A DNA stretch of 43,341 nucleotides from Fluviicola sp. (GTDB lineage: Bacteria; Bacteroidota; Bacteroidia; Flavobacteriales_D; Crocinitomicaceae). This document shows, piece by piece, positions 1 through 43,341 of this stretch (within the stretch, counting starts at the first letter, position 1; each line of letters opens with the position of its first letter). Made by a program: the position numbers and the translations under genes. The notes beneath the pieces were generated by a model. That model saw only the letters and a program-made list of their open reading frames with translations. It made no database searches and had not been told where the DNA came from. The DNA lies in the NCBI GenBank assembly GCA_002733985.1, contig NVXP01000031.1, positions 4,276 to 47,616 of the forward strand, given 5' to 3'.

Positions 1-819
1 ATTCAATTGTGTGATTCCTAGTCCAATCACAGAAATTCCAATCACTGCATAGATGTAAAATGCTTTTCTCCAAGGGAAATGACGGAGGAAAAATGGAAGC
101 AAAATCAGTGGAACGAGTTTTATTTGAACTGCGAGGGCAAAAATGAGTGCTCCGAGCAATAGGCGAGAAGTAAATAGGAAGTACAAGGCAATGAACAACA
201 AAGAAAGCATGACGCCTTCAAAGTGGACGTTCCCGGTACATTCGATAACAAACAAAGGGTTCAAAAAGACAATCCATAATCGTTTTGGATTAACCTTGAA
301 ATGAATGAGCAATTTTCGAAGGTAAAAAACGCCCGCTAATTCCGTCAAAACGATGAGCAATTTCATCACGAAAACATTAACCGGAATAGAAGAGGAGAGT
401 GCTGTGGATGCGATAAAGTACGCTTGATTCACAGGAGGGTAACACGAATAATTTTTCCTTGATAAATCCGAAACTCCGGCATACACTTCTTGCATGTATG
501 TCGATTTCATGAAAGCTTCGTCCGTTAAGTCTTGCGGTTTGAAGTCAAAAGGATTGATTCCTAACCAAGTGATTTCGCCGTCCCATAAAAACCGAAAATA
601 GTCATCCGAAAGATTCGGAACGTAAAGCATCGAAACAACTTGAGCACCTAGTGCAATGAAGGCAAGGTGTTTGAACGAGAATCTTGACTCTTCCCGCAGC
701 AACAAAACATAGGAGACGAATGCAAGCGTGTAGAAAACAGCGATGAACGCAAAGTTGGTGCGGTCAGCTTGCCAATTGACTAGAAAGATGGAAGAAATAA
801 AGCAAAGGATGATCCCCAT
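1..819 (-). CDS. GT-C type membrane glycosyltransferase, partial (C-terminus beyond window)
   Basis: The reading frame is open from position 819 to the window edge (273 codons), so only the N-terminal part is present. The translation is strongly hydrophobic with several membrane segments. An early loop reads DDYFRFLWDGE followed by GINPFDFKPQ, the acidic signature of the first large loop in polyprenol-phosphate-dependent GT-C mannosyl/glycosyltransferases (MptA/B, GT87-like). It therefore probably moves a sugar from a lipid-phosphate donor to an envelope glycan on the outer face of the inner membrane. The ATG at 819 lies 28 bp after the stop of the upstream GT2; a TTG directly after that stop (846) is an alternative start. 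The neighbouring DPM1-like GT2 could make its lipid-linked donor (inference). Acceptor and exact sugar are unknown. Confidence 0.75.
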   Translation of the reverse strand, partial: MGIILCFISSIFLVNWQADRTNFAFIAVFYTLAFVSYVLLLREESRFSFKHLAFIALGAQVVSMLYVPNLSDDYFRFLWDGEITWLGINPFDFKPQDLTDEAFMKSTYMQEVYAGVSDLSRKNYSCYPPVNQAYFIASTALSSSIPVNVFVMKLLIVLTELAGVFYLRKLLIHFKVNPKRLWIVFLNPLFVIECTGNVHFEGVMLSLLFIALYFLFTSRLLLGALIFALAVQIKLVPLILLPFFLRHFPWRKAFYIYAVIGISVIGLGITQLN

Positions 820-846
820 TCGCCATATTGCTCCCGAACTTTTCAA

Positions 847-2715
847 TTAAGCATTTTTGTTTGCGTGGCGAATTTCTGCAACCGCATAGAAGAAGACCAA
901 ACCGTATCCAATTGTAAGCATCAAGTGGAATGGAACCATCCCAATATCGCCATAAATTGCACGATTGATCATCGTATATCCGAACAATAAGAACAAAAAT
1001 CCTTCACCAAAATTCACCAATGAAAGTCGTTTCTTATCGTACTTGTTTCCTTTGAATTCACTTTTCTTGTTCACGTTGAATTTCGGTGTTCGAACAAATG
1101 AACTCTTAATTCCCATGTATCCTTCAATTACAGCAACTGAATTGTTCAAGGCTAATCCCATGGATACGATCAAGAACATGATGAAACGTCCAAGGAAGGT
1201 AAAGAATGATACAAAGATGTTTTTTCCGTCTTTGTCTCTATATGAATGCCAATAGTAATACGCTAAGAAAACAGTACTAATTAAGGCAAATGCTCCATAC
1301 TGCAACCAATTGTTTAAATCAGAGAAACTATCCTTGATGTGCAAAATTGGCAATGTCAATAATGACAAGAACAAGATGAAGATGAATACAGATGAATTAA
1401 ACAAGTGAGACAAACCGTGAATACGATCGCCTATTTTCACTCCTTTTGTCGTTGCAATGCGTTTCCACATTTTGATGAAACATTCTGCTCCACCTTTCAT
1501 CCAACGGTGCTGCTGAGATTTCAAAGCAGACATTGTAATAGGTAATTCAGCAGGCGCGACAACGTGCTCAAGGTATCTGAATTTCCATCCTTTCAATTGT
1601 GCACGGTAACTTAAATCAAGATCTTCTGTCAAGGTATCATGTTCCCATCCACCAGCATCAGCGATACATTCTTTTCTCCAAATTCCACCAGTTCCATTGA
1701 AGTTGATGAAGTGTCCCGAAGCTGTACGTCCTCCTTGCTCAATCGCAAAGTGTCCATTCAAACCAAAAGCTTGAAGCTCTGTGAGCATTGAGTATGACTT
1801 ATTAATGTGTCCCCATCGTGTTTGAACAACTCCTACTTTATCATTGTCGAAGTGAGGCATTGTTCTTTGAAGGAAATCTGGATCTGGAACGAAATCGGCA
1901 TCGAAAATTGCGATGAAATCTCCTTCAACTTGATCCATAGCGTCATCTAGTGCACCAGCTTTGTATCCTGTGCGATCTACTCGGTGAATGTGCTGAATGT
2001 TAATCCCGCGGGCCTTAACTTCTGCTACTTTCTTCGCGATCACATCTTTTGTTTCATCCGTAGAATCATCCAAAACTTGAATCTGTAATTTGTCAGCAGG
2101 ATAATCGAATGCAGCGATCGTTTCAATAATTCGATCAGCAACATACAATTCATTGAACATCGGTAATTGAATGGTCACCTTTGGTGTGTTCTCCGGATCG
2201 TACTTTGGTTCTGTATCAATTGCTGCTTTTTTCTTTTTGCGATTCCGAACATAAGCGATAGCAAGGGTAAGTTGTAGAATACTGTAGAATAAGATAAGTA
2301 CAAGACACCCGAAGTAGAAAATCATGATGATCTTAGAAACGAAATGCGACCAGTAGTGTTCTTGATCTCCACTGTCACCCCAATTCCACATCCACGAAAC
2401 TTTTGGGCTGAGTGAAAAATCTAAATTTGGCTTGTGCGTTTCAGTTACTTCGAAATCAAACGGGTCTTTAACATAATCCTTATCTGTTACAACGAGGGAA
2501 TATTCTCCAACCGGAGTCTTTCTGAAAGAGTATTTACCGTCATCATTTGTTTCGGTAACATAGGACTTTCCAGTTTCTTTGTTTGTGATTGTAATCTCAA
2601 CTCCATCTTGCTCACTTCCAGTTTTTTCGTCGGTGACGATTCCGCCAAACGACTGCGTTTGGGCAAACATTTGAAGAGGGAGAATAATTAGTCCGATCAG
2701 GGTCAATATACGCAT
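847..2715 (-). CDS. Membrane GT2 family glycosyltransferase (cellulose-synthase-like) with exported N-terminal carboxypeptidase-regulatory-like domain
   Basis: 622 residues. Residues 1-19 are a signal peptide ending in MFAQ; about 22-103 form a CarboxypepD_reg-like beta-sandwich (GGIVTDEKTG..DGKYSF..VGEYSL); a membrane segment at about 128-154 is followed by KKKK. The GT2 catalytic domain spans about 175-410 with DD (216-217), FDADF (271-275, metal-binding DxD), TED (363-365, catalytic base) and QQHRW (401-405, QxxRW acceptor/processivity motif). More membrane helices follow at about 441-460, 470-488, 503-528 and 568-612. Known for the family: such enzymes polymerise or transfer sugars on the cytosolic face of the inner membrane. 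The N-terminal domain would sit in the periplasm, an arrangement I do not regard as usual for GT2 enzymes. First gene of a run with the GT-C gene. Product unknown. Confidence 0.85.
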   Translation of the reverse strand: MRILTLIGLIILPLQMFAQTQSFGGIVTDEKTGSEQDGVEITITNKETGKSYVTETNDDGKYSFRKTPVGEYSLVVTDKDYVKDPFDFEVTETHKPNLDFSLSPKVSWMWNWGDSGDQEHYWSHFVSKIIMIFYFGCLVLILFYSILQLTLAIAYVRNRKKKKAAIDTEPKYDPENTPKVTIQLPMFNELYVADRIIETIAAFDYPADKLQIQVLDDSTDETKDVIAKKVAEVKARGINIQHIHRVDRTGYKAGALDDAMDQVEGDFIAIFDADFVPDPDFLQRTMPHFDNDKVGVVQTRWGHINKSYSMLTELQAFGLNGHFAIEQGGRTASGHFINFNGTGGIWRKECIADAGGWEHDTLTEDLDLSYRAQLKGWKFRYLEHVVAPAELPITMSALKSQQHRWMKGGAECFIKMWKRIATTKGVKIGDRIHGLSHLFNSSVFIFILFLSLLTLPILHIKDSFSDLNNWLQYGAFALISTVFLAYYYWHSYRDKDGKNIFVSFFTFLGRFIMFLIVSMGLALNNSVAVIEGYMGIKSSFVRTPKFNVNKKSEFKGNKYDKKRLSLVNFGEGFLFLLFGYTMINRAIYGDIGMVPFHLMLTIGYGLVFFYAVAEIRHANKNA

Positions 2716-2744
2716 GAGTCGCTTTTGGATTTATTTCAATTTGG

Positions 2745-3434
2745 TTAAAATCGATACTTGAAAACGGCAAATATAATCTTTATTCCCGCAAGTACAGTTC
2801 CTTTTATAGTACCACTTACTTTAGATACGCCTATGCGCTTTTTGTAGTTTACTGGCACTTCGCAAAAATTCATTTTGTGTTTGGCTGCTTTGATTTGCAT
2901 TTCTATTGTCCAACCATATGTTTTATCAGACATTTTCAGTTGTTCCAATGATTCAGCTTTAATTGCACGAAATGGTCCAAGATCCGTAAATCGAGCGCCA
3001 TAGAACAAACGAATTAATTTCGTTGCTAACCAATTTCCAAATATTTGCTGTGGAGTCAATGAGCCTTTTTCTCGTTTTCCCAAAACGCGCGAGCCAATCA
3101 CCATGTCCATGTCCGTTTCGAATATTGGTGCAAGGACGTCTGGAATTTCTTGCGGGTAGTCTGAGTAATCGCCATCAAGAAAGACAACAATCTCAGTATT
3201 GAGTTTCTTACTGTGCTCAATTCCTTTCAAACATGCCCAACCGTATCCACGTCGTGGTTCATCTAATACAATGGCTCCGGCTTTTTTTGCGACCTCAACC
3301 GTTGAATCATTCGAATTGTTATTGACAACGATCACATGTTTCACAAGGGATCGTGGAATATCGTCGACAACTTTCCCAATGGATTGTTCTTCGTTGTAAG
3401 CAGGAATTATAACGGTAATAATTGGTTTTGACAT
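2745..3434 (-). CDS. GT2 family glycosyltransferase, dolichyl/polyprenyl-phosphate mannose synthase-like
   Basis: 229 residues, soluble, no signal peptide. The N-terminus VTVIIPAYNEEQSIGKVV is the GT2 nucleotide-binding opening. VVNNNSNDST and DEPRRGYGWACLKG follow, and VFLDGDYSDYP carries the metal-binding acidic cluster. Length and motif order fit DPM1-type enzymes (about 230-250 residues without the C-terminal membrane tail), which transfer a hexose from GDP- or UDP-sugar to polyprenyl phosphate. It lies 29 bp upstream of the membrane GT2 gene, in the same direction as the GT-C gene. A plausible joint role (inference) is that this enzyme makes a lipid-linked sugar that the GT-C protein uses outside the membrane. 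Sugar identity cannot be read from sequence. Confidence 0.8.
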   Translation of the reverse strand: MSKPIITVIIPAYNEEQSIGKVVDDIPRSLVKHVIVVNNNSNDSTVEVAKKAGAIVLDEPRRGYGWACLKGIEHSKKLNTEIVVFLDGDYSDYPQEIPDVLAPIFETDMDMVIGSRVLGKREKGSLTPQQIFGNWLATKLIRLFYGARFTDLGPFRAIKAESLEQLKMSDKTYGWTIEMQIKAAKHKMNFCEVPVNYKKRIGVSKVSGTIKGTVLAGIKIIFAVFKYRF

Positions 3435-3456
3435 GAATTCTTTTTGCTCCGCGAAA

Positions 3457-5223
3457 TTAAGAATTCAATTTCACACCATCCTTGGTAATAAGCAACGGAT
3501 TTGAATCAAAACGACCTTCTTCTGGTCCATTTTCCAATTTTAAAACACCACGTGGACAAACTGCAGAACAAACACCACATCCTACGCAACTTGCACGAAC
3601 GATGTTTTCTCCCTTTTGAGCGTATGCACGAACGTCAATTCCTTGTTCACAATACGTCGAACAGTTTCCACATGAAATACATTGTGCTCCGTTCGTCGTA
3701 ATTCGAAACTTAGATTTGAATCGTTGGATAATTCCCATGTATCCTGCCATTGGACATCCGAATCGGCACCAAACGCGATTTCCAAGTAAAGGGTAGAACC
3801 CAACACCAATTACACCAGCAAACGCTGATCCAACTAAGAATCCATATACTTTCTTGATGCTTCTACTGTTTACACTGAAGATATCTTTCACCCCACCGAA
3901 GTATCCGAAGGATAAAGCTCCAGCGATAAGAAGTAAGATGATTGTTCCAACGAGTAAAAGTGGGTGACGTCGTTTCCAGTAAAGAAGTCCTCCTCCAATC
4001 GCCGAAAGAACCAATAAGAAGATCATTGAATAGAAAAACATGGGTGTGGTGATCGTGATGAAGGAGAGTTTGTAATCTTTCCCAGAGAAATACGGCCACA
4101 ATGATGCCACTGTCATTAAGAGAACAAAGACCATAACTGAATGGACGACCCAACGTTCAATTTGCCAAGAAGAACGCGTTTTTGAAGACAATTGTCGGAA
4201 TGAATCACCAGCAGTTTCTGCTAATCCACCGCAACCACAAACCCATGAGCAATACCATCGTTTACCGTAAAAGTAGGTGAAAACAGGCGTCACAATTAAG
4301 AAGAGGATCAATCCCCAGAAGAAATAGAAGGTTCCAGAAACTCCGTTTTGACTCATCGCATCCAATTGGTACGATTCAGTGATGTAGTAATTCAAAGGCC
4401 AAATTTGCTTGAGATCTTTCCCGAAATATCCTTGGTAATCGTTAAATGCTTCCAGAATATGAGGAATAGCATAGGCGAACAATACTTGAAATATAATTAC
4501 GGAAATTGTTCGAATAACTTGGTAGCGATTGTGTCTATATTTATAGATGAACTTAATTCCTAAGAAGAAGATCAAGAAAGTGTAGACCGTCCCATAAAGG
4601 AACCATTGACTCGCTTTTCCTCCAGTTAATAAATATGATAGTGGATCAAACATGCTAATTAATCCACTTAAAGAATCTGCAAACCAATAGAGTTGAATGT
4701 AAAACAAAGTCAAAACAATTCCTGATACCCAACCGAGTAATCCTCGTCCCGTTAACGTGTTGAACCAAACATGGTTGTTCTTGATGCCTCTGGTATGTCC
4801 GCCATAAAGTCCGTAGGTGTTGATCAAAATCCCTGCTGCCATCAAACTAAATGACAACCACAAAAACAAGGTATGTGCCCCCGTTATTACTCCTGTCCAG
4901 GCCAGTACAAAAATGCTAAATCCTGCAGCTCCGAGAAAGAGACCAAATTTCTGAACTCTGTTTGTATGCATCGAGAAAATGCTGGAGATCGAGAAATGAT
5001 GGTGCTCGTAAGTGAAAATAAATGATCCAAGTAGTTGCAAGGCAAAAGAACCGAAAACAACAAGATTAAAATTTTCCTTGTAGCTAGCTTTATCATATAG
5101 ACTTAAGCGAATAAGTTCAGCAAGGCCTAATATTCCAAGAATGAAAAGAAAAACACCAACTTTCTTAAAAATTGATAATGCTTGGGTTTCCTTCCCAGCG
5201 ATTGAATGGTTTGTAGATTCCAT
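3457..5223 (-). CDS. Polytopic membrane 4Fe-4S ferredoxin protein (NosR/NapH/RdxA-like)
   Basis: 588 residues with about ten predicted membrane segments (for example 22-40, 53-71, 95-112, 118-138, 161-180, 207-226, 238-257, 299-318, 362-378, 396-415, 422-442, 460-480). Cysteine motifs resemble NapH/NosR-type proteins: YCSWVCGCGG (C325, C329, C331), CRFGCP (C486, C490), and two 4Fe-4S ferredoxin motifs near the C-terminus, CISCGNCSTYC (C515-C525) and CVGCGVCSAVCP (C546-C556). The family moves electrons between quinol and periplasmic or cytosolic partners. The start codon lies 3 bp after the stop of the upstream FAD oxidoreductase, so the two are co-translated and probably form one electron-transfer module. 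No nos, nap or cco genes are nearby, so the terminal acceptor is unknown. Confidence 0.8.
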   Translation of the reverse strand: MESTNHSIAGKETQALSIFKKVGVFLFILGILGLAELIRLSLYDKASYKENFNLVVFGSFALQLLGSFIFTYEHHHFSISSIFSMHTNRVQKFGLFLGAAGFSIFVLAWTGVITGAHTLFLWLSFSLMAAGILINTYGLYGGHTRGIKNNHVWFNTLTGRGLLGWVSGIVLTLFYIQLYWFADSLSGLISMFDPLSYLLTGGKASQWFLYGTVYTFLIFFLGIKFIYKYRHNRYQVIRTISVIIFQVLFAYAIPHILEAFNDYQGYFGKDLKQIWPLNYYITESYQLDAMSQNGVSGTFYFFWGLILFLIVTPVFTYFYGKRWYCSWVCGCGGLAETAGDSFRQLSSKTRSSWQIERWVVHSVMVFVLLMTVASLWPYFSGKDYKLSFITITTPMFFYSMIFLLVLSAIGGGLLYWKRRHPLLLVGTIILLLIAGALSFGYFGGVKDIFSVNSRSIKKVYGFLVGSAFAGVIGVGFYPLLGNRVWCRFGCPMAGYMGIIQRFKSKFRITTNGAQCISCGNCSTYCEQGIDVRAYAQKGENIVRASCVGCGVCSAVCPRGVLKLENGPEEGRFDSNPLLITKDGVKLNS

Positions 5224-5226
5224 AAA

Positions 5227-6555
5227 TTATGCAGGGATTAATTTTTGCCACCATTTGCGTTTAGCGACAATGATATTCGTTCCAAATTCTTTATTGAATT
5301 GACCAACGATATCCGATTCATATGTAGTGTAAAATTCTGGGTCGAAGTTGGCTGATTTCAAATCTCTCAAGACTTCTTCGATTGTGGCTTCTTTTGTGAG
5401 CCAAGCATTAAATACAAGGTGACGTAAACGCACACCAAAGTTGTTGATTCCAATAAAACGACGCGTTGTTGAATCAAAGACAAAGTGAAGGAGAATCTCT
5501 TCTTTCGGATGTTGGTAAACGAATTTCGTTCGACCTTCTGGCATGTTACTCAGTACATCCCCATACGTTTGGTATTCGATCTCAAAGAATTTTGCTGAGT
5601 TGAACCAGTATCCTGGACTGTATTCAGCACGGTTTCCTGTGATTGTATGAGCTAATGTTTCACCCATAAATTTCCCCGTGTACCAAACTTGTTCAATTGG
5701 TCGACGACCATGAACCGGTTCAATAAATTCAGCACAATCTCCAATTGCATAAACATCTTTCACTGAAGTCTCCAAGAATCGATTGATTAAAATTCCACGA
5801 TTCGTTTCGATTTTACTCTCTTTAATGAAGTTGATATTCGGTGAAACTCCTGCTGTTAATCCTACAAATTGGCAATCAATTCTTTCACCTTTCTTTGTCG
5901 TGATTCCTATCGCAGAATTTGTATCGTCAACGTGAATTTCATCCAATTCCTCACCATAATGCATGTGCAGTCCATGGTGCTTTTTGAAATGTTCCATGAT
6001 GAAATTAGAATCTTCCTCAGGAAGAACGCCGCTCCAGAATCGATCTTCTCGAACCAAGAAATGAACCTCAATGTGTCGGGTCAGCAACATTTCTGCCATC
6101 TCAATACCAATTAATCCACCACCGACAATTACGGCACGCTTAATTCCTTTGGTATTGGCTTCCATGTCTTCCAAATCTTGCTTGGAATACAATCCTTGAA
6201 CGCGATTTGCATCTTGTCCTTTCCAACCAAATTTGTTCGATTTAGAACCCGTTGCCAAGATTAATTTATCATAGCTGATTGATTCATTGTTGGAGCAGAG
6301 TATTGTCTTCGTATCCGTATCGATGGATTGAACAAATGTCTGCTTGAGATCAATGCGGTTTTCCGGCCAAAAATGAGCTTCATACGGTTGCGTATGCTCA
6401 AACTTCATATGCCCCATGTAAACATACATGAGAGCTGTTCTGGAAAAGAAGTATTTTGACTCAGAGGATATGATGGTTATTGGTTCGTCGCTTTTCTTTC
6501 GAATGTTACGAGCGGCTGTTACGCCTGAAATTCCGTTACCAATAATTATGATCAT
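5227..6555 (-). CDS. FAD-dependent NAD(P)-disulfide-type oxidoreductase
   Basis: 442 residues. The N-terminus MIIIIGNGISGVTAARNI is the FAD-binding Rossmann GxGxxG. A second dinucleotide motif, IVGGGLIGIEMAEML, lies at about 145 and would bind NAD(P)H. VYAIGDCAEF at about 270 is the conserved FAD-contacting ATG/GD motif. The fold matches the nitrite reductase/rubredoxin reductase/ferredoxin reductase-like group, with an extra C-terminal segment of about 130 residues. There is no CxxxxC redox disulfide, so it is not a thioredoxin reductase. It is the first gene of a tight pair with the membrane 4Fe-4S protein, which suggests that it feeds NAD(P)H electrons into that protein (inference). Physiological substrate unknown. 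Confidence 0.8.
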   Translation of the reverse strand: MIIIIGNGISGVTAARNIRKKSDEPITIISSESKYFFSRTALMYVYMGHMKFEHTQPYEAHFWPENRIDLKQTFVQSIDTDTKTILCSNNESISYDKLILATGSKSNKFGWKGQDANRVQGLYSKQDLEDMEANTKGIKRAVIVGGGLIGIEMAEMLLTRHIEVHFLVREDRFWSGVLPEEDSNFIMEHFKKHHGLHMHYGEELDEIHVDDTNSAIGITTKKGERIDCQFVGLTAGVSPNINFIKESKIETNRGILINRFLETSVKDVYAIGDCAEFIEPVHGRRPIEQVWYTGKFMGETLAHTITGNRAEYSPGYWFNSAKFFEIEYQTYGDVLSNMPEGRTKFVYQHPKEEILLHFVFDSTTRRFIGINNFGVRLRHLVFNAWLTKEATIEEVLRDLKSANFDPEFYTTYESDIVGQFNKEFGTNIIVAKRKWWQKLIPA

Positions 6556-6678
6556 ATTTCGTCAGTTTAGCACAAGATAGTCCTTTTGACGAAAAAGTGG
6601 TTTGAGGCTTACAAAATAGTTGAATTGTTCTTTTTTTGTTAGAAACACCCTGCTAATTGGGAGAAGTTAAAACGGATA

Positions 6679-7107
6679 TTAGTCTGTTTTCCATTCCTTG
6701 TAGTCGAACTTTTCCTTGTCAACGATAAGGGTTAATCTGCTTCCATCATCACTGATCTTGAAGCCAATTTTCACGAAAAGTTTCTCTTCAGGTAGATCTA
6801 GCTCACATGGTTCGTTGATGTCCAAGTATAAATACTTCGTGTCGAGACTAATTGTGAAGTAAGTAGGACAGGCAAAGCCATAGTCTTCCATTTCAAAAGG
6901 TGCCATCATTGACCCTTTTGATCCATCAGCAATTAGAAAGAAAAATTGTTGGGGCATTCCTGCCATAGGAGCACCACCATTTTTTCCGTCAACAGATTCC
7001 CATAATTTATCGAGAGGACTATCAGAGATTAAAAAACTTCCTTCCTTTTGAGAAAACCCAAATTGTACATTAAGGGCAATCGCAAGCAGAAGGATGAGCT
7101 TTTTCAT
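6679..7107 (-). CDS. Small secreted protein of unknown function
   Basis: I choose the ATG at 7107 (142 residues, MKKLILLLAIALNVQFGFSQ) over the upstream ATG at 7122, because it gives a clean signal peptide (cleavage after about residue 19) and begins 5 bp after the accA stop. The mature part of about 122 residues has no motif I recognise. It contains an acidic, beta-rich pattern (FFFLIADGSKG, FTISLDTKYLYLDINEPCELDL) and two cysteines. The distance to accA suggests readthrough from that gene. It may be periplasmic or surface-exposed; no lipobox is present. I do not recognise the family. Confidence 0.65.
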   Translation of the reverse strand: MKKLILLLAIALNVQFGFSQKEGSFLISDSPLDKLWESVDGKNGGAPMAGMPQQFFFLIADGSKGSMMAPFEMEDYGFACPTYFTISLDTKYLYLDINEPCELDLPEEKLFVKIGFKISDDGSRLTLIVDKEKFDYKEWKTD

Positions 7108-7112
7108 AGAGT

Positions 7113-8066
7113 CTATTTCCAAACACCTCGTTTCGAGAATGCTTCAATTCGGTTGTTGATACGATCTTCGGGCTTAATATCTTTCAACTCAGCCAAATAT
7201 TTCTTGATGTTGTTCTTTACGATTTTGAACGTTTTGTCGTGATGTCTGTGTGCACCTGCCATTGGTTCTTTGATGACATCATCAACGATTCCAAGACGTT
7301 TCATATCTGAAGAAGTCAGTTTCAAGGCTTCTGCAGCGATTTCTTTGTAATCCCATGAACGCCATAGAATAGAAGAACATGATTCTGGAGAAATTACAGA
7401 GTACCACGTATTGTCAAGCATTACTACTTTATCACCAACACCTATTCCAAGTGCTCCACCAGAGGCACCTTCACCAATCACGATGCAGATTACAGGAACC
7501 TTCAAACGCATCATTTCATAAATATTACGAGCAATTGCCTCACCTTGTCCGCGTTCCTCAGCTTCTAAACCTGGGAATGCACCTGGAGTGTCAATTAATG
7601 TAACAATTGGTTTGTTGAATTTCTCAGCCAATCGCATTAAGCGCAATGCTTTACGATATCCTTCAGGATTTGGCATCCCAAAATTACGGAACTGGCGCAT
7701 TTTCGTGTTTACACCTTTCTGTTGACCGATAAACATAACCGTTTCACCATCAAGAAGTCCGAATCCACCAACCATGGCTTTATCATCCTTAACATTTCTG
7801 TCACCGTGTAATTCTTGAAATTTACCTCCTGTGATACCGTTGATGTACGCTAGTGTATACGGACGATCTGGGTGTCTTGAAAGTTGGACTTTCTGCCAAG
7901 GAGATAAACCTGAGAAGATCTCTTTTGTCCGTTTTTTCAATTTCTCTTCGAGTTCGATAATCTTATCGGTCATGTCCACTTCCGTGTTTTCACCGATTTC
8001 CTTTGTTTGAAGGATTTGGTCTTCCAATTCTTTTAAAGGTTCTTCGAAATCTAAATAAGTCGCCAT
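7113..8066 (-). CDS. accA: Acetyl-CoA carboxylase carboxyltransferase subunit alpha
   Basis: 317 residues, the usual length for AccA. Conserved stretches: [22 protein letters not shown] near residue 50; [45 protein letters not shown]; and the oxyanion/CoA-binding [15 protein letters not shown]. The alpha subunit pairs with AccD to transfer CO2 from carboxybiotin to acetyl-CoA, the first committed step of fatty acid synthesis, in the cytosol. It is transcribed divergently from ispE across 61 bp. On its strand, TAACTTTC about 30 bp before the start is one base off the Bacteroidota -7 box. AccD is not in the window, as is common in this phylum. Confidence 0.95.
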
Positions 8067-8115
8067 AGCTGTGCATATTTGAGGGGCGAAAGTTACAAAA
8101 ATTGTTTAGTTGTTT

Positions 8116-8123
8116 TAACTTTG
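8116..8123 (+). promoter_or_regulatory. Probable -7 box for ispE
   Basis: TAACTTTG matches the Bacteroidota primary sigma -7 consensus TAnnTTTG and ends 4 bp before the ispE ATG. The transcript would begin at or very near the start codon, so ispE may be leaderless or use a very short leader. No clear TTG lies 19-21 bp upstream, so support is partial. Confidence 0.35.
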
Positions 8124-8127
8124 AAAG

Positions 8128-8925
8128 ATGATATTATTTCCTCCTGCGAAGATCAATCTGGGTTTGAAGGTGTTAAAAAAGCGCTTGGATGGTTACCACG
8201 AAATCGAAACATGCATGCTTGCAATTCCGATGTCGGATGTGTTGGAAATATCTCCATCGGCTGAGTTTGTCTTCAAACAAACTGGAATTAAAGTAGATGG
8301 GGATCAGGAATCGAATTTGTGTGTTAAGGCTTTTCGCTTATTTCAAAATCGGTACGATATTCCCAATGCCTATATTCATTTACGCAAACAATTACCAATG
8401 GGTGCTGGATTAGGAGGAGGTTCTGCTGATGCGTCGTATGTTCTGAGAGGATTGAATTCCTTGTTTGAGCTTGGATTATCGGATGATCAATTACGAGAAA
8501 TGGCTTCAGAGTTGGGGAGTGATTGCCCTTTCTTTATTACAGACAATGCTCAAATCGGCAGGGGGCGTGGAGAGGTTCTGACAGATATTAACCTTGATTT
8601 GAACGGTTATTATTTGAAGATAATCAACCCTGATATTCATGTTGGAACAAAAGAAGCATACGCAGGAATTATTTTTCCAGATCCATCAAATAGGGTTGAT
8701 GAAGTGCTTCAACAAGGAATCGAAGAATGGAAAGGCCTTTTGAAAAATGATTTTGAAGCCTCAATATTTGAGCGTTACCCAGTTATAGGAGAGTTGAAAG
8801 ATCAATTATACACTGAGGGTGCCGTTTATGCATCCATGAGTGGAAGTGGATCCACAGTTTTTGGAATATTTGAAAACAAACCTGAAATCACAACGAATTA
8901 CTTCGAGCGAGTTTTGGAACTTTAA
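8128..8925 (+). CDS. ispE: 4-diphosphocytidyl-2-C-methyl-D-erythritol kinase
   Basis: 265 residues, GHMP kinase family. PPAKINLGLKV at residues 5-15 is the substrate-binding opening. LPMGAGLGGGSADASY at about 88-104 is the ATP-binding glycine-rich loop. SMSGSGSTVFGIF near the C-terminus is GHMP motif III. The enzyme phosphorylates CDP-ME in the non-mevalonate (MEP) isoprenoid pathway, so this organism makes isoprenoids by that route. Slightly shorter than E. coli IspE (283), normal for Bacteroidota. It is a single plus-strand gene whose end faces the end of the FG-GAP gene 13 bp away. The start is supported by the -7 box just upstream. Confidence 0.95.
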   Translation: MILFPPAKINLGLKVLKKRLDGYHEIETCMLAIPMSDVLEISPSAEFVFKQTGIKVDGDQESNLCVKAFRLFQNRYDIPNAYIHLRKQLPMGAGLGGGSADASYVLRGLNSLFELGLSDDQLREMASELGSDCPFFITDNAQIGRGRGEVLTDINLDLNGYYLKIINPDIHVGTKEAYAGIIFPDPSNRVDEVLQQGIEEWKGLLKNDFEASIFERYPVIGELKDQLYTEGAVYASMSGSGSTVFGIFENKPEITTNYFERVLEL

Positions 8926-8938
8926 TTATTCAGTAGGA

Positions 8939-11185
8939 TTAGTACTTCACGACTTTTCGCGTCACTGTTTGCCCATTGGAAAGTTCGGCTGAGATGAAAT
9001 AAACACCAGCTGGATAAATCGAAATATCAATACTCACTTTCTTCAATGAAGTCGTCTCAGCATAAACCAATTGACTTTGGAGATTGATCAGTCGAACCCG
9101 TTCGATCCGCGTGTCATTAGACGAAAGCGTAATCGTACTTTTAGTTGGGTTAGGGTAGACATTCAAGTTCGATTGCTGGATTTCTTGAACTGAAACATTA
9201 CTTGTAGCATCATGCTCATAGCGATAAATCCCTCCTAAGTCTTGTCCAGCATATAATTCAAGATTCCCGTCCGAATCCATATCTGTAACCCAAAACGAAC
9301 TGTATGCTTCCATGTTGATTCCGAGAAAATCATTTGATTCAACCGTAAACGATTGTGAAGGGTCTAAGTTTCCATCAATATCTGTAATGAAATTCGTGCG
9401 CCCCTCTTTGTCACCTAGAAACAAATAAGTTGTGTCGTTGTGAAGAAGAAAATGAGGCGATGCATATCCATCAGGACTGTTGACCGTGTTCACATCAATG
9501 TTACCCAAGAGGGAATTGTGTAATGTGAATTCAGGTGACGTTAAGGTTCCAGTGTTTCGGTAGTAGATCAATTCTCCAGTCTTTGTTCCTATAATTAGGT
9601 CGAGAAGCCCGTCTTTGTTTAGGTCAAAGAGTTGGGGGAAACTAAATACTCCTGTCGAAATAACTTGACCGTTGTTGTCTTGGTAATTTTGAACGGTCGT
9701 AGAAAATACGGATCCCGATCCAGTTGATTGATTCTCCACGTAGACTAAACTTCCATTCTCTACTCCAATCAGCATGTCTTTGTCACCGTCATTATCAAGA
9801 TCACCAAAGGTTGGAACCGAGCGAAGTCCAAAACCCAATGCCGTTAAGTTGAAATAATTGTCATCTACAAAGCTGAAAACTGGATCAGTTAAAGTTCCTG
9901 TATTTTGATAATATGTCCAGCTACTTTCTTTATTGAGGATGGGTTTGTATCGGAAGAAATTGGCCACAATCATATCTTCCAGACCGTCTTCATTGATATC
10001 CGTAAAGATTGGAATGGATCCCAAACCATGATCAATCATTTCGTCTTGTAAGAAATCAGTCTGAGTAAAGATGAAATTTGGCATAGCGTTCGAACCATAA
10101 TTTTTATAAAAATGTACGCTTTTCTCGTTTTCCGAGATGTTTTTAGCATTCCCGCCAACTAGCAAATCCTTGACACCGTCAAAATCGACATCCAAGAAAA
10201 AGGCTGCTGGAAATAAGTGCATATTCGCAGGGGTTGTATTTGAAGGAAAGGCATTGTCCGCACTAATCATTGGTGAATCAGTATTTGGTACAGTTCCTCC
10301 ATTCAATAGCAAGGTCAAGTTGGGAAATGCAACATCTCCCAAAACCAAATCCAAAACTCCAGAATTATCCATGTCTAAGGCTAGTACAGTTGAACCGGAA
10401 TGAAGGGCTCCACTTTTTTCTGGGTTAGCGATCTCTCCTCCAGATTCTGGATTGGTGATGTCTCCTCCAACACATGGCGCATCAGGATCGTTTAAGGTCA
10501 CTGAATTAGTAAGGAGGTCTTCCTTAAATTTCCCCCAACACTCATTTTTTTGCACAAATACAAGGGAATCAGGAATACCATATAGTTCCATGGATTGATT
10601 TTGATGATATTCCAAGTGCTGCCCACCAATGTGAAACGTTAAAACATCGATGTCTCCATCTAAATCAACATCCACAATAGCAGGAATATCTGAGATACTC
10701 ACAAATAGATTTTGTATTCCATTTGGCACGTCCGTATACAACAATTCATTTGCTAATTCCCATTGAAGACCAGAAACGGCATCACCAACATTCCGGTAAA
10801 CCTTAATTCCTCCAATTCCGTAAGTAAAAAGGTCTTTCCTTCCGTCCAAATCATAATCTACCATTGTACAACGATAACGAAGTCCAGGAGGGAAGTGATT
10901 TTTCGCATTATAGAATAATTCATAGTGCTTGTTGCTTCCTACACCTTCTTGGGTGTATACACGAAGATTGTTACTTGATCTATCAAAGAGCAGTAAATCC
11001 AAATCTCCGTCGAAGTCGAAGTCAAAATCTGAAAATTGTGTGTAATTCAATCCACCTCCCCATGCATTCGTCAAGGTGTCATTACCAATTTTCACAGTGA
11101 GATCTTGATTGAACTCAAACTGGAATTGGGCGTTTGATTGTATATGAATAAATAAGAATAAAAGAATAACAATAATAGTGCGCAT
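8939..11185 (-). CDS. FG-GAP/VCBS repeat surface protein with T9SS sorting domain
   Basis: 748 residues with signal peptide MRTIIVILLFLFIHIQSNAQ. The body holds many FG-GAP/VCBS-type calcium-binding loops of the form D-x-D-x-D-G-x-x-D-L: DFDFDGDLDLLLFD, DYDLDGRKDLFTYG, DVDLDGDIDVLTFH, DVDFDGVKDLLVGG, DINEDGLEDMIVAN, DLDNDGDKDMLIGV, DLNKDGLLDLIIGT, DMDSDGNLELYAGQ. These form a beta-propeller. The last 80 residues (NVYPNPTKSTITL ... GVYFISAELSNGQ ... KVVKY) are a type A T9SS sorting domain, so it should cross the outer membrane and be anchored at or released from the surface. No enzymatic domain is visible. It starts 246 bp from the divergent gene at 11432. Function unknown; adhesion or scaffold is typical of such proteins. 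Confidence 0.85.
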   Translation of the reverse strand: MRTIIVILLFLFIHIQSNAQFQFEFNQDLTVKIGNDTLTNAWGGGLNYTQFSDFDFDFDGDLDLLLFDRSSNNLRVYTQEGVGSNKHYELFYNAKNHFPPGLRYRCTMVDYDLDGRKDLFTYGIGGIKVYRNVGDAVSGLQWELANELLYTDVPNGIQNLFVSISDIPAIVDVDLDGDIDVLTFHIGGQHLEYHQNQSMELYGIPDSLVFVQKNECWGKFKEDLLTNSVTLNDPDAPCVGGDITNPESGGEIANPEKSGALHSGSTVLALDMDNSGVLDLVLGDVAFPNLTLLLNGGTVPNTDSPMISADNAFPSNTTPANMHLFPAAFFLDVDFDGVKDLLVGGNAKNISENEKSVHFYKNYGSNAMPNFIFTQTDFLQDEMIDHGLGSIPIFTDINEDGLEDMIVANFFRYKPILNKESSWTYYQNTGTLTDPVFSFVDDNYFNLTALGFGLRSVPTFGDLDNDGDKDMLIGVENGSLVYVENQSTGSGSVFSTTVQNYQDNNGQVISTGVFSFPQLFDLNKDGLLDLIIGTKTGELIYYRNTGTLTSPEFTLHNSLLGNIDVNTVNSPDGYASPHFLLHNDTTYLFLGDKEGRTNFITDIDGNLDPSQSFTVESNDFLGINMEAYSSFWVTDMDSDGNLELYAGQDLGGIYRYEHDATSNVSVQEIQQSNLNVYPNPTKSTITLSSNDTRIERVRLINLQSQLVYAETTSLKKVSIDISIYPAGVYFISAELSNGQTVTRKVVKY

Positions 11186-11431
11186 GAAGATCTATTTATA
11201 TCTAAGACGTGAAGGTAACAAATCTAGTTGGTAAGATATTCATTTTTCACAGGACGTATTTGGAAGATTACGATCGATTTTAAGTGATTCTAAAATAAAC
11301 TTTCATGGAACTATTTGATTTGTTCATTGGATGTGTGGTTACATTCATTTCGGGAAATATTAGGTGATTTGGATGCGTCTAAAGCGGACAGAATAACTAA
11401 TATGCGCCAGAATTAGAATAAATACTCCCTT

Positions 11432-12619
11432 ATGACTTCGACTTTACCTTCCTTCCTTATTATTGCGTTCTCTATTTTTCTCCCAGCATCATTATTTGGA
11501 TGTCACTTGGTTACGTTAACTGAAACCGCGGTAGTAAATAATGGAAATGGAACGTACTCATATACATTTGATGTTTGCGTTGGAACTGAGGATACTTATG
11601 GTTTTTATTTAAGTTTTACTGGTGCAAATTTAATTTCTAATACAGCTTCAGCTACTGGTCCAACTACAGGAAATACAATTTTCGCGTCTGTTCCTGCTAT
11701 TTCGGGAACTGGTGATATTGAATACGGTGACTGGGATAATTCTTTGGGGACCATATTTTCAGGGATTAACAATGATTGTGTTTCGTTGACATTTACATTT
11801 GACGGTCCCATCTCTGACGCAACACTGGGGGGCACGCAACTTTCCTTTCTTCCACCTTTGGGGTGCGCAGCTATTACCGTTCCTACAACAAGTTGTTTTA
11901 TCGGTACATATACCCTTTCAATCACGACAGATGACTTCGGTGGAGAATCTACATGGGAGTTCGTTGATCAGTTTACTGGTTTGACTGAATCAAGTGGTGG
12001 ACCTTATGCGAGTAATTCTACGTTTACGGAAGTAATTTGTTTGCCAAGTGGGTGCTATAATTTTGTGATGTTAGATGCATTCGGAGATGGAATCTGTTGC
12101 GCTGAAGGTGCTGGATCTTATAGCGTTTTGGATAATACATCGACCGTTGTGGCGTCAGGTGGATCGTTTACATTTAGTGAAACTACTGTTCTCCCTTGTG
12201 TCGTTTTGGCAATTGACTTGGCAAGTTTTGATGTAAGAACACAGGACAGGGTTAATATTATTGAGTGGAATGTAGCTTCTCAAGAAGATAATGATTATTT
12301 CAGAATTGAACGAAGCGAAAACCTTCAAGATTGGTCGTTGGTTGAGACAGTTGGTGGAGTAGGAACGACCAATGAAGAATTCAGTTATTTAGTTCGAGAC
12401 ATTGGTTTCAATCAAAGGATTAATTATTATAGACTTGTTCAAGTTGATTTTGATGGGACGGCAGAAACATTTGCCCCTAAATCAATCGATAATACGATGT
12501 TTGGAAAAGCAATTATCCGCAAAACAAATTATCTCGGACAAATCGTGGATAATTCGTATTCAGGACTGGTGATTGAATTTTATTCAGATGGATCTTTTAA
12601 GCGGAACTACCAACAGTAG
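11432..12619 (+). CDS. Secreted protein with fibronectin-like C-terminal module and non-classical C-terminus
   Basis: 395 residues. The N-terminal hydrophobic segment (residues 6-22, FLIIAFSIFLPASLFG) precedes CHLVTL, so it is secreted and may even be a lipoprotein (LFGC is a weak lipobox). Residues 24-140 are Thr/Gly-rich beta structure; 150-250 contain YTLSITTDDFGGESTWEF and CYNFVMLDAFGDGICC, a pattern seen in secreted Bacteroidota proteins. Residues about 260-350 (LASFDVRTQDRVNIIEW..DYFRIERSENLQDW..YYRLVQVDFDGT) are the immunoglobulin/Fn3-like module that usually precedes a T9SS sorting domain. A PNP-type sorting domain does not follow; the end reads LGQIVDNSYSGLVIEFYSDGS, which looks like the alternative short tail found in some flavobacterial secreted proteins (from memory). 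Function unknown. Confidence 0.7.
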   Translation: MTSTLPSFLIIAFSIFLPASLFGCHLVTLTETAVVNNGNGTYSYTFDVCVGTEDTYGFYLSFTGANLISNTASATGPTTGNTIFASVPAISGTGDIEYGDWDNSLGTIFSGINNDCVSLTFTFDGPISDATLGGTQLSFLPPLGCAAITVPTTSCFIGTYTLSITTDDFGGESTWEFVDQFTGLTESSGGPYASNSTFTEVICLPSGCYNFVMLDAFGDGICCAEGAGSYSVLDNTSTVVASGGSFTFSETTVLPCVVLAIDLASFDVRTQDRVNIIEWNVASQEDNDYFRIERSENLQDWSLVETVGGVGTTNEEFSYLVRDIGFNQRINYYRLVQVDFDGTAETFAPKSIDNTMFGKAIIRKTNYLGQIVDNSYSGLVIEFYSDGSFKRNYQQ

Positions 12620-12653
12620 ACATAGGATTTCAAGTGTCTGATAAGAACTGATT

Positions 12654-12683
12654 TTTGTTTCATGTCAATCGGAAGTACATTTG
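12654..12683 (+). promoter_or_regulatory. Promoter of the SGNH hydrolase gene
   Basis: TTTG at 12654-12657, 18 bp spacer, then TACATTTG at 12676-12683. This is an exact match to the Bacteroidota -33/-7 pattern (TTTG, TAnnTTTG). It predicts a transcript beginning near 12690, about 10 nt before the ATG at 12700, and therefore supports that start over the upstream ATG at 12655. Confidence 0.55.
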
Positions 12684-12699
12684 GCCAATAATCAATACT

Positions 12700-13941
12700 A
12701 TGAAACAAATTATCCTCATTTTTGCGCTTGCTTCTCTGTCTTTCCATTCGAAAGCGCAAGACAGTGTATCCATTCTTTTTATTGGAAACAGCTATACTGG
12801 CTATAATTCGTTGCCAACAATTGTGAATGATATCGCAATCTCTTTGGGAGATCAGGTAACATTCGATTCACATACTCCAGGTGGACAGACGTTTTTCAGT
12901 CATGCTACAAACGTGACTGCTAACAATAAAATTAAGTCTCAACCATGGGATTTTGTTGTGTTACAAGCGCAAAGCCAAGAACCAGCATTTTCTGATGCAC
13001 AAGTAAACTCACAGACTTTGCCTTTTGCTATTCAATTGGCAGATTCAATTTACGCGAATAATTTTTGTTCAGAAGCCTTGTTTTTCATGACATGGGGACG
13101 AGAAAATGGAGATCCACAATGGGCACCGATTTCAACCTTTGATGGAATGAACGGTCGATTGAGAAATGCGTACATGCGCTTTGCAGATTCTGTTGATGGA
13201 GCCGTTTCACCTGTAGGGTCAGCTTGGAAGAATATTCGAGACACGTATCCTTCTATTAATTTATACGCAGGCGATGGATCTCATCCTAGTTACGCAGGAT
13301 CATATTTAGCAGCTTGTACATTCTATGCATCCACATTCAGAAAATCACCTGTTGGAGCTTCGTTTATTGGAACACTTGATCCAGTTACAGCAGAGAGATT
13401 GCAGATTGCTGCTGCTACAACCGTATTAGATAGTTTGGAGCAATGGAACCTTCGTCCGATATCTGAGCACACGCAAGCTGAATTTTCATCTTCTGTTGTT
13501 GGGTTGATGGCAAATTTCACAAATATGAGTACGAAGGCGACGAACTATATCTGGGATTTTGGAGATGGATCACCAATAAGTACGGATGAAAATCCTTCTT
13601 ATACATATGCCGCAGATGGGACTTATTCTGTTCAGTTAATTGCTGAAAGTCCATGCGATTCAGACACTATCTTTTCCGAGATCACGATTGGATCAATAGG
13701 TTTGAATGAACTTGATCTGAAAATTCAGGTTGCTTCGTTTGGAAATGGAGAATTTGAGTTGACTACACAATCGAATTTACTAGGTGTATCCGTTCGAGAC
13801 GCTAGTGGAAAGTTGATGTCAGCAAATGTTGATATGAATGCTACAACAGCACGTGTGAATCTTTCAGAATTATCTACAGGTGTTTATTTTGTTTCTGTAA
13901 GAACAGAAAAAGGACATTCTACCTTGAGATTACTTCGTTAG
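12700..13941 (+). CDS. SGNH/GDSL-like hydrolase with PKD domain and T9SS sorting domain
   Basis: 413 residues from the ATG at 12700 (the in-frame ATG at 12655 would lie inside the predicted promoter). Signal peptide MKQIILIFALASLSFHSKAQ. Residues about 22-230 resemble an SGNH hydrolase: ILFIGNSYTGYNSLP carries the block I nucleophile Ser (about 31), PGGQTFFSH and WDFVVLQAQS follow, and DGSHPSYAGSYLAACTFY at about 190 carries the D-x-x-H dyad. Residues about 255-330 are a PKD domain (ATNYIWDFGDGS..NPSYTYAADGTYSV). The end, LSTGVYFVSVRTEKGHSTLRLLR, is a T9SS sorting domain, with a weak N-terminal motif. A secreted esterase or carbohydrate deacetylase is likely; substrate unknown. It begins 80 bp after the previous plus-strand gene but has its own promoter. 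Confidence 0.8.
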   Translation: MKQIILIFALASLSFHSKAQDSVSILFIGNSYTGYNSLPTIVNDIAISLGDQVTFDSHTPGGQTFFSHATNVTANNKIKSQPWDFVVLQAQSQEPAFSDAQVNSQTLPFAIQLADSIYANNFCSEALFFMTWGRENGDPQWAPISTFDGMNGRLRNAYMRFADSVDGAVSPVGSAWKNIRDTYPSINLYAGDGSHPSYAGSYLAACTFYASTFRKSPVGASFIGTLDPVTAERLQIAAATTVLDSLEQWNLRPISEHTQAEFSSSVVGLMANFTNMSTKATNYIWDFGDGSPISTDENPSYTYAADGTYSVQLIAESPCDSDTIFSEITIGSIGLNELDLKIQVASFGNGEFELTTQSNLLGVSVRDASGKLMSANVDMNATTARVNLSELSTGVYFVSVRTEKGHSTLRLLR

Positions 13942-13971
13942 TCACAAGAAACCTTCTTAACAAATATTCTA

Positions 13972-13985
13972 TTAACGTACGTTAA
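13972..13985. promoter_or_regulatory. 14-bp perfect palindrome upstream of creD
   Basis: TTAACGTACGTTAA is a perfect palindrome 68 bp before the creD start and 31 bp after the preceding stop. No T-run follows, so it is less likely to be a terminator than a protein-binding site. The creD leader also has a short inverted repeat GGTTTA/TAAACC (14014-14038). The bound protein is unknown. Confidence 0.35.
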
Positions 13986-14052
13986 AAGATAGTGATGCAA
14001 TCAAATGTGGTTGGGTTTATCGCGTTCCGTGGTAAACCAATAACAACCAATT

Positions 14053-15369
14053 ATGAAAGTAGCATTCGAAAACATCCTTGTGAAGATAAGTTTCATCGTT
14101 ATCCTCATTTTATTACTGATCATACCAACCTTCATGGTGGAACAATTGATCACGGAACGGAACCAGCGCCAGAAAGAATCTGTCCAAGAAGTCAGCGATA
14201 AACATGCCCAGGCTCAACAAATATCTGGACCTGTCCTGACAATTCCCTATGCTATTCCCAGAGAAGATGGTAAGGGAACTAGAGTGAGTGGATTGTTTCA
14301 TGTTCTTCCCGAAAAATTGAATATTTCAGGAGAACTGAATCCGGAAAAGCGAAAGCGAGGAATGTATGAAACAGTAGTGTATGGTTCTTCAGTTCATATA
14401 GATGGTTGGTTTGATCACATCGATCTACAAGGATCAAATTTGAAACAGGAGAATTTGCAATTATCAAAGGCCTATTTAACGATTGGCGTGTCGGATTTGA
14501 AAGGAGTTACGAAGCAAGTTTCCATCAAGATGAACGATCAATCGTATATGTTTCAACCGGGTGTGTTATCGTCAGAAGTGATCGATCACGGTTTACACGC
14601 TTATTGCAAGCTTGATTCCACATTGAGTAAGCAACAATTTGAATTTGATTTGGAACTGAATGGAACGCACTATTTACGTTTTGTGCCGATTGGAAAGGAA
14701 ACAAGTGTTAAGCTGACTTCATCCTGGAAGGATCCAAGTTTTAGTGGCAATTTTTTACCGAGCACACGGAAAATTACAAAAGACGGATTCATAGCAAAAT
14801 GGAATGTATTGAGCATGAATCGAAATTTCCCTCAAAGTTGGACTGGAGATCGTTACAACATTGATAGCGCAGGATTTGGCGTGGACCTTGATCTGGGTGT
14901 TGATGTGTACCAGAAAACCATGCGCGTAGCGAAATACGCGATTCTATTTGTTGCGTTAACCTTCCTCGTCTTTTTCTTTGTTGAAATAATGAATCGAATC
15001 TTGATTCATCCAATTCAATATACGCTAGTTGGAATTTCCTTGGTTATTTTCTACGTTCTTCTGCTTGCATTCAGTGAGCAAGTTGATTTTGGATGGGCAT
15101 ATTTTATTGCGGCTACAATGACGATTTCACTCGTCTGCTTGTATGCAAAGAATCTACTTAAATCGTGGTCGTTAGTTGGACTTCTCGGTGCCATCCTGAC
15201 CTTACTTTATGTATTCATATTTATCATTATCCAATTGCAGGATTATGCATTGCTCTTTGGAAGTATCGGAATCTTCTTGATTTTGGCAATCACAATGTTC
15301 TTCTCACGAAAAATTGATTGGTTCCAAGCTGATGAGAAGGGGGTGAAAGTGATTGAGGAAATAGAGTAG
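14053..15369 (+). CDS. creD: CreD-like inner membrane protein
   Basis: 438 residues. An N-terminal membrane segment (about 12-30, ISFIVILILLLIIPTFMV) precedes a periplasmic beta-rich domain (about 35-295). Five or six membrane helices close the protein. The C-terminal signature QDYALLFGSIGIFLILAITMFFSRKIDW matches the CreD (inner membrane protein YcfL/CreD, PF06123) ending. E. coli CreD is linked to envelope integrity and beta-lactam/colicin response; its biochemical activity is unknown. Bacteroidota copies are often next to a small regulator gene, but none is here; only a palindrome at 13972-13985 marks the promoter region. Its end faces the nitroreductase gene across a shared terminator. 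Confidence 0.88.
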   Translation: MKVAFENILVKISFIVILILLLIIPTFMVEQLITERNQRQKESVQEVSDKHAQAQQISGPVLTIPYAIPREDGKGTRVSGLFHVLPEKLNISGELNPEKRKRGMYETVVYGSSVHIDGWFDHIDLQGSNLKQENLQLSKAYLTIGVSDLKGVTKQVSIKMNDQSYMFQPGVLSSEVIDHGLHAYCKLDSTLSKQQFEFDLELNGTHYLRFVPIGKETSVKLTSSWKDPSFSGNFLPSTRKITKDGFIAKWNVLSMNRNFPQSWTGDRYNIDSAGFGVDLDLGVDVYQKTMRVAKYAILFVALTFLVFFFVEIMNRILIHPIQYTLVGISLVIFYVLLLAFSEQVDFGWAYFIAATMTISLVCLYAKNLLKSWSLVGLLGAILTLLYVFIFIIIQLQDYALLFGSIGIFLILAITMFFSRKIDWFQADEKGVKVIEEIE

Positions 15370-15375
15370 TAGTAT

Positions 15376-15420
15376 AAACACCCAGACAATCCGATACGTA
15401 TCGGAATCGTCTGGGTGTTT
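15376..15420. terminator. Bidirectional hairpin terminator between creD and the nitroreductase gene
   Basis: Arms AAACACCCAGAC (15376-15387) and GTCTGGGTGTTT (15409-15420) are perfectly complementary. The inner part contains the palindrome CCGATACGTATCGG (15391-15404), which extends the stem. A/T-rich ends on both sides fit intrinsic termination of both convergent genes. The same CCGATA-nn-TATCGG core recurs in the ndk terminator. Confidence 0.85.
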
Positions 15421-15434
15421 TAGTATCTGTGTTT

Positions 15435-16067
15435 TTAAATCGTTTCGAAAAGCACGTCGTTTGATTTACGAACCTTCGGGTAATGTTGATGTTCATCTTC
15501 TTCGTGACGGTAACCAAGTGCCAATACCAAAGTCGGTTTAAGATTCTTTGCACTTAAACCAAGAATTTCATCGTATGCCGCTGGATCAAAACCTTCCATT
15601 GGAGTGGAATCAACTCTGAGCGTAGCACATGTATGTAAAACCTGTCCCAATGCAATGTACGTTTGCTTGCTGGACCAGAGTTCTTTCTGTTCAGCAGAGA
15701 AACTAGTAATTGCGCCTTTGATGTAATCACCGAATGGAGCTGTTTCTTCAATTGAAATTTCCCGTATGGCAGAAACATCTTGCATATAAGCGTCAACGTG
15801 GTCGTTGTTAATATCAATGTAAGAACACATAATAATGATGTGCGAAGCTTCGGTGATTTGTGCTTGTCCCCAAGAAGCTGGTTTTAATAGTTCTCGGACC
15901 TCCGGGTTTTCAACGATAAGGAATTTCATGGATTGCAAACCGAATGACGTAGCTGTAAGGCGAAGTGATTCTTTAATTGTGGCGAGATCATTGTCCGAAA
16001 TTTTCTTAGTTGTATCGAATTTTTTGGTGGCATAACGCCAGTTGAGGTCTTGAATAATTTGGTTCAT
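15435..16067 (-). CDS. NAD(P)H-dependent oxidoreductase, nitroreductase family (NfsB-like)
   Basis: 210 residues. The opening DLNWRYATKKFD is the nitroreductase FMN-phosphate-binding start (R-x-S/A-x-R/K-x-F). SLRLTATSFGLQSMKFLIVENPEVR is the typical flavin/substrate region. The C-terminal ALGYRHEEDEHQHYPKVR resembles the conserved GYR..D..a..pKvR ending of NfsB-like enzymes. Known family role: FMN-dependent two-electron reduction of nitroaromatics, quinones or other electrophiles in the cytosol. It is the second gene of an operon after pirin (17 bp gap), which points to an electrophile or redox stress response. A possible operator lies at the operon promoter near 16862-16881. Confidence 0.85.
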   Translation of the reverse strand: MNQIIQDLNWRYATKKFDTTKKISDNDLATIKESLRLTATSFGLQSMKFLIVENPEVRELLKPASWGQAQITEASHIIIMCSYIDINNDHVDAYMQDVSAIREISIEETAPFGDYIKGAITSFSAEQKELWSSKQTYIALGQVLHTCATLRVDSTPMEGFDPAAYDEILGLSAKNLKPTLVLALGYRHEEDEHQHYPKVRKSNDVLFETI

Positions 16068-16084
16068 GTTGTATCTATTTCTAA

Positions 16085-16804
16085 TTAGAATGTCATTGGA
16101 ATTTCCAAGACAATGAATTGACTGTTTTTTGTTGCGTCAAAAGTAAGTTTTTCTGCGTCGACAATGCTCATTGCATCTCGATCGTTTAGTTCGTTTGAAA
16201 GAATGGATAGGCTTCCGTCAATGATCATGACGTATATCCCGTTGTTGCTGTTTTTAGGAATGTAATCAATTGATTTGCCTGCTTCCAGACTCGCCATATG
16301 AATATAAGCATCTTGGTGAATCCATGTTCCTTCGTCGTCTTTATTTGGACTAACGAGTTGAGTGAATTTGTTTTTGTGAGAGAGCGGGTCAATCTTGATT
16401 TGATCGTATCGAGGTTCAACATTGCGCTGATTCGGAATGATCCAGATTTGGAATATTTTCAGTTCTTCATCTTGGTTTCCGTTGAACTCACTGTGGGTAA
16501 CGCCAGTACCTGCGCTCATCACTTGTACTTCACCAGCTGGAATTTCACCTTTGTTTCCCATGCTGTCTTGGTGATGTACAGCTCCCGAAAGTGGAATGGT
16601 AATTATTTCCATGTTGTCATGTGGGTGAGTAGGGAAGCCCATTCCTGGAGCGACAATATCGTCATTCAATACGCGCAATGCTCCAAAATTCATCCTGTCG
16701 GGATTGTACCAGCTTCCAAAACTGAAAGAATGATTTGCCTTTAACCAACCGTGATCTGCGTGACCGCGATCGGATGCTCTATAAATTGTGGGTTGTGTTG
16801 TCAT
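16085..16804 (-). CDS. Pirin family protein (YhhW-like)
   Basis: 239 residues from the ATG at 16804. I prefer it to the in-frame ATG at 16831 because pirins start about ten residues before the RGHADHGWLKANHSFSF motif and because the latter ATG sits only about 5 nt from the predicted transcript start. Bicupin signature: SFGSWYNPDRMNFGALRVLNDD, then GFPTHPHDNMEIITIPLSGAVHHQDSMGN with the metal-binding His/His/Glu set, and VQVMSAGTGVTHSEFNGN supplying another His/Glu. E. coli YhhW has quercetinase activity; other pirins act as redox-sensing regulators. First gene of an operon with the nitroreductase. Confidence 0.88.
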   Translation of the reverse strand: MTTQPTIYRASDRGHADHGWLKANHSFSFGSWYNPDRMNFGALRVLNDDIVAPGMGFPTHPHDNMEIITIPLSGAVHHQDSMGNKGEIPAGEVQVMSAGTGVTHSEFNGNQDEELKIFQIWIIPNQRNVEPRYDQIKIDPLSHKNKFTQLVSPNKDDEGTWIHQDAYIHMASLEAGKSIDYIPKNSNNGIYVMIIDGSLSILSNELNDRDAMSIVDAEKLTFDATKNSQFIVLEIPMTF

Positions 16805-16842
16805 AACTCTGTTTTCTAGATGATTTTTCATCCTTGTTGGGA

Positions 16843-16850
16843 CAAATGTA
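16843..16850 (-). promoter_or_regulatory. -7 box of the pirin-nitroreductase operon
   Basis: On the minus strand the sequence is TACATTTG, an exact TAnnTTTG match, about 39 bp before the chosen start codon. No TTTG is found at the expected -33 position; that position is occupied by the palindrome at 16862-16881. Confidence 0.5.
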
Positions 16851-16861
16851 CATAAAAGTAA

Positions 16862-16881
16862 TTACCTAGGTAGGTATATTG
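16862..16881. promoter_or_regulatory. Candidate operator over the -33 region of the pirin operon
   Basis: The centre TACCTAGGTA (16863-16872) is a perfect palindrome; extended about a CT/AG centre it reads as an imperfect dyad with TACCTACCT on the minus strand. Direct TACCTA/AGGTAGGT spacing like this is seen at TetR- or MarR-type operators (general knowledge). Its position over -33 would fit repression. No regulator gene is adjacent. Confidence 0.4.
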
Positions 16882-17072
16882 AAATTATTTTGAATTTTTA
16901 GGATTCACGCTAGGGCGGAGGGTGATAGCTCCAGACGAAAACGGAGAGTGATGCTTTGATTGACATGCACTGCGTTAACTGAAGTGGCTGTGTTGGGAAT
17001 TAGTAGAACTGATGTTTTGTCTGGACTAAAGCCAGTAGACCGTTAAAGCGCCCAAAAGAAATGTTTAGTAGA
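16882..17072. other. Gene-free stretch between the pirin promoter and the tandem repeat
   Basis: No reading frame with coding character in either direction. The text (for example GCTAGGGCGGAGGGTGATAG at 16910-16929) looks like dispersed, degenerate intergenic repeat material common in Bacteroidota, but I cannot prove copies elsewhere from this window. Confidence 0.3.
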
Positions 17073-17150
17073 GGAGTGCTGGAGTGCTGGATTGTTAGAT
17101 CATTGGATTACTGGATTACTGGATTACTGGATTACTGGATTACTGGATTT
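17073..17150. repeat. 8-bp tandem repeat, GGATTACT type
   Basis: Units in strict 8-bp register from 17073: GGAGTGCT twice, GGATTGTT, AGATCATT, five exact GGATTACT (17105-17144), then GGATTT. So an array of nearly ten units with a perfect core of five. The unit length is not a multiple of three and no gene crosses it. It lies 80 bp downstream of the TPM gene stop on the minus strand. Confidence 0.9.
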
Positions 17151-17182
17151 GCTTGATCTTCGAAGAGTTTATACATCTAAAA

Positions 17183-17226
17183 ATCTAACGCAAAGCGTCC
17201 AACAATCCAAACGCGAAGCGTTCCAA
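17183..17226. repeat. Inverted match to the tandem-repeat flank, with GC-palindromic stretch
   Basis: ATCTAAC (17183-17189) and TCCAACAATCCA (17198-17209) are complementary to GTTAGAT (17093-17100 region) and TGGATTGTTAGA (17088-17099). AACGCGAAGCGTT (17210-17222) is a near-palindrome. Together with the array they could fold into a large imperfect hairpin at the end of the TPM/LemA operon. Confidence 0.45.
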
Positions 17227-17229
17227 TAA

Positions 17230-18486
17230 TTACCAGCTCGATCCGCCACCGCCACCGCCAGAGGAACCACCACCAAATGATCCGCCACCGGAGAAACTAC
17301 CACCACTTGACCCAGACCAGCCACTGCTACTTGATGATCGTGTTTTACTGTTTAATCGAGGAATGCGATATGTTTTTAGGTCGACATGTTTGCAATTTGC
17401 ACATTCGTGTTTACGTTCACCTTTCCCAGAGGAAGTGTAAGTCGCCATAATGACAGTCCTATCGTAGACTTTGTAATACGTTTTGAAATGGCATTTGGGG
17501 CAGGTTGAATACTTCGAGAAAAGCGGGCGATACGCCAAGACCAATACGTCATCGGAAGTTTCAGTAATCCAAACGTCGTAATCAACGCTTTTGACTAATT
17601 CTTCTGTGACTTGACCACGATTCAGGTATTCATCCTCGTCTTCTTCACTCAGCTTTCGCATTATTTCATCTGTTCGACCTGAGAAGCGAATCATGTCGCG
17701 GTAACGTTGTTTGAGTTTTTTTGCGAAAATGACAACGAAAATGTGTGTGATCGGAAAGAGAACTGCCCAGATCCATACTCCGAAATATTTAATGGTGTTG
17801 TATTTATCGTATGGATCGTTTCTGAAACGCGCAATGACTAAAGCAATGAGAAATAGAATCAAACCTACGGCGTGCCATACAATCAAGGTAATGATCAGCG
17901 AGCGCGTGTTGTTTTGACTTTCAATTACATGTTCTTGTTCTAGGCGTATTTCCTCTTCTTCCAAAGATTGAGCTTCAAATCGATCGACTGTTTGACCGCT
18001 AAGTGAAATTTGAATCGCTTGAGCACCAGAGAGCAATCCTTGGCTATAATCTCCGCTTTTGAAATAAGGAATCATCGATTCTTGCTGTAATTGTACAGAT
18101 GCATAATCCGTCAGGACAGTTTCTGTTCCATACCCCGTTTCGAATTCTACTCGGCGCTGGTCCATCACAAACAGAACAAGCAGTCCATCATCGCGCCCAG
18201 CATGACCGATTCCCCATTTATTGAAAAGTCGACCCGCAAAATCTTTTGGGACTTCCGTACCAATCGATTGTAAAATGACAAACGCCACTTGAAATGAATC
18301 TTGTGCCTCAATTTCCGCACAGATATTGTCGATTAGTCCAGCGTTATCAGCATCTAAAATTTGATCTGGATTTGAAACATAGCTTCGGCCGCCATTTTCC
18401 TTTGGATTTGGAACAGAGTTCACCGTGGATTGTCCAACAACAAGTGTCGATATAAAACTCAGAAATAGGAATAGAAAGGTTTTCAT
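17230..18486 (-). CDS. TPM-domain membrane protein with zinc-ribbon and Gly/Ser-rich tail
   Basis: 418 residues. Signal peptide MKTFLFLFLSFISTLVVGQS. Residues about 35-165 are a TPM (YgcG-like) domain: YVSNPDQILDADNAGLIDNI, NKWGIGHAGRDDGLLVLFVMDQRRVEFETGYG. Two membrane helices follow at about 197-218 and 234-254, then a cytosolic part with CPKCHFKTYY ... CANCKH (a CxxC..CxxC zinc ribbon at about 333-375). The last 40 residues are almost only Gly and Ser. TPM proteins are typically encoded with LemA; here the upstream partner overlaps this start by one base (TAATG), so translation is coupled and that partner has a LemA-like C-terminus. The role is poorly understood; involvement in membrane protein or PSII repair is known only for plant TLP18.3. 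Confidence 0.85.
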   Translation of the reverse strand: MKTFLFLFLSFISTLVVGQSTVNSVPNPKENGGRSYVSNPDQILDADNAGLIDNICAEIEAQDSFQVAFVILQSIGTEVPKDFAGRLFNKWGIGHAGRDDGLLVLFVMDQRRVEFETGYGTETVLTDYASVQLQQESMIPYFKSGDYSQGLLSGAQAIQISLSGQTVDRFEAQSLEEEEIRLEQEHVIESQNNTRSLIITLIVWHAVGLILFLIALVIARFRNDPYDKYNTIKYFGVWIWAVLFPITHIFVVIFAKKLKQRYRDMIRFSGRTDEIMRKLSEEDEDEYLNRGQVTEELVKSVDYDVWITETSDDVLVLAYRPLFSKYSTCPKCHFKTYYKVYDRTVIMATYTSSGKGERKHECANCKHVDLKTYRIPRLNSKTRSSSSSGWSGSSGGSFSGGGSFGGGSSGGGGGGSSW

Positions 18487-19433
18487 TAATTGCGTGCTTC
18501 AATTGGTTCAAAATCTCCTTCAGGATCGCTCGATTCCAAGGTGGAATTATACGATGCAACAGCTCCCTGATAGCGTCGTTTCTCCGAGTTGATTCGATTT
18601 TCTCCACCTTGTAGACGTACACTCATTTCTTGTTTGATTTCCATCTTGGCAAGAACCTGAGAAAGTGCCAATCGAAAAGCTTGCTCGGATTTTCTAATCT
18701 TATCAAAATTATATTCAATGATTGATTCTTTCAAGTCATTTCGATCTGAGCGATCGTCTATTTGTCCGATAAGTTCCAGTGCAATGTCATTTCTACGTTC
18801 AATAGCAGAAATATATGCGGCTTCTGTTGTTTTTACCGTGCGTGTAAGTCCGGTCAGCTGTTGATCCGGAGCTCCTGCTTCAATTGTTTGGGCAGGATCT
18901 TTTTCGCTCAAGGTGCTTGTGCACATATAAAGCAACACAAATACAAGAAGTAAAGCACCAACTACGTAGGCAACTGTGCGAATGGTTTTGGACGAAAATC
19001 GGTTTTCTTTCTGAATTGTTTCAACAGCAGATAAGACATTTAATGCAACTGAATCCAAGGGGTCATTCTTCAATTCCATGCGAGCAAAATGCCCTGCCTT
19101 TGTGAGCAATTCATCGTTTTTATCAACGAGTGCCAACTTATAATAAGACTGAGCCAAAATTGCGTTTCCATCTTTGATGTACGGATTTATTGAAGTTGCT
19201 TCTTCTGCCATGTGGATGGCATCCGTATAATTCTCAACTTTCAAATGCCCAAGCGCCAAATTCAGAGATTGCTCCGCTTTGATCATGAGCTCATCCCATT
19301 CGCGCTCAGAAACACCCATTCCTTCAGCGAGTTCTTTTAACTCAGGTAAAGTCAAGGGGCGGTCGATATCGAAGGACGTAGATTTTACGACTTGCTTGAT
19401 ATGATCTCTAAATTTTTCTTCGGAAAAGGACAT
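18486..19433 (-). CDS. TPR-like/transmembrane protein with C-terminal LemA-like domain
   Basis: 315 residues from the ATG at 19433 (MSFSEEKFRDHIKQ). An in-frame upstream start (19541) would add an implausible segment. Residues about 1-65 are an acidic helical region (PLTLPELKELAEGMGVSEREWDEL), about 65-145 a helical repeat (ALGHLKVENYTDAIHMAEEATSINPYIKDG) resembling two TPRs, and about 163-183 a membrane helix (IRTVAYVVGALLLVFVLLYM). The C-terminal 110 residues follow the LemA order: RRNDIALELIGQI, a helix with ALSQVLAKMEIKQEMSVRLQ, then GGENRINSEKRRYQGAVASYN, matching LemA's tENRIa..R..YN..V..YN. Identity is weak, so the call rests on pattern plus the coupled TPM gene. Confidence 0.65.
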   Translation of the reverse strand: MSFSEEKFRDHIKQVVKSTSFDIDRPLTLPELKELAEGMGVSEREWDELMIKAEQSLNLALGHLKVENYTDAIHMAEEATSINPYIKDGNAILAQSYYKLALVDKNDELLTKAGHFARMELKNDPLDSVALNVLSAVETIQKENRFSSKTIRTVAYVVGALLLVFVLLYMCTSTLSEKDPAQTIEAGAPDQQLTGLTRTVKTTEAAYISAIERRNDIALELIGQIDDRSDRNDLKESIIEYNFDKIRKSEQAFRLALSQVLAKMEIKQEMSVRLQGGENRINSEKRRYQGAVASYNSTLESSDPEGDFEPIEARN

Positions 19434-19768
19434 TGAAACGTTTGCAGCTAATATACTCAAGTTCCATTTGAATCCATGGGTTTGATGTTTTTTTTGAGGG
19501 CGTTCCCCCAACGATTTCACTAAACTTAGTAATAAAATCATCCCTGATATGTCGGGGTCGTGCTATTTGTTCAAGTTCTGGCATGCTATCGCCAGAAGCT
19601 GTCACTGCTATCTCTAACGCGGAATTTACCCAGTGTAAAAATCAAGATTTTGATAATTATCGAAATAACTTATCCACGAGATTGGATATCATTTGTGAAT
19701 AACATCTTGACCGATCTCGAAAACGAATTGAAATATTTTATTTCTTTGAGGAACAAAACTGAGACTCC
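19434..19768. other. 335-bp intergenic region with hairpins and two DnaA-box-like sites
   Basis: It separates the divergent LemA-like gene and the 60-residue gene. It contains CCCTGA-TATG-TCGGGG (19542-19557, stem with one G-T pair), TTCTGGC/GCCAGAA (19576-19597 region), an AT-rich stretch 19635-19668, TTATCCACG (19670-19678) and, inverted, TGTGAATAA (19694-19702, complement TTATTCACA). No further reading frame is credible. Confidence 0.5.
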
Positions 19769-19951
19769 ATGGAAGCATTAACAATCACGACCGAAAACCT
19801 TCAACAAGAAATCGACGCACTTAGAACAACACTAACAGGTGACATGTTTAGTGACATGGATATCAAAGACAAAATCCATAATTTGGAGATGAAAGTCAAA
19901 GGTGTAAAACCAACAGATAGTCACATCGACTGCGTTGGATGCGGATCTTAA
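19769..19951 (+). CDS. 60-residue hypothetical protein ending in CVGCGS
   Basis: 60 residues, no signal peptide, no membrane helix. A helical acidic body (ENLQQEIDALRTTL, DMDIKDKIHNLEMKVKG) with heptad spacing suggests a coiled-coil hairpin, followed by the tail DSHIDCVGCGS with a CxxC pair two residues from the end. I believe similar mini-proteins with this tail occur in other Bacteroidota (from memory, unverified), which together with codon usage makes it a real gene. The tail could bind metal or Fe-S or act in a thiol switch (inference). Its stop shares TTAA with the stop of the DUF4907 gene on the other strand, so the two genes overlap tail to tail by 4 bp. Confidence 0.75.
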   Translation: MEALTITTENLQQEIDALRTTLTGDMFSDMDIKDKIHNLEMKVKGVKPTDSHIDCVGCGS

Positions 19952-20379
19952 TCACGAAGAACGCCTAAACTATCCAACTCTTCTTTATCCACCGTAGGTG
20001 GAAATATCCCATTTTCAAGCTTATTCAGAATGTACTTTGCGGTGCGTTCTGCTTTTTCTTTGGTGTCAAAACCATCGATGCCTTGAATAGAAGGAATAGA
20101 AGTTTGATTGATGACCATTGTTCCTTTTTGAGACAATTGGTACCCCCAATTATTTTCTGAAATAAGTACGACTTCATACGACCATTCAGAACTGGATGCT
20201 TTTTTCGGAGTTGCTTCGACCTTAGAATCTGTTGAATCTGTTTTATTCGGTGTTTTCACATAGCCAGAGGACTGTTGTTCAATGCTTGGCTCAGTTTCTC
20301 TTAAATCCTTGATCTCATTTTCACTATCAGAGCATGCGCTAAGAAGTCCAAGCACTATAATTCCTTGAAGAATTTTCAT
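19948..20379 (-). CDS. DUF4907-like lipoprotein
   Basis: 143 residues. MKILQGIIVLGLLSACSDSE has a lipobox (LSAC, Cys16), so it is a lipoprotein. A Ser/Thr/Lys-rich linker (about 20-60) precedes a globular domain of about 80 residues: NNWGYQLSQKGTMVINQTSIPSIQG, GFDTKEKAERTAKYILNKLENG, PPTVDKEELDSLGV. This pattern (W-G-Y, IPA/IPS-QG, F-x-x-x-x-A, PP-T-x-x-E-L-x-x-L) is that of DUF4907, as I remember the family. It is the last gene of the Kelch operon, its start overlapping the previous stop (TAATG). It may sit on the periplasmic side of a membrane and work with the Kelch proteins (inference). Confidence 0.7.
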   Translation of the reverse strand: MKILQGIIVLGLLSACSDSENEIKDLRETEPSIEQQSSGYVKTPNKTDSTDSKVEATPKKASSSEWSYEVVLISENNWGYQLSQKGTMVINQTSIPSIQGIDGFDTKEKAERTAKYILNKLENGIFPPTVDKEELDSLGVLRD

Positions 20380-21578
20380 TAATTGAATAGAATTTTATCA
20401 GAATAAACAACATTCCCAGCTTGAATAAGTTGGAAGAAATAAGTTCCTGTGCTCAGATCATTTCGTTGCACCATGAATCCTGAATTCGTTTTGACTACGT
20501 ATTTATCAATTGCAAGTTGTTTGCCATCCATTCCGATTAGTACGAGTTCCATATCTTGATTCTTAACGTCAATTGTAACGTGATCACTTGCAGGAATTGG
20601 ATAAATGTTCACGTCTTCTTTCTGAAGGTCAATACCCGTGCTCAAAGTTGGTGTGAATGCAAACAAGTCATCTAAGAAAATTCCGTTATATCCTGTTCCT
20701 ACAAATCCTAAGCCATTCAATACAAATGCTACAGCATTGCTTCGCCCTGGACCAGGAAGACTAGGTTGTTGTGTCCATGAATCTAACCAATAGTTGTACT
20801 CCCATAAATCTGTTGAGTAATTGAAGGTGTTATCCTCTCCAGTACAAATGTAGGCGTTCGGGAAAATTCCCCAGCCAACAGCACCTTTTCTTGGTAAACC
20901 AGGCATACTTGTTTTTTGAACCCAATTATCTAAGTTCGCATTGTACTCCCAGAAATCGCTAAGCATGATACCGTCATCTCCCGTTGAAATGTAACCAAAG
21001 GATCCCATCGTGAACGCAGCAGCTTCTTTACGTGCTGTGCCACTAAAATCATTGAGTTGCGTCCATGTGTTTGTAGCAGAAACGTAGCTGTACATGTCTT
21101 TTTTCAATCCTGAAGCTGCAATTCCTGTTCCAACGTAAGCGATATCATCGATCACAAAAACAATTGCTTGTCGACGCGCCTCACCAATAAAGTCTGATTT
21201 CTGAGACCATGTTTGACTCACCAAGTCATATTCCCAATTGTCTTTAAAAAAAGCGTTCGTTTCACCTTGTCCTAAACAAACGTAGGCTTTGAACCCAACG
21301 CTAAATGCGCAAGCAGAACCACGATTCAATCCAGCTCCATTTACTCCTCCAATTGATTCTTCCTGATCCCAATCATCCTGAAGGAAATCGTAGGAATACA
21401 TTTTCCGACGGAAACCATCTTCGTCCAAACCAGCAACGATATATGCTTCGTTATTCAAAACAAAACTTGAACTCACTGAACGCGGAGCACCATTTACTGA
21501 ATCTTTCGGAGCCCAAGTGTTTTGTGCAAAGGCACAGATAGGAGTTAGTGTAAGTACAATTAATAATATTCGTAGCAT
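20379..21578 (-). CDS. Kelch-repeat propeller protein with T9SS sorting domain (copy 1)
   Basis: 399 residues, signal peptide MLRILLIVLTLTPICAFAQ. Six Kelch-like blades of about 50 residues: each has a GxxxR.GA/NAV-AF-(x)n-GY/AY-(V/I)-GTG core, then D-x-W-x-Y-(D/N)..W-(T/V)Q. Examples: RRQAIVFVIDDIAYVGTGI, RKEAAAFTMGSFGYISTGD, RSNAVAFVLNGLGFVGTGY. The end, NIYPIPASDHVTIDV ... LSTGTYFFQLIQAGNVVYS, is a T9SS sorting domain with PIP in place of PNP. Exported to the surface; ligand unknown. It is followed by the DUF4907 gene with overlapping start/stop, and begins 1 bp after the stop of the next paralogue. Confidence 0.88.
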   Translation of the reverse strand: MLRILLIVLTLTPICAFAQNTWAPKDSVNGAPRSVSSSFVLNNEAYIVAGLDEDGFRRKMYSYDFLQDDWDQEESIGGVNGAGLNRGSACAFSVGFKAYVCLGQGETNAFFKDNWEYDLVSQTWSQKSDFIGEARRQAIVFVIDDIAYVGTGIAASGLKKDMYSYVSATNTWTQLNDFSGTARKEAAAFTMGSFGYISTGDDGIMLSDFWEYNANLDNWVQKTSMPGLPRKGAVGWGIFPNAYICTGEDNTFNYSTDLWEYNYWLDSWTQQPSLPGPGRSNAVAFVLNGLGFVGTGYNGIFLDDLFAFTPTLSTGIDLQKEDVNIYPIPASDHVTIDVKNQDMELVLIGMDGKQLAIDKYVVKTNSGFMVQRNDLSTGTYFFQLIQAGNVVYSDKILFN

Positions 21579-21579
21579 A

Positions 21580-22788
21580 CTACTGTATAATTAGAGATTG
21601 AGTGGAAACAATTTGATTGTCTTTACGCCCAACAACGATGTAATTGCCTTGAGCGAAGTCTGAAACGTGGATTGTTTGAATTCCGTTTCCAGAAATGAGC
21701 ATTTCTCCAGAAATAGAGTAGAGCTCAATTTGATCGATTTGATCAGAAGCATAGTTAAGGTTAACGAAATCGGTCGTTGGGTTCGGATACATTGCCAATT
21801 CGATTTCGATTTCGTTTGTTCCTAGAATAGATCCAGGTGTATATTCTTGCATACTTGCTTTTTTACCTGAATATCCTTTTCCAGTTCCAACATATGCTTT
21901 ACCGTTAACAACAAATCCAACTGCATTTTTTCTAGGACTTCCTCCGTATGTCGCTTTGATCGACCAACTGTCTGTGAATGGATTGTACTCCCAAAGATCA
22001 TCTAGCATTCCGCCGTTTGCACCCAATGTGACAAACCCACGTTGTCCAATTGAGAAGGTCGTTGCTGTAGAGCGCTCACTTGATGGGAAATCTGCTTTTG
22101 CTGTCCATTGATTGGTTGTTGCATCAAATTCCCAAATGTCTTTTCGATATATATCTTGATCTGTTCCTAGGCCAACATATGCTTTGAAATCAATAGCGAA
22201 ACTTGAAAGTTGATAACGTACTCCACCGGGGAAGTTTGGCATTTGTGTCCATGAATCGAGACTAGGTTTGTACTCCCACAATTGGTTCGAGTAATTATTT
22301 GGTCCCATTTTACCTCCACAGAGATAGCCTTTGGAATCAATTGAGAATCCAGTTGCGAAATAGATACCATTTCCAAACCCTCCTGGGTAACTTGCCACTT
22401 GCGTCCATGAATTTGCTGCAGGATCGAACTTCCAAAAATCTGAAAGCGTCTGAGAACCAAAAGCAGATGCTGTGACCGAATCCATTCCAGTTCCAACATA
22501 TCCAAAATCTCCAATGGTGAAAGCAATTGCATTTCTGCGTTCACTTCCTGGGAGGTCGGCAACTTGTGACCATGTGTCTACGGAAGGGTCATATTTCCAA
22601 AAATCACTAAGTACAGTTTCAGTAGTATCAACACCGGTTCCAATATAGCCGAAATCTCCTATAGAAAAAGCCACAGCACGTTCTCGTTTGAGACCAGTGA
22701 AATCAGCTTTTTTTGTCCAGAAATTCTCCGTCTGTCCAAAAGTACAGAAGCTGAGAACTACGATTGTTATAGTTAATAGATAGTTCAT
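21580..22788 (-). CDS. Kelch-repeat propeller protein with T9SS sorting domain (copy 2)
   Basis: 402 residues, signal peptide MNYLLTITIVVLSFCTFGQ. Blades read KRERAVAFSIGDFGYIGTGVD, RRNAIAFTIGDFGYVGTGMD, RYQLSSFAIDFKAYVGLGTD, RSTATTFSIGQRGFVTLGAN and RKNAVGFVVNGKAYVGTGKG, alternating with W-(E/K)-(Y/F)-(D/N)-P..W-(T/S)-x-K/V. The C-terminus AMYPNPTTDFVNLNYAS ... FAQGNYIVVGRKDNQIVS is a T9SS domain. The start overlaps the stop of copy 3 (TAATG). Close to copy 1 in layout, consistent with tandem duplication and divergence. Confidence 0.88.
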   Translation of the reverse strand: MNYLLTITIVVLSFCTFGQTENFWTKKADFTGLKRERAVAFSIGDFGYIGTGVDTTETVLSDFWKYDPSVDTWSQVADLPGSERRNAIAFTIGDFGYVGTGMDSVTASAFGSQTLSDFWKFDPAANSWTQVASYPGGFGNGIYFATGFSIDSKGYLCGGKMGPNNYSNQLWEYKPSLDSWTQMPNFPGGVRYQLSSFAIDFKAYVGLGTDQDIYRKDIWEFDATTNQWTAKADFPSSERSTATTFSIGQRGFVTLGANGGMLDDLWEYNPFTDSWSIKATYGGSPRKNAVGFVVNGKAYVGTGKGYSGKKASMQEYTPGSILGTNEIEIELAMYPNPTTDFVNLNYASDQIDQIELYSISGEMLISGNGIQTIHVSDFAQGNYIVVGRKDNQIVSTQSLIIQ

Positions 22789-23966
22789 TAGTTAAAGATA
22801 AAGCGTTTAGTAAGTAGCGATTTGTTGTCGTGCATAACCTCGAAAATGTAAGTCCCAGAAGGAAGACCGTTTCGGTTCAGTTCACAGTTTGCGTTCACAG
22901 ACTCCAGCGTAGTAATCAATTGGCCTGTCATCGTGTAAATCCGAATGCTGTATTCAGTGAGTTCCTTGGAAGAGAACCTGACAACATCTACTGACGGATT
23001 AGGGCCGTAAGAGAACTGAATGTCATTTTCAAGAGGATTGATACCTGCAGTTACTAGATTGACATTGAATTCCCAAAAATCGTTGTAGTTTGTTCCACTC
23101 GTTCCAATTCCTAAGTAAGAGCGATTGTTGATGCTAAATGCAGAGCAAAAGCGTCGTGCTGACCCTGGGAAATCTGGAAGTTGAGTCCAAGTATTGAGTG
23201 CAGGATCAAATTCCCATAATTCACGCTGTACGAGTGAAAGTGAACCATCATATCCACATACAATGTATCCTTTGTTGCTTTGGGAGAAACTTGCGCCTCC
23301 TGCTGACATCAACCCAGGAAAAGATGCGCGACTAACCCATTGGTCGATTAAAGGTTTGTATTCCCACAGTGAGTTGTTCGATTTCACGTAGCCTTTTCCA
23401 TCAATGACAAATGTTGAGTTCCACGTCCAAATTGAAAAGGGCATCGAGTTTTTAGTAGACCATGTATTGTTAGACGGGTCATATTCTCTCAAGCTACTAC
23501 CTGAAACAGCATATCCTTTATTGTTGATTACGAATCCTTCATTGTTGGCATACGACGCAGGCATCATCCCCATCAAAGACCATGAGTTCATCGTAGGATC
23601 GTATCGGTATAAGTTGTTATCCGATCCGACTTGTCCTCCGCCAATATATCCATATTCATCCATTCCAAAAGCGAGTGAAGCATAATTACCGTTTCCATTG
23701 TTTCCAATGTAATCTGCTCGTTGTGTCCAAGAGTTCGTTCCTGGATCGTATTCCCACCAATCCTTTTTTACAATATTTGGTCCCGCACCGTTGTAGTGTC
23801 CGAGTCCCATGTAACCTCTGTTTCCAATCGAGATTCCTGTTCCTCTATGCCTTCCAATAGCTCCGAAATTTGCTTTTTGCGTCCATCCATCAGTAGAAGC
23901 GGAAGCATCTTGCGTCACAAGTGAGCAAAGTAAAATTACGGTCGAATAAAAAACTATCTTTTTCAT
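22788..23966 (-). CDS. Kelch-repeat propeller protein with T9SS sorting domain (copy 3)
   Basis: 392 residues, signal peptide MKKIVFYSTVILLCSLVTQD (cleavage after ASA). Its first blade reads GRHRGTGISIGNRGYMGLGHYNGAGPNIVKKDWWEYDPGTNSW, almost the same as the first blade of copy 4. The second and third blades are less regular (for example NNEGFVINNKGYAVSGSSLREYDPSNNTW). End: FSYGPNPSVDVVRFSS ... LPSGTYIFEVMHDNKSLLT, a T9SS domain. Co-translated with copy 2 (TAATG overlap) and 3 bp after copy 4. Surface role and partner unknown. Confidence 0.87.
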   Translation of the reverse strand: MKKIVFYSTVILLCSLVTQDASASTDGWTQKANFGAIGRHRGTGISIGNRGYMGLGHYNGAGPNIVKKDWWEYDPGTNSWTQRADYIGNNGNGNYASLAFGMDEYGYIGGGQVGSDNNLYRYDPTMNSWSLMGMMPASYANNEGFVINNKGYAVSGSSLREYDPSNNTWSTKNSMPFSIWTWNSTFVIDGKGYVKSNNSLWEYKPLIDQWVSRASFPGLMSAGGASFSQSNKGYIVCGYDGSLSLVQRELWEFDPALNTWTQLPDFPGSARRFCSAFSINNRSYLGIGTSGTNYNDFWEFNVNLVTAGINPLENDIQFSYGPNPSVDVVRFSSKELTEYSIRIYTMTGQLITTLESVNANCELNRNGLPSGTYIFEVMHDNKSLLTKRFIFN

Positions 23967-23969
23967 AAT

Positions 23970-25181
23970 TTATTGAATAATGAGGTTTTCTGACTTAACA
24001 ATTTTGTCATCATATATAATACTATAGACATATTGTCCAGCGTTCCAAGCTTCCGTTTCAATGGTACTTAATTCAGACCAAGGAGAGCTGAATACAATTT
24101 TACCATTTGAACTGACTATTTGGAGTTGAATTTTTTCTTGATCAACATTTGAAGGCCAATTGACTTGAAAATTAACGTGGTCACTTGAAGGGTTCGGGTA
24201 TGCGATGATGTCAATTTTTTCAAGAGATCGTTCAATTTGAGATAAGGTTTGATCAAATAACCATAAATCTTTGAAGTTGGTTCCGTTTGTTCCCATGGAA
24301 GCATAGGCGAATCCGTTTAATGTCGTTGCTGCGAAGTAGCGTCTGCCAGTTCCTGCGAAATCTTCAATTTGTATCCATGAGTCAGTTGAAGGTGAGTACT
24401 CCCACATATCACTAAAGCTCGTTCCACTGGATACTGCTGCCCCTGTGCCTAAATAACCATTGCCATTCAAAGCAAATCCCATTGCTTCTCGTCTAACTTG
24501 TGGTCCGACATCTGCTTTTTGTGTCCAAATGTCCAAGGAAGGATCGTATTGCCAGAAATCATTCGCTGATCCTCCGACAATGCTTCCTGTACCGACATAT
24601 CCATAGTCGCCAATTGAGAATCCGACTGATGAAGTTCTGCCAATAGGTAGAGAAGCAACTTGGGTCCAAGATTCGTTTGAAGGGTCAAATTGATAGAATG
24701 ATCCTAGTACACCTCCATTTGATTCGCCAGTTCCGACATAAGCGTACTCATCAATCACAAAAGAAACTGAACCGCGCCGTCCAATACCTGGGAAGCTATT
24801 TATTTCAGCCCAAACATTTGTAGCAGCATCGTATTTATAGAAGTCTTGAACGAGTGTACTTCCTGAAGCACTTGTTCTCCCAGTTCCAACGTAAGCAATA
24901 TTATTCATGGTGAATCCTGTCGCGTGATAGCACAAACCGCCCATGTAATCCGCTTTCTGTGTCCAAGCATTTGTTGATGGATCGTATTCCCACCAATCGT
25001 CAAATAGAATATTTGGGCCGGCACCATTATAATGTCCTAGTCCAGTGTAGACCTTATTACCAATCGCGAGCATCGTCGTTCTATGTCTGGCAGTACCACC
25101 AAAATCTGCTTTTTGGATCCAACCACCAGCAAAACAATTTATGTTGATGAAGAAGAAAAGTAAAAGTGCGGCTATTCTCAT
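23970..25181 (-). CDS. Kelch-repeat propeller protein with T9SS sorting domain (copy 4)
   Basis: 403 residues, signal peptide MRIAALLLFFFININCFAG. First blade ARHRTTMLAIGNKVYTGLGHYNGAGPNILFDDWWEYDPSTNAW pairs with copy 3. Later blades: RRGSVSFVIDEYAYVGTGES, RTSSVGFSIGDYGYVGTGSI, RREAMGFALNGNGYLGTGAA, RRYFAATTLNGFAYASMGTN. C-terminus IIAYPNPSSDHVNFQV ... WNAGQYVYSIIYDDKIVKS is a T9SS domain. The start overlaps the stop of the GEVED gene by 4 bp (ATGA), so the operon is read from 26320 leftward. Confidence 0.88.
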   Translation of the reverse strand: MRIAALLLFFFININCFAGGWIQKADFGGTARHRTTMLAIGNKVYTGLGHYNGAGPNILFDDWWEYDPSTNAWTQKADYMGGLCYHATGFTMNNIAYVGTGRTSASGSTLVQDFYKYDAATNVWAEINSFPGIGRRGSVSFVIDEYAYVGTGESNGGVLGSFYQFDPSNESWTQVASLPIGRTSSVGFSIGDYGYVGTGSIVGGSANDFWQYDPSLDIWTQKADVGPQVRREAMGFALNGNGYLGTGAAVSSGTSFSDMWEYSPSTDSWIQIEDFAGTGRRYFAATTLNGFAYASMGTNGTNFKDLWLFDQTLSQIERSLEKIDIIAYPNPSSDHVNFQVNWPSNVDQEKIQLQIVSSNGKIVFSSPWSELSTIETEAWNAGQYVYSIIYDDKIVKSENLIIQ

Positions 25182-26320
25182 TTGATCATCAGTTTTTGTA
25201 CTGAGACAGAAGATTCAGTCTGTAGTTTGAACATATATATTCCAGTAGACAGACCAGAGACATCAATCTCTTGTTTGTTTGAAATGTCTAGGGATTTCAC
25301 AATTTCTCCGCGAGAATCGATCAGTGTTAAATGACCCGATTGAGCGCCTTCAAAGAAAACCGTTGAGGATGCCGGATTTGGGAAGATGCTAAAACTCGAT
25401 TGATTCAGTATATCAACTGACAGTTCGCCTTGTCCAATGTTTAAGGTGAATGTACCAGATTCGTTATTCCATCCCTCAACGATTACGAAAAGTGAATCAT
25501 GACCAGCCGTAGGGATTGAAATTTCTGATTGTGGCCCACAATTCGGTGAGTCATCATTAATTGCAATCGGTGTCCCTTGTGAATCTGTTACAGTTAAGAA
25601 AGTATCAAAACCAGATCCACACAATGAAATGTCCAAGCTAGTTAAACTTGAAAATGCTGTAAGCAAGTAGTAAACGTCTGGTGAATTGTAAACTGGATTC
25701 TGATTGGAATAGCAAACTGTATTTGAATACGTTTCGTTAAAAGGATAGGTATTAACAGGGCGTCCATCTGTTGCATCATCACCGGTATACCCTGTACAAT
25801 CAATTCCACCTTGAATGTCAATAATAAAGTCTGTTGATGAACCCCAAGTAAAACTTGCGCAAGGATCTAGTGGTGGTGTTGCTCCTCCGCCTTCTTGTTG
25901 GTTAATGCGCATTCGTGTTTGCCCCATTGTAGCAGTTGCGGGAACTGTAAAATTGAATGTGCTGAGTGCTGTTGGCGGAATTCCTACCCATGTTCCAATT
26001 GATTCAGAAGCTTCAAAAATAGAATTCTGATTGTAATCGATCCAAGCTTCACCAGCTCCTGAGTAGTTTCCTCCACACGTACCAAATTGAATTGAAATAG
26101 AGTAAGGGCTTCCTGCTCCTAAAATCACAGATTGTGCGAATGATTCTTCAACACCAAGTGTACCTGGACAGCCTGTATATGATATACCTCCGCCATCTCC
26201 AAATAAGGAAACAGATTCAATATTTGAATCGTTGGGTGAAGTTGGTCCACCTGTCATGCAATACTGGGAATAAACAAAAGAAGAAGCAAAAAAGGAAATA
26301 ATAAGTAGAAGTTTAGTCAT
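25178..26320 (-). CDS. GEVED-domain secreted protein with T9SS sorting domain
   Basis: 380 residues, signal peptide MTKLLLIISFFASSFVYSQ. Residues about 22-165 form a GEVED domain: YCMTGGPTSPNDSNIESV opening, then GTCGGNYSGAGEAWIDYNQNSIF and GQTRMRINQQEGG. Residues about 180-300 (YPFNETYSNTVC, DVYYLLTAFSSLTSLDISLC, DTFLTVTD, SLFVIVEGWNNESGTFTLNI) resemble a pre-peptidase C-terminal (PPC)-like beta-sandwich. The end, SIFPNPASSTVFFEG ... LSTGIYMFKLQTESSVSVQ, is a canonical T9SS domain. No protease domain. It is the first gene of the Kelch operon. Confidence 0.85.
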   Translation of the reverse strand: MTKLLLIISFFASSFVYSQYCMTGGPTSPNDSNIESVSLFGDGGGISYTGCPGTLGVEESFAQSVILGAGSPYSISIQFGTCGGNYSGAGEAWIDYNQNSIFEASESIGTWVGIPPTALSTFNFTVPATATMGQTRMRINQQEGGGATPPLDPCASFTWGSSTDFIIDIQGGIDCTGYTGDDATDGRPVNTYPFNETYSNTVCYSNQNPVYNSPDVYYLLTAFSSLTSLDISLCGSGFDTFLTVTDSQGTPIAINDDSPNCGPQSEISIPTAGHDSLFVIVEGWNNESGTFTLNIGQGELSVDILNQSSFSIFPNPASSTVFFEGAQSGHLTLIDSRGEIVKSLDISNKQEIDVSGLSTGIYMFKLQTESSVSVQKLMIK

Positions 26321-26425
26321 GGTAATTAGTTAGCAATTTGGAGATGTGATAGAAACAATAACTTAATATTACTAAAAATATCTCAATTATTAAGACGTAC
26401 CGTAATGTTCAGAAGTTGCTCTGAC

Positions 26426-28519
26426 CTAGAGTTTGTTGCTTTTACTCCACTTTTTGAAGATTTTCTTTGTGCTCTTCTTAGAAACGTAATCCGAAGCACT
26501 TTTACCCTTTTTGTCCAAATGATTCAGGTTTGCACCTTTAGCCAGAAGATCAAGAACAAGGTCATTTTGCCCATAAATCGTGGCAATAAATAGTGCTGTT
26601 TGCCCCATGCTGTTCACTGGAGAGTCAATACTGAAGTCAACATCGTCTGACAGTAATTTGTTCATCATTTGCGTATGACCTTTCTTGGAAGCAACGTAGG
26701 CAATGTTCTGAACTACTTTTTCCTGAAGAATTATAACATCTTGGGTGGCCATTAATGAAATAACAGCTTCAAGATCTTCTGCAATTAAGGATGCTTTAAT
26801 TTCACTTTCCAATTTTATGGATGCTTTATATTGGGCGTTTCGTTCTTCCTTGGTCATGGCTCCTCGACTGCGCAAGTATGAAATGATTTCGTCATTTCCA
26901 ACTTCTTGTGCGTAGTCCATTACGTTTTTCCGTCCATACCCCAGGGCATTTAAATCTGCACCGTTTTCAGCTAGGAATTGAACCAAGGTACTATTCTCAG
27001 CCTTGATGGCTTTGATGATTGCTTGTTCATTGAAGTAGCAGCGTTTATTGACATCGATTCCCTTGTTAACTAAAAAATACGCTAGTTCGATATCGTTTTG
27101 CTTCACAGCTTCGCACATGAAAGTATTGTCCCAGCTATCAGTTGCATTGATGTCGGCTCCTTTTTCAATTAGGAATTTTATGATTTCAGTTTCTTTGCAG
27201 GAGGGGCGTTCTCCGTTTCGATCTTGGGTATTAGCGTCCGCACCTAAGGAAACTAGTTCCGTAATACGATCGAACTTTCCTCTTTCAATGAGCATAAAAA
27301 GCAATGTTTCTCCAGAATTCCCTCGTGTATTGATGTCCGCTCCAGCTTGAATGAAGGTATTTTGAATTTCATTTTCGTTCGAAGAATAACCGCGTGAATT
27401 CGCAACGACATAATAAAATGCCGTTTTGTTTTCCTTGTTTTTGTGATTGATGTCTGCCTTCAATGAAATCAAGTAAGTCATGGTGTTCTTTTGATCTCGA
27501 ATTGCAGCTTTGGTTAAAAGTGTATTTCCATCAAGACTTTTGTGGTTGATGTCTGCACCATTCTCAATAAGAAAATCGAAGACTGATCGTGATTCATCAC
27601 TGAGAGCATAAAAGAGAGCGGTTTCACCTTTGTTGTTCTGTGCGTCCACTGTGATTTCTTTTTCAAGTAAATAAGTGCAAACTTGCCGAGAACCATGATT
27701 TGCAGCCTTCATTAATGCGTTTTCGCCTGCATTGTTCTTTTTATAGATGTACAATTTATATACTTCGACGCATCTCATGACGCTGATGAGGTCCCCTTTT
27801 GCCGCTGCAATTAAGAGCATCGAATTTCCTTCTTCATCTTCTGCATTTGGAGGCACACCTTCAGCAATTAGTTTTTTTACAATCGGATCATTTGATCTAC
27901 TAAATGCTTCCATCAGTAACCAGCTTTTATCTTCAAGATCTTTACTCAGGGCGAGAATCATATCATTTTTACCAGAATTTAATGAGCTTTCTAAGGCAGT
28001 TTTTAGTGGCAAACCATGCTTTATTAGCACATTCACCATTGCAAGGTTATTGTGGTAAACAGCTTTGTTAATTGGGGATACGTAGTATTTTCGGAATAAG
28101 CCCTTTCTTCTCTTTTGAGAAAAATCAACTTTTGCTCCATTTGAAGCAAGTAGTTTCACCATTTCAAGGTTGTTTTTCTCAGCGGCATATACAATTGATT
28201 CGCCGAGATAGAATTTTTGCTCGATTAAGTATTTAGTTAATTTGATATTGTCTTTTCGAACAGCTTCAGAAATTCCTCCTCGGTCTTCAGCATTTGATTC
28301 AATCAAGAATTTTACAATTGCCAAGTTTTCTTTTCTGATTGCAACTTTTAGTGGTGAGTCGTAATTTTCGTCTAATTCATTGATATCTGCACCAGATGCT
28401 ACCAGCGTTTTTACTTGAGCCAGATTCTTGGATTGAATCGCTTGGATCAATGGGGATGTTTCCTGAGCAAATCCAGAGAATACGAATAGAAAAAGAAATG
28501 GAAGTATAAATCGTTTCAT
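26426..28519 (-). CDS. Exported ankyrin-repeat protein
   Basis: 697 residues, signal peptide MKRFILPFLFLFVFSGFAQ. The rest is almost wholly ankyrin repeats, about 17-18 of 33 residues, e.g. NLAQVKTLVASGADINELDENYDSPLKVAIRK, with the TPLH positions diverged to S/A-LxxAI/AAxK. There is no T9SS domain, lipobox or membrane helix, so a soluble periplasmic binding protein is likely. The C-terminus is basic (KKSTKKIFKKWSKSNKL). The start is 28 bp after the stop of the BNR gene upstream; the two are probably co-transcribed. Ligands unknown; phylum members often carry such proteins as periplasmic protein-protein adaptors. Confidence 0.85.
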   Translation of the reverse strand: MKRFILPFLFLFVFSGFAQETSPLIQAIQSKNLAQVKTLVASGADINELDENYDSPLKVAIRKENLAIVKFLIESNAEDRGGISEAVRKDNIKLTKYLIEQKFYLGESIVYAAEKNNLEMVKLLASNGAKVDFSQKRRKGLFRKYYVSPINKAVYHNNLAMVNVLIKHGLPLKTALESSLNSGKNDMILALSKDLEDKSWLLMEAFSRSNDPIVKKLIAEGVPPNAEDEEGNSMLLIAAAKGDLISVMRCVEVYKLYIYKKNNAGENALMKAANHGSRQVCTYLLEKEITVDAQNNKGETALFYALSDESRSVFDFLIENGADINHKSLDGNTLLTKAAIRDQKNTMTYLISLKADINHKNKENKTAFYYVVANSRGYSSNENEIQNTFIQAGADINTRGNSGETLLFMLIERGKFDRITELVSLGADANTQDRNGERPSCKETEIIKFLIEKGADINATDSWDNTFMCEAVKQNDIELAYFLVNKGIDVNKRCYFNEQAIIKAIKAENSTLVQFLAENGADLNALGYGRKNVMDYAQEVGNDEIISYLRSRGAMTKEERNAQYKASIKLESEIKASLIAEDLEAVISLMATQDVIILQEKVVQNIAYVASKKGHTQMMNKLLSDDVDFSIDSPVNSMGQTALFIATIYGQNDLVLDLLAKGANLNHLDKKGKSASDYVSKKSTKKIFKKWSKSNKL

Positions 28520-28547
28520 ATTGACAGGTTGATTTTACAATTAGTGA

Positions 28548-30113
28548 CTAATGTTGAATCACTACTGGTGCTGTGAATCCTTTGTTGTTGACTGAAAATC
28601 GGACAAAATAAGTGCCAGAGGGAACATCTGAAGTACTAACGGTGCCTATTTCTACAGTTTTGATAATCTTTCCGGAGGCATCAATCAATTGACAATTTTC
28701 GTATTCTTCGAATTGATCAATTTTGAAATAATCATTTGCTGGATTTGGAAAAATAGTCATGAGCGCTTGATCACTGTGGATCGATTGTGTTGAAGTAGTT
28801 CCTGTTGAAACACTCGTTTTATTCAGGAAAATATTAAGTGTTCCAGTTCGAACATCTCCCCAAATTGAGTAAATGGTATCGCCGATGAACTGGACATTCA
28901 TGAAATCATTTCCGTTTCCTTCGAGAACTACATCGTGCGCTGCTTGCTGTGAAGATATCGGGAAGTTGGGCTCAAAGTTGATGGAATCCTTGTATCGAAT
29001 TGCTCCATAGATCTCCGTTTCTGTTTGGTATCCACTTGTGGATCCATTTCTACGATCTCTCCAGCAAATTGCCAAGTCACCGTTCTCATTAAAATCGGCC
29101 CACATAAGATCTTGGAGTTTTCCATTTCCACTAGCATCATCGTTTATTCGAATAGGCGTTGTCCAATTGATGGCATCATATGTTTCCATGAAATAAACAT
29201 CGGCATCGCCATTTTCTTGTGCTAAAAGTAATAAGCCAAGATGGCTGGGTTCAGAGTAATCACACAACATTTTCCCTCCTTTTTTTGCGAAAGGATCAGT
29301 TGTTCCAGGGATCAATATGGTGTAAGCATTGGTGTGATCGATATCTACCCCAAGCGTAGTGGAAGATGCAAGGTAAATATGAGCAAATGGGCTTTGTGAT
29401 GTTTCGTAACTTGGATAAGATGCATAAAACGTTCCGTTTGGGCCAACGAGGGGAGAGGTTGCAGCTTGACTAATCGCTCCAACATAGTAGTCTGTCGTAT
29501 CGACTAATCGAGGGTTAGAAAAATTTGCTCCACCATCTGAACTCACAACGAGGTACGAATGATATGGAGGAATTACAATTGAAGGTTGATTTGCATTGAT
29601 CGTAGTAATGTAAAGTGCTCCGTTATTTGGTCCTGTTGAATTATCAATGGCTATCCACGGTCGGTCAATGCATAATTTATCAGGACAATCAGCTATTGAT
29701 ACTGCACTCACGGCGTTTCCCCATGTGACACCATTGTCTATAGACTTTCGGACAATGACGTCGCCCTGTGTGAAAGTTTGGTTTTCGTAATCGACATAAC
29801 ACATGAATAGATTGCCATTCGAATCATATTCCAAAGAAACATCTGCGGCAGAAGTAGCACCTGTGATGTGTGGGATTTCATTTACTGCGGACCATGTGGA
29901 ACCTCCATCATCCGAATATTTTGTTTTGATAATAATGCCTTGCCCAACCTTGAATCCCATCCATGCAGCGACCAAGTGCTGTTGGTTATTTGGGTCAATT
30001 GCTAAATAGGGTTCACCTTCAAATACAGAAGCATTTGAAATATTTGTGTTTTGTGAATTTCCAAAGACCGAAATAGCTAAAAGGAAGTAGAGGATGATGT
30101 AGTAGGGTTTCAT
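28548..30113 (-). CDS. BNR/sialidase-fold secreted protein with T9SS sorting domain
   Basis: 521 residues with N-terminal signal peptide (cleavage near SVFGNSQ). The body is a six-bladed propeller of BNR type: EPYLAIDPNNQQHLVAAW, TKYSDDGGSTWSAVNEI, VRKSIDNGVTWGNAV, VVSSDGGANFSNPRLV carry S/T-x-D-x-G-x-T/S-W Asp-boxes; ICWRDRRNGSTSGYQTETEIY and SIWGDVRTGTLNIFL follow. I cannot assign sialidase catalytic residues, so the fold, not the activity, is called. The end, TIFPNPANDYFKIDQF ... VPSGTYFVRFSVNNKG, is a T9SS sorting domain. First gene of a unit with the ankyrin gene; upstream is the terminator of the decayed gene. Confidence 0.83.
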   Translation of the reverse strand: MKPYYIILYFLLAISVFGNSQNTNISNASVFEGEPYLAIDPNNQQHLVAAWMGFKVGQGIIIKTKYSDDGGSTWSAVNEIPHITGATSAADVSLEYDSNGNLFMCYVDYENQTFTQGDVIVRKSIDNGVTWGNAVSAVSIADCPDKLCIDRPWIAIDNSTGPNNGALYITTINANQPSIVIPPYHSYLVVSSDGGANFSNPRLVDTTDYYVGAISQAATSPLVGPNGTFYASYPSYETSQSPFAHIYLASSTTLGVDIDHTNAYTILIPGTTDPFAKKGGKMLCDYSEPSHLGLLLLAQENGDADVYFMETYDAINWTTPIRINDDASGNGKLQDLMWADFNENGDLAICWRDRRNGSTSGYQTETEIYGAIRYKDSINFEPNFPISSQQAAHDVVLEGNGNDFMNVQFIGDTIYSIWGDVRTGTLNIFLNKTSVSTGTTSTQSIHSDQALMTIFPNPANDYFKIDQFEEYENCQLIDASGKIIKTVEIGTVSTSDVPSGTYFVRFSVNNKGFTAPVVIQH

Positions 30114-30170
30114 CGGATGTGATTTTAATGCAATTTAGGTAAAATCAACAAAGAAGGTATTGGGGAAAGT

Positions 30171-30203
30171 AAAAACCCCTTCTTCAATAGTGAGGAGGGG
30201 GTT
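30171..30203 (-). terminator. Hairpin terminator after the decayed gene
   Basis: Arms 30174-30185 (AACCCCTTCTTC) and 30192-30203 (GAGGAGGGGGTT) pair over 12 positions with two G-T pairs, loop of 6. Read on the minus strand it is followed by a T5 run (A171-175 on plus). It fits an intrinsic terminator for transcription of the 30257-30927 gene before the BNR gene. Confidence 0.7.
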
Positions 30204-30256
30204 CCTGAGTGAAGAGTAGTAGTAAACTTTATTGTGTGATTTGAATAGTATTCGTC

Positions 30257-30927
30257 TTAGAAATTTACTGCTTGTATTGTTTTTGTTCCTTGTCCAGCTG
30301 ATCCTCCATTTCCCCAAGGTCCGTGATTAGCATCTTGACCAAAAGAGCACAAGAAACATGTTCCGTGTACACCACCAGATCCTCCGTTTCCGCCATCAAC
30401 GTTGTAGGTTGTTTTGATGTTTTTGGCTGGAGGGTCAATAAGAAAGGTAACTAATCACGGTTACAAGCATAAAAAACAATCATTTCATCAGTAATGTAGA
30501 TGCAATCGATATTGCTTTTAACAAAAGCACAGACAAAGTCCGACCCTCCATAACTGTAAGGATTGTATTTCGTGTTGACGGTCCTCTGCTTCCCGACGGA
30601 TAGTAATCACTTTGCCTTGATCATCCTTAATAATTCGGATGCCCTGACTGCCATTCTTTCGAATGTATCTTCCGTCAACATCATAATAAGTGTATGTGCC
30701 CGTTTCCCATTTAGCCGCTATTGCCAATTGGCTTTCGGTAGTGGTTATTATTGGAATTGTATCACCAGTATTTGCTTTGTCCCTTATCTTTTTTTTGCGG
30801 CCTCCAATTTCGCTTCCATTTTTTCTCTAAGCGATTGTGCTTGAGTTAAACTTGGAGAACCAATTAATAAAAGGAGGGTGACCAGAATTGCTTGATATTT
30901 CGTCTTGATAAATTTCTGTTTGAACAA
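30257..30927 (-). pseudogene. Decayed secreted-protein gene, four pieces in shifting frames
   Basis: No single frame is long here, but successive frames read as protein. Piece 1 (about 30927-30787) has a signal peptide, AILVTLLLLIGSPSLTQAQS, then LREKMEAKLEAAKKR, and stops just after an A8 run (T8 at 30789-30796). Shifting -1 in that run gives piece 2 (to about 30570): ETGTYTYYDVDGRYIRKNG, IIKDDQGKVITI. A +1 shift between about 30606 and 30520 gives piece 3: YNPYSYGGSDFVCAFVKSN ... DEMIVFYACNRD, stop at 30451. A further -1 shift gives piece 4: LVTFLIDPPAKNIKTTYN, then Gly-rich GGNGGSGGVHGTCFLC..GPWGNGGSAG, stop at 30257. No ATG opens piece 1 (only TTG at 30927; ATC at 30909 stands where MKTKYQ would be expected). 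It has its own terminator and an upstream repeat element. Sequencing error in a draft is an alternative to decay. Confidence 0.6.
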
Positions 30928-30939
30928 GGTTATTTCAAG

Positions 30940-30993
30940 CAGTGAAAATCGTTCATGGACTTTGTGAAATGGTATTTGGACTTTGTGAATTCA
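30940..30993. promoter_or_regulatory. Candidate LytTR operator (direct repeats, 21-22 bp period)
   Basis: TGGACTTTGTGAA occurs twice exactly, at 30956-30968 and 30977-30989 (period 21). A weaker third copy of the GTGAAA core is at 30942-30948 (spacing 22). The site is between the LytTR regulator stop and the decayed gene. Relative to that gene a -7-like TAACCTTG (30932-30925) lies 24 bp downstream of the first exact repeat, the usual placement for an activator. Two direct repeats about 21 bp apart are the form of known LytTR sites (AgrA, ComE). Confidence 0.5.
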
Positions 30994-31743
30994 CTTTTTA
31001 ATCACAAATTCATTCATGAACTCTGTCATTTTGGTTTGTGATAGTTTCGCAATGATAGAATTGCTCAGATAGATGTCACCTGTTTTCTTCTTAAATTCAG
31101 TTACATGAATCATGTTAACGATCCAGGACTTTTGCGATCTGAAAAATGTAGTTTCTTTCGGAAGGGTGTCTTCAAAGTACTTGAGTGTTTTACTAACAAC
31201 GAATTCTTCACCAGAAGTAAGAAAAATCATCGAATAACTTCCTTGACCTTGGATACAGATAATTTCATTTAGCGTAAGAACACGATTTGATCCAACTTCA
31301 GGAATGACGATTTTGTGAAACTCTTGAGTGTTCAATGATTCAATCAATGTGTCATATTCGACCATCGATCTACGTGTTCCAACTGAGTCGACAATTCTTT
31401 TCAGTGTTTGATTTAATCGATCTCTATTGATTGGTTTAACGATGTAATCGAGTGCGCATAGTTCGAATGCCTTTAACGCATACTTGTCATAAGCAGTTAC
31501 AAAAACGATTTCGAAATCAATAGTGTCAAAAAAATTGACGATTTCATAACCAGCGTAATTTGGCATTTCGATGTCTAGAAAGACGACATCAGGTTTGTGT
31601 GTTTTTATACTAGCGACTGCTTCGATCAGATTCGGGCAACAAGCCACGATTTCAATAGGATGTTTTGAAATACTAATAAGTGTTTGAAGTACCTCTCGAG
31701 CATCTGGTTCATCATCGACAATTATAGCTTTGGTCAATTTCAT
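30991..31743 (-). CDS. LytTR-family response regulator
   Basis: 250 residues. Receiver domain (1-125): AIIVDDEPDARE with the acidic pair, phospho-acceptor D57 in VVFLDIEMPNYAGYE, T/S at VFVTAYDKYAL (about 85-95) and K at IVKPI (about 105-109). Residues about 145-245 are a LytTR DNA-binding domain (IVIPEVGSNRVLTLNEIICIQGQGSYSMIFLTSG, KTLKYFEDTLPKETTFFRSQKSWIVN, LSNSIIAKLSQTKMTEF). It is encoded 70 bp downstream of its likely partner sensor kinase and both flanks carry 21-bp-period repeats, suggesting it controls its own gene and the decayed/BNR region. Confidence 0.92.
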   Translation of the reverse strand: MKLTKAIIVDDEPDAREVLQTLISISKHPIEIVACCPNLIEAVASIKTHKPDVVFLDIEMPNYAGYEIVNFFDTIDFEIVFVTAYDKYALKAFELCALDYIVKPINRDRLNQTLKRIVDSVGTRRSMVEYDTLIESLNTQEFHKIVIPEVGSNRVLTLNEIICIQGQGSYSMIFLTSGEEFVVSKTLKYFEDTLPKETTFFRSQKSWIVNMIHVTEFKKKTGDIYLSNSIIAKLSQTKMTEFMNEFVIKK

Positions 31744-31783
31744 AGAGTAAAATTAGTGCTAAAATAAAGCGAGGTGAAAAAAA

Positions 31784-31815
31784 TGAGTGAAATGACCAAT
31801 TGAATTTGTGAAATT
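31784..31815. promoter_or_regulatory. Second candidate LytTR direct repeat, before the regulator gene
   Basis: TGAGTGAAATG (31784-31794) and TTTGTGAAATT (31805-31815) share GTGAAAT with a 21-bp period, the same core and spacing as the site at 30956-30989. It sits between the kinase stop and the regulator start, about 40-70 bp before the latter. Confidence 0.4.
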
Positions 31816-34720
31816 AGTAATCATGCCTGAAAGGAAAGTTTACAATGACTTTTGTTCCAGTAGGATTACCTGAATCGTCGAATAGATCCTCTATATTATA
31901 CACATATACTTGATTGTTCTGTTTGCTCAATAGCTGTAACCTGTGGTTGGTAGCGTTCAGCGAGAATGATTTATAAGCTGATTGTTGCCGCTGTTTAATC
32001 TTTAAGGCTTCGGAGCGACCAATACCATTATCTATTATGGTGCATGTTGCTTGGCCGTTGGTACAATTAAAGATCACGTCCAAGTGCTTTTTACCCGTTT
32101 TGTGAAGTAGACCATGATGGATTGCATTCTCTAGAAATGGCTGATTTAAAAGAGAGGGAATTTGTATTGAATCATTACCAAGTGAGGTTATGGAGTAGGA
32201 GAATTCTTCTTTCATTCGCAGCGATTCAAGTTGCAGGTATATTTCAAGAAAGTCCATTTCATCTTTGAGCGGAATAAACTCTTGTTCCGAAAAATGAAGT
32301 GTTTTCCTTACTAGATCTGAAAACATGACAATATAATCATATGATTTTTCCACATCCTTTCTCAATACAAGCGCTTGAATAGAGTTGAGTGAGTTAAAAA
32401 TGAAGTGTGGATTCATTTGAGAACGAATTGCTTTTAACTGAGAGTCGGCCACCTCGGTTAATAGTTTCTGCTCTTGCAATTCCCTATTTCGGGCTCGCTT
32501 TATTCGGCTCATTTGTATAAAAAATAGAGCCGATATGATAAAACAGATAAACACAATACAAAGTAGAATGAACCACCATCTCAACCAAAAAGGCTGGGCG
32601 ATGGTGAAGTTATACTCAATGGTTTTGCTTTCTTGATCTCTAAATTTTGCTTTAAGTGAGAAGTTATAATCTCCCGGCGGTAGAAAAGGAAACTCGATGG
32701 AGTTAACGGATGTTTCGAGGATTTTCCAATCATCCGAAACTCCTTCCAGTTTATACCAAATCCACGTTTCTCCTTTGGTTTCGATATCTCGATAATCGAA
32801 GAATATTTCGAGTGCATTTTGATCGTGAGAAAAAATACCGAACTGATTCAGACTAATCTTGTTTTTGTTTATTAGCAAGGAATCCAGATATATTTCACCA
32901 ATGTTCACTTTACCTCTTGCGTTTAAACTACTTAAGTCAACAGAATAATAACCTTCCTTATCTAGCAGCCAAATTTTATCCTTACTTAGTGAGAAGTTGA
33001 TCACGCGATCTGCCATTAAGCCTTCGTTGGCTCCAATCTCTTTGAATTTACGTAACTCTAAATCGTAAAGTTGAAGACCGCTATCACCTAAAACAAAGAG
33101 GAGGTTGGCCTTTAATTTGAGTTTAATGATTGTGTTAGAAAGTAATCCATCTTTACGCGTCAATTGTTTATCGAACTTTCCAGATGTATAGAAAAGCAGT
33201 CCATCTTTTTCCGTAGCAACGATTAATTCATTTTTGTAAACTTCTAAATCATTTCCAAGGAATGATTTCCCTCGAAATAAAAGAAGTTTTGAATCTTCTG
33301 TCTTCCAGTTTTTAGAGTATGTTCCAAAATTACTGGTGTAATATAGGTTTCTTTCTTTTGGGATGTAGTGTACTGAACTGCATCTTGTTAGTGTGGAGTG
33401 AGCGTATACCTTTTTTAATTCTTTATGGATGAACTCGGGAGGGATAAGTTCATGTACGTCTTTGAATAACAGATAAACCGAGTTACCATTCGTCCAAATA
33501 ACATGGCTAGAGTCTACCTCAACTAGGTCTTTAGTTGCTCCAAAGTATAGTTGAATGGAAGGGTATTCGGTGAGAAGATTGCTGAGCTTGACACCTTCTA
33601 AGAAGTAATCGTGCTCTAGGTAGAAGAGTTCGTCAATGTTAACTTTTCTTTTGTAATACAGCTGAGGGCCATTGTTATTCTTGAAAATTTCACCTTTTCG
33701 TGTGGATAAATATACTTCGTTATTAGACGACGAAACAATCCCTGAATAAGGGAAATCGCTAATATTTTTTCTGTCACGCCAATTTTGAACAACCATTATT
33801 CCTTCTTTGAACGTTCCTAGAAAAAGTGTTTGTTGAGCATTTTGGGTGATAGACGAGATAAATCGATCTTTGAAGCACGTTTTTAATTCATGAATGGAAT
33901 CATTTCGATATTCAAGAAAACGGATTCCACTGCCAATGTTAAGTTGAAACAAGTTGTTACCTGAAGAATAAGATTTGTGAGTAGAAGTTGTCCAATCCAA
34001 ATGTTGGGCTACTTCTAGATTGTTGTTCAAGTTATACACGACGTCATCTAACTTCATATAAGGAATTCCTCCCAGAGAAAAGAGGTGTTTACCTTTACTT
34101 TGATAAGGTGTTTTCTGAAGCCTTAGACGCCCTTTCGAATAGATCATACAATAATAATCATCGTTAAGAGAAAAGTATATATCACCGTTGTCAAATTGAT
34201 TGGCTCCGTAAATGTATGTCTTTGAAATTGAGTTGTTTATTTTCGGTTTTGTGGCAGAGTACAATACGGTTTTTTTTCTTTCAGAATCGATTTTATGAAT
34301 GAAACTGGACGAACAAGTTATTATGTTGTTTTCCTTGTCGAAGAAAAAGAGAAAATTACGTGTTATATCCTTAGTTGGATATTGATAATACAGCGAAAGT
34401 TTGTCTCCTTCTAGTTTAAAAATCTGACCGTTTAGATTACAGCAAAAAATAGTTCCCTTTTTATCTTTAGTTAATTGAAAAAATGAGTTACCGATCTGCT
34501 CGTTAACTTTTGGTAATAATCTAAACTTGTTCTGTGTGTATTTGTAAAGCCCTCGATCCGTTCCGGCGTATAAGATATCCGTTTCATCATCATACAGAAG
34601 TGTATAGATATCGAGGTTTGCAAGTTCATCTTCCCCAATTGTGAAGTAAGAAGGGTCTTGAGCTGAAACAGAAAAACAGAAACAAAGGAAAATTAATAAG
34701 GCGAAGTGTCTAGAGGTCAT
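31814..34720 (-). CDS. Sensor histidine kinase with periplasmic propeller, Y_Y_Y domain and HisKA_3-type/His_kinase core
   Basis: 968 residues. Signal peptide (cleavage about residue 20, FSVSAQ). Residues about 25-630 hold Reg_prop-like blades (NLDIYTLLYDDETDILYAGTDRGLYKYT, TQNAQQTLFLGTFKEGIMVV). A Y_Y_Y domain follows at about 640-700 (WYKLEGVSDDWKILE..IEFPFLPPGDYNFSLKAKF), a membrane helix at about 711-735, then the His_kinase (PF06580) motif RSQMNPHFIFNSLNSIQAL with phospho-accepting His about 771, and an ATPase domain with LLNQPFLENAIHHGL and IDNGIGRSEAL. It is the partner of the LytTR regulator downstream. The signal sensed by the propeller is unknown; its neighbours are surface proteins. 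Confidence 0.9.
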   Translation of the reverse strand: MTSRHFALLIFLCFCFSVSAQDPSYFTIGEDELANLDIYTLLYDDETDILYAGTDRGLYKYTQNKFRLLPKVNEQIGNSFFQLTKDKKGTIFCCNLNGQIFKLEGDKLSLYYQYPTKDITRNFLFFFDKENNIITCSSSFIHKIDSERKKTVLYSATKPKINNSISKTYIYGANQFDNGDIYFSLNDDYYCMIYSKGRLRLQKTPYQSKGKHLFSLGGIPYMKLDDVVYNLNNNLEVAQHLDWTTSTHKSYSSGNNLFQLNIGSGIRFLEYRNDSIHELKTCFKDRFISSITQNAQQTLFLGTFKEGIMVVQNWRDRKNISDFPYSGIVSSSNNEVYLSTRKGEIFKNNNGPQLYYKRKVNIDELFYLEHDYFLEGVKLSNLLTEYPSIQLYFGATKDLVEVDSSHVIWTNGNSVYLLFKDVHELIPPEFIHKELKKVYAHSTLTRCSSVHYIPKERNLYYTSNFGTYSKNWKTEDSKLLLFRGKSFLGNDLEVYKNELIVATEKDGLLFYTSGKFDKQLTRKDGLLSNTIIKLKLKANLLFVLGDSGLQLYDLELRKFKEIGANEGLMADRVINFSLSKDKIWLLDKEGYYSVDLSSLNARGKVNIGEIYLDSLLINKNKISLNQFGIFSHDQNALEIFFDYRDIETKGETWIWYKLEGVSDDWKILETSVNSIEFPFLPPGDYNFSLKAKFRDQESKTIEYNFTIAQPFWLRWWFILLCIVFICFIISALFFIQMSRIKRARNRELQEQKLLTEVADSQLKAIRSQMNPHFIFNSLNSIQALVLRKDVEKSYDYIVMFSDLVRKTLHFSEQEFIPLKDEMDFLEIYLQLESLRMKEEFSYSITSLGNDSIQIPSLLNQPFLENAIHHGLLHKTGKKHLDVIFNCTNGQATCTIIDNGIGRSEALKIKQRQQSAYKSFSLNATNHRLQLLSKQNNQVYVYNIEDLFDDSGNPTGTKVIVNFPFRHDY

Positions 34721-34796
34721 ATGAAGTGCTAAAAATAGTCAAATTCATAACTTGATCGGGATGAGACAGTTTTTGGAAAGTAATTTAGCTGTGTTA

Positions 34797-36023
34797 TTAC
34801 TTCCGTAAGGGCAAGAGTTTCCAATAAGAGACACATCTCCAAACCCATTCTAATGGACCGAATTTAAAGTGTTGTAACCAATACCAACTTAGAGGAATCT
34901 GGCAGGCGAAAACAACAAGAACAATGAGAATGCACTCAGCTGGACTGAAGGTTTCGTAATACCCAAATGTTCGCATGATCAAGTAGCCAATAATACTTTG
35001 GAGAATGTAATTGGTAAAGGCCATTCGCCCAACATATTGCAGCGGAGAAAGTAGCTTCTTTCCTAAATTACTACGTAAGAGATAAACGATCATCCATAAA
35101 TAGCCAAATGAGATCATTATTTCTGAAAAGAAGTAAAGCGTCCATAATCCAAAAGAGAGTAAGCTTCCATGTTCAATTTTGAACGAGGGAAGAAGCCAGT
35201 AGATTAATGTAAATCGATAAACAAGAAAGACAATTAGCGTTATTAGAAAGGGAAATCGAATCTTGCGTGCAAATGATTCTATCCTGTCAACGATTCCTTT
35301 TTTGACAACGTAGAGTCCAAGAATTGACATGGTGAGCGCGATCGGAATAATGAGAGAAATAAGGAATGGAACCATAAAACTGTATTCCACAAGGCGCAAT
35401 TTAATCCCTGAGTAATAACTTCCGTTCAATTTCAGGTCAACAATATTTTCTCTTGTCAAATTCGAAAGTGCTGAAGCTGGATTTACAGAGAAAAAGTCAC
35501 AACTGTATTGATAGATTTCATCGAAGTATGGGAAAAAGAAGAGCACGATTGCTGATAGCAGAATTACACGCGGAGTTGCACGATACATGATCATTAATAC
35601 AAATCCAAACAAGGCGTACAAGTGCAAAATATCTCCTGACCAGATAAAGAGTATATGAGCAATTCCAAAAAAAAATAAGGCAAAAAATCGGCGAAGTAAA
35701 AATGGGGTAGAACTGACTTTCTTGGCTTTTAAACTGCGAATTTGTAAAGCCACTCCTATTCCAAAGAGAAAGGAGAAGATTGGAAAGAACTTGCTAAAAA
35801 AGAACATTTCCAAAAACCAATAAGCTTTTTCATTAACCCAGCTTGCCTTTTCAATTAACCAATCCTGTCGATAGACAAACGAGACATTCATCACCAAAAT
35901 ATTGACCATGAAAATCCCAAGAATAGCAAAGCCTCGAAAGATATCAAGGTGAAGAATACGATTGGTTGATGGGGAGGGTGAAAAGTCTGACTTAGAATTG
36001 ATTTGATTGTGTGGTTTTGCCAT
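34797..36023 (-). CDS. DUF418 membrane protein (YeiB-like)
   Basis: 408 residues with about ten membrane segments. The opening RILHLDIFRGFAILGIFMVN is the DUF418/YeiB hallmark (R-x-x-x-x-D-x-x-R-G-x-A-I-x-G-I-x-x-x-N), and residues near 350-385 (LQYVGRMAFTNYILQSIIG, then LVVFACQIPLSWYWLQHFKFGPLEWVWR) match the C-terminal DUF418 part. The function in bacteria is not established; transport has been suggested. It begins 3 bp after the stop of the DUF4159 gene, so both are in one unit. No sign of truncation. Confidence 0.85.
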   Translation of the reverse strand: MAKPHNQINSKSDFSPSPSTNRILHLDIFRGFAILGIFMVNILVMNVSFVYRQDWLIEKASWVNEKAYWFLEMFFFSKFFPIFSFLFGIGVALQIRSLKAKKVSSTPFLLRRFFALFFFGIAHILFIWSGDILHLYALFGFVLMIMYRATPRVILLSAIVLFFFPYFDEIYQYSCDFFSVNPASALSNLTRENIVDLKLNGSYYSGIKLRLVEYSFMVPFLISLIIPIALTMSILGLYVVKKGIVDRIESFARKIRFPFLITLIVFLVYRFTLIYWLLPSFKIEHGSLLSFGLWTLYFFSEIMISFGYLWMIVYLLRSNLGKKLLSPLQYVGRMAFTNYILQSIIGYLIMRTFGYYETFSPAECILIVLVVFACQIPLSWYWLQHFKFGPLEWVWRCVSYWKLLPLRK

Positions 36024-36025
36024 TT

Positions 36026-36670
36026 CTACTGCATGAATGCATACATCAAAATATTTGCTCCCATTTTTAAGGCTTCCTGACGTTTGTTTTCTGAATCACC
36101 GTGTACTTCTTGATCTTCCCATCCGTCGCTTAAGTCAGTTTCGTATGTATACAAACAAACGATTCTACCGTCTACGATAATCGCGAATGCTTGGGCGCGC
36201 TTTCCAGAATGTTCATGGATTTTTGGCAAGCCATTGAAGTCGTACTTCTGATGAAAAATGTCGTGATCGAATGGGATTTCAACCAAGTCATTGTTCGGAA
36301 AGACTTTCTTCAATTCAACGCGAATGAATTCATCCATTCCGAAGTTATCATCGATGTGCAGAAATCCTCCTCCAGCGAGATATGTTCTTAAGTTTTCAGC
36401 TTCTTGACTCGAGAATACCACATTTCCATGCCCTGTCATGTGAACATATGGGTAGAGGAACAAATCGGGACTCCCAACTTCTACGTAAGGTGTTTCTTTC
36501 GCGATTGATGTTCCTAAATTTTTATTGCAGAATGAAACCAGGTTGTTCAGAGCAGTTGGATTCGCGTAGTAATCGCCACCACCGCCGTACTTCAAAAAGG
36601 CAAGTTGAACACTCTGTCCGAATGAGAAGCTTGCACTGAATAACAAGAAAACAAGAAAAAGTCGTTTCAT
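36026..36670 (-). CDS. DUF4159 secreted protein
   Basis: 214 residues, signal peptide MKRLFLVFLLFSASFSFGQS. DUF4159 features: FLKYGGGGDYYANPTALNNL, DLFLYPYVHMTGHGNVVFS, LAGGGFLHIDDNFGMD, FDHDIFHQKYDFNGLPKI, CLYTYETDLSDGWEDQEVHGDS..R..A..MGANILMYAF. The fold resembles a class I glutamine-amidotransferase-like domain; the Cys-His catalytic pair is not evident. Exported to the periplasm. Operon partner of the DUF418 gene. No function has been assigned to the family to my knowledge. Confidence 0.88.
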   Translation of the reverse strand: MKRLFLVFLLFSASFSFGQSVQLAFLKYGGGGDYYANPTALNNLVSFCNKNLGTSIAKETPYVEVGSPDLFLYPYVHMTGHGNVVFSSQEAENLRTYLAGGGFLHIDDNFGMDEFIRVELKKVFPNNDLVEIPFDHDIFHQKYDFNGLPKIHEHSGKRAQAFAIIVDGRIVCLYTYETDLSDGWEDQEVHGDSENKRQEALKMGANILMYAFMQ

Positions 36671-36778
36671 ACAATTTGGTTGTCAAGTGTTTTGCTAAAA
36701 TACATGTTTTCTAATCACTGACTTTTGAATTGTGAGAATTTCTTACCTTGAAGATCTACACCTTAAATTCACTGAATT

Positions 36779-37945
36779 ATGAAAACGATCAAGTTTAATA
36801 TTTTCGCGGGTGCATTTATTTTTGCTGCCGCCATTTTCACGTTTACTTCCTGTTCTGTTACTGAGGCCATTGAAACTGTTAACGAAACGGTTGAAGAAGT
36901 TATCTCTGATGATGTTATTTCACCACTTCAACGGATTTATCAATGTAGCTTGGACGCGAGAGGTAATGTTGTCGTATCTCCAATAACTGATGGAACTATA
37001 GCAAATAAGAATGTACATGTTATCACCCACGGTTGGGCTCCAGGTTACCGCAGTGCAGTCAACGAATATTATACGAATACAGGTAAGACCCTACTGGCAT
37101 GGCAATCGGAAGCAATTTCAGGAGGAGAACGATTTTTTGTAGGCTCATTTTTTCCACTAGCCAAATCTATTTTAAAGGCGGATCGAGGATCTGCAGTTCT
37201 TGTGTTTAGCTGGATCGATATTTCTGCTAGTGATGTTAGTTTTCTTAAATTTCTCGAAGGAGAGGATTATGATCAGTTTTGCGCTGTCGAAAAACAGACT
37301 CGGGCAGTTGGTATGATGCTAATGGAAGCTGTTGATGCTGCACTAACTCCACATGTACCGCATGAATTACATTTATTGGGACATAGTTTTGGTACAAAGG
37401 TGGTTTCATACGGCGGAATTTTCCTTAAGAGAAAAAACTATTTGAATAAAATTCACATAACCTTGTTTGATTCGCCAGAGAAGGCACCAGCAGATTGTGG
37501 TGATAACAAGTTGTGTGAAATCCTTCCTAGTTTTAGTCCAGATAGAGATAAGTACTTCGTGGATAATTATATATCGTATTGGGACGAGTGCTTTTCCGAT
37601 TGTCATGATACCGGTAATGAATTACATTTGGTAGTCGATGCGACAATTATACCTTATGGTACTTTTCCTCTTAGGGATTCTTGTACGTATATGCAATATC
37701 AAAACTGCGCGAGTTGTAAGCATTCTGCAGGTGTTAACTGGTATACAGCGGCAACAAATGATCCTTCTCATGAAAGTGGATTGTGGTGGTCTCCACTGAT
37801 GGGGAATTTAATAAAGACGGGTGGTCTCCAGCGCTACTATCTTAAACCTAGTTCGGAACAAACAAAAATACATTCAATTCCAGGTTGCGGACAGAATGAA
37901 ATTGTAACCTGTCTTCCTGTCCCTCTTGAGGAAGAGGAAAAATAA
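36779..37945 (+). CDS. Alpha/beta-hydrolase (lipase-like) lipoprotein
   Basis: 388 residues. The lipobox TFTSC (Cys25) follows a hydrophobic stretch, so it is a lipoprotein. The hydrolase fold has VHVITHGWAPG (oxyanion His-Gly at 84-85), LHLLGHSFGTKV (nucleophile Ser203 in GxSxG), HITLFDSPEK (Asp231 candidate acid) and a late SHESGLWWSP (His331 candidate base), in the usual order. Between Ser and His there are many cysteines (CGDNKLC, CFSDC, CTYMQYQNCASC), likely disulfides. Only divergent resemblance to known lipases or esterases; substrate unknown. Convergent with rsmE, 4 bp between stops. Confidence 0.78.
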   Translation: MKTIKFNIFAGAFIFAAAIFTFTSCSVTEAIETVNETVEEVISDDVISPLQRIYQCSLDARGNVVVSPITDGTIANKNVHVITHGWAPGYRSAVNEYYTNTGKTLLAWQSEAISGGERFFVGSFFPLAKSILKADRGSAVLVFSWIDISASDVSFLKFLEGEDYDQFCAVEKQTRAVGMMLMEAVDAALTPHVPHELHLLGHSFGTKVVSYGGIFLKRKNYLNKIHITLFDSPEKAPADCGDNKLCEILPSFSPDRDKYFVDNYISYWDECFSDCHDTGNELHLVVDATIIPYGTFPLRDSCTYMQYQNCASCKHSAGVNWYTAATNDPSHESGLWWSPLMGNLIKTGGLQRYYLKPSSEQTKIHSIPGCGQNEIVTCLPVPLEEEEK

Positions 37946-37949
37946 GGTT

Positions 37950-38657
37950 TTACTTTTTGGAAGAGTCTATTTTAAGTTGAGCACAAACACATGCATATAA
38001 CGCAGCTGTTTCTGTTCGTAATCGATTTTCTCCTAGCGTAATGGTTCGATAGCCATTTTTTTGAGCTAGTTCGATTTCGCTAGGGGTGAAGTCTCCTTCT
38101 GGACCGATTAAAATTGGACAATTCGTTGTTTCGAATGATTCTAGAATTGTTGATTTCTCTCCTTCGTAGCAGTGTGCGATTAATCCATTCGGGTATTTTT
38201 GAATGAATTCAGAAATAGAAATAAGCTCGTTGATTTTTGGCAAGAATCTGCGTTGCGATTGCTTCATGGCAGAAATAACCTTCTTTTCTATTCGTTCGGG
38301 CTTCATTTTAACCCGTTCAGCGTTTTTTCCAGAGACAAATGAAATTTCAGTAATTCCAATTTCAGTCGCTTTTTCCACAAACCATTCTATTCGGTCCATC
38401 AACTTCGTTGGGCCGAGTGCAATGTGCAATTGGTGTTTTAGTGGTTTGCTCTGTTCAGATTTCAGAATAGAAACTGTACATCTCTTGGGGTGCGCGATTG
38501 CTATTTCCGTTTCGAAATAACCGCCTTTTCCATTTACGATGGCCAATTGATCTCCTTCGGTCATCCGAAGAACACGAACAATGTGCTTCGATTCTTCTTC
38601 AGAAAGTTGGTGTGTTTCTGCATCGAGCTTGATATGTGAATCGTAGAATAAACGCAT
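37950..38657 (-). CDS. rsmE: 16S rRNA (uracil-1498-N3)-methyltransferase
   Basis: 235 residues, normal length. SPOUT-class features: an N-terminal PUA-like barrel (MRLFYDSHIKLDAETHQLSEEESKHIVRVLRM), the central GPTKLMDRIEWFVEKATEIG, and the C-terminal knot motif LIGPEGDFTPSEIELAQKNGYRTITLGENRLRTETAALYA, which binds SAM. Methylates U1498 of 16S rRNA. Its ATG overlaps the holA stop by one base (TGATG), so translation is coupled. Operon order pepT-holA-rsmE. Confidence 0.95.
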   Translation of the reverse strand: MRLFYDSHIKLDAETHQLSEEESKHIVRVLRMTEGDQLAIVNGKGGYFETEIAIAHPKRCTVSILKSEQSKPLKHQLHIALGPTKLMDRIEWFVEKATEIGITEISFVSGKNAERVKMKPERIEKKVISAMKQSQRRFLPKINELISISEFIQKYPNGLIAHCYEGEKSTILESFETTNCPILIGPEGDFTPSEIELAQKNGYRTITLGENRLRTETAALYACVCAQLKIDSSKK

Positions 38658-39655
38658 CAGTGCATCAGGCGAAAAATGAGTTCTTTCATCAATTGTCCAT
38701 GCGTGAACGATGCATTTCCAACTCCTTTGGATTTCAAATCATACTCATGTAAAACCGCAATGTTCGCGGCAATCTTTTTCGGATTGTAAATTTTAGAGGA
38801 GTTCACTAATTCTCCAGCAACAAATGGATGAACTTTCAATGACGATGCCACTGAGTCTTTCGATTTATTCTGTAAGAAATGAATTCGCATCAATCGAGAA
38901 TAGTGATTGAACAAATTTGAAATCACCACAATGATCGAAGTTGCTTTTGGATTGTGATCAAAATAATCCACAATTCGATTCGCTTTTTCAACGTTTCGAG
39001 CTCCAACGGCATTGATTAATTCAAAGACATTGTAATCTTTTGAAATTCCAATATTTTCTTCAATATGGACTTCATTGATCGTCGTTCCTTTTTCGACTAG
39101 AATTCCGAGTTTATCGATTTCATTTACAATTCGACTCAAGTCATTTCCAAGGAATTCAGCGAGCAACATAGATGCCTTTGGGGAAATACTGTATCCTTTT
39201 GAAATCACATGTGTCTTGATCCAATCCGGTAATCGGTATTCTTTGATCTTCTCAGATTTGAAAACCAAGCCGTTTTTAGCCGCAGCTTTTATCGACTTCT
39301 TTCGAGAATCGTAGTTCTTGTATTTATGGTTGATGACAAATATCGTCTGGTCATTTGGCGCTTCGAAATAAGAGATCAAATCTTCGATTCCCTTAAAATC
39401 TTGCGCTTCTTTCAAAATAACTAAACGGCGTTCTGCCATCATTGGATAACCTTTCGCGTCTGAAATTAACGTCAAGGCATCCGCTTCTTTCCCATATTTT
39501 ATGGTCTGGTTGAAATCGCGTTCATGGTCTTCAAGCGCGTGTTTTACCAATGCATTCGTGATCATATCCATGAAGAGAGGTTCCTCTCCATGTAGGAAGT
39601 AGATTTTTTCAAACTTCCCGTTTTCAATATTACTTATGATCTGCTTGTGGTCCAT
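38657..39655 (-). CDS. holA: DNA polymerase III subunit delta
   Basis: 332 residues. Matches HolA: KIYFLHGEEPLFMDMITNAL near residue 18, the P-loop-like HGEEP region, RRLVILKEAQDFKGIEDL, LPDWIKTHVISKGYSI, LLAEFLGNDLSRIVNEIDKL, VFELINAVGARNVEKANRIV, then the C-terminal collar helices. Delta opens the beta clamp in the clamp-loader complex during replication. The ATG follows the pepT stop directly (TAA-ATG). Essential gene in most bacteria. Confidence 0.92.
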   Translation of the reverse strand: MDHKQIISNIENGKFEKIYFLHGEEPLFMDMITNALVKHALEDHERDFNQTIKYGKEADALTLISDAKGYPMMAERRLVILKEAQDFKGIEDLISYFEAPNDQTIFVINHKYKNYDSRKKSIKAAAKNGLVFKSEKIKEYRLPDWIKTHVISKGYSISPKASMLLAEFLGNDLSRIVNEIDKLGILVEKGTTINEVHIEENIGISKDYNVFELINAVGARNVEKANRIVDYFDHNPKATSIIVVISNLFNHYSRLMRIHFLQNKSKDSVASSLKVHPFVAGELVNSSKIYNPKKIAANIAVLHEYDLKSKGVGNASFTHGQLMKELIFRLMH

Positions 39656-40906
39656 TTATGCTTTGTGTGTAGACCAGATTTGTACCAATTCAGTTAATGT
39701 TGCAACCGCTTTCTCCATGTCCTGAATACTAACGTATTCGTGGCGTGAATGAATGGCCATTTCTCCAGTAAATATATTTGGACAAGGCAATCCCATGAAT
39801 GAAAGACGTGAACCATCAGTTCCTCCACGGATGATCGTTGGAAGTGGCTCAACTCCTGCTTTTTCCATTGCAGTAACTGCGTAATCTGAAACAAAAGGAA
39901 CACCTTTCAAAATTTCCTTCATATTTCGATATTGCTCCTTCACTTCGAATTCATATGTAACACCTTCGTATTGATCAACAACAGACTTTACAATTCCTTC
40001 TAATCGATCTTCGTATTCTGCCAGCTTCGCTGTGATGTGATCTCGAATGATGAATCCCATTGTTGTTTGTTCCAGTCCTCCATTGAATGAATAAGGATGA
40101 ACAAAACCTTCACGGTGTTCTGTCGTTTCTGGTGACCAACTATCTTTCGGCAATTGTTCAATAATTTCCGCTGCAACTTTTACAGAGTGCACCATTTTTC
40201 CTTTGGCGTAGCCAGGGTGAGCACTTATTCCATTGATCGTAATCGTAACTCCATCCGCTGAAAAGCTCTCATCTTCCAATGAACCAAGAACTCCACCGTC
40301 AAGTGTGTATCCGAAATCAGCGTTCAGTTTTTCCATGTCGAGGTGATCAACACCACGTCCAACTTCTTCATCCGGCGTAAACAACACACGAATAGTAGGA
40401 TGAGGAATCTCAGGATTGTTCATGATGTGATGAGCAAAATCCATGATGATCGCAATTCCTGCTTTATCATCTGCACCGAGCAATGTATGTCCACTTGCAG
40501 TGATCAAATCATCGCCAATTTTCTTCTTTAAGTATGGATGTTTCTCAACTGTAATCACCTGAGAAGTATCGTCCGGCAAAGTAATTGGATTTCCATCGTA
40601 ATTTCTATGTACAATTGGCTTCACGTCTTTCCCTGTCACATCTGGAGCTGTGTCCATGTGCGAACAAAAACAGATTGTTGGAAGGTCTGAATTTGAAGTA
40701 TTGTTTGGAATTGTACCAAAAACATATCCCCATTCGTCCATTTCAGCATCAGCAATACCCATTTCTTTGAGTTCAATCACCAATTCTCTTCCTAGATTTT
40801 TCTGAATTTCAGAAGAAGGGAAACTCGTTGAATCTGGATCAGCTGTTGTATCGATTTCCGCGTATTTAATGAAACGCTTTTCTACTGTGGACGAATAATT
40901 ATTCAT
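39656..40906 (-). CDS. pepT: Peptidase T (tripeptide aminopeptidase)
   Basis: 416 residues from the ATG at 40906 (MNNYSSTVEKRFIKYAEIDT); an ATG ten codons upstream (40936) is possible but family members start near VEKRFIKYAEIDTTAD. M20B metallopeptidase motifs: CFCSHMDTAPD, LLGADDKAGIAIIMDF, VLFTPDEEVGRGVDHLD (catalytic Glu), the dimerisation insert AHPGYAKGKMVHSVK, and RGGTDGSRLSFMGLPCPNIFTGE..IHSRHEYVS with metal-ligand His. It releases N-terminal residues from tripeptides in the cytosol. First gene of the operon with holA and rsmE. Confidence 0.95.
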   Translation of the reverse strand: MNNYSSTVEKRFIKYAEIDTTADPDSTSFPSSEIQKNLGRELVIELKEMGIADAEMDEWGYVFGTIPNNTSNSDLPTICFCSHMDTAPDVTGKDVKPIVHRNYDGNPITLPDDTSQVITVEKHPYLKKKIGDDLITASGHTLLGADDKAGIAIIMDFAHHIMNNPEIPHPTIRVLFTPDEEVGRGVDHLDMEKLNADFGYTLDGGVLGSLEDESFSADGVTITINGISAHPGYAKGKMVHSVKVAAEIIEQLPKDSWSPETTEHREGFVHPYSFNGGLEQTTMGFIIRDHITAKLAEYEDRLEGIVKSVVDQYEGVTYEFEVKEQYRNMKEILKGVPFVSDYAVTAMEKAGVEPLPTIIRGGTDGSRLSFMGLPCPNIFTGEMAIHSRHEYVSIQDMEKAVATLTELVQIWSTHKA

Positions 40907-40984
40907 TGCAAAATTGTTTGATTCAAAAGTACACATTTCGGCACAAAAAAAAGGGAGTCATCCAAATGGAGATACCAAGAAAGA

Positions 40985-41225
40985 AAGGTTTTGTTTAGAA
41001 TTTGGGTCCAACCCTTCGGGTCGGGTTATTCGCTATATTCCTGCATCCCTTAGCTAAGGGATCGTCAGGAGATACCGCTGCTACCCCTTGCACGAATTTC
41101 ACTTCGGATGAATCAACATAAATATCAATTCATCATTCTTTCCTTTGCGTCTTCGCGCCCTTTGTGTTAAAAAAAAGACAGCATCAAGTTCACAAAGAGA
41201 CTTACTAAGAACTTAGATACAATCC
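40985..41225. repeat. Palindrome-rich intergenic repeat remnant
   Basis: The stretch between pepT and ndk has no coding frame. It contains AACCCTTCGGGTCGGGTT (41010-41027), a perfect 18-bp palindrome ATCCCTTAGCTAAGGGAT (41045-41062), and TTTGCGTCTTCGCGCCCTTTG (41143-41164 region). Similar GC-rich strings punctuate Bacteroidota intergenic regions as dispersed repeats (from memory). Only one copy is in the window. Confidence 0.4.
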
Positions 41226-41247
41226 CCTTATTGTTAAATGTAGGCAC

Positions 41248-41285
41248 AAAAAAAAGGGAATTCCGATAACTATCGGAATTCCCTT
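41248..41285 (-). terminator. Strong intrinsic terminator of ndk
   Basis: AAGGGAATTCCGATA (41254-41268) and TATCGGAATTCCCTT (41271-41285) form a perfect 15-bp stem; a run of eight A on the plus strand (41248-41255) gives the T-run on the minus strand. It is 25 bp after the ndk stop. It shares CCGATA-nn-TATCGG with the terminator at 15376-15420. Confidence 0.9.
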
Positions 41286-41310
41286 CAATATAAAATATGT
41301 TCGTTTGAAT

Positions 41311-41730
41311 CTAGAATACTTCGGCAGCGCTAAAGTGGAATGCACCTTCAAGAGCAGCGTTTTCATCAGAATCAGAACCGTGAACTGCGTTGCGTCCAAT
41401 AGACTCAGCATACAATTTACGAATCGTCCCTTCAGCAGCATCAGCAGGGTTTGTTGCCCCAATCAATGTACGGAAATCTTCAACAGCATTGTCTTTTTCC
41501 AAAATCGCTGCAACGATAGGTCCAGAAGTCATGTATTCAACTAATTCTCCGTAAAACGGACGTTCAGCATGAACTGCATAAAATTCTTTTGCTTGCGCAT
41601 CAGTAAGTTGAGTAAGTTTAAGAGCTTTGATACTAAATCCAGCTCCGATAATCATATCGATGATTTTTCCCATGTGATCATTCTCGATCGCATCAGGCTT
41701 CAACATTGTAAACGTTCTATTTGTTGCCAT
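41311..41730 (-). CDS. ndk: Nucleoside diphosphate kinase
   Basis: 139 residues, normal for bacterial Ndk. [20 protein letters not shown] holds the ATP-site Lys; [15 protein letters not shown] and [18 protein letters not shown] are conserved; [19 protein letters not shown] and [13 protein letters not shown] carry the phospho-His (about H115). Transfers phosphate from ATP to other NDPs by a ping-pong mechanism. A -7 box TACCTTTG (minus strand, 41766-41759) lies about 30 bp upstream and an A-rich leader precedes the start, typical for highly expressed genes in this phylum. Confidence 0.95.
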
Positions 41731-41758
41731 TTTCTTTTGTTTTGACTTTTTTTCGGTG

Positions 41759-41766
41759 CAAAGGTA
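41759..41766 (-). promoter_or_regulatory. -7 box of ndk
   Basis: Minus-strand TACCTTTG equals the TAnnTTTG consensus; transcription would start near 41752, leaving a leader of about 22 nt rich in A. No clear TTG is found 19-21 bp further upstream. Confidence 0.5.
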
Positions 41767-41789
41767 AGTATTCGATGCTAAGCAGAGAG

Positions 41790-42140
41790 TTGTGAAGACG
41801 GAATTCTTGTTAAATACGCGAATTCAATAATTACTATGAAGGAAGTAAGAAGTATTTCAGTGAGATAGATCTAGTTTTGGCTGCATTTTATGCGACGAGT
41901 TTCACTTAGTTTATTACTGCTATGTGGCTTCGCTAGTTTTCTTCAGTAAAACGACTTCGTCGTTCTGTTTTAGTTGATCTTAACTTAGTAGTGGTGGAAG
42001 TAATCCTTGAAATCCAACGAGATAACTACACGAATATTGGTGTAATGGGCTTCATTATTGGGGTCTTGGAGATGATGATCCTTAATGTTGTTCTCGGTCA
42101 ACTATTTTTTAACAAATATTTAGTGTTAATTTTTAGATAA
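41790..42140. other. Gene-poor stretch before the small-RNA candidate
   Basis: No gene with signal peptide or family resemblance. AACGACTTCGTCGTT (41949-41964 region) forms a small hairpin. A frame at about 41930-42142 on the plus strand is hydrophobic but has no ATG and no recognisable family. Confidence 0.4.
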
Positions 42141-42144
42141 ACAC

Positions 42145-42174
42145 TTGTTGGATTACTTTTTAGTCGTACCTTTG
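42145..42174 (+). promoter_or_regulatory. Promoter of the candidate small RNA
   Basis: TTG at 42145-42147, spacer of 19, TACCTTTG at 42167-42174: the best promoter in the window by the Bacteroidota consensus. The transcript should begin near 42181. Confidence 0.65.
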
Positions 42175-42180
42175 ATGTAT

Positions 42181-42277
42181 CCATAACAATGGTTAGTTTT
42201 CTTGTTTTGGGTTTTATAGTTTTAGCATGGTTTAGCAGAAAGAGGAACAAATTTCAAGAAAATATGTTCCTCTTTTT
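42181..42277 (+). ncRNA. Candidate small RNA or leader of about 97 nt
   Basis: A consensus promoter begins it and an intrinsic terminator (42239-42277) ends it, with no family-recognised protein between. A frame of 46 codons (42189-42329) crosses the terminator and overlaps the next start codon, so a leader peptide is an alternative. It could be an independent sRNA or an attenuated leader of the DUF5723 gene 48 bp further on. The RNA class is not recognised. Confidence 0.45.
42239..42277 (+). terminator. Intrinsic terminator ahead of the DUF5723 gene
   Basis: AAAGAGGAACA (42239-42249) pairs with TGTTCCTCTTT (42265-42275) in an 11-bp stem, loop of 15, followed by TTTTT. No coding gene ends just upstream on this strand, which is what points to a short RNA. 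Confidence 0.8.
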
Positions 42278-42304
42278 GATTTATAACATTTACTCGTACT
42301 TTAG
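42275..42304 (+). promoter_or_regulatory. Weak promoter candidate for the DUF5723 gene
   Basis: TTTG (42275-42278), spacer of 18, TACTTTAG (42297-42304; one mismatch to TAnnTTTG). It overlaps the terminator's T-run. It would give a leader of about 15 nt. Confidence 0.3.
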
Positions 42305-42325
42305 AGAAAACTTTAAACTACACGT

Positions 42326-43341
42326 ATGAAAGCTACCGCCGCCATTTGCATTTTCCTTCTATTATTTTCATTTGATTTTCATGCACAAACACAGGGTATT
42401 GCCTATCCCGCTGTTGGAAAAGGAGTAGCAACTACTTTTGTTACGGATTACCATTCGCTTGGAATCAACTCTTCTGCCTTAGGATGGGGAAACGAATACG
42501 ATAAGAAATTTACAACCGGAAGTACAGAATTTAACTTGGGCTTTTATTCTGATTCTTTGAATTCAGATAAATTAAAGAAATTATTCAAGGCGATTCGTCA
42601 AAATGGAGATGACCCTGTAGCAGATTCTTTGGCTTGGCAAGAGCAGAGACAATATGCAGTTGATTACATGAATTCGGGTGTTACCATGGATTTTAACTTC
42701 AACTGGCTTGGATTTTCATTTCAATCTGAGAAATTAGGAGGAATAGCATTCAATATTTCAGAAAACTATAATTGGTATTCACGCTTGAATGAAAATACTA
42801 CGGATTTAGTATTCAACGGGCGTTTGGCGAACTATTTCGATTCATTGACGGTAGTTTTCGGAATAGATACCTCTCAGATAGCGAACACTGGAACACTTTC
42901 TAATGATACGCTTGCTGCTGTCATTAGTGGTTCAGCGAATAACCCGCTTAGTTTAAGTCAGTTTTTAGACGGTACTGAAATTCGTTTCTCTTGGAATCGT
43001 CATTACAATTTTGGATACGGAAGAAAGATTTTTGGGAACGATTCAACATTTGCCTTGTACGGAGGAATCGGAGGACGTTATATCCAATCGATGGCCATGT
43101 TCAATGTTCAGTCTGATGGGAATAAGTTCTATGTTTATTCATCCTTCAATCCAAATTATGACATTAATTATGGATCAGTAGCGAATACGAATCCTTCTAG
43201 TTTCGGACAGTCAGGGACTTTACCAAAACCCGTTGGAAGTGGATATGGAGTTGACCTTTCAGTAAGTGCTATCTTTTTCGGTAAGATAAAAGTTGCTGCA
43301 GCTGTAAATAATATTGGATCTGTTACCTATACGCGGAATGT
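42326..43341 (+). CDS. DUF5723-like outer-membrane beta-barrel protein, partial (C-terminus beyond window)
   Basis: 338 complete codons before the edge. Signal peptide MKATAAICIFLLLFSFDFHA (cleavage at AQ). The mature start, GKGVATTFVTDYHSLGINSSALGW, is the PorV/FadL-like opening seen in the DUF5723 family, in which a hydrophobic N-terminal segment enters the barrel. Alternating strands follow: FNLGFYSDSLNS, DFNFNWLGFSFQ, GIAFNISENYNWYS, YNFGYGRKIFG, FALYGGIGGRYIQSMAMF, DLSVSAIFFGKIKVAAAVNNIG. Probably an integral outer-membrane protein; several PorV-like proteins assist T9SS. No function can be assigned. Confidence 0.7.
   Translation, partial: MKATAAICIFLLLFSFDFHAQTQGIAYPAVGKGVATTFVTDYHSLGINSSALGWGNEYDKKFTTGSTEFNLGFYSDSLNSDKLKKLFKAIRQNGDDPVADSLAWQEQRQYAVDYMNSGVTMDFNFNWLGFSFQSEKLGGIAFNISENYNWYSRLNENTTDLVFNGRLANYFDSLTVVFGIDTSQIANTGTLSNDTLAAVISGSANNPLSLSQFLDGTEIRFSWNRHYNFGYGRKIFGNDSTFALYGGIGGRYIQSMAMFNVQSDGNKFYVYSSFNPNYDINYGSVANTNPSSFGQSGTLPKPVGSGYGVDLSVSAIFFGKIKVAAAVNNIGSVTYTRN

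Follow-up and report, generated by a model that had tools for sequence, protein, structure and literature searches.

Paired direct repeats on both sides of a Fluviicola LytTR regulator gene as predicted operators of that regulator

Two pairs of direct repeats, one on each side of a LytTR response regulator gene in Fluviicola sp., are very probably operators of the regulator encoded between them, serving its own gene and the neighbouring secreted-protein gene. Within the stretch of DNA analysed (43,341 nucleotides, hereafter the window), the first pair lies between the regulator and its histidine kinase, and the second directly behind the regulator (Table 1). The interpretation of these repeats as a LytTR operator set, put forward in an earlier note, was supported and widened by their phasing, by the match of their letters and by their spacing from a -7 box, all read from sequence. 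From these features, we infer that the regulator binds the pairs, is phosphorylated, activates rather than represses, and commands a regulon. For Bacteroidota kinase/LytTR loci of this kind, chances are about even that they carry their own address twice, as a regulator-specific pair placed 27-28 nt before a -7 box, one serving a leaderless mRNA of the regulator and the other a secreted or surface protein.

Genes and repeat pairs at the locus

The regulator combines a receiver domain (PF00072, E 6e-21) with a LytTR domain (PF04397, E 1e-13), both over the curated cut-off, and the gene directly upstream of it encodes a His_kinase domain (PF06580, E 3e-23), which we take to be of the LytS-like type. 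In the region of FhRhHRS, described as a conserved LytTR DNA-contact motif (PMC4227749), the window regulator reads FFRSQKS and those of the related loci L048 and L049 read RSQKS, with Q for H and K for R; most of the relatives aligned have H at the His position. Two neighbouring genes on the minus strand (25178-26320 and 28548-30113) encode products with a Por_Secre_tail sorting domain, one with GEVED and one BNR-like below the curated cut-off.

Table 1. Features of the kinase/LytTR locus, in window coordinates
Feature	Position	Strand	Basis or remark
Sensor histidine kinase, 968 aa, Y_Y_Y + His_kinase	31814..34720	-	ORF; Pfam PF07495, PF06580
Upstream half-site 1, CTAATTTCACAAAT	31804..31817	-	overlaps kinase stop codon
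Upstream half-site 2, GTCATTTCACTCAT	31783..31796	-	21 bp from upstream half-site 1
Upstream -7 box, TAATTTTA	31748..31755	-	half-site 2 to box, 27 nt; box end to regulator start codon, 4 nt
LytTR response regulator, 250 aa	30991..31743	-	ORF; Pfam Response_reg + LytTR
Downstream half-site 1, TTCACAAAGTCCA	30977..30989	-	directly after regulator stop codon
Downstream half-site 2, TTCACAAAGTCCA	30956..30968	-	14-letter register ACCATTTCACAAAG = 30960-30973
Downstream -7 box, TAACCTTG	30925..30932	-	27 nt after downstream half-site 2
Decayed secreted-protein gene	~30257..30920 (approximate)	-	relatives are the genes after the regulator in L049 and L048

The 13-mer TGGACTTTGTGAA (minus-strand reading TTCACAAAGTCCA) occurs exactly at 30956-30968 and 30977-30989, 3' of the LytTR stop codon on the minus strand, with a step of 21 and no further exact match within the window, which confirms both copies claimed in the earlier note. 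A second repeat that it had seen before the regulator, GTGAAAT recurring after 21 bp, also proved real, the gap between kinase and regulator being filled by TTTCACAAA/TTTCACTCA at step 21. The weaker core that it placed at 30942 is present at step 22, but amounts to about six matching letters by eye and was given no weight.

The longest exact run at step 21 in the window is 13 letters. In 60 dinucleotide shuffles of the window, runs at steps 20-22 did not exceed 11 letters and none reached 13, in agreement with the initial claim that a chance origin of the 13-mer pair was very unlikely. The pattern TTCACAAAGTCC-N9-TTCACAAAGTCC, with up to three mismatches, has a single match in the 5.09-Mb genome, namely the window's downstream pair. 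Taken singly and with up to three mismatches, the 13-mer shows no clear enrichment in the window (31 occurrences vs 23.2 expected; 7 of 100 shuffles reach 31), and the signal is, therefore, the phased pair, which replaced the copy number of the single 13-mer as evidence. Elsewhere in the window, an 8-bp unit, CTGGATTA, forms a tandem array of 8.9 copies (17079-17149), which probably accounts for the long runs of exact matches seen at steps 16 and 24. By eye, no such repeat pair was seen in the 76-bp gap before the kinase (34721-34796), where TATTTTTA precedes the start codon, and an operator in front of the kinase was rejected on this ground.

Phasing and promoter geometry across related loci

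Relatives of the regulator were found (window genome included, sets overlapping) in 13 of 60 relatives' genomes, 11 of 34 genomes of the genus, 44 of 399 of the order and 20 of 395 of the class; the order and class genomes were drawn from larger groups, and six candidates were scored per genome. The nearest, L048 and L049, are 57-58% identical to the window regulator. The best among the named-record matches listed (58%) is a Crocinitomix MAG, whose protein shares at least 90% identity with the L049 protein; this match suggests an origin of the window near that part of the Flavobacteriales. No regulator ortholog above 58% was found in these four genome sets or among the best 80 named-genome matches, which makes a plain alignment of orthologs impossible.

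Phasing was measured on 80 loci (20 from the window genome and 60 from other genomes of the genus, family or order) as the best 11-letter self-match at steps 12-40, counting gaps with at least 8 of 11 matches. Upstream gaps of 35-300 bp were present in 47 of the 80 loci, and downstream gaps in 68. Upstream, step 21 was found in 17 gaps, vs 3.3 expected from shuffles, and step 20 in 8 (vs 3.0); downstream, the counts were 19 (vs 6.4) and 15 (vs 7.0), respectively. Steps ranking below these two in the gaps are weaker (z at most 1.9). The coding controls have their top peak at step 27, with a milder excess at 21 within the regulator gene (13/80 vs 6.1) and at 14. In 118 ordinary gaps, taken from 20 hand-picked regions of the window genome, step 21 is not enriched: 7 reach at least 8/11 matches at this step and 3 at least 9/11, as at other steps. 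Neither of the two checks suggested with the initial observation, on orthologous loci and on random intergenic DNA, spoke against it: related LytTR loci, standing in for true orthologs, show steps 20-21 in both gaps, and the step-21 excess is absent from the ordinary gaps of the genome. Single 8/11 pairs are common, as the 7 of 118 ordinary gaps illustrate, and to this extent the repeats could be ascribed to chance or duplication slippage. This explanation is nevertheless barely credible, given that none of the 60 shuffles yielded a 13-letter run and that the layout is kept with different letters in other genomes.

A half-site model (nCCATTnnTRAAn, with only steps 20-22 allowed) was applied to 160 gaps from 99 loci, 19 of which were added at the class level. 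It accepts 42 upstream gaps (of 73) and as many downstream (of 87); about half of the gaps show no pair at the threshold. The consensus of the accepted pairs across loci is CC(A/G)TTnnT(A/G)AA, and their step is 20 or 21 in 83 of 84 cases (20-22 being permitted). The window's upstream pair is not accepted by this model, and its downstream pair is placed at step 20; the site coordinates of the window come from a separate analysis of the window itself.

Site selection made no use of the -7 box, TAnnnTT(G/A). Counted from the second half-site, this box begins at 27 nt in 17 of the 41 upstream tails and at 28 nt in 4 more, for a combined 21/41; among the 40 downstream tails, the counts are 18 and 6, for a combined 24/40. 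Any other position between 0 and 59 holds at most 3. A held-out set of more distant loci, 59 from named genomes (the best 80 matches minus 21 near-copies), was scored with the model fixed. Of 31 upstream gaps, 10 yielded a pair, 6 of them with the box at 27/28 (8 of the 10 have at least 40 nt past the site); of 54 downstream gaps, 14 yielded a pair, 9 of them with the box at 27/28 (13 of the 14 have at least 40 nt past the site). In the window, the '-7-like box' that the earlier note had pointed out is indeed there, as TAACCTTG; its distance is 23 nt when measured from the 13-mer and 27 nt in the 14-letter register.

The start codon lies 38-41 nt past the site in 34 of the 42 upstream cases. 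In work on F. johnsoniae, probable promoters were recognised by a -7 box lying 4 or 5 nt ahead of the transcript start (PMC6847099); applied to the upstream promoter, this criterion places the predicted start on the regulator ATG or immediately beside it. The regulator mRNA from this promoter is, from its sequence, predicted to be leaderless, with its start at the ATG (31743). According to an account of F. psychrophilum (PMC9723704), only 5.5% of the examined mRNAs are leaderless.

The sign of regulation is not visible from sequence alone, and the pairs could also be repressor sites used for negative autoregulation. This alternative appears quite unlikely, as the pair precedes the -7 box by a constant distance, with its centre at about -57, close to the position described for AgrA (PMC4227749), and the sites overlap neither the -7 box nor the predicted start. 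The repeats have also been considered as RNA elements (riboswitch, attenuator or terminator). An inverted match of 10 letters (90%) between 30979-30988 and 31002-31011 is compatible with such a role, as is the upstream gap, which folds somewhat better than shuffles (z -1.89; 12/200 as good), but the downstream stretch folds as shuffles do (z -0.37), the window has no Rfam match at the gathering score, and RNA structure leaves both steps 20-21 and the fixed promoter distance unexplained. An RNA element is, therefore, highly improbable, and was rejected for its lack of an Rfam match in the window and its little structure.

Ownership of the pairs, candidate targets and mechanism

The assignment of the operators to the adjacent regulator is supported by two independent facts, the fixed -7 box distance in both gaps and a match between the letters of the two gaps of one locus. 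From the 41 loci with both gaps, 3 near-copies (at least 75% identity) and 6 loci without candidate pairs were removed; for the remaining 32, each upstream pair was scored against every downstream pair, and partners were permuted 20,000 times. The summed score of own partners was 1412, vs 1299 +/- 17 for permuted ones, and none of the 20,000 permutations was as high. The match holds without the window locus (z 6.4, 31 loci) and at stricter identity cut-offs (60%: z 5.1, 20 loci; 50%: z 3.4, p 0.001, 9 loci). The own partner ranks in the top three for 14 of the 32 loci and lower than 15th for 9; for L048 and L049, respectively as listed, it ranks 2 and 7 of 32. Repeat letters are alike between both gaps of a locus and unlike between loci with different regulators.

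It is this agreement, along with a layout that adjoins the regulator gene in many genomes, that makes it unlikely that the pairs are operators of another LytTR paralog, with the locus as a target rather than a self-regulating unit. Candidates for such a role exist, since the genome contains 26 matches to the regulator, itself included (3 receiver-only and 23 reaching the LytTR part), and at least one paralog, L008, has similar CACAAAA repeats downstream, in a pair that is not accepted by the half-site model. No convincing pair was seen at L007 and L009, which are close paralogs.

With the pairs assigned to the adjacent regulator, the motif that had been proposed for its whole flavobacterial LytTR branch holds for this regulator and for the related L048, but not for the branch, and CCATTTCACAAAG is preferable to TTTCACAAAG as its statement. 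The letters TTTCAC are kept in L048, and not clearly in L049. A distant LytTR paralog of the window genome, L017, has an exact 14-letter pair downstream of its regulator (ACAGTTCATTCAAA, step 21), which presumably resembles an AgrA-type core. The class-level relative L171 has an exact pair (GCACTTCCTCAAA, step 21) downstream of a regulator in which, as in the window's, Q replaces H in FhRhHRS.

Across 58 loci (register mixed for some odd sites, the window's included), an aromatic residue at position 237 of the regulator alignment goes with T at half-site position 8: this T is present in 42 of 46 loci with the aromatic residue and in 3 of 12 loci without it ([[42,4],[3,9]], p 1.2e-5). Outside the main clade, the table is [[8,1],[3,9]] (p 0.0075), and supported tree branches hold only three independent pairs, too few for significance. 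A recognition code was, therefore, rejected as a result, and the association is retained as a hint towards one, not yet independent of descent.

The neighbour downstream of the regulator is often a long protein with a signal peptide start, judged by eye. Among 43 neighbours (hand-chosen from 73, many being cut by the locus end), Por_Secre_tail was found in 13, SBBP propellers in 8 and Laminin_G_3 in 6. The site that had been described as upstream of a secreted-protein gene is in place in the window, but the gene itself has decayed: in a 1.1-kb search, fragments related to the neighbour in L049 (E 5e-25) were spread over different frames, and an internal part was missing. Its relative is a 442-aa frame in L048 and is open up to the locus end in L049. 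The operator stays exact, although the gene behind this sharpest promoter (30257-30920) has decayed.

Genome-wide, TTTCACAAA-N12-TTTCACAAA, with up to three mismatches, occurs at 48 places, vs 24 for the backwards pattern. All 48 were read: two are the window's own, and the other 46 comprise 11 intergenic places and 35 within open frames of at least 90 codons. The -7 box at 26-28 (in a register that puts the window's own at 26) is found at 3 of the 11 intergenic and none of the 35 coding places; at a background box rate of 0.8-1.2%, the probability of at least 3/11 is 0.00008-0.0003. The three places (L110 at C67:7514, L113 at C17:41630 and L135 at C102:55033), with the box at 28, not 27, in the window's register, precede, by eye, a 257-aa lipoprotein-like protein and type IX secretion cargo-like proteins of 818 and 441 aa. 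They may belong to the same regulon, or could belong to the paralog L008, given its CACAAAA repeats.

In the proposed mechanism, the kinase would activate the LytTR regulator. Two LytTR domains would then sit next to each other on the half-sites, along the same face of the helix and with their centre at about -57 from the predicted transcript start. The bound regulator would recruit RNA polymerase to the promoter with its -7 box 27 nt downstream. The upstream pair would drive a leaderless mRNA of the regulator alone, a positive feedback uncoupled from the kinase, and the downstream pair the neighbouring secreted protein, decayed in the window; the three distant promoters of surface- or secreted-type proteins may join the same regulon.

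If kinase/LytTR loci of this kind do carry their address twice, they label themselves, so that many regulator-operator pairs could be readable from sequence and a LytTR recognition code could be inferred. For regulators such as the matches counted above, operators adjoining the gene at a fixed promoter distance would give each one a readable DNA address and a prediction of its regulon. Transcription of the regulator from within the operon, as a leaderless mRNA, would also suggest a feedback that raises the regulator without the kinase.

Comparison with known LytTR systems

Paired LytTR repeats, among them repeats at Bacteroides LRS-like operons, their position near -60, and autoregulation are already known (PMC4227749, PMC4847170, PMC6193735). 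The new elements are a kinase-linked LytTR regulator that has a predicted operator and leaderless promoter in the gap behind the kinase gene, a further pair 3' of the regulator, and regulator-specific letters; a literature search of titles and abstract starts, covering few subscription journals, found no description of this intra-operon layout. In general, LytTR sites are described as a pair of 9-11 nt repeats separated by 11-13 nt (PMC4847170), and the step of 21 in both gaps of the window agrees with this spacing. The sites are said to have no common consensus sequence (PMC4847170), the consensus being elsewhere called broadly defined (PMC6193735).

At the agr promoters P2 and P3, AgrA is described with upstream direct repeats, those closest to the promoter being centred near -60 (PMC4227749), and the window shares with it the LytTR domain and repeats at a similar position (about -57). 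In contrast, both agr promoters lie in one intergenic region, whereas the predicted promoters of the window follow two different genes, the kinase and the regulator, and, unlike agr P2/P3, have Bacteroidota -7 boxes.

The LRS (HdrRM, BrsRM) are reported to have autoregulatory direct repeats just upstream of the promoter, the letters of which vary between systems, with length, spacing and position conserved; in a Bacteroides LRS-like example, repeats of 11 bp are separated by 11 bp and accompanied by a TATCTTTG box (PMC6193735). Direct repeats of this autoregulatory type, just upstream of a promoter, are also seen at the window locus. In the LRS as described there, however, the regulator is paired with a membrane inhibitor and its repeats control the operon as a whole, whereas in the window, it is paired with a Y_Y_Y/His_kinase sensor kinase, and the predicted promoter is situated in the gap between these two genes. 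Owing to this partner, the window locus is not classed as an LRS, despite its similar repeats.

YpdB/YpdA of E. coli is, like the window pair, a LytS/LytTR two-component system. YpdB binds a direct repeat of GGCATTTCAT (PMC4847170), with which the window half-site has CATTTCA in common. The site described for YpdB is that of a target promoter, yhjX, whereas in the window, the predicted promoter lies between the kinase and its regulator.
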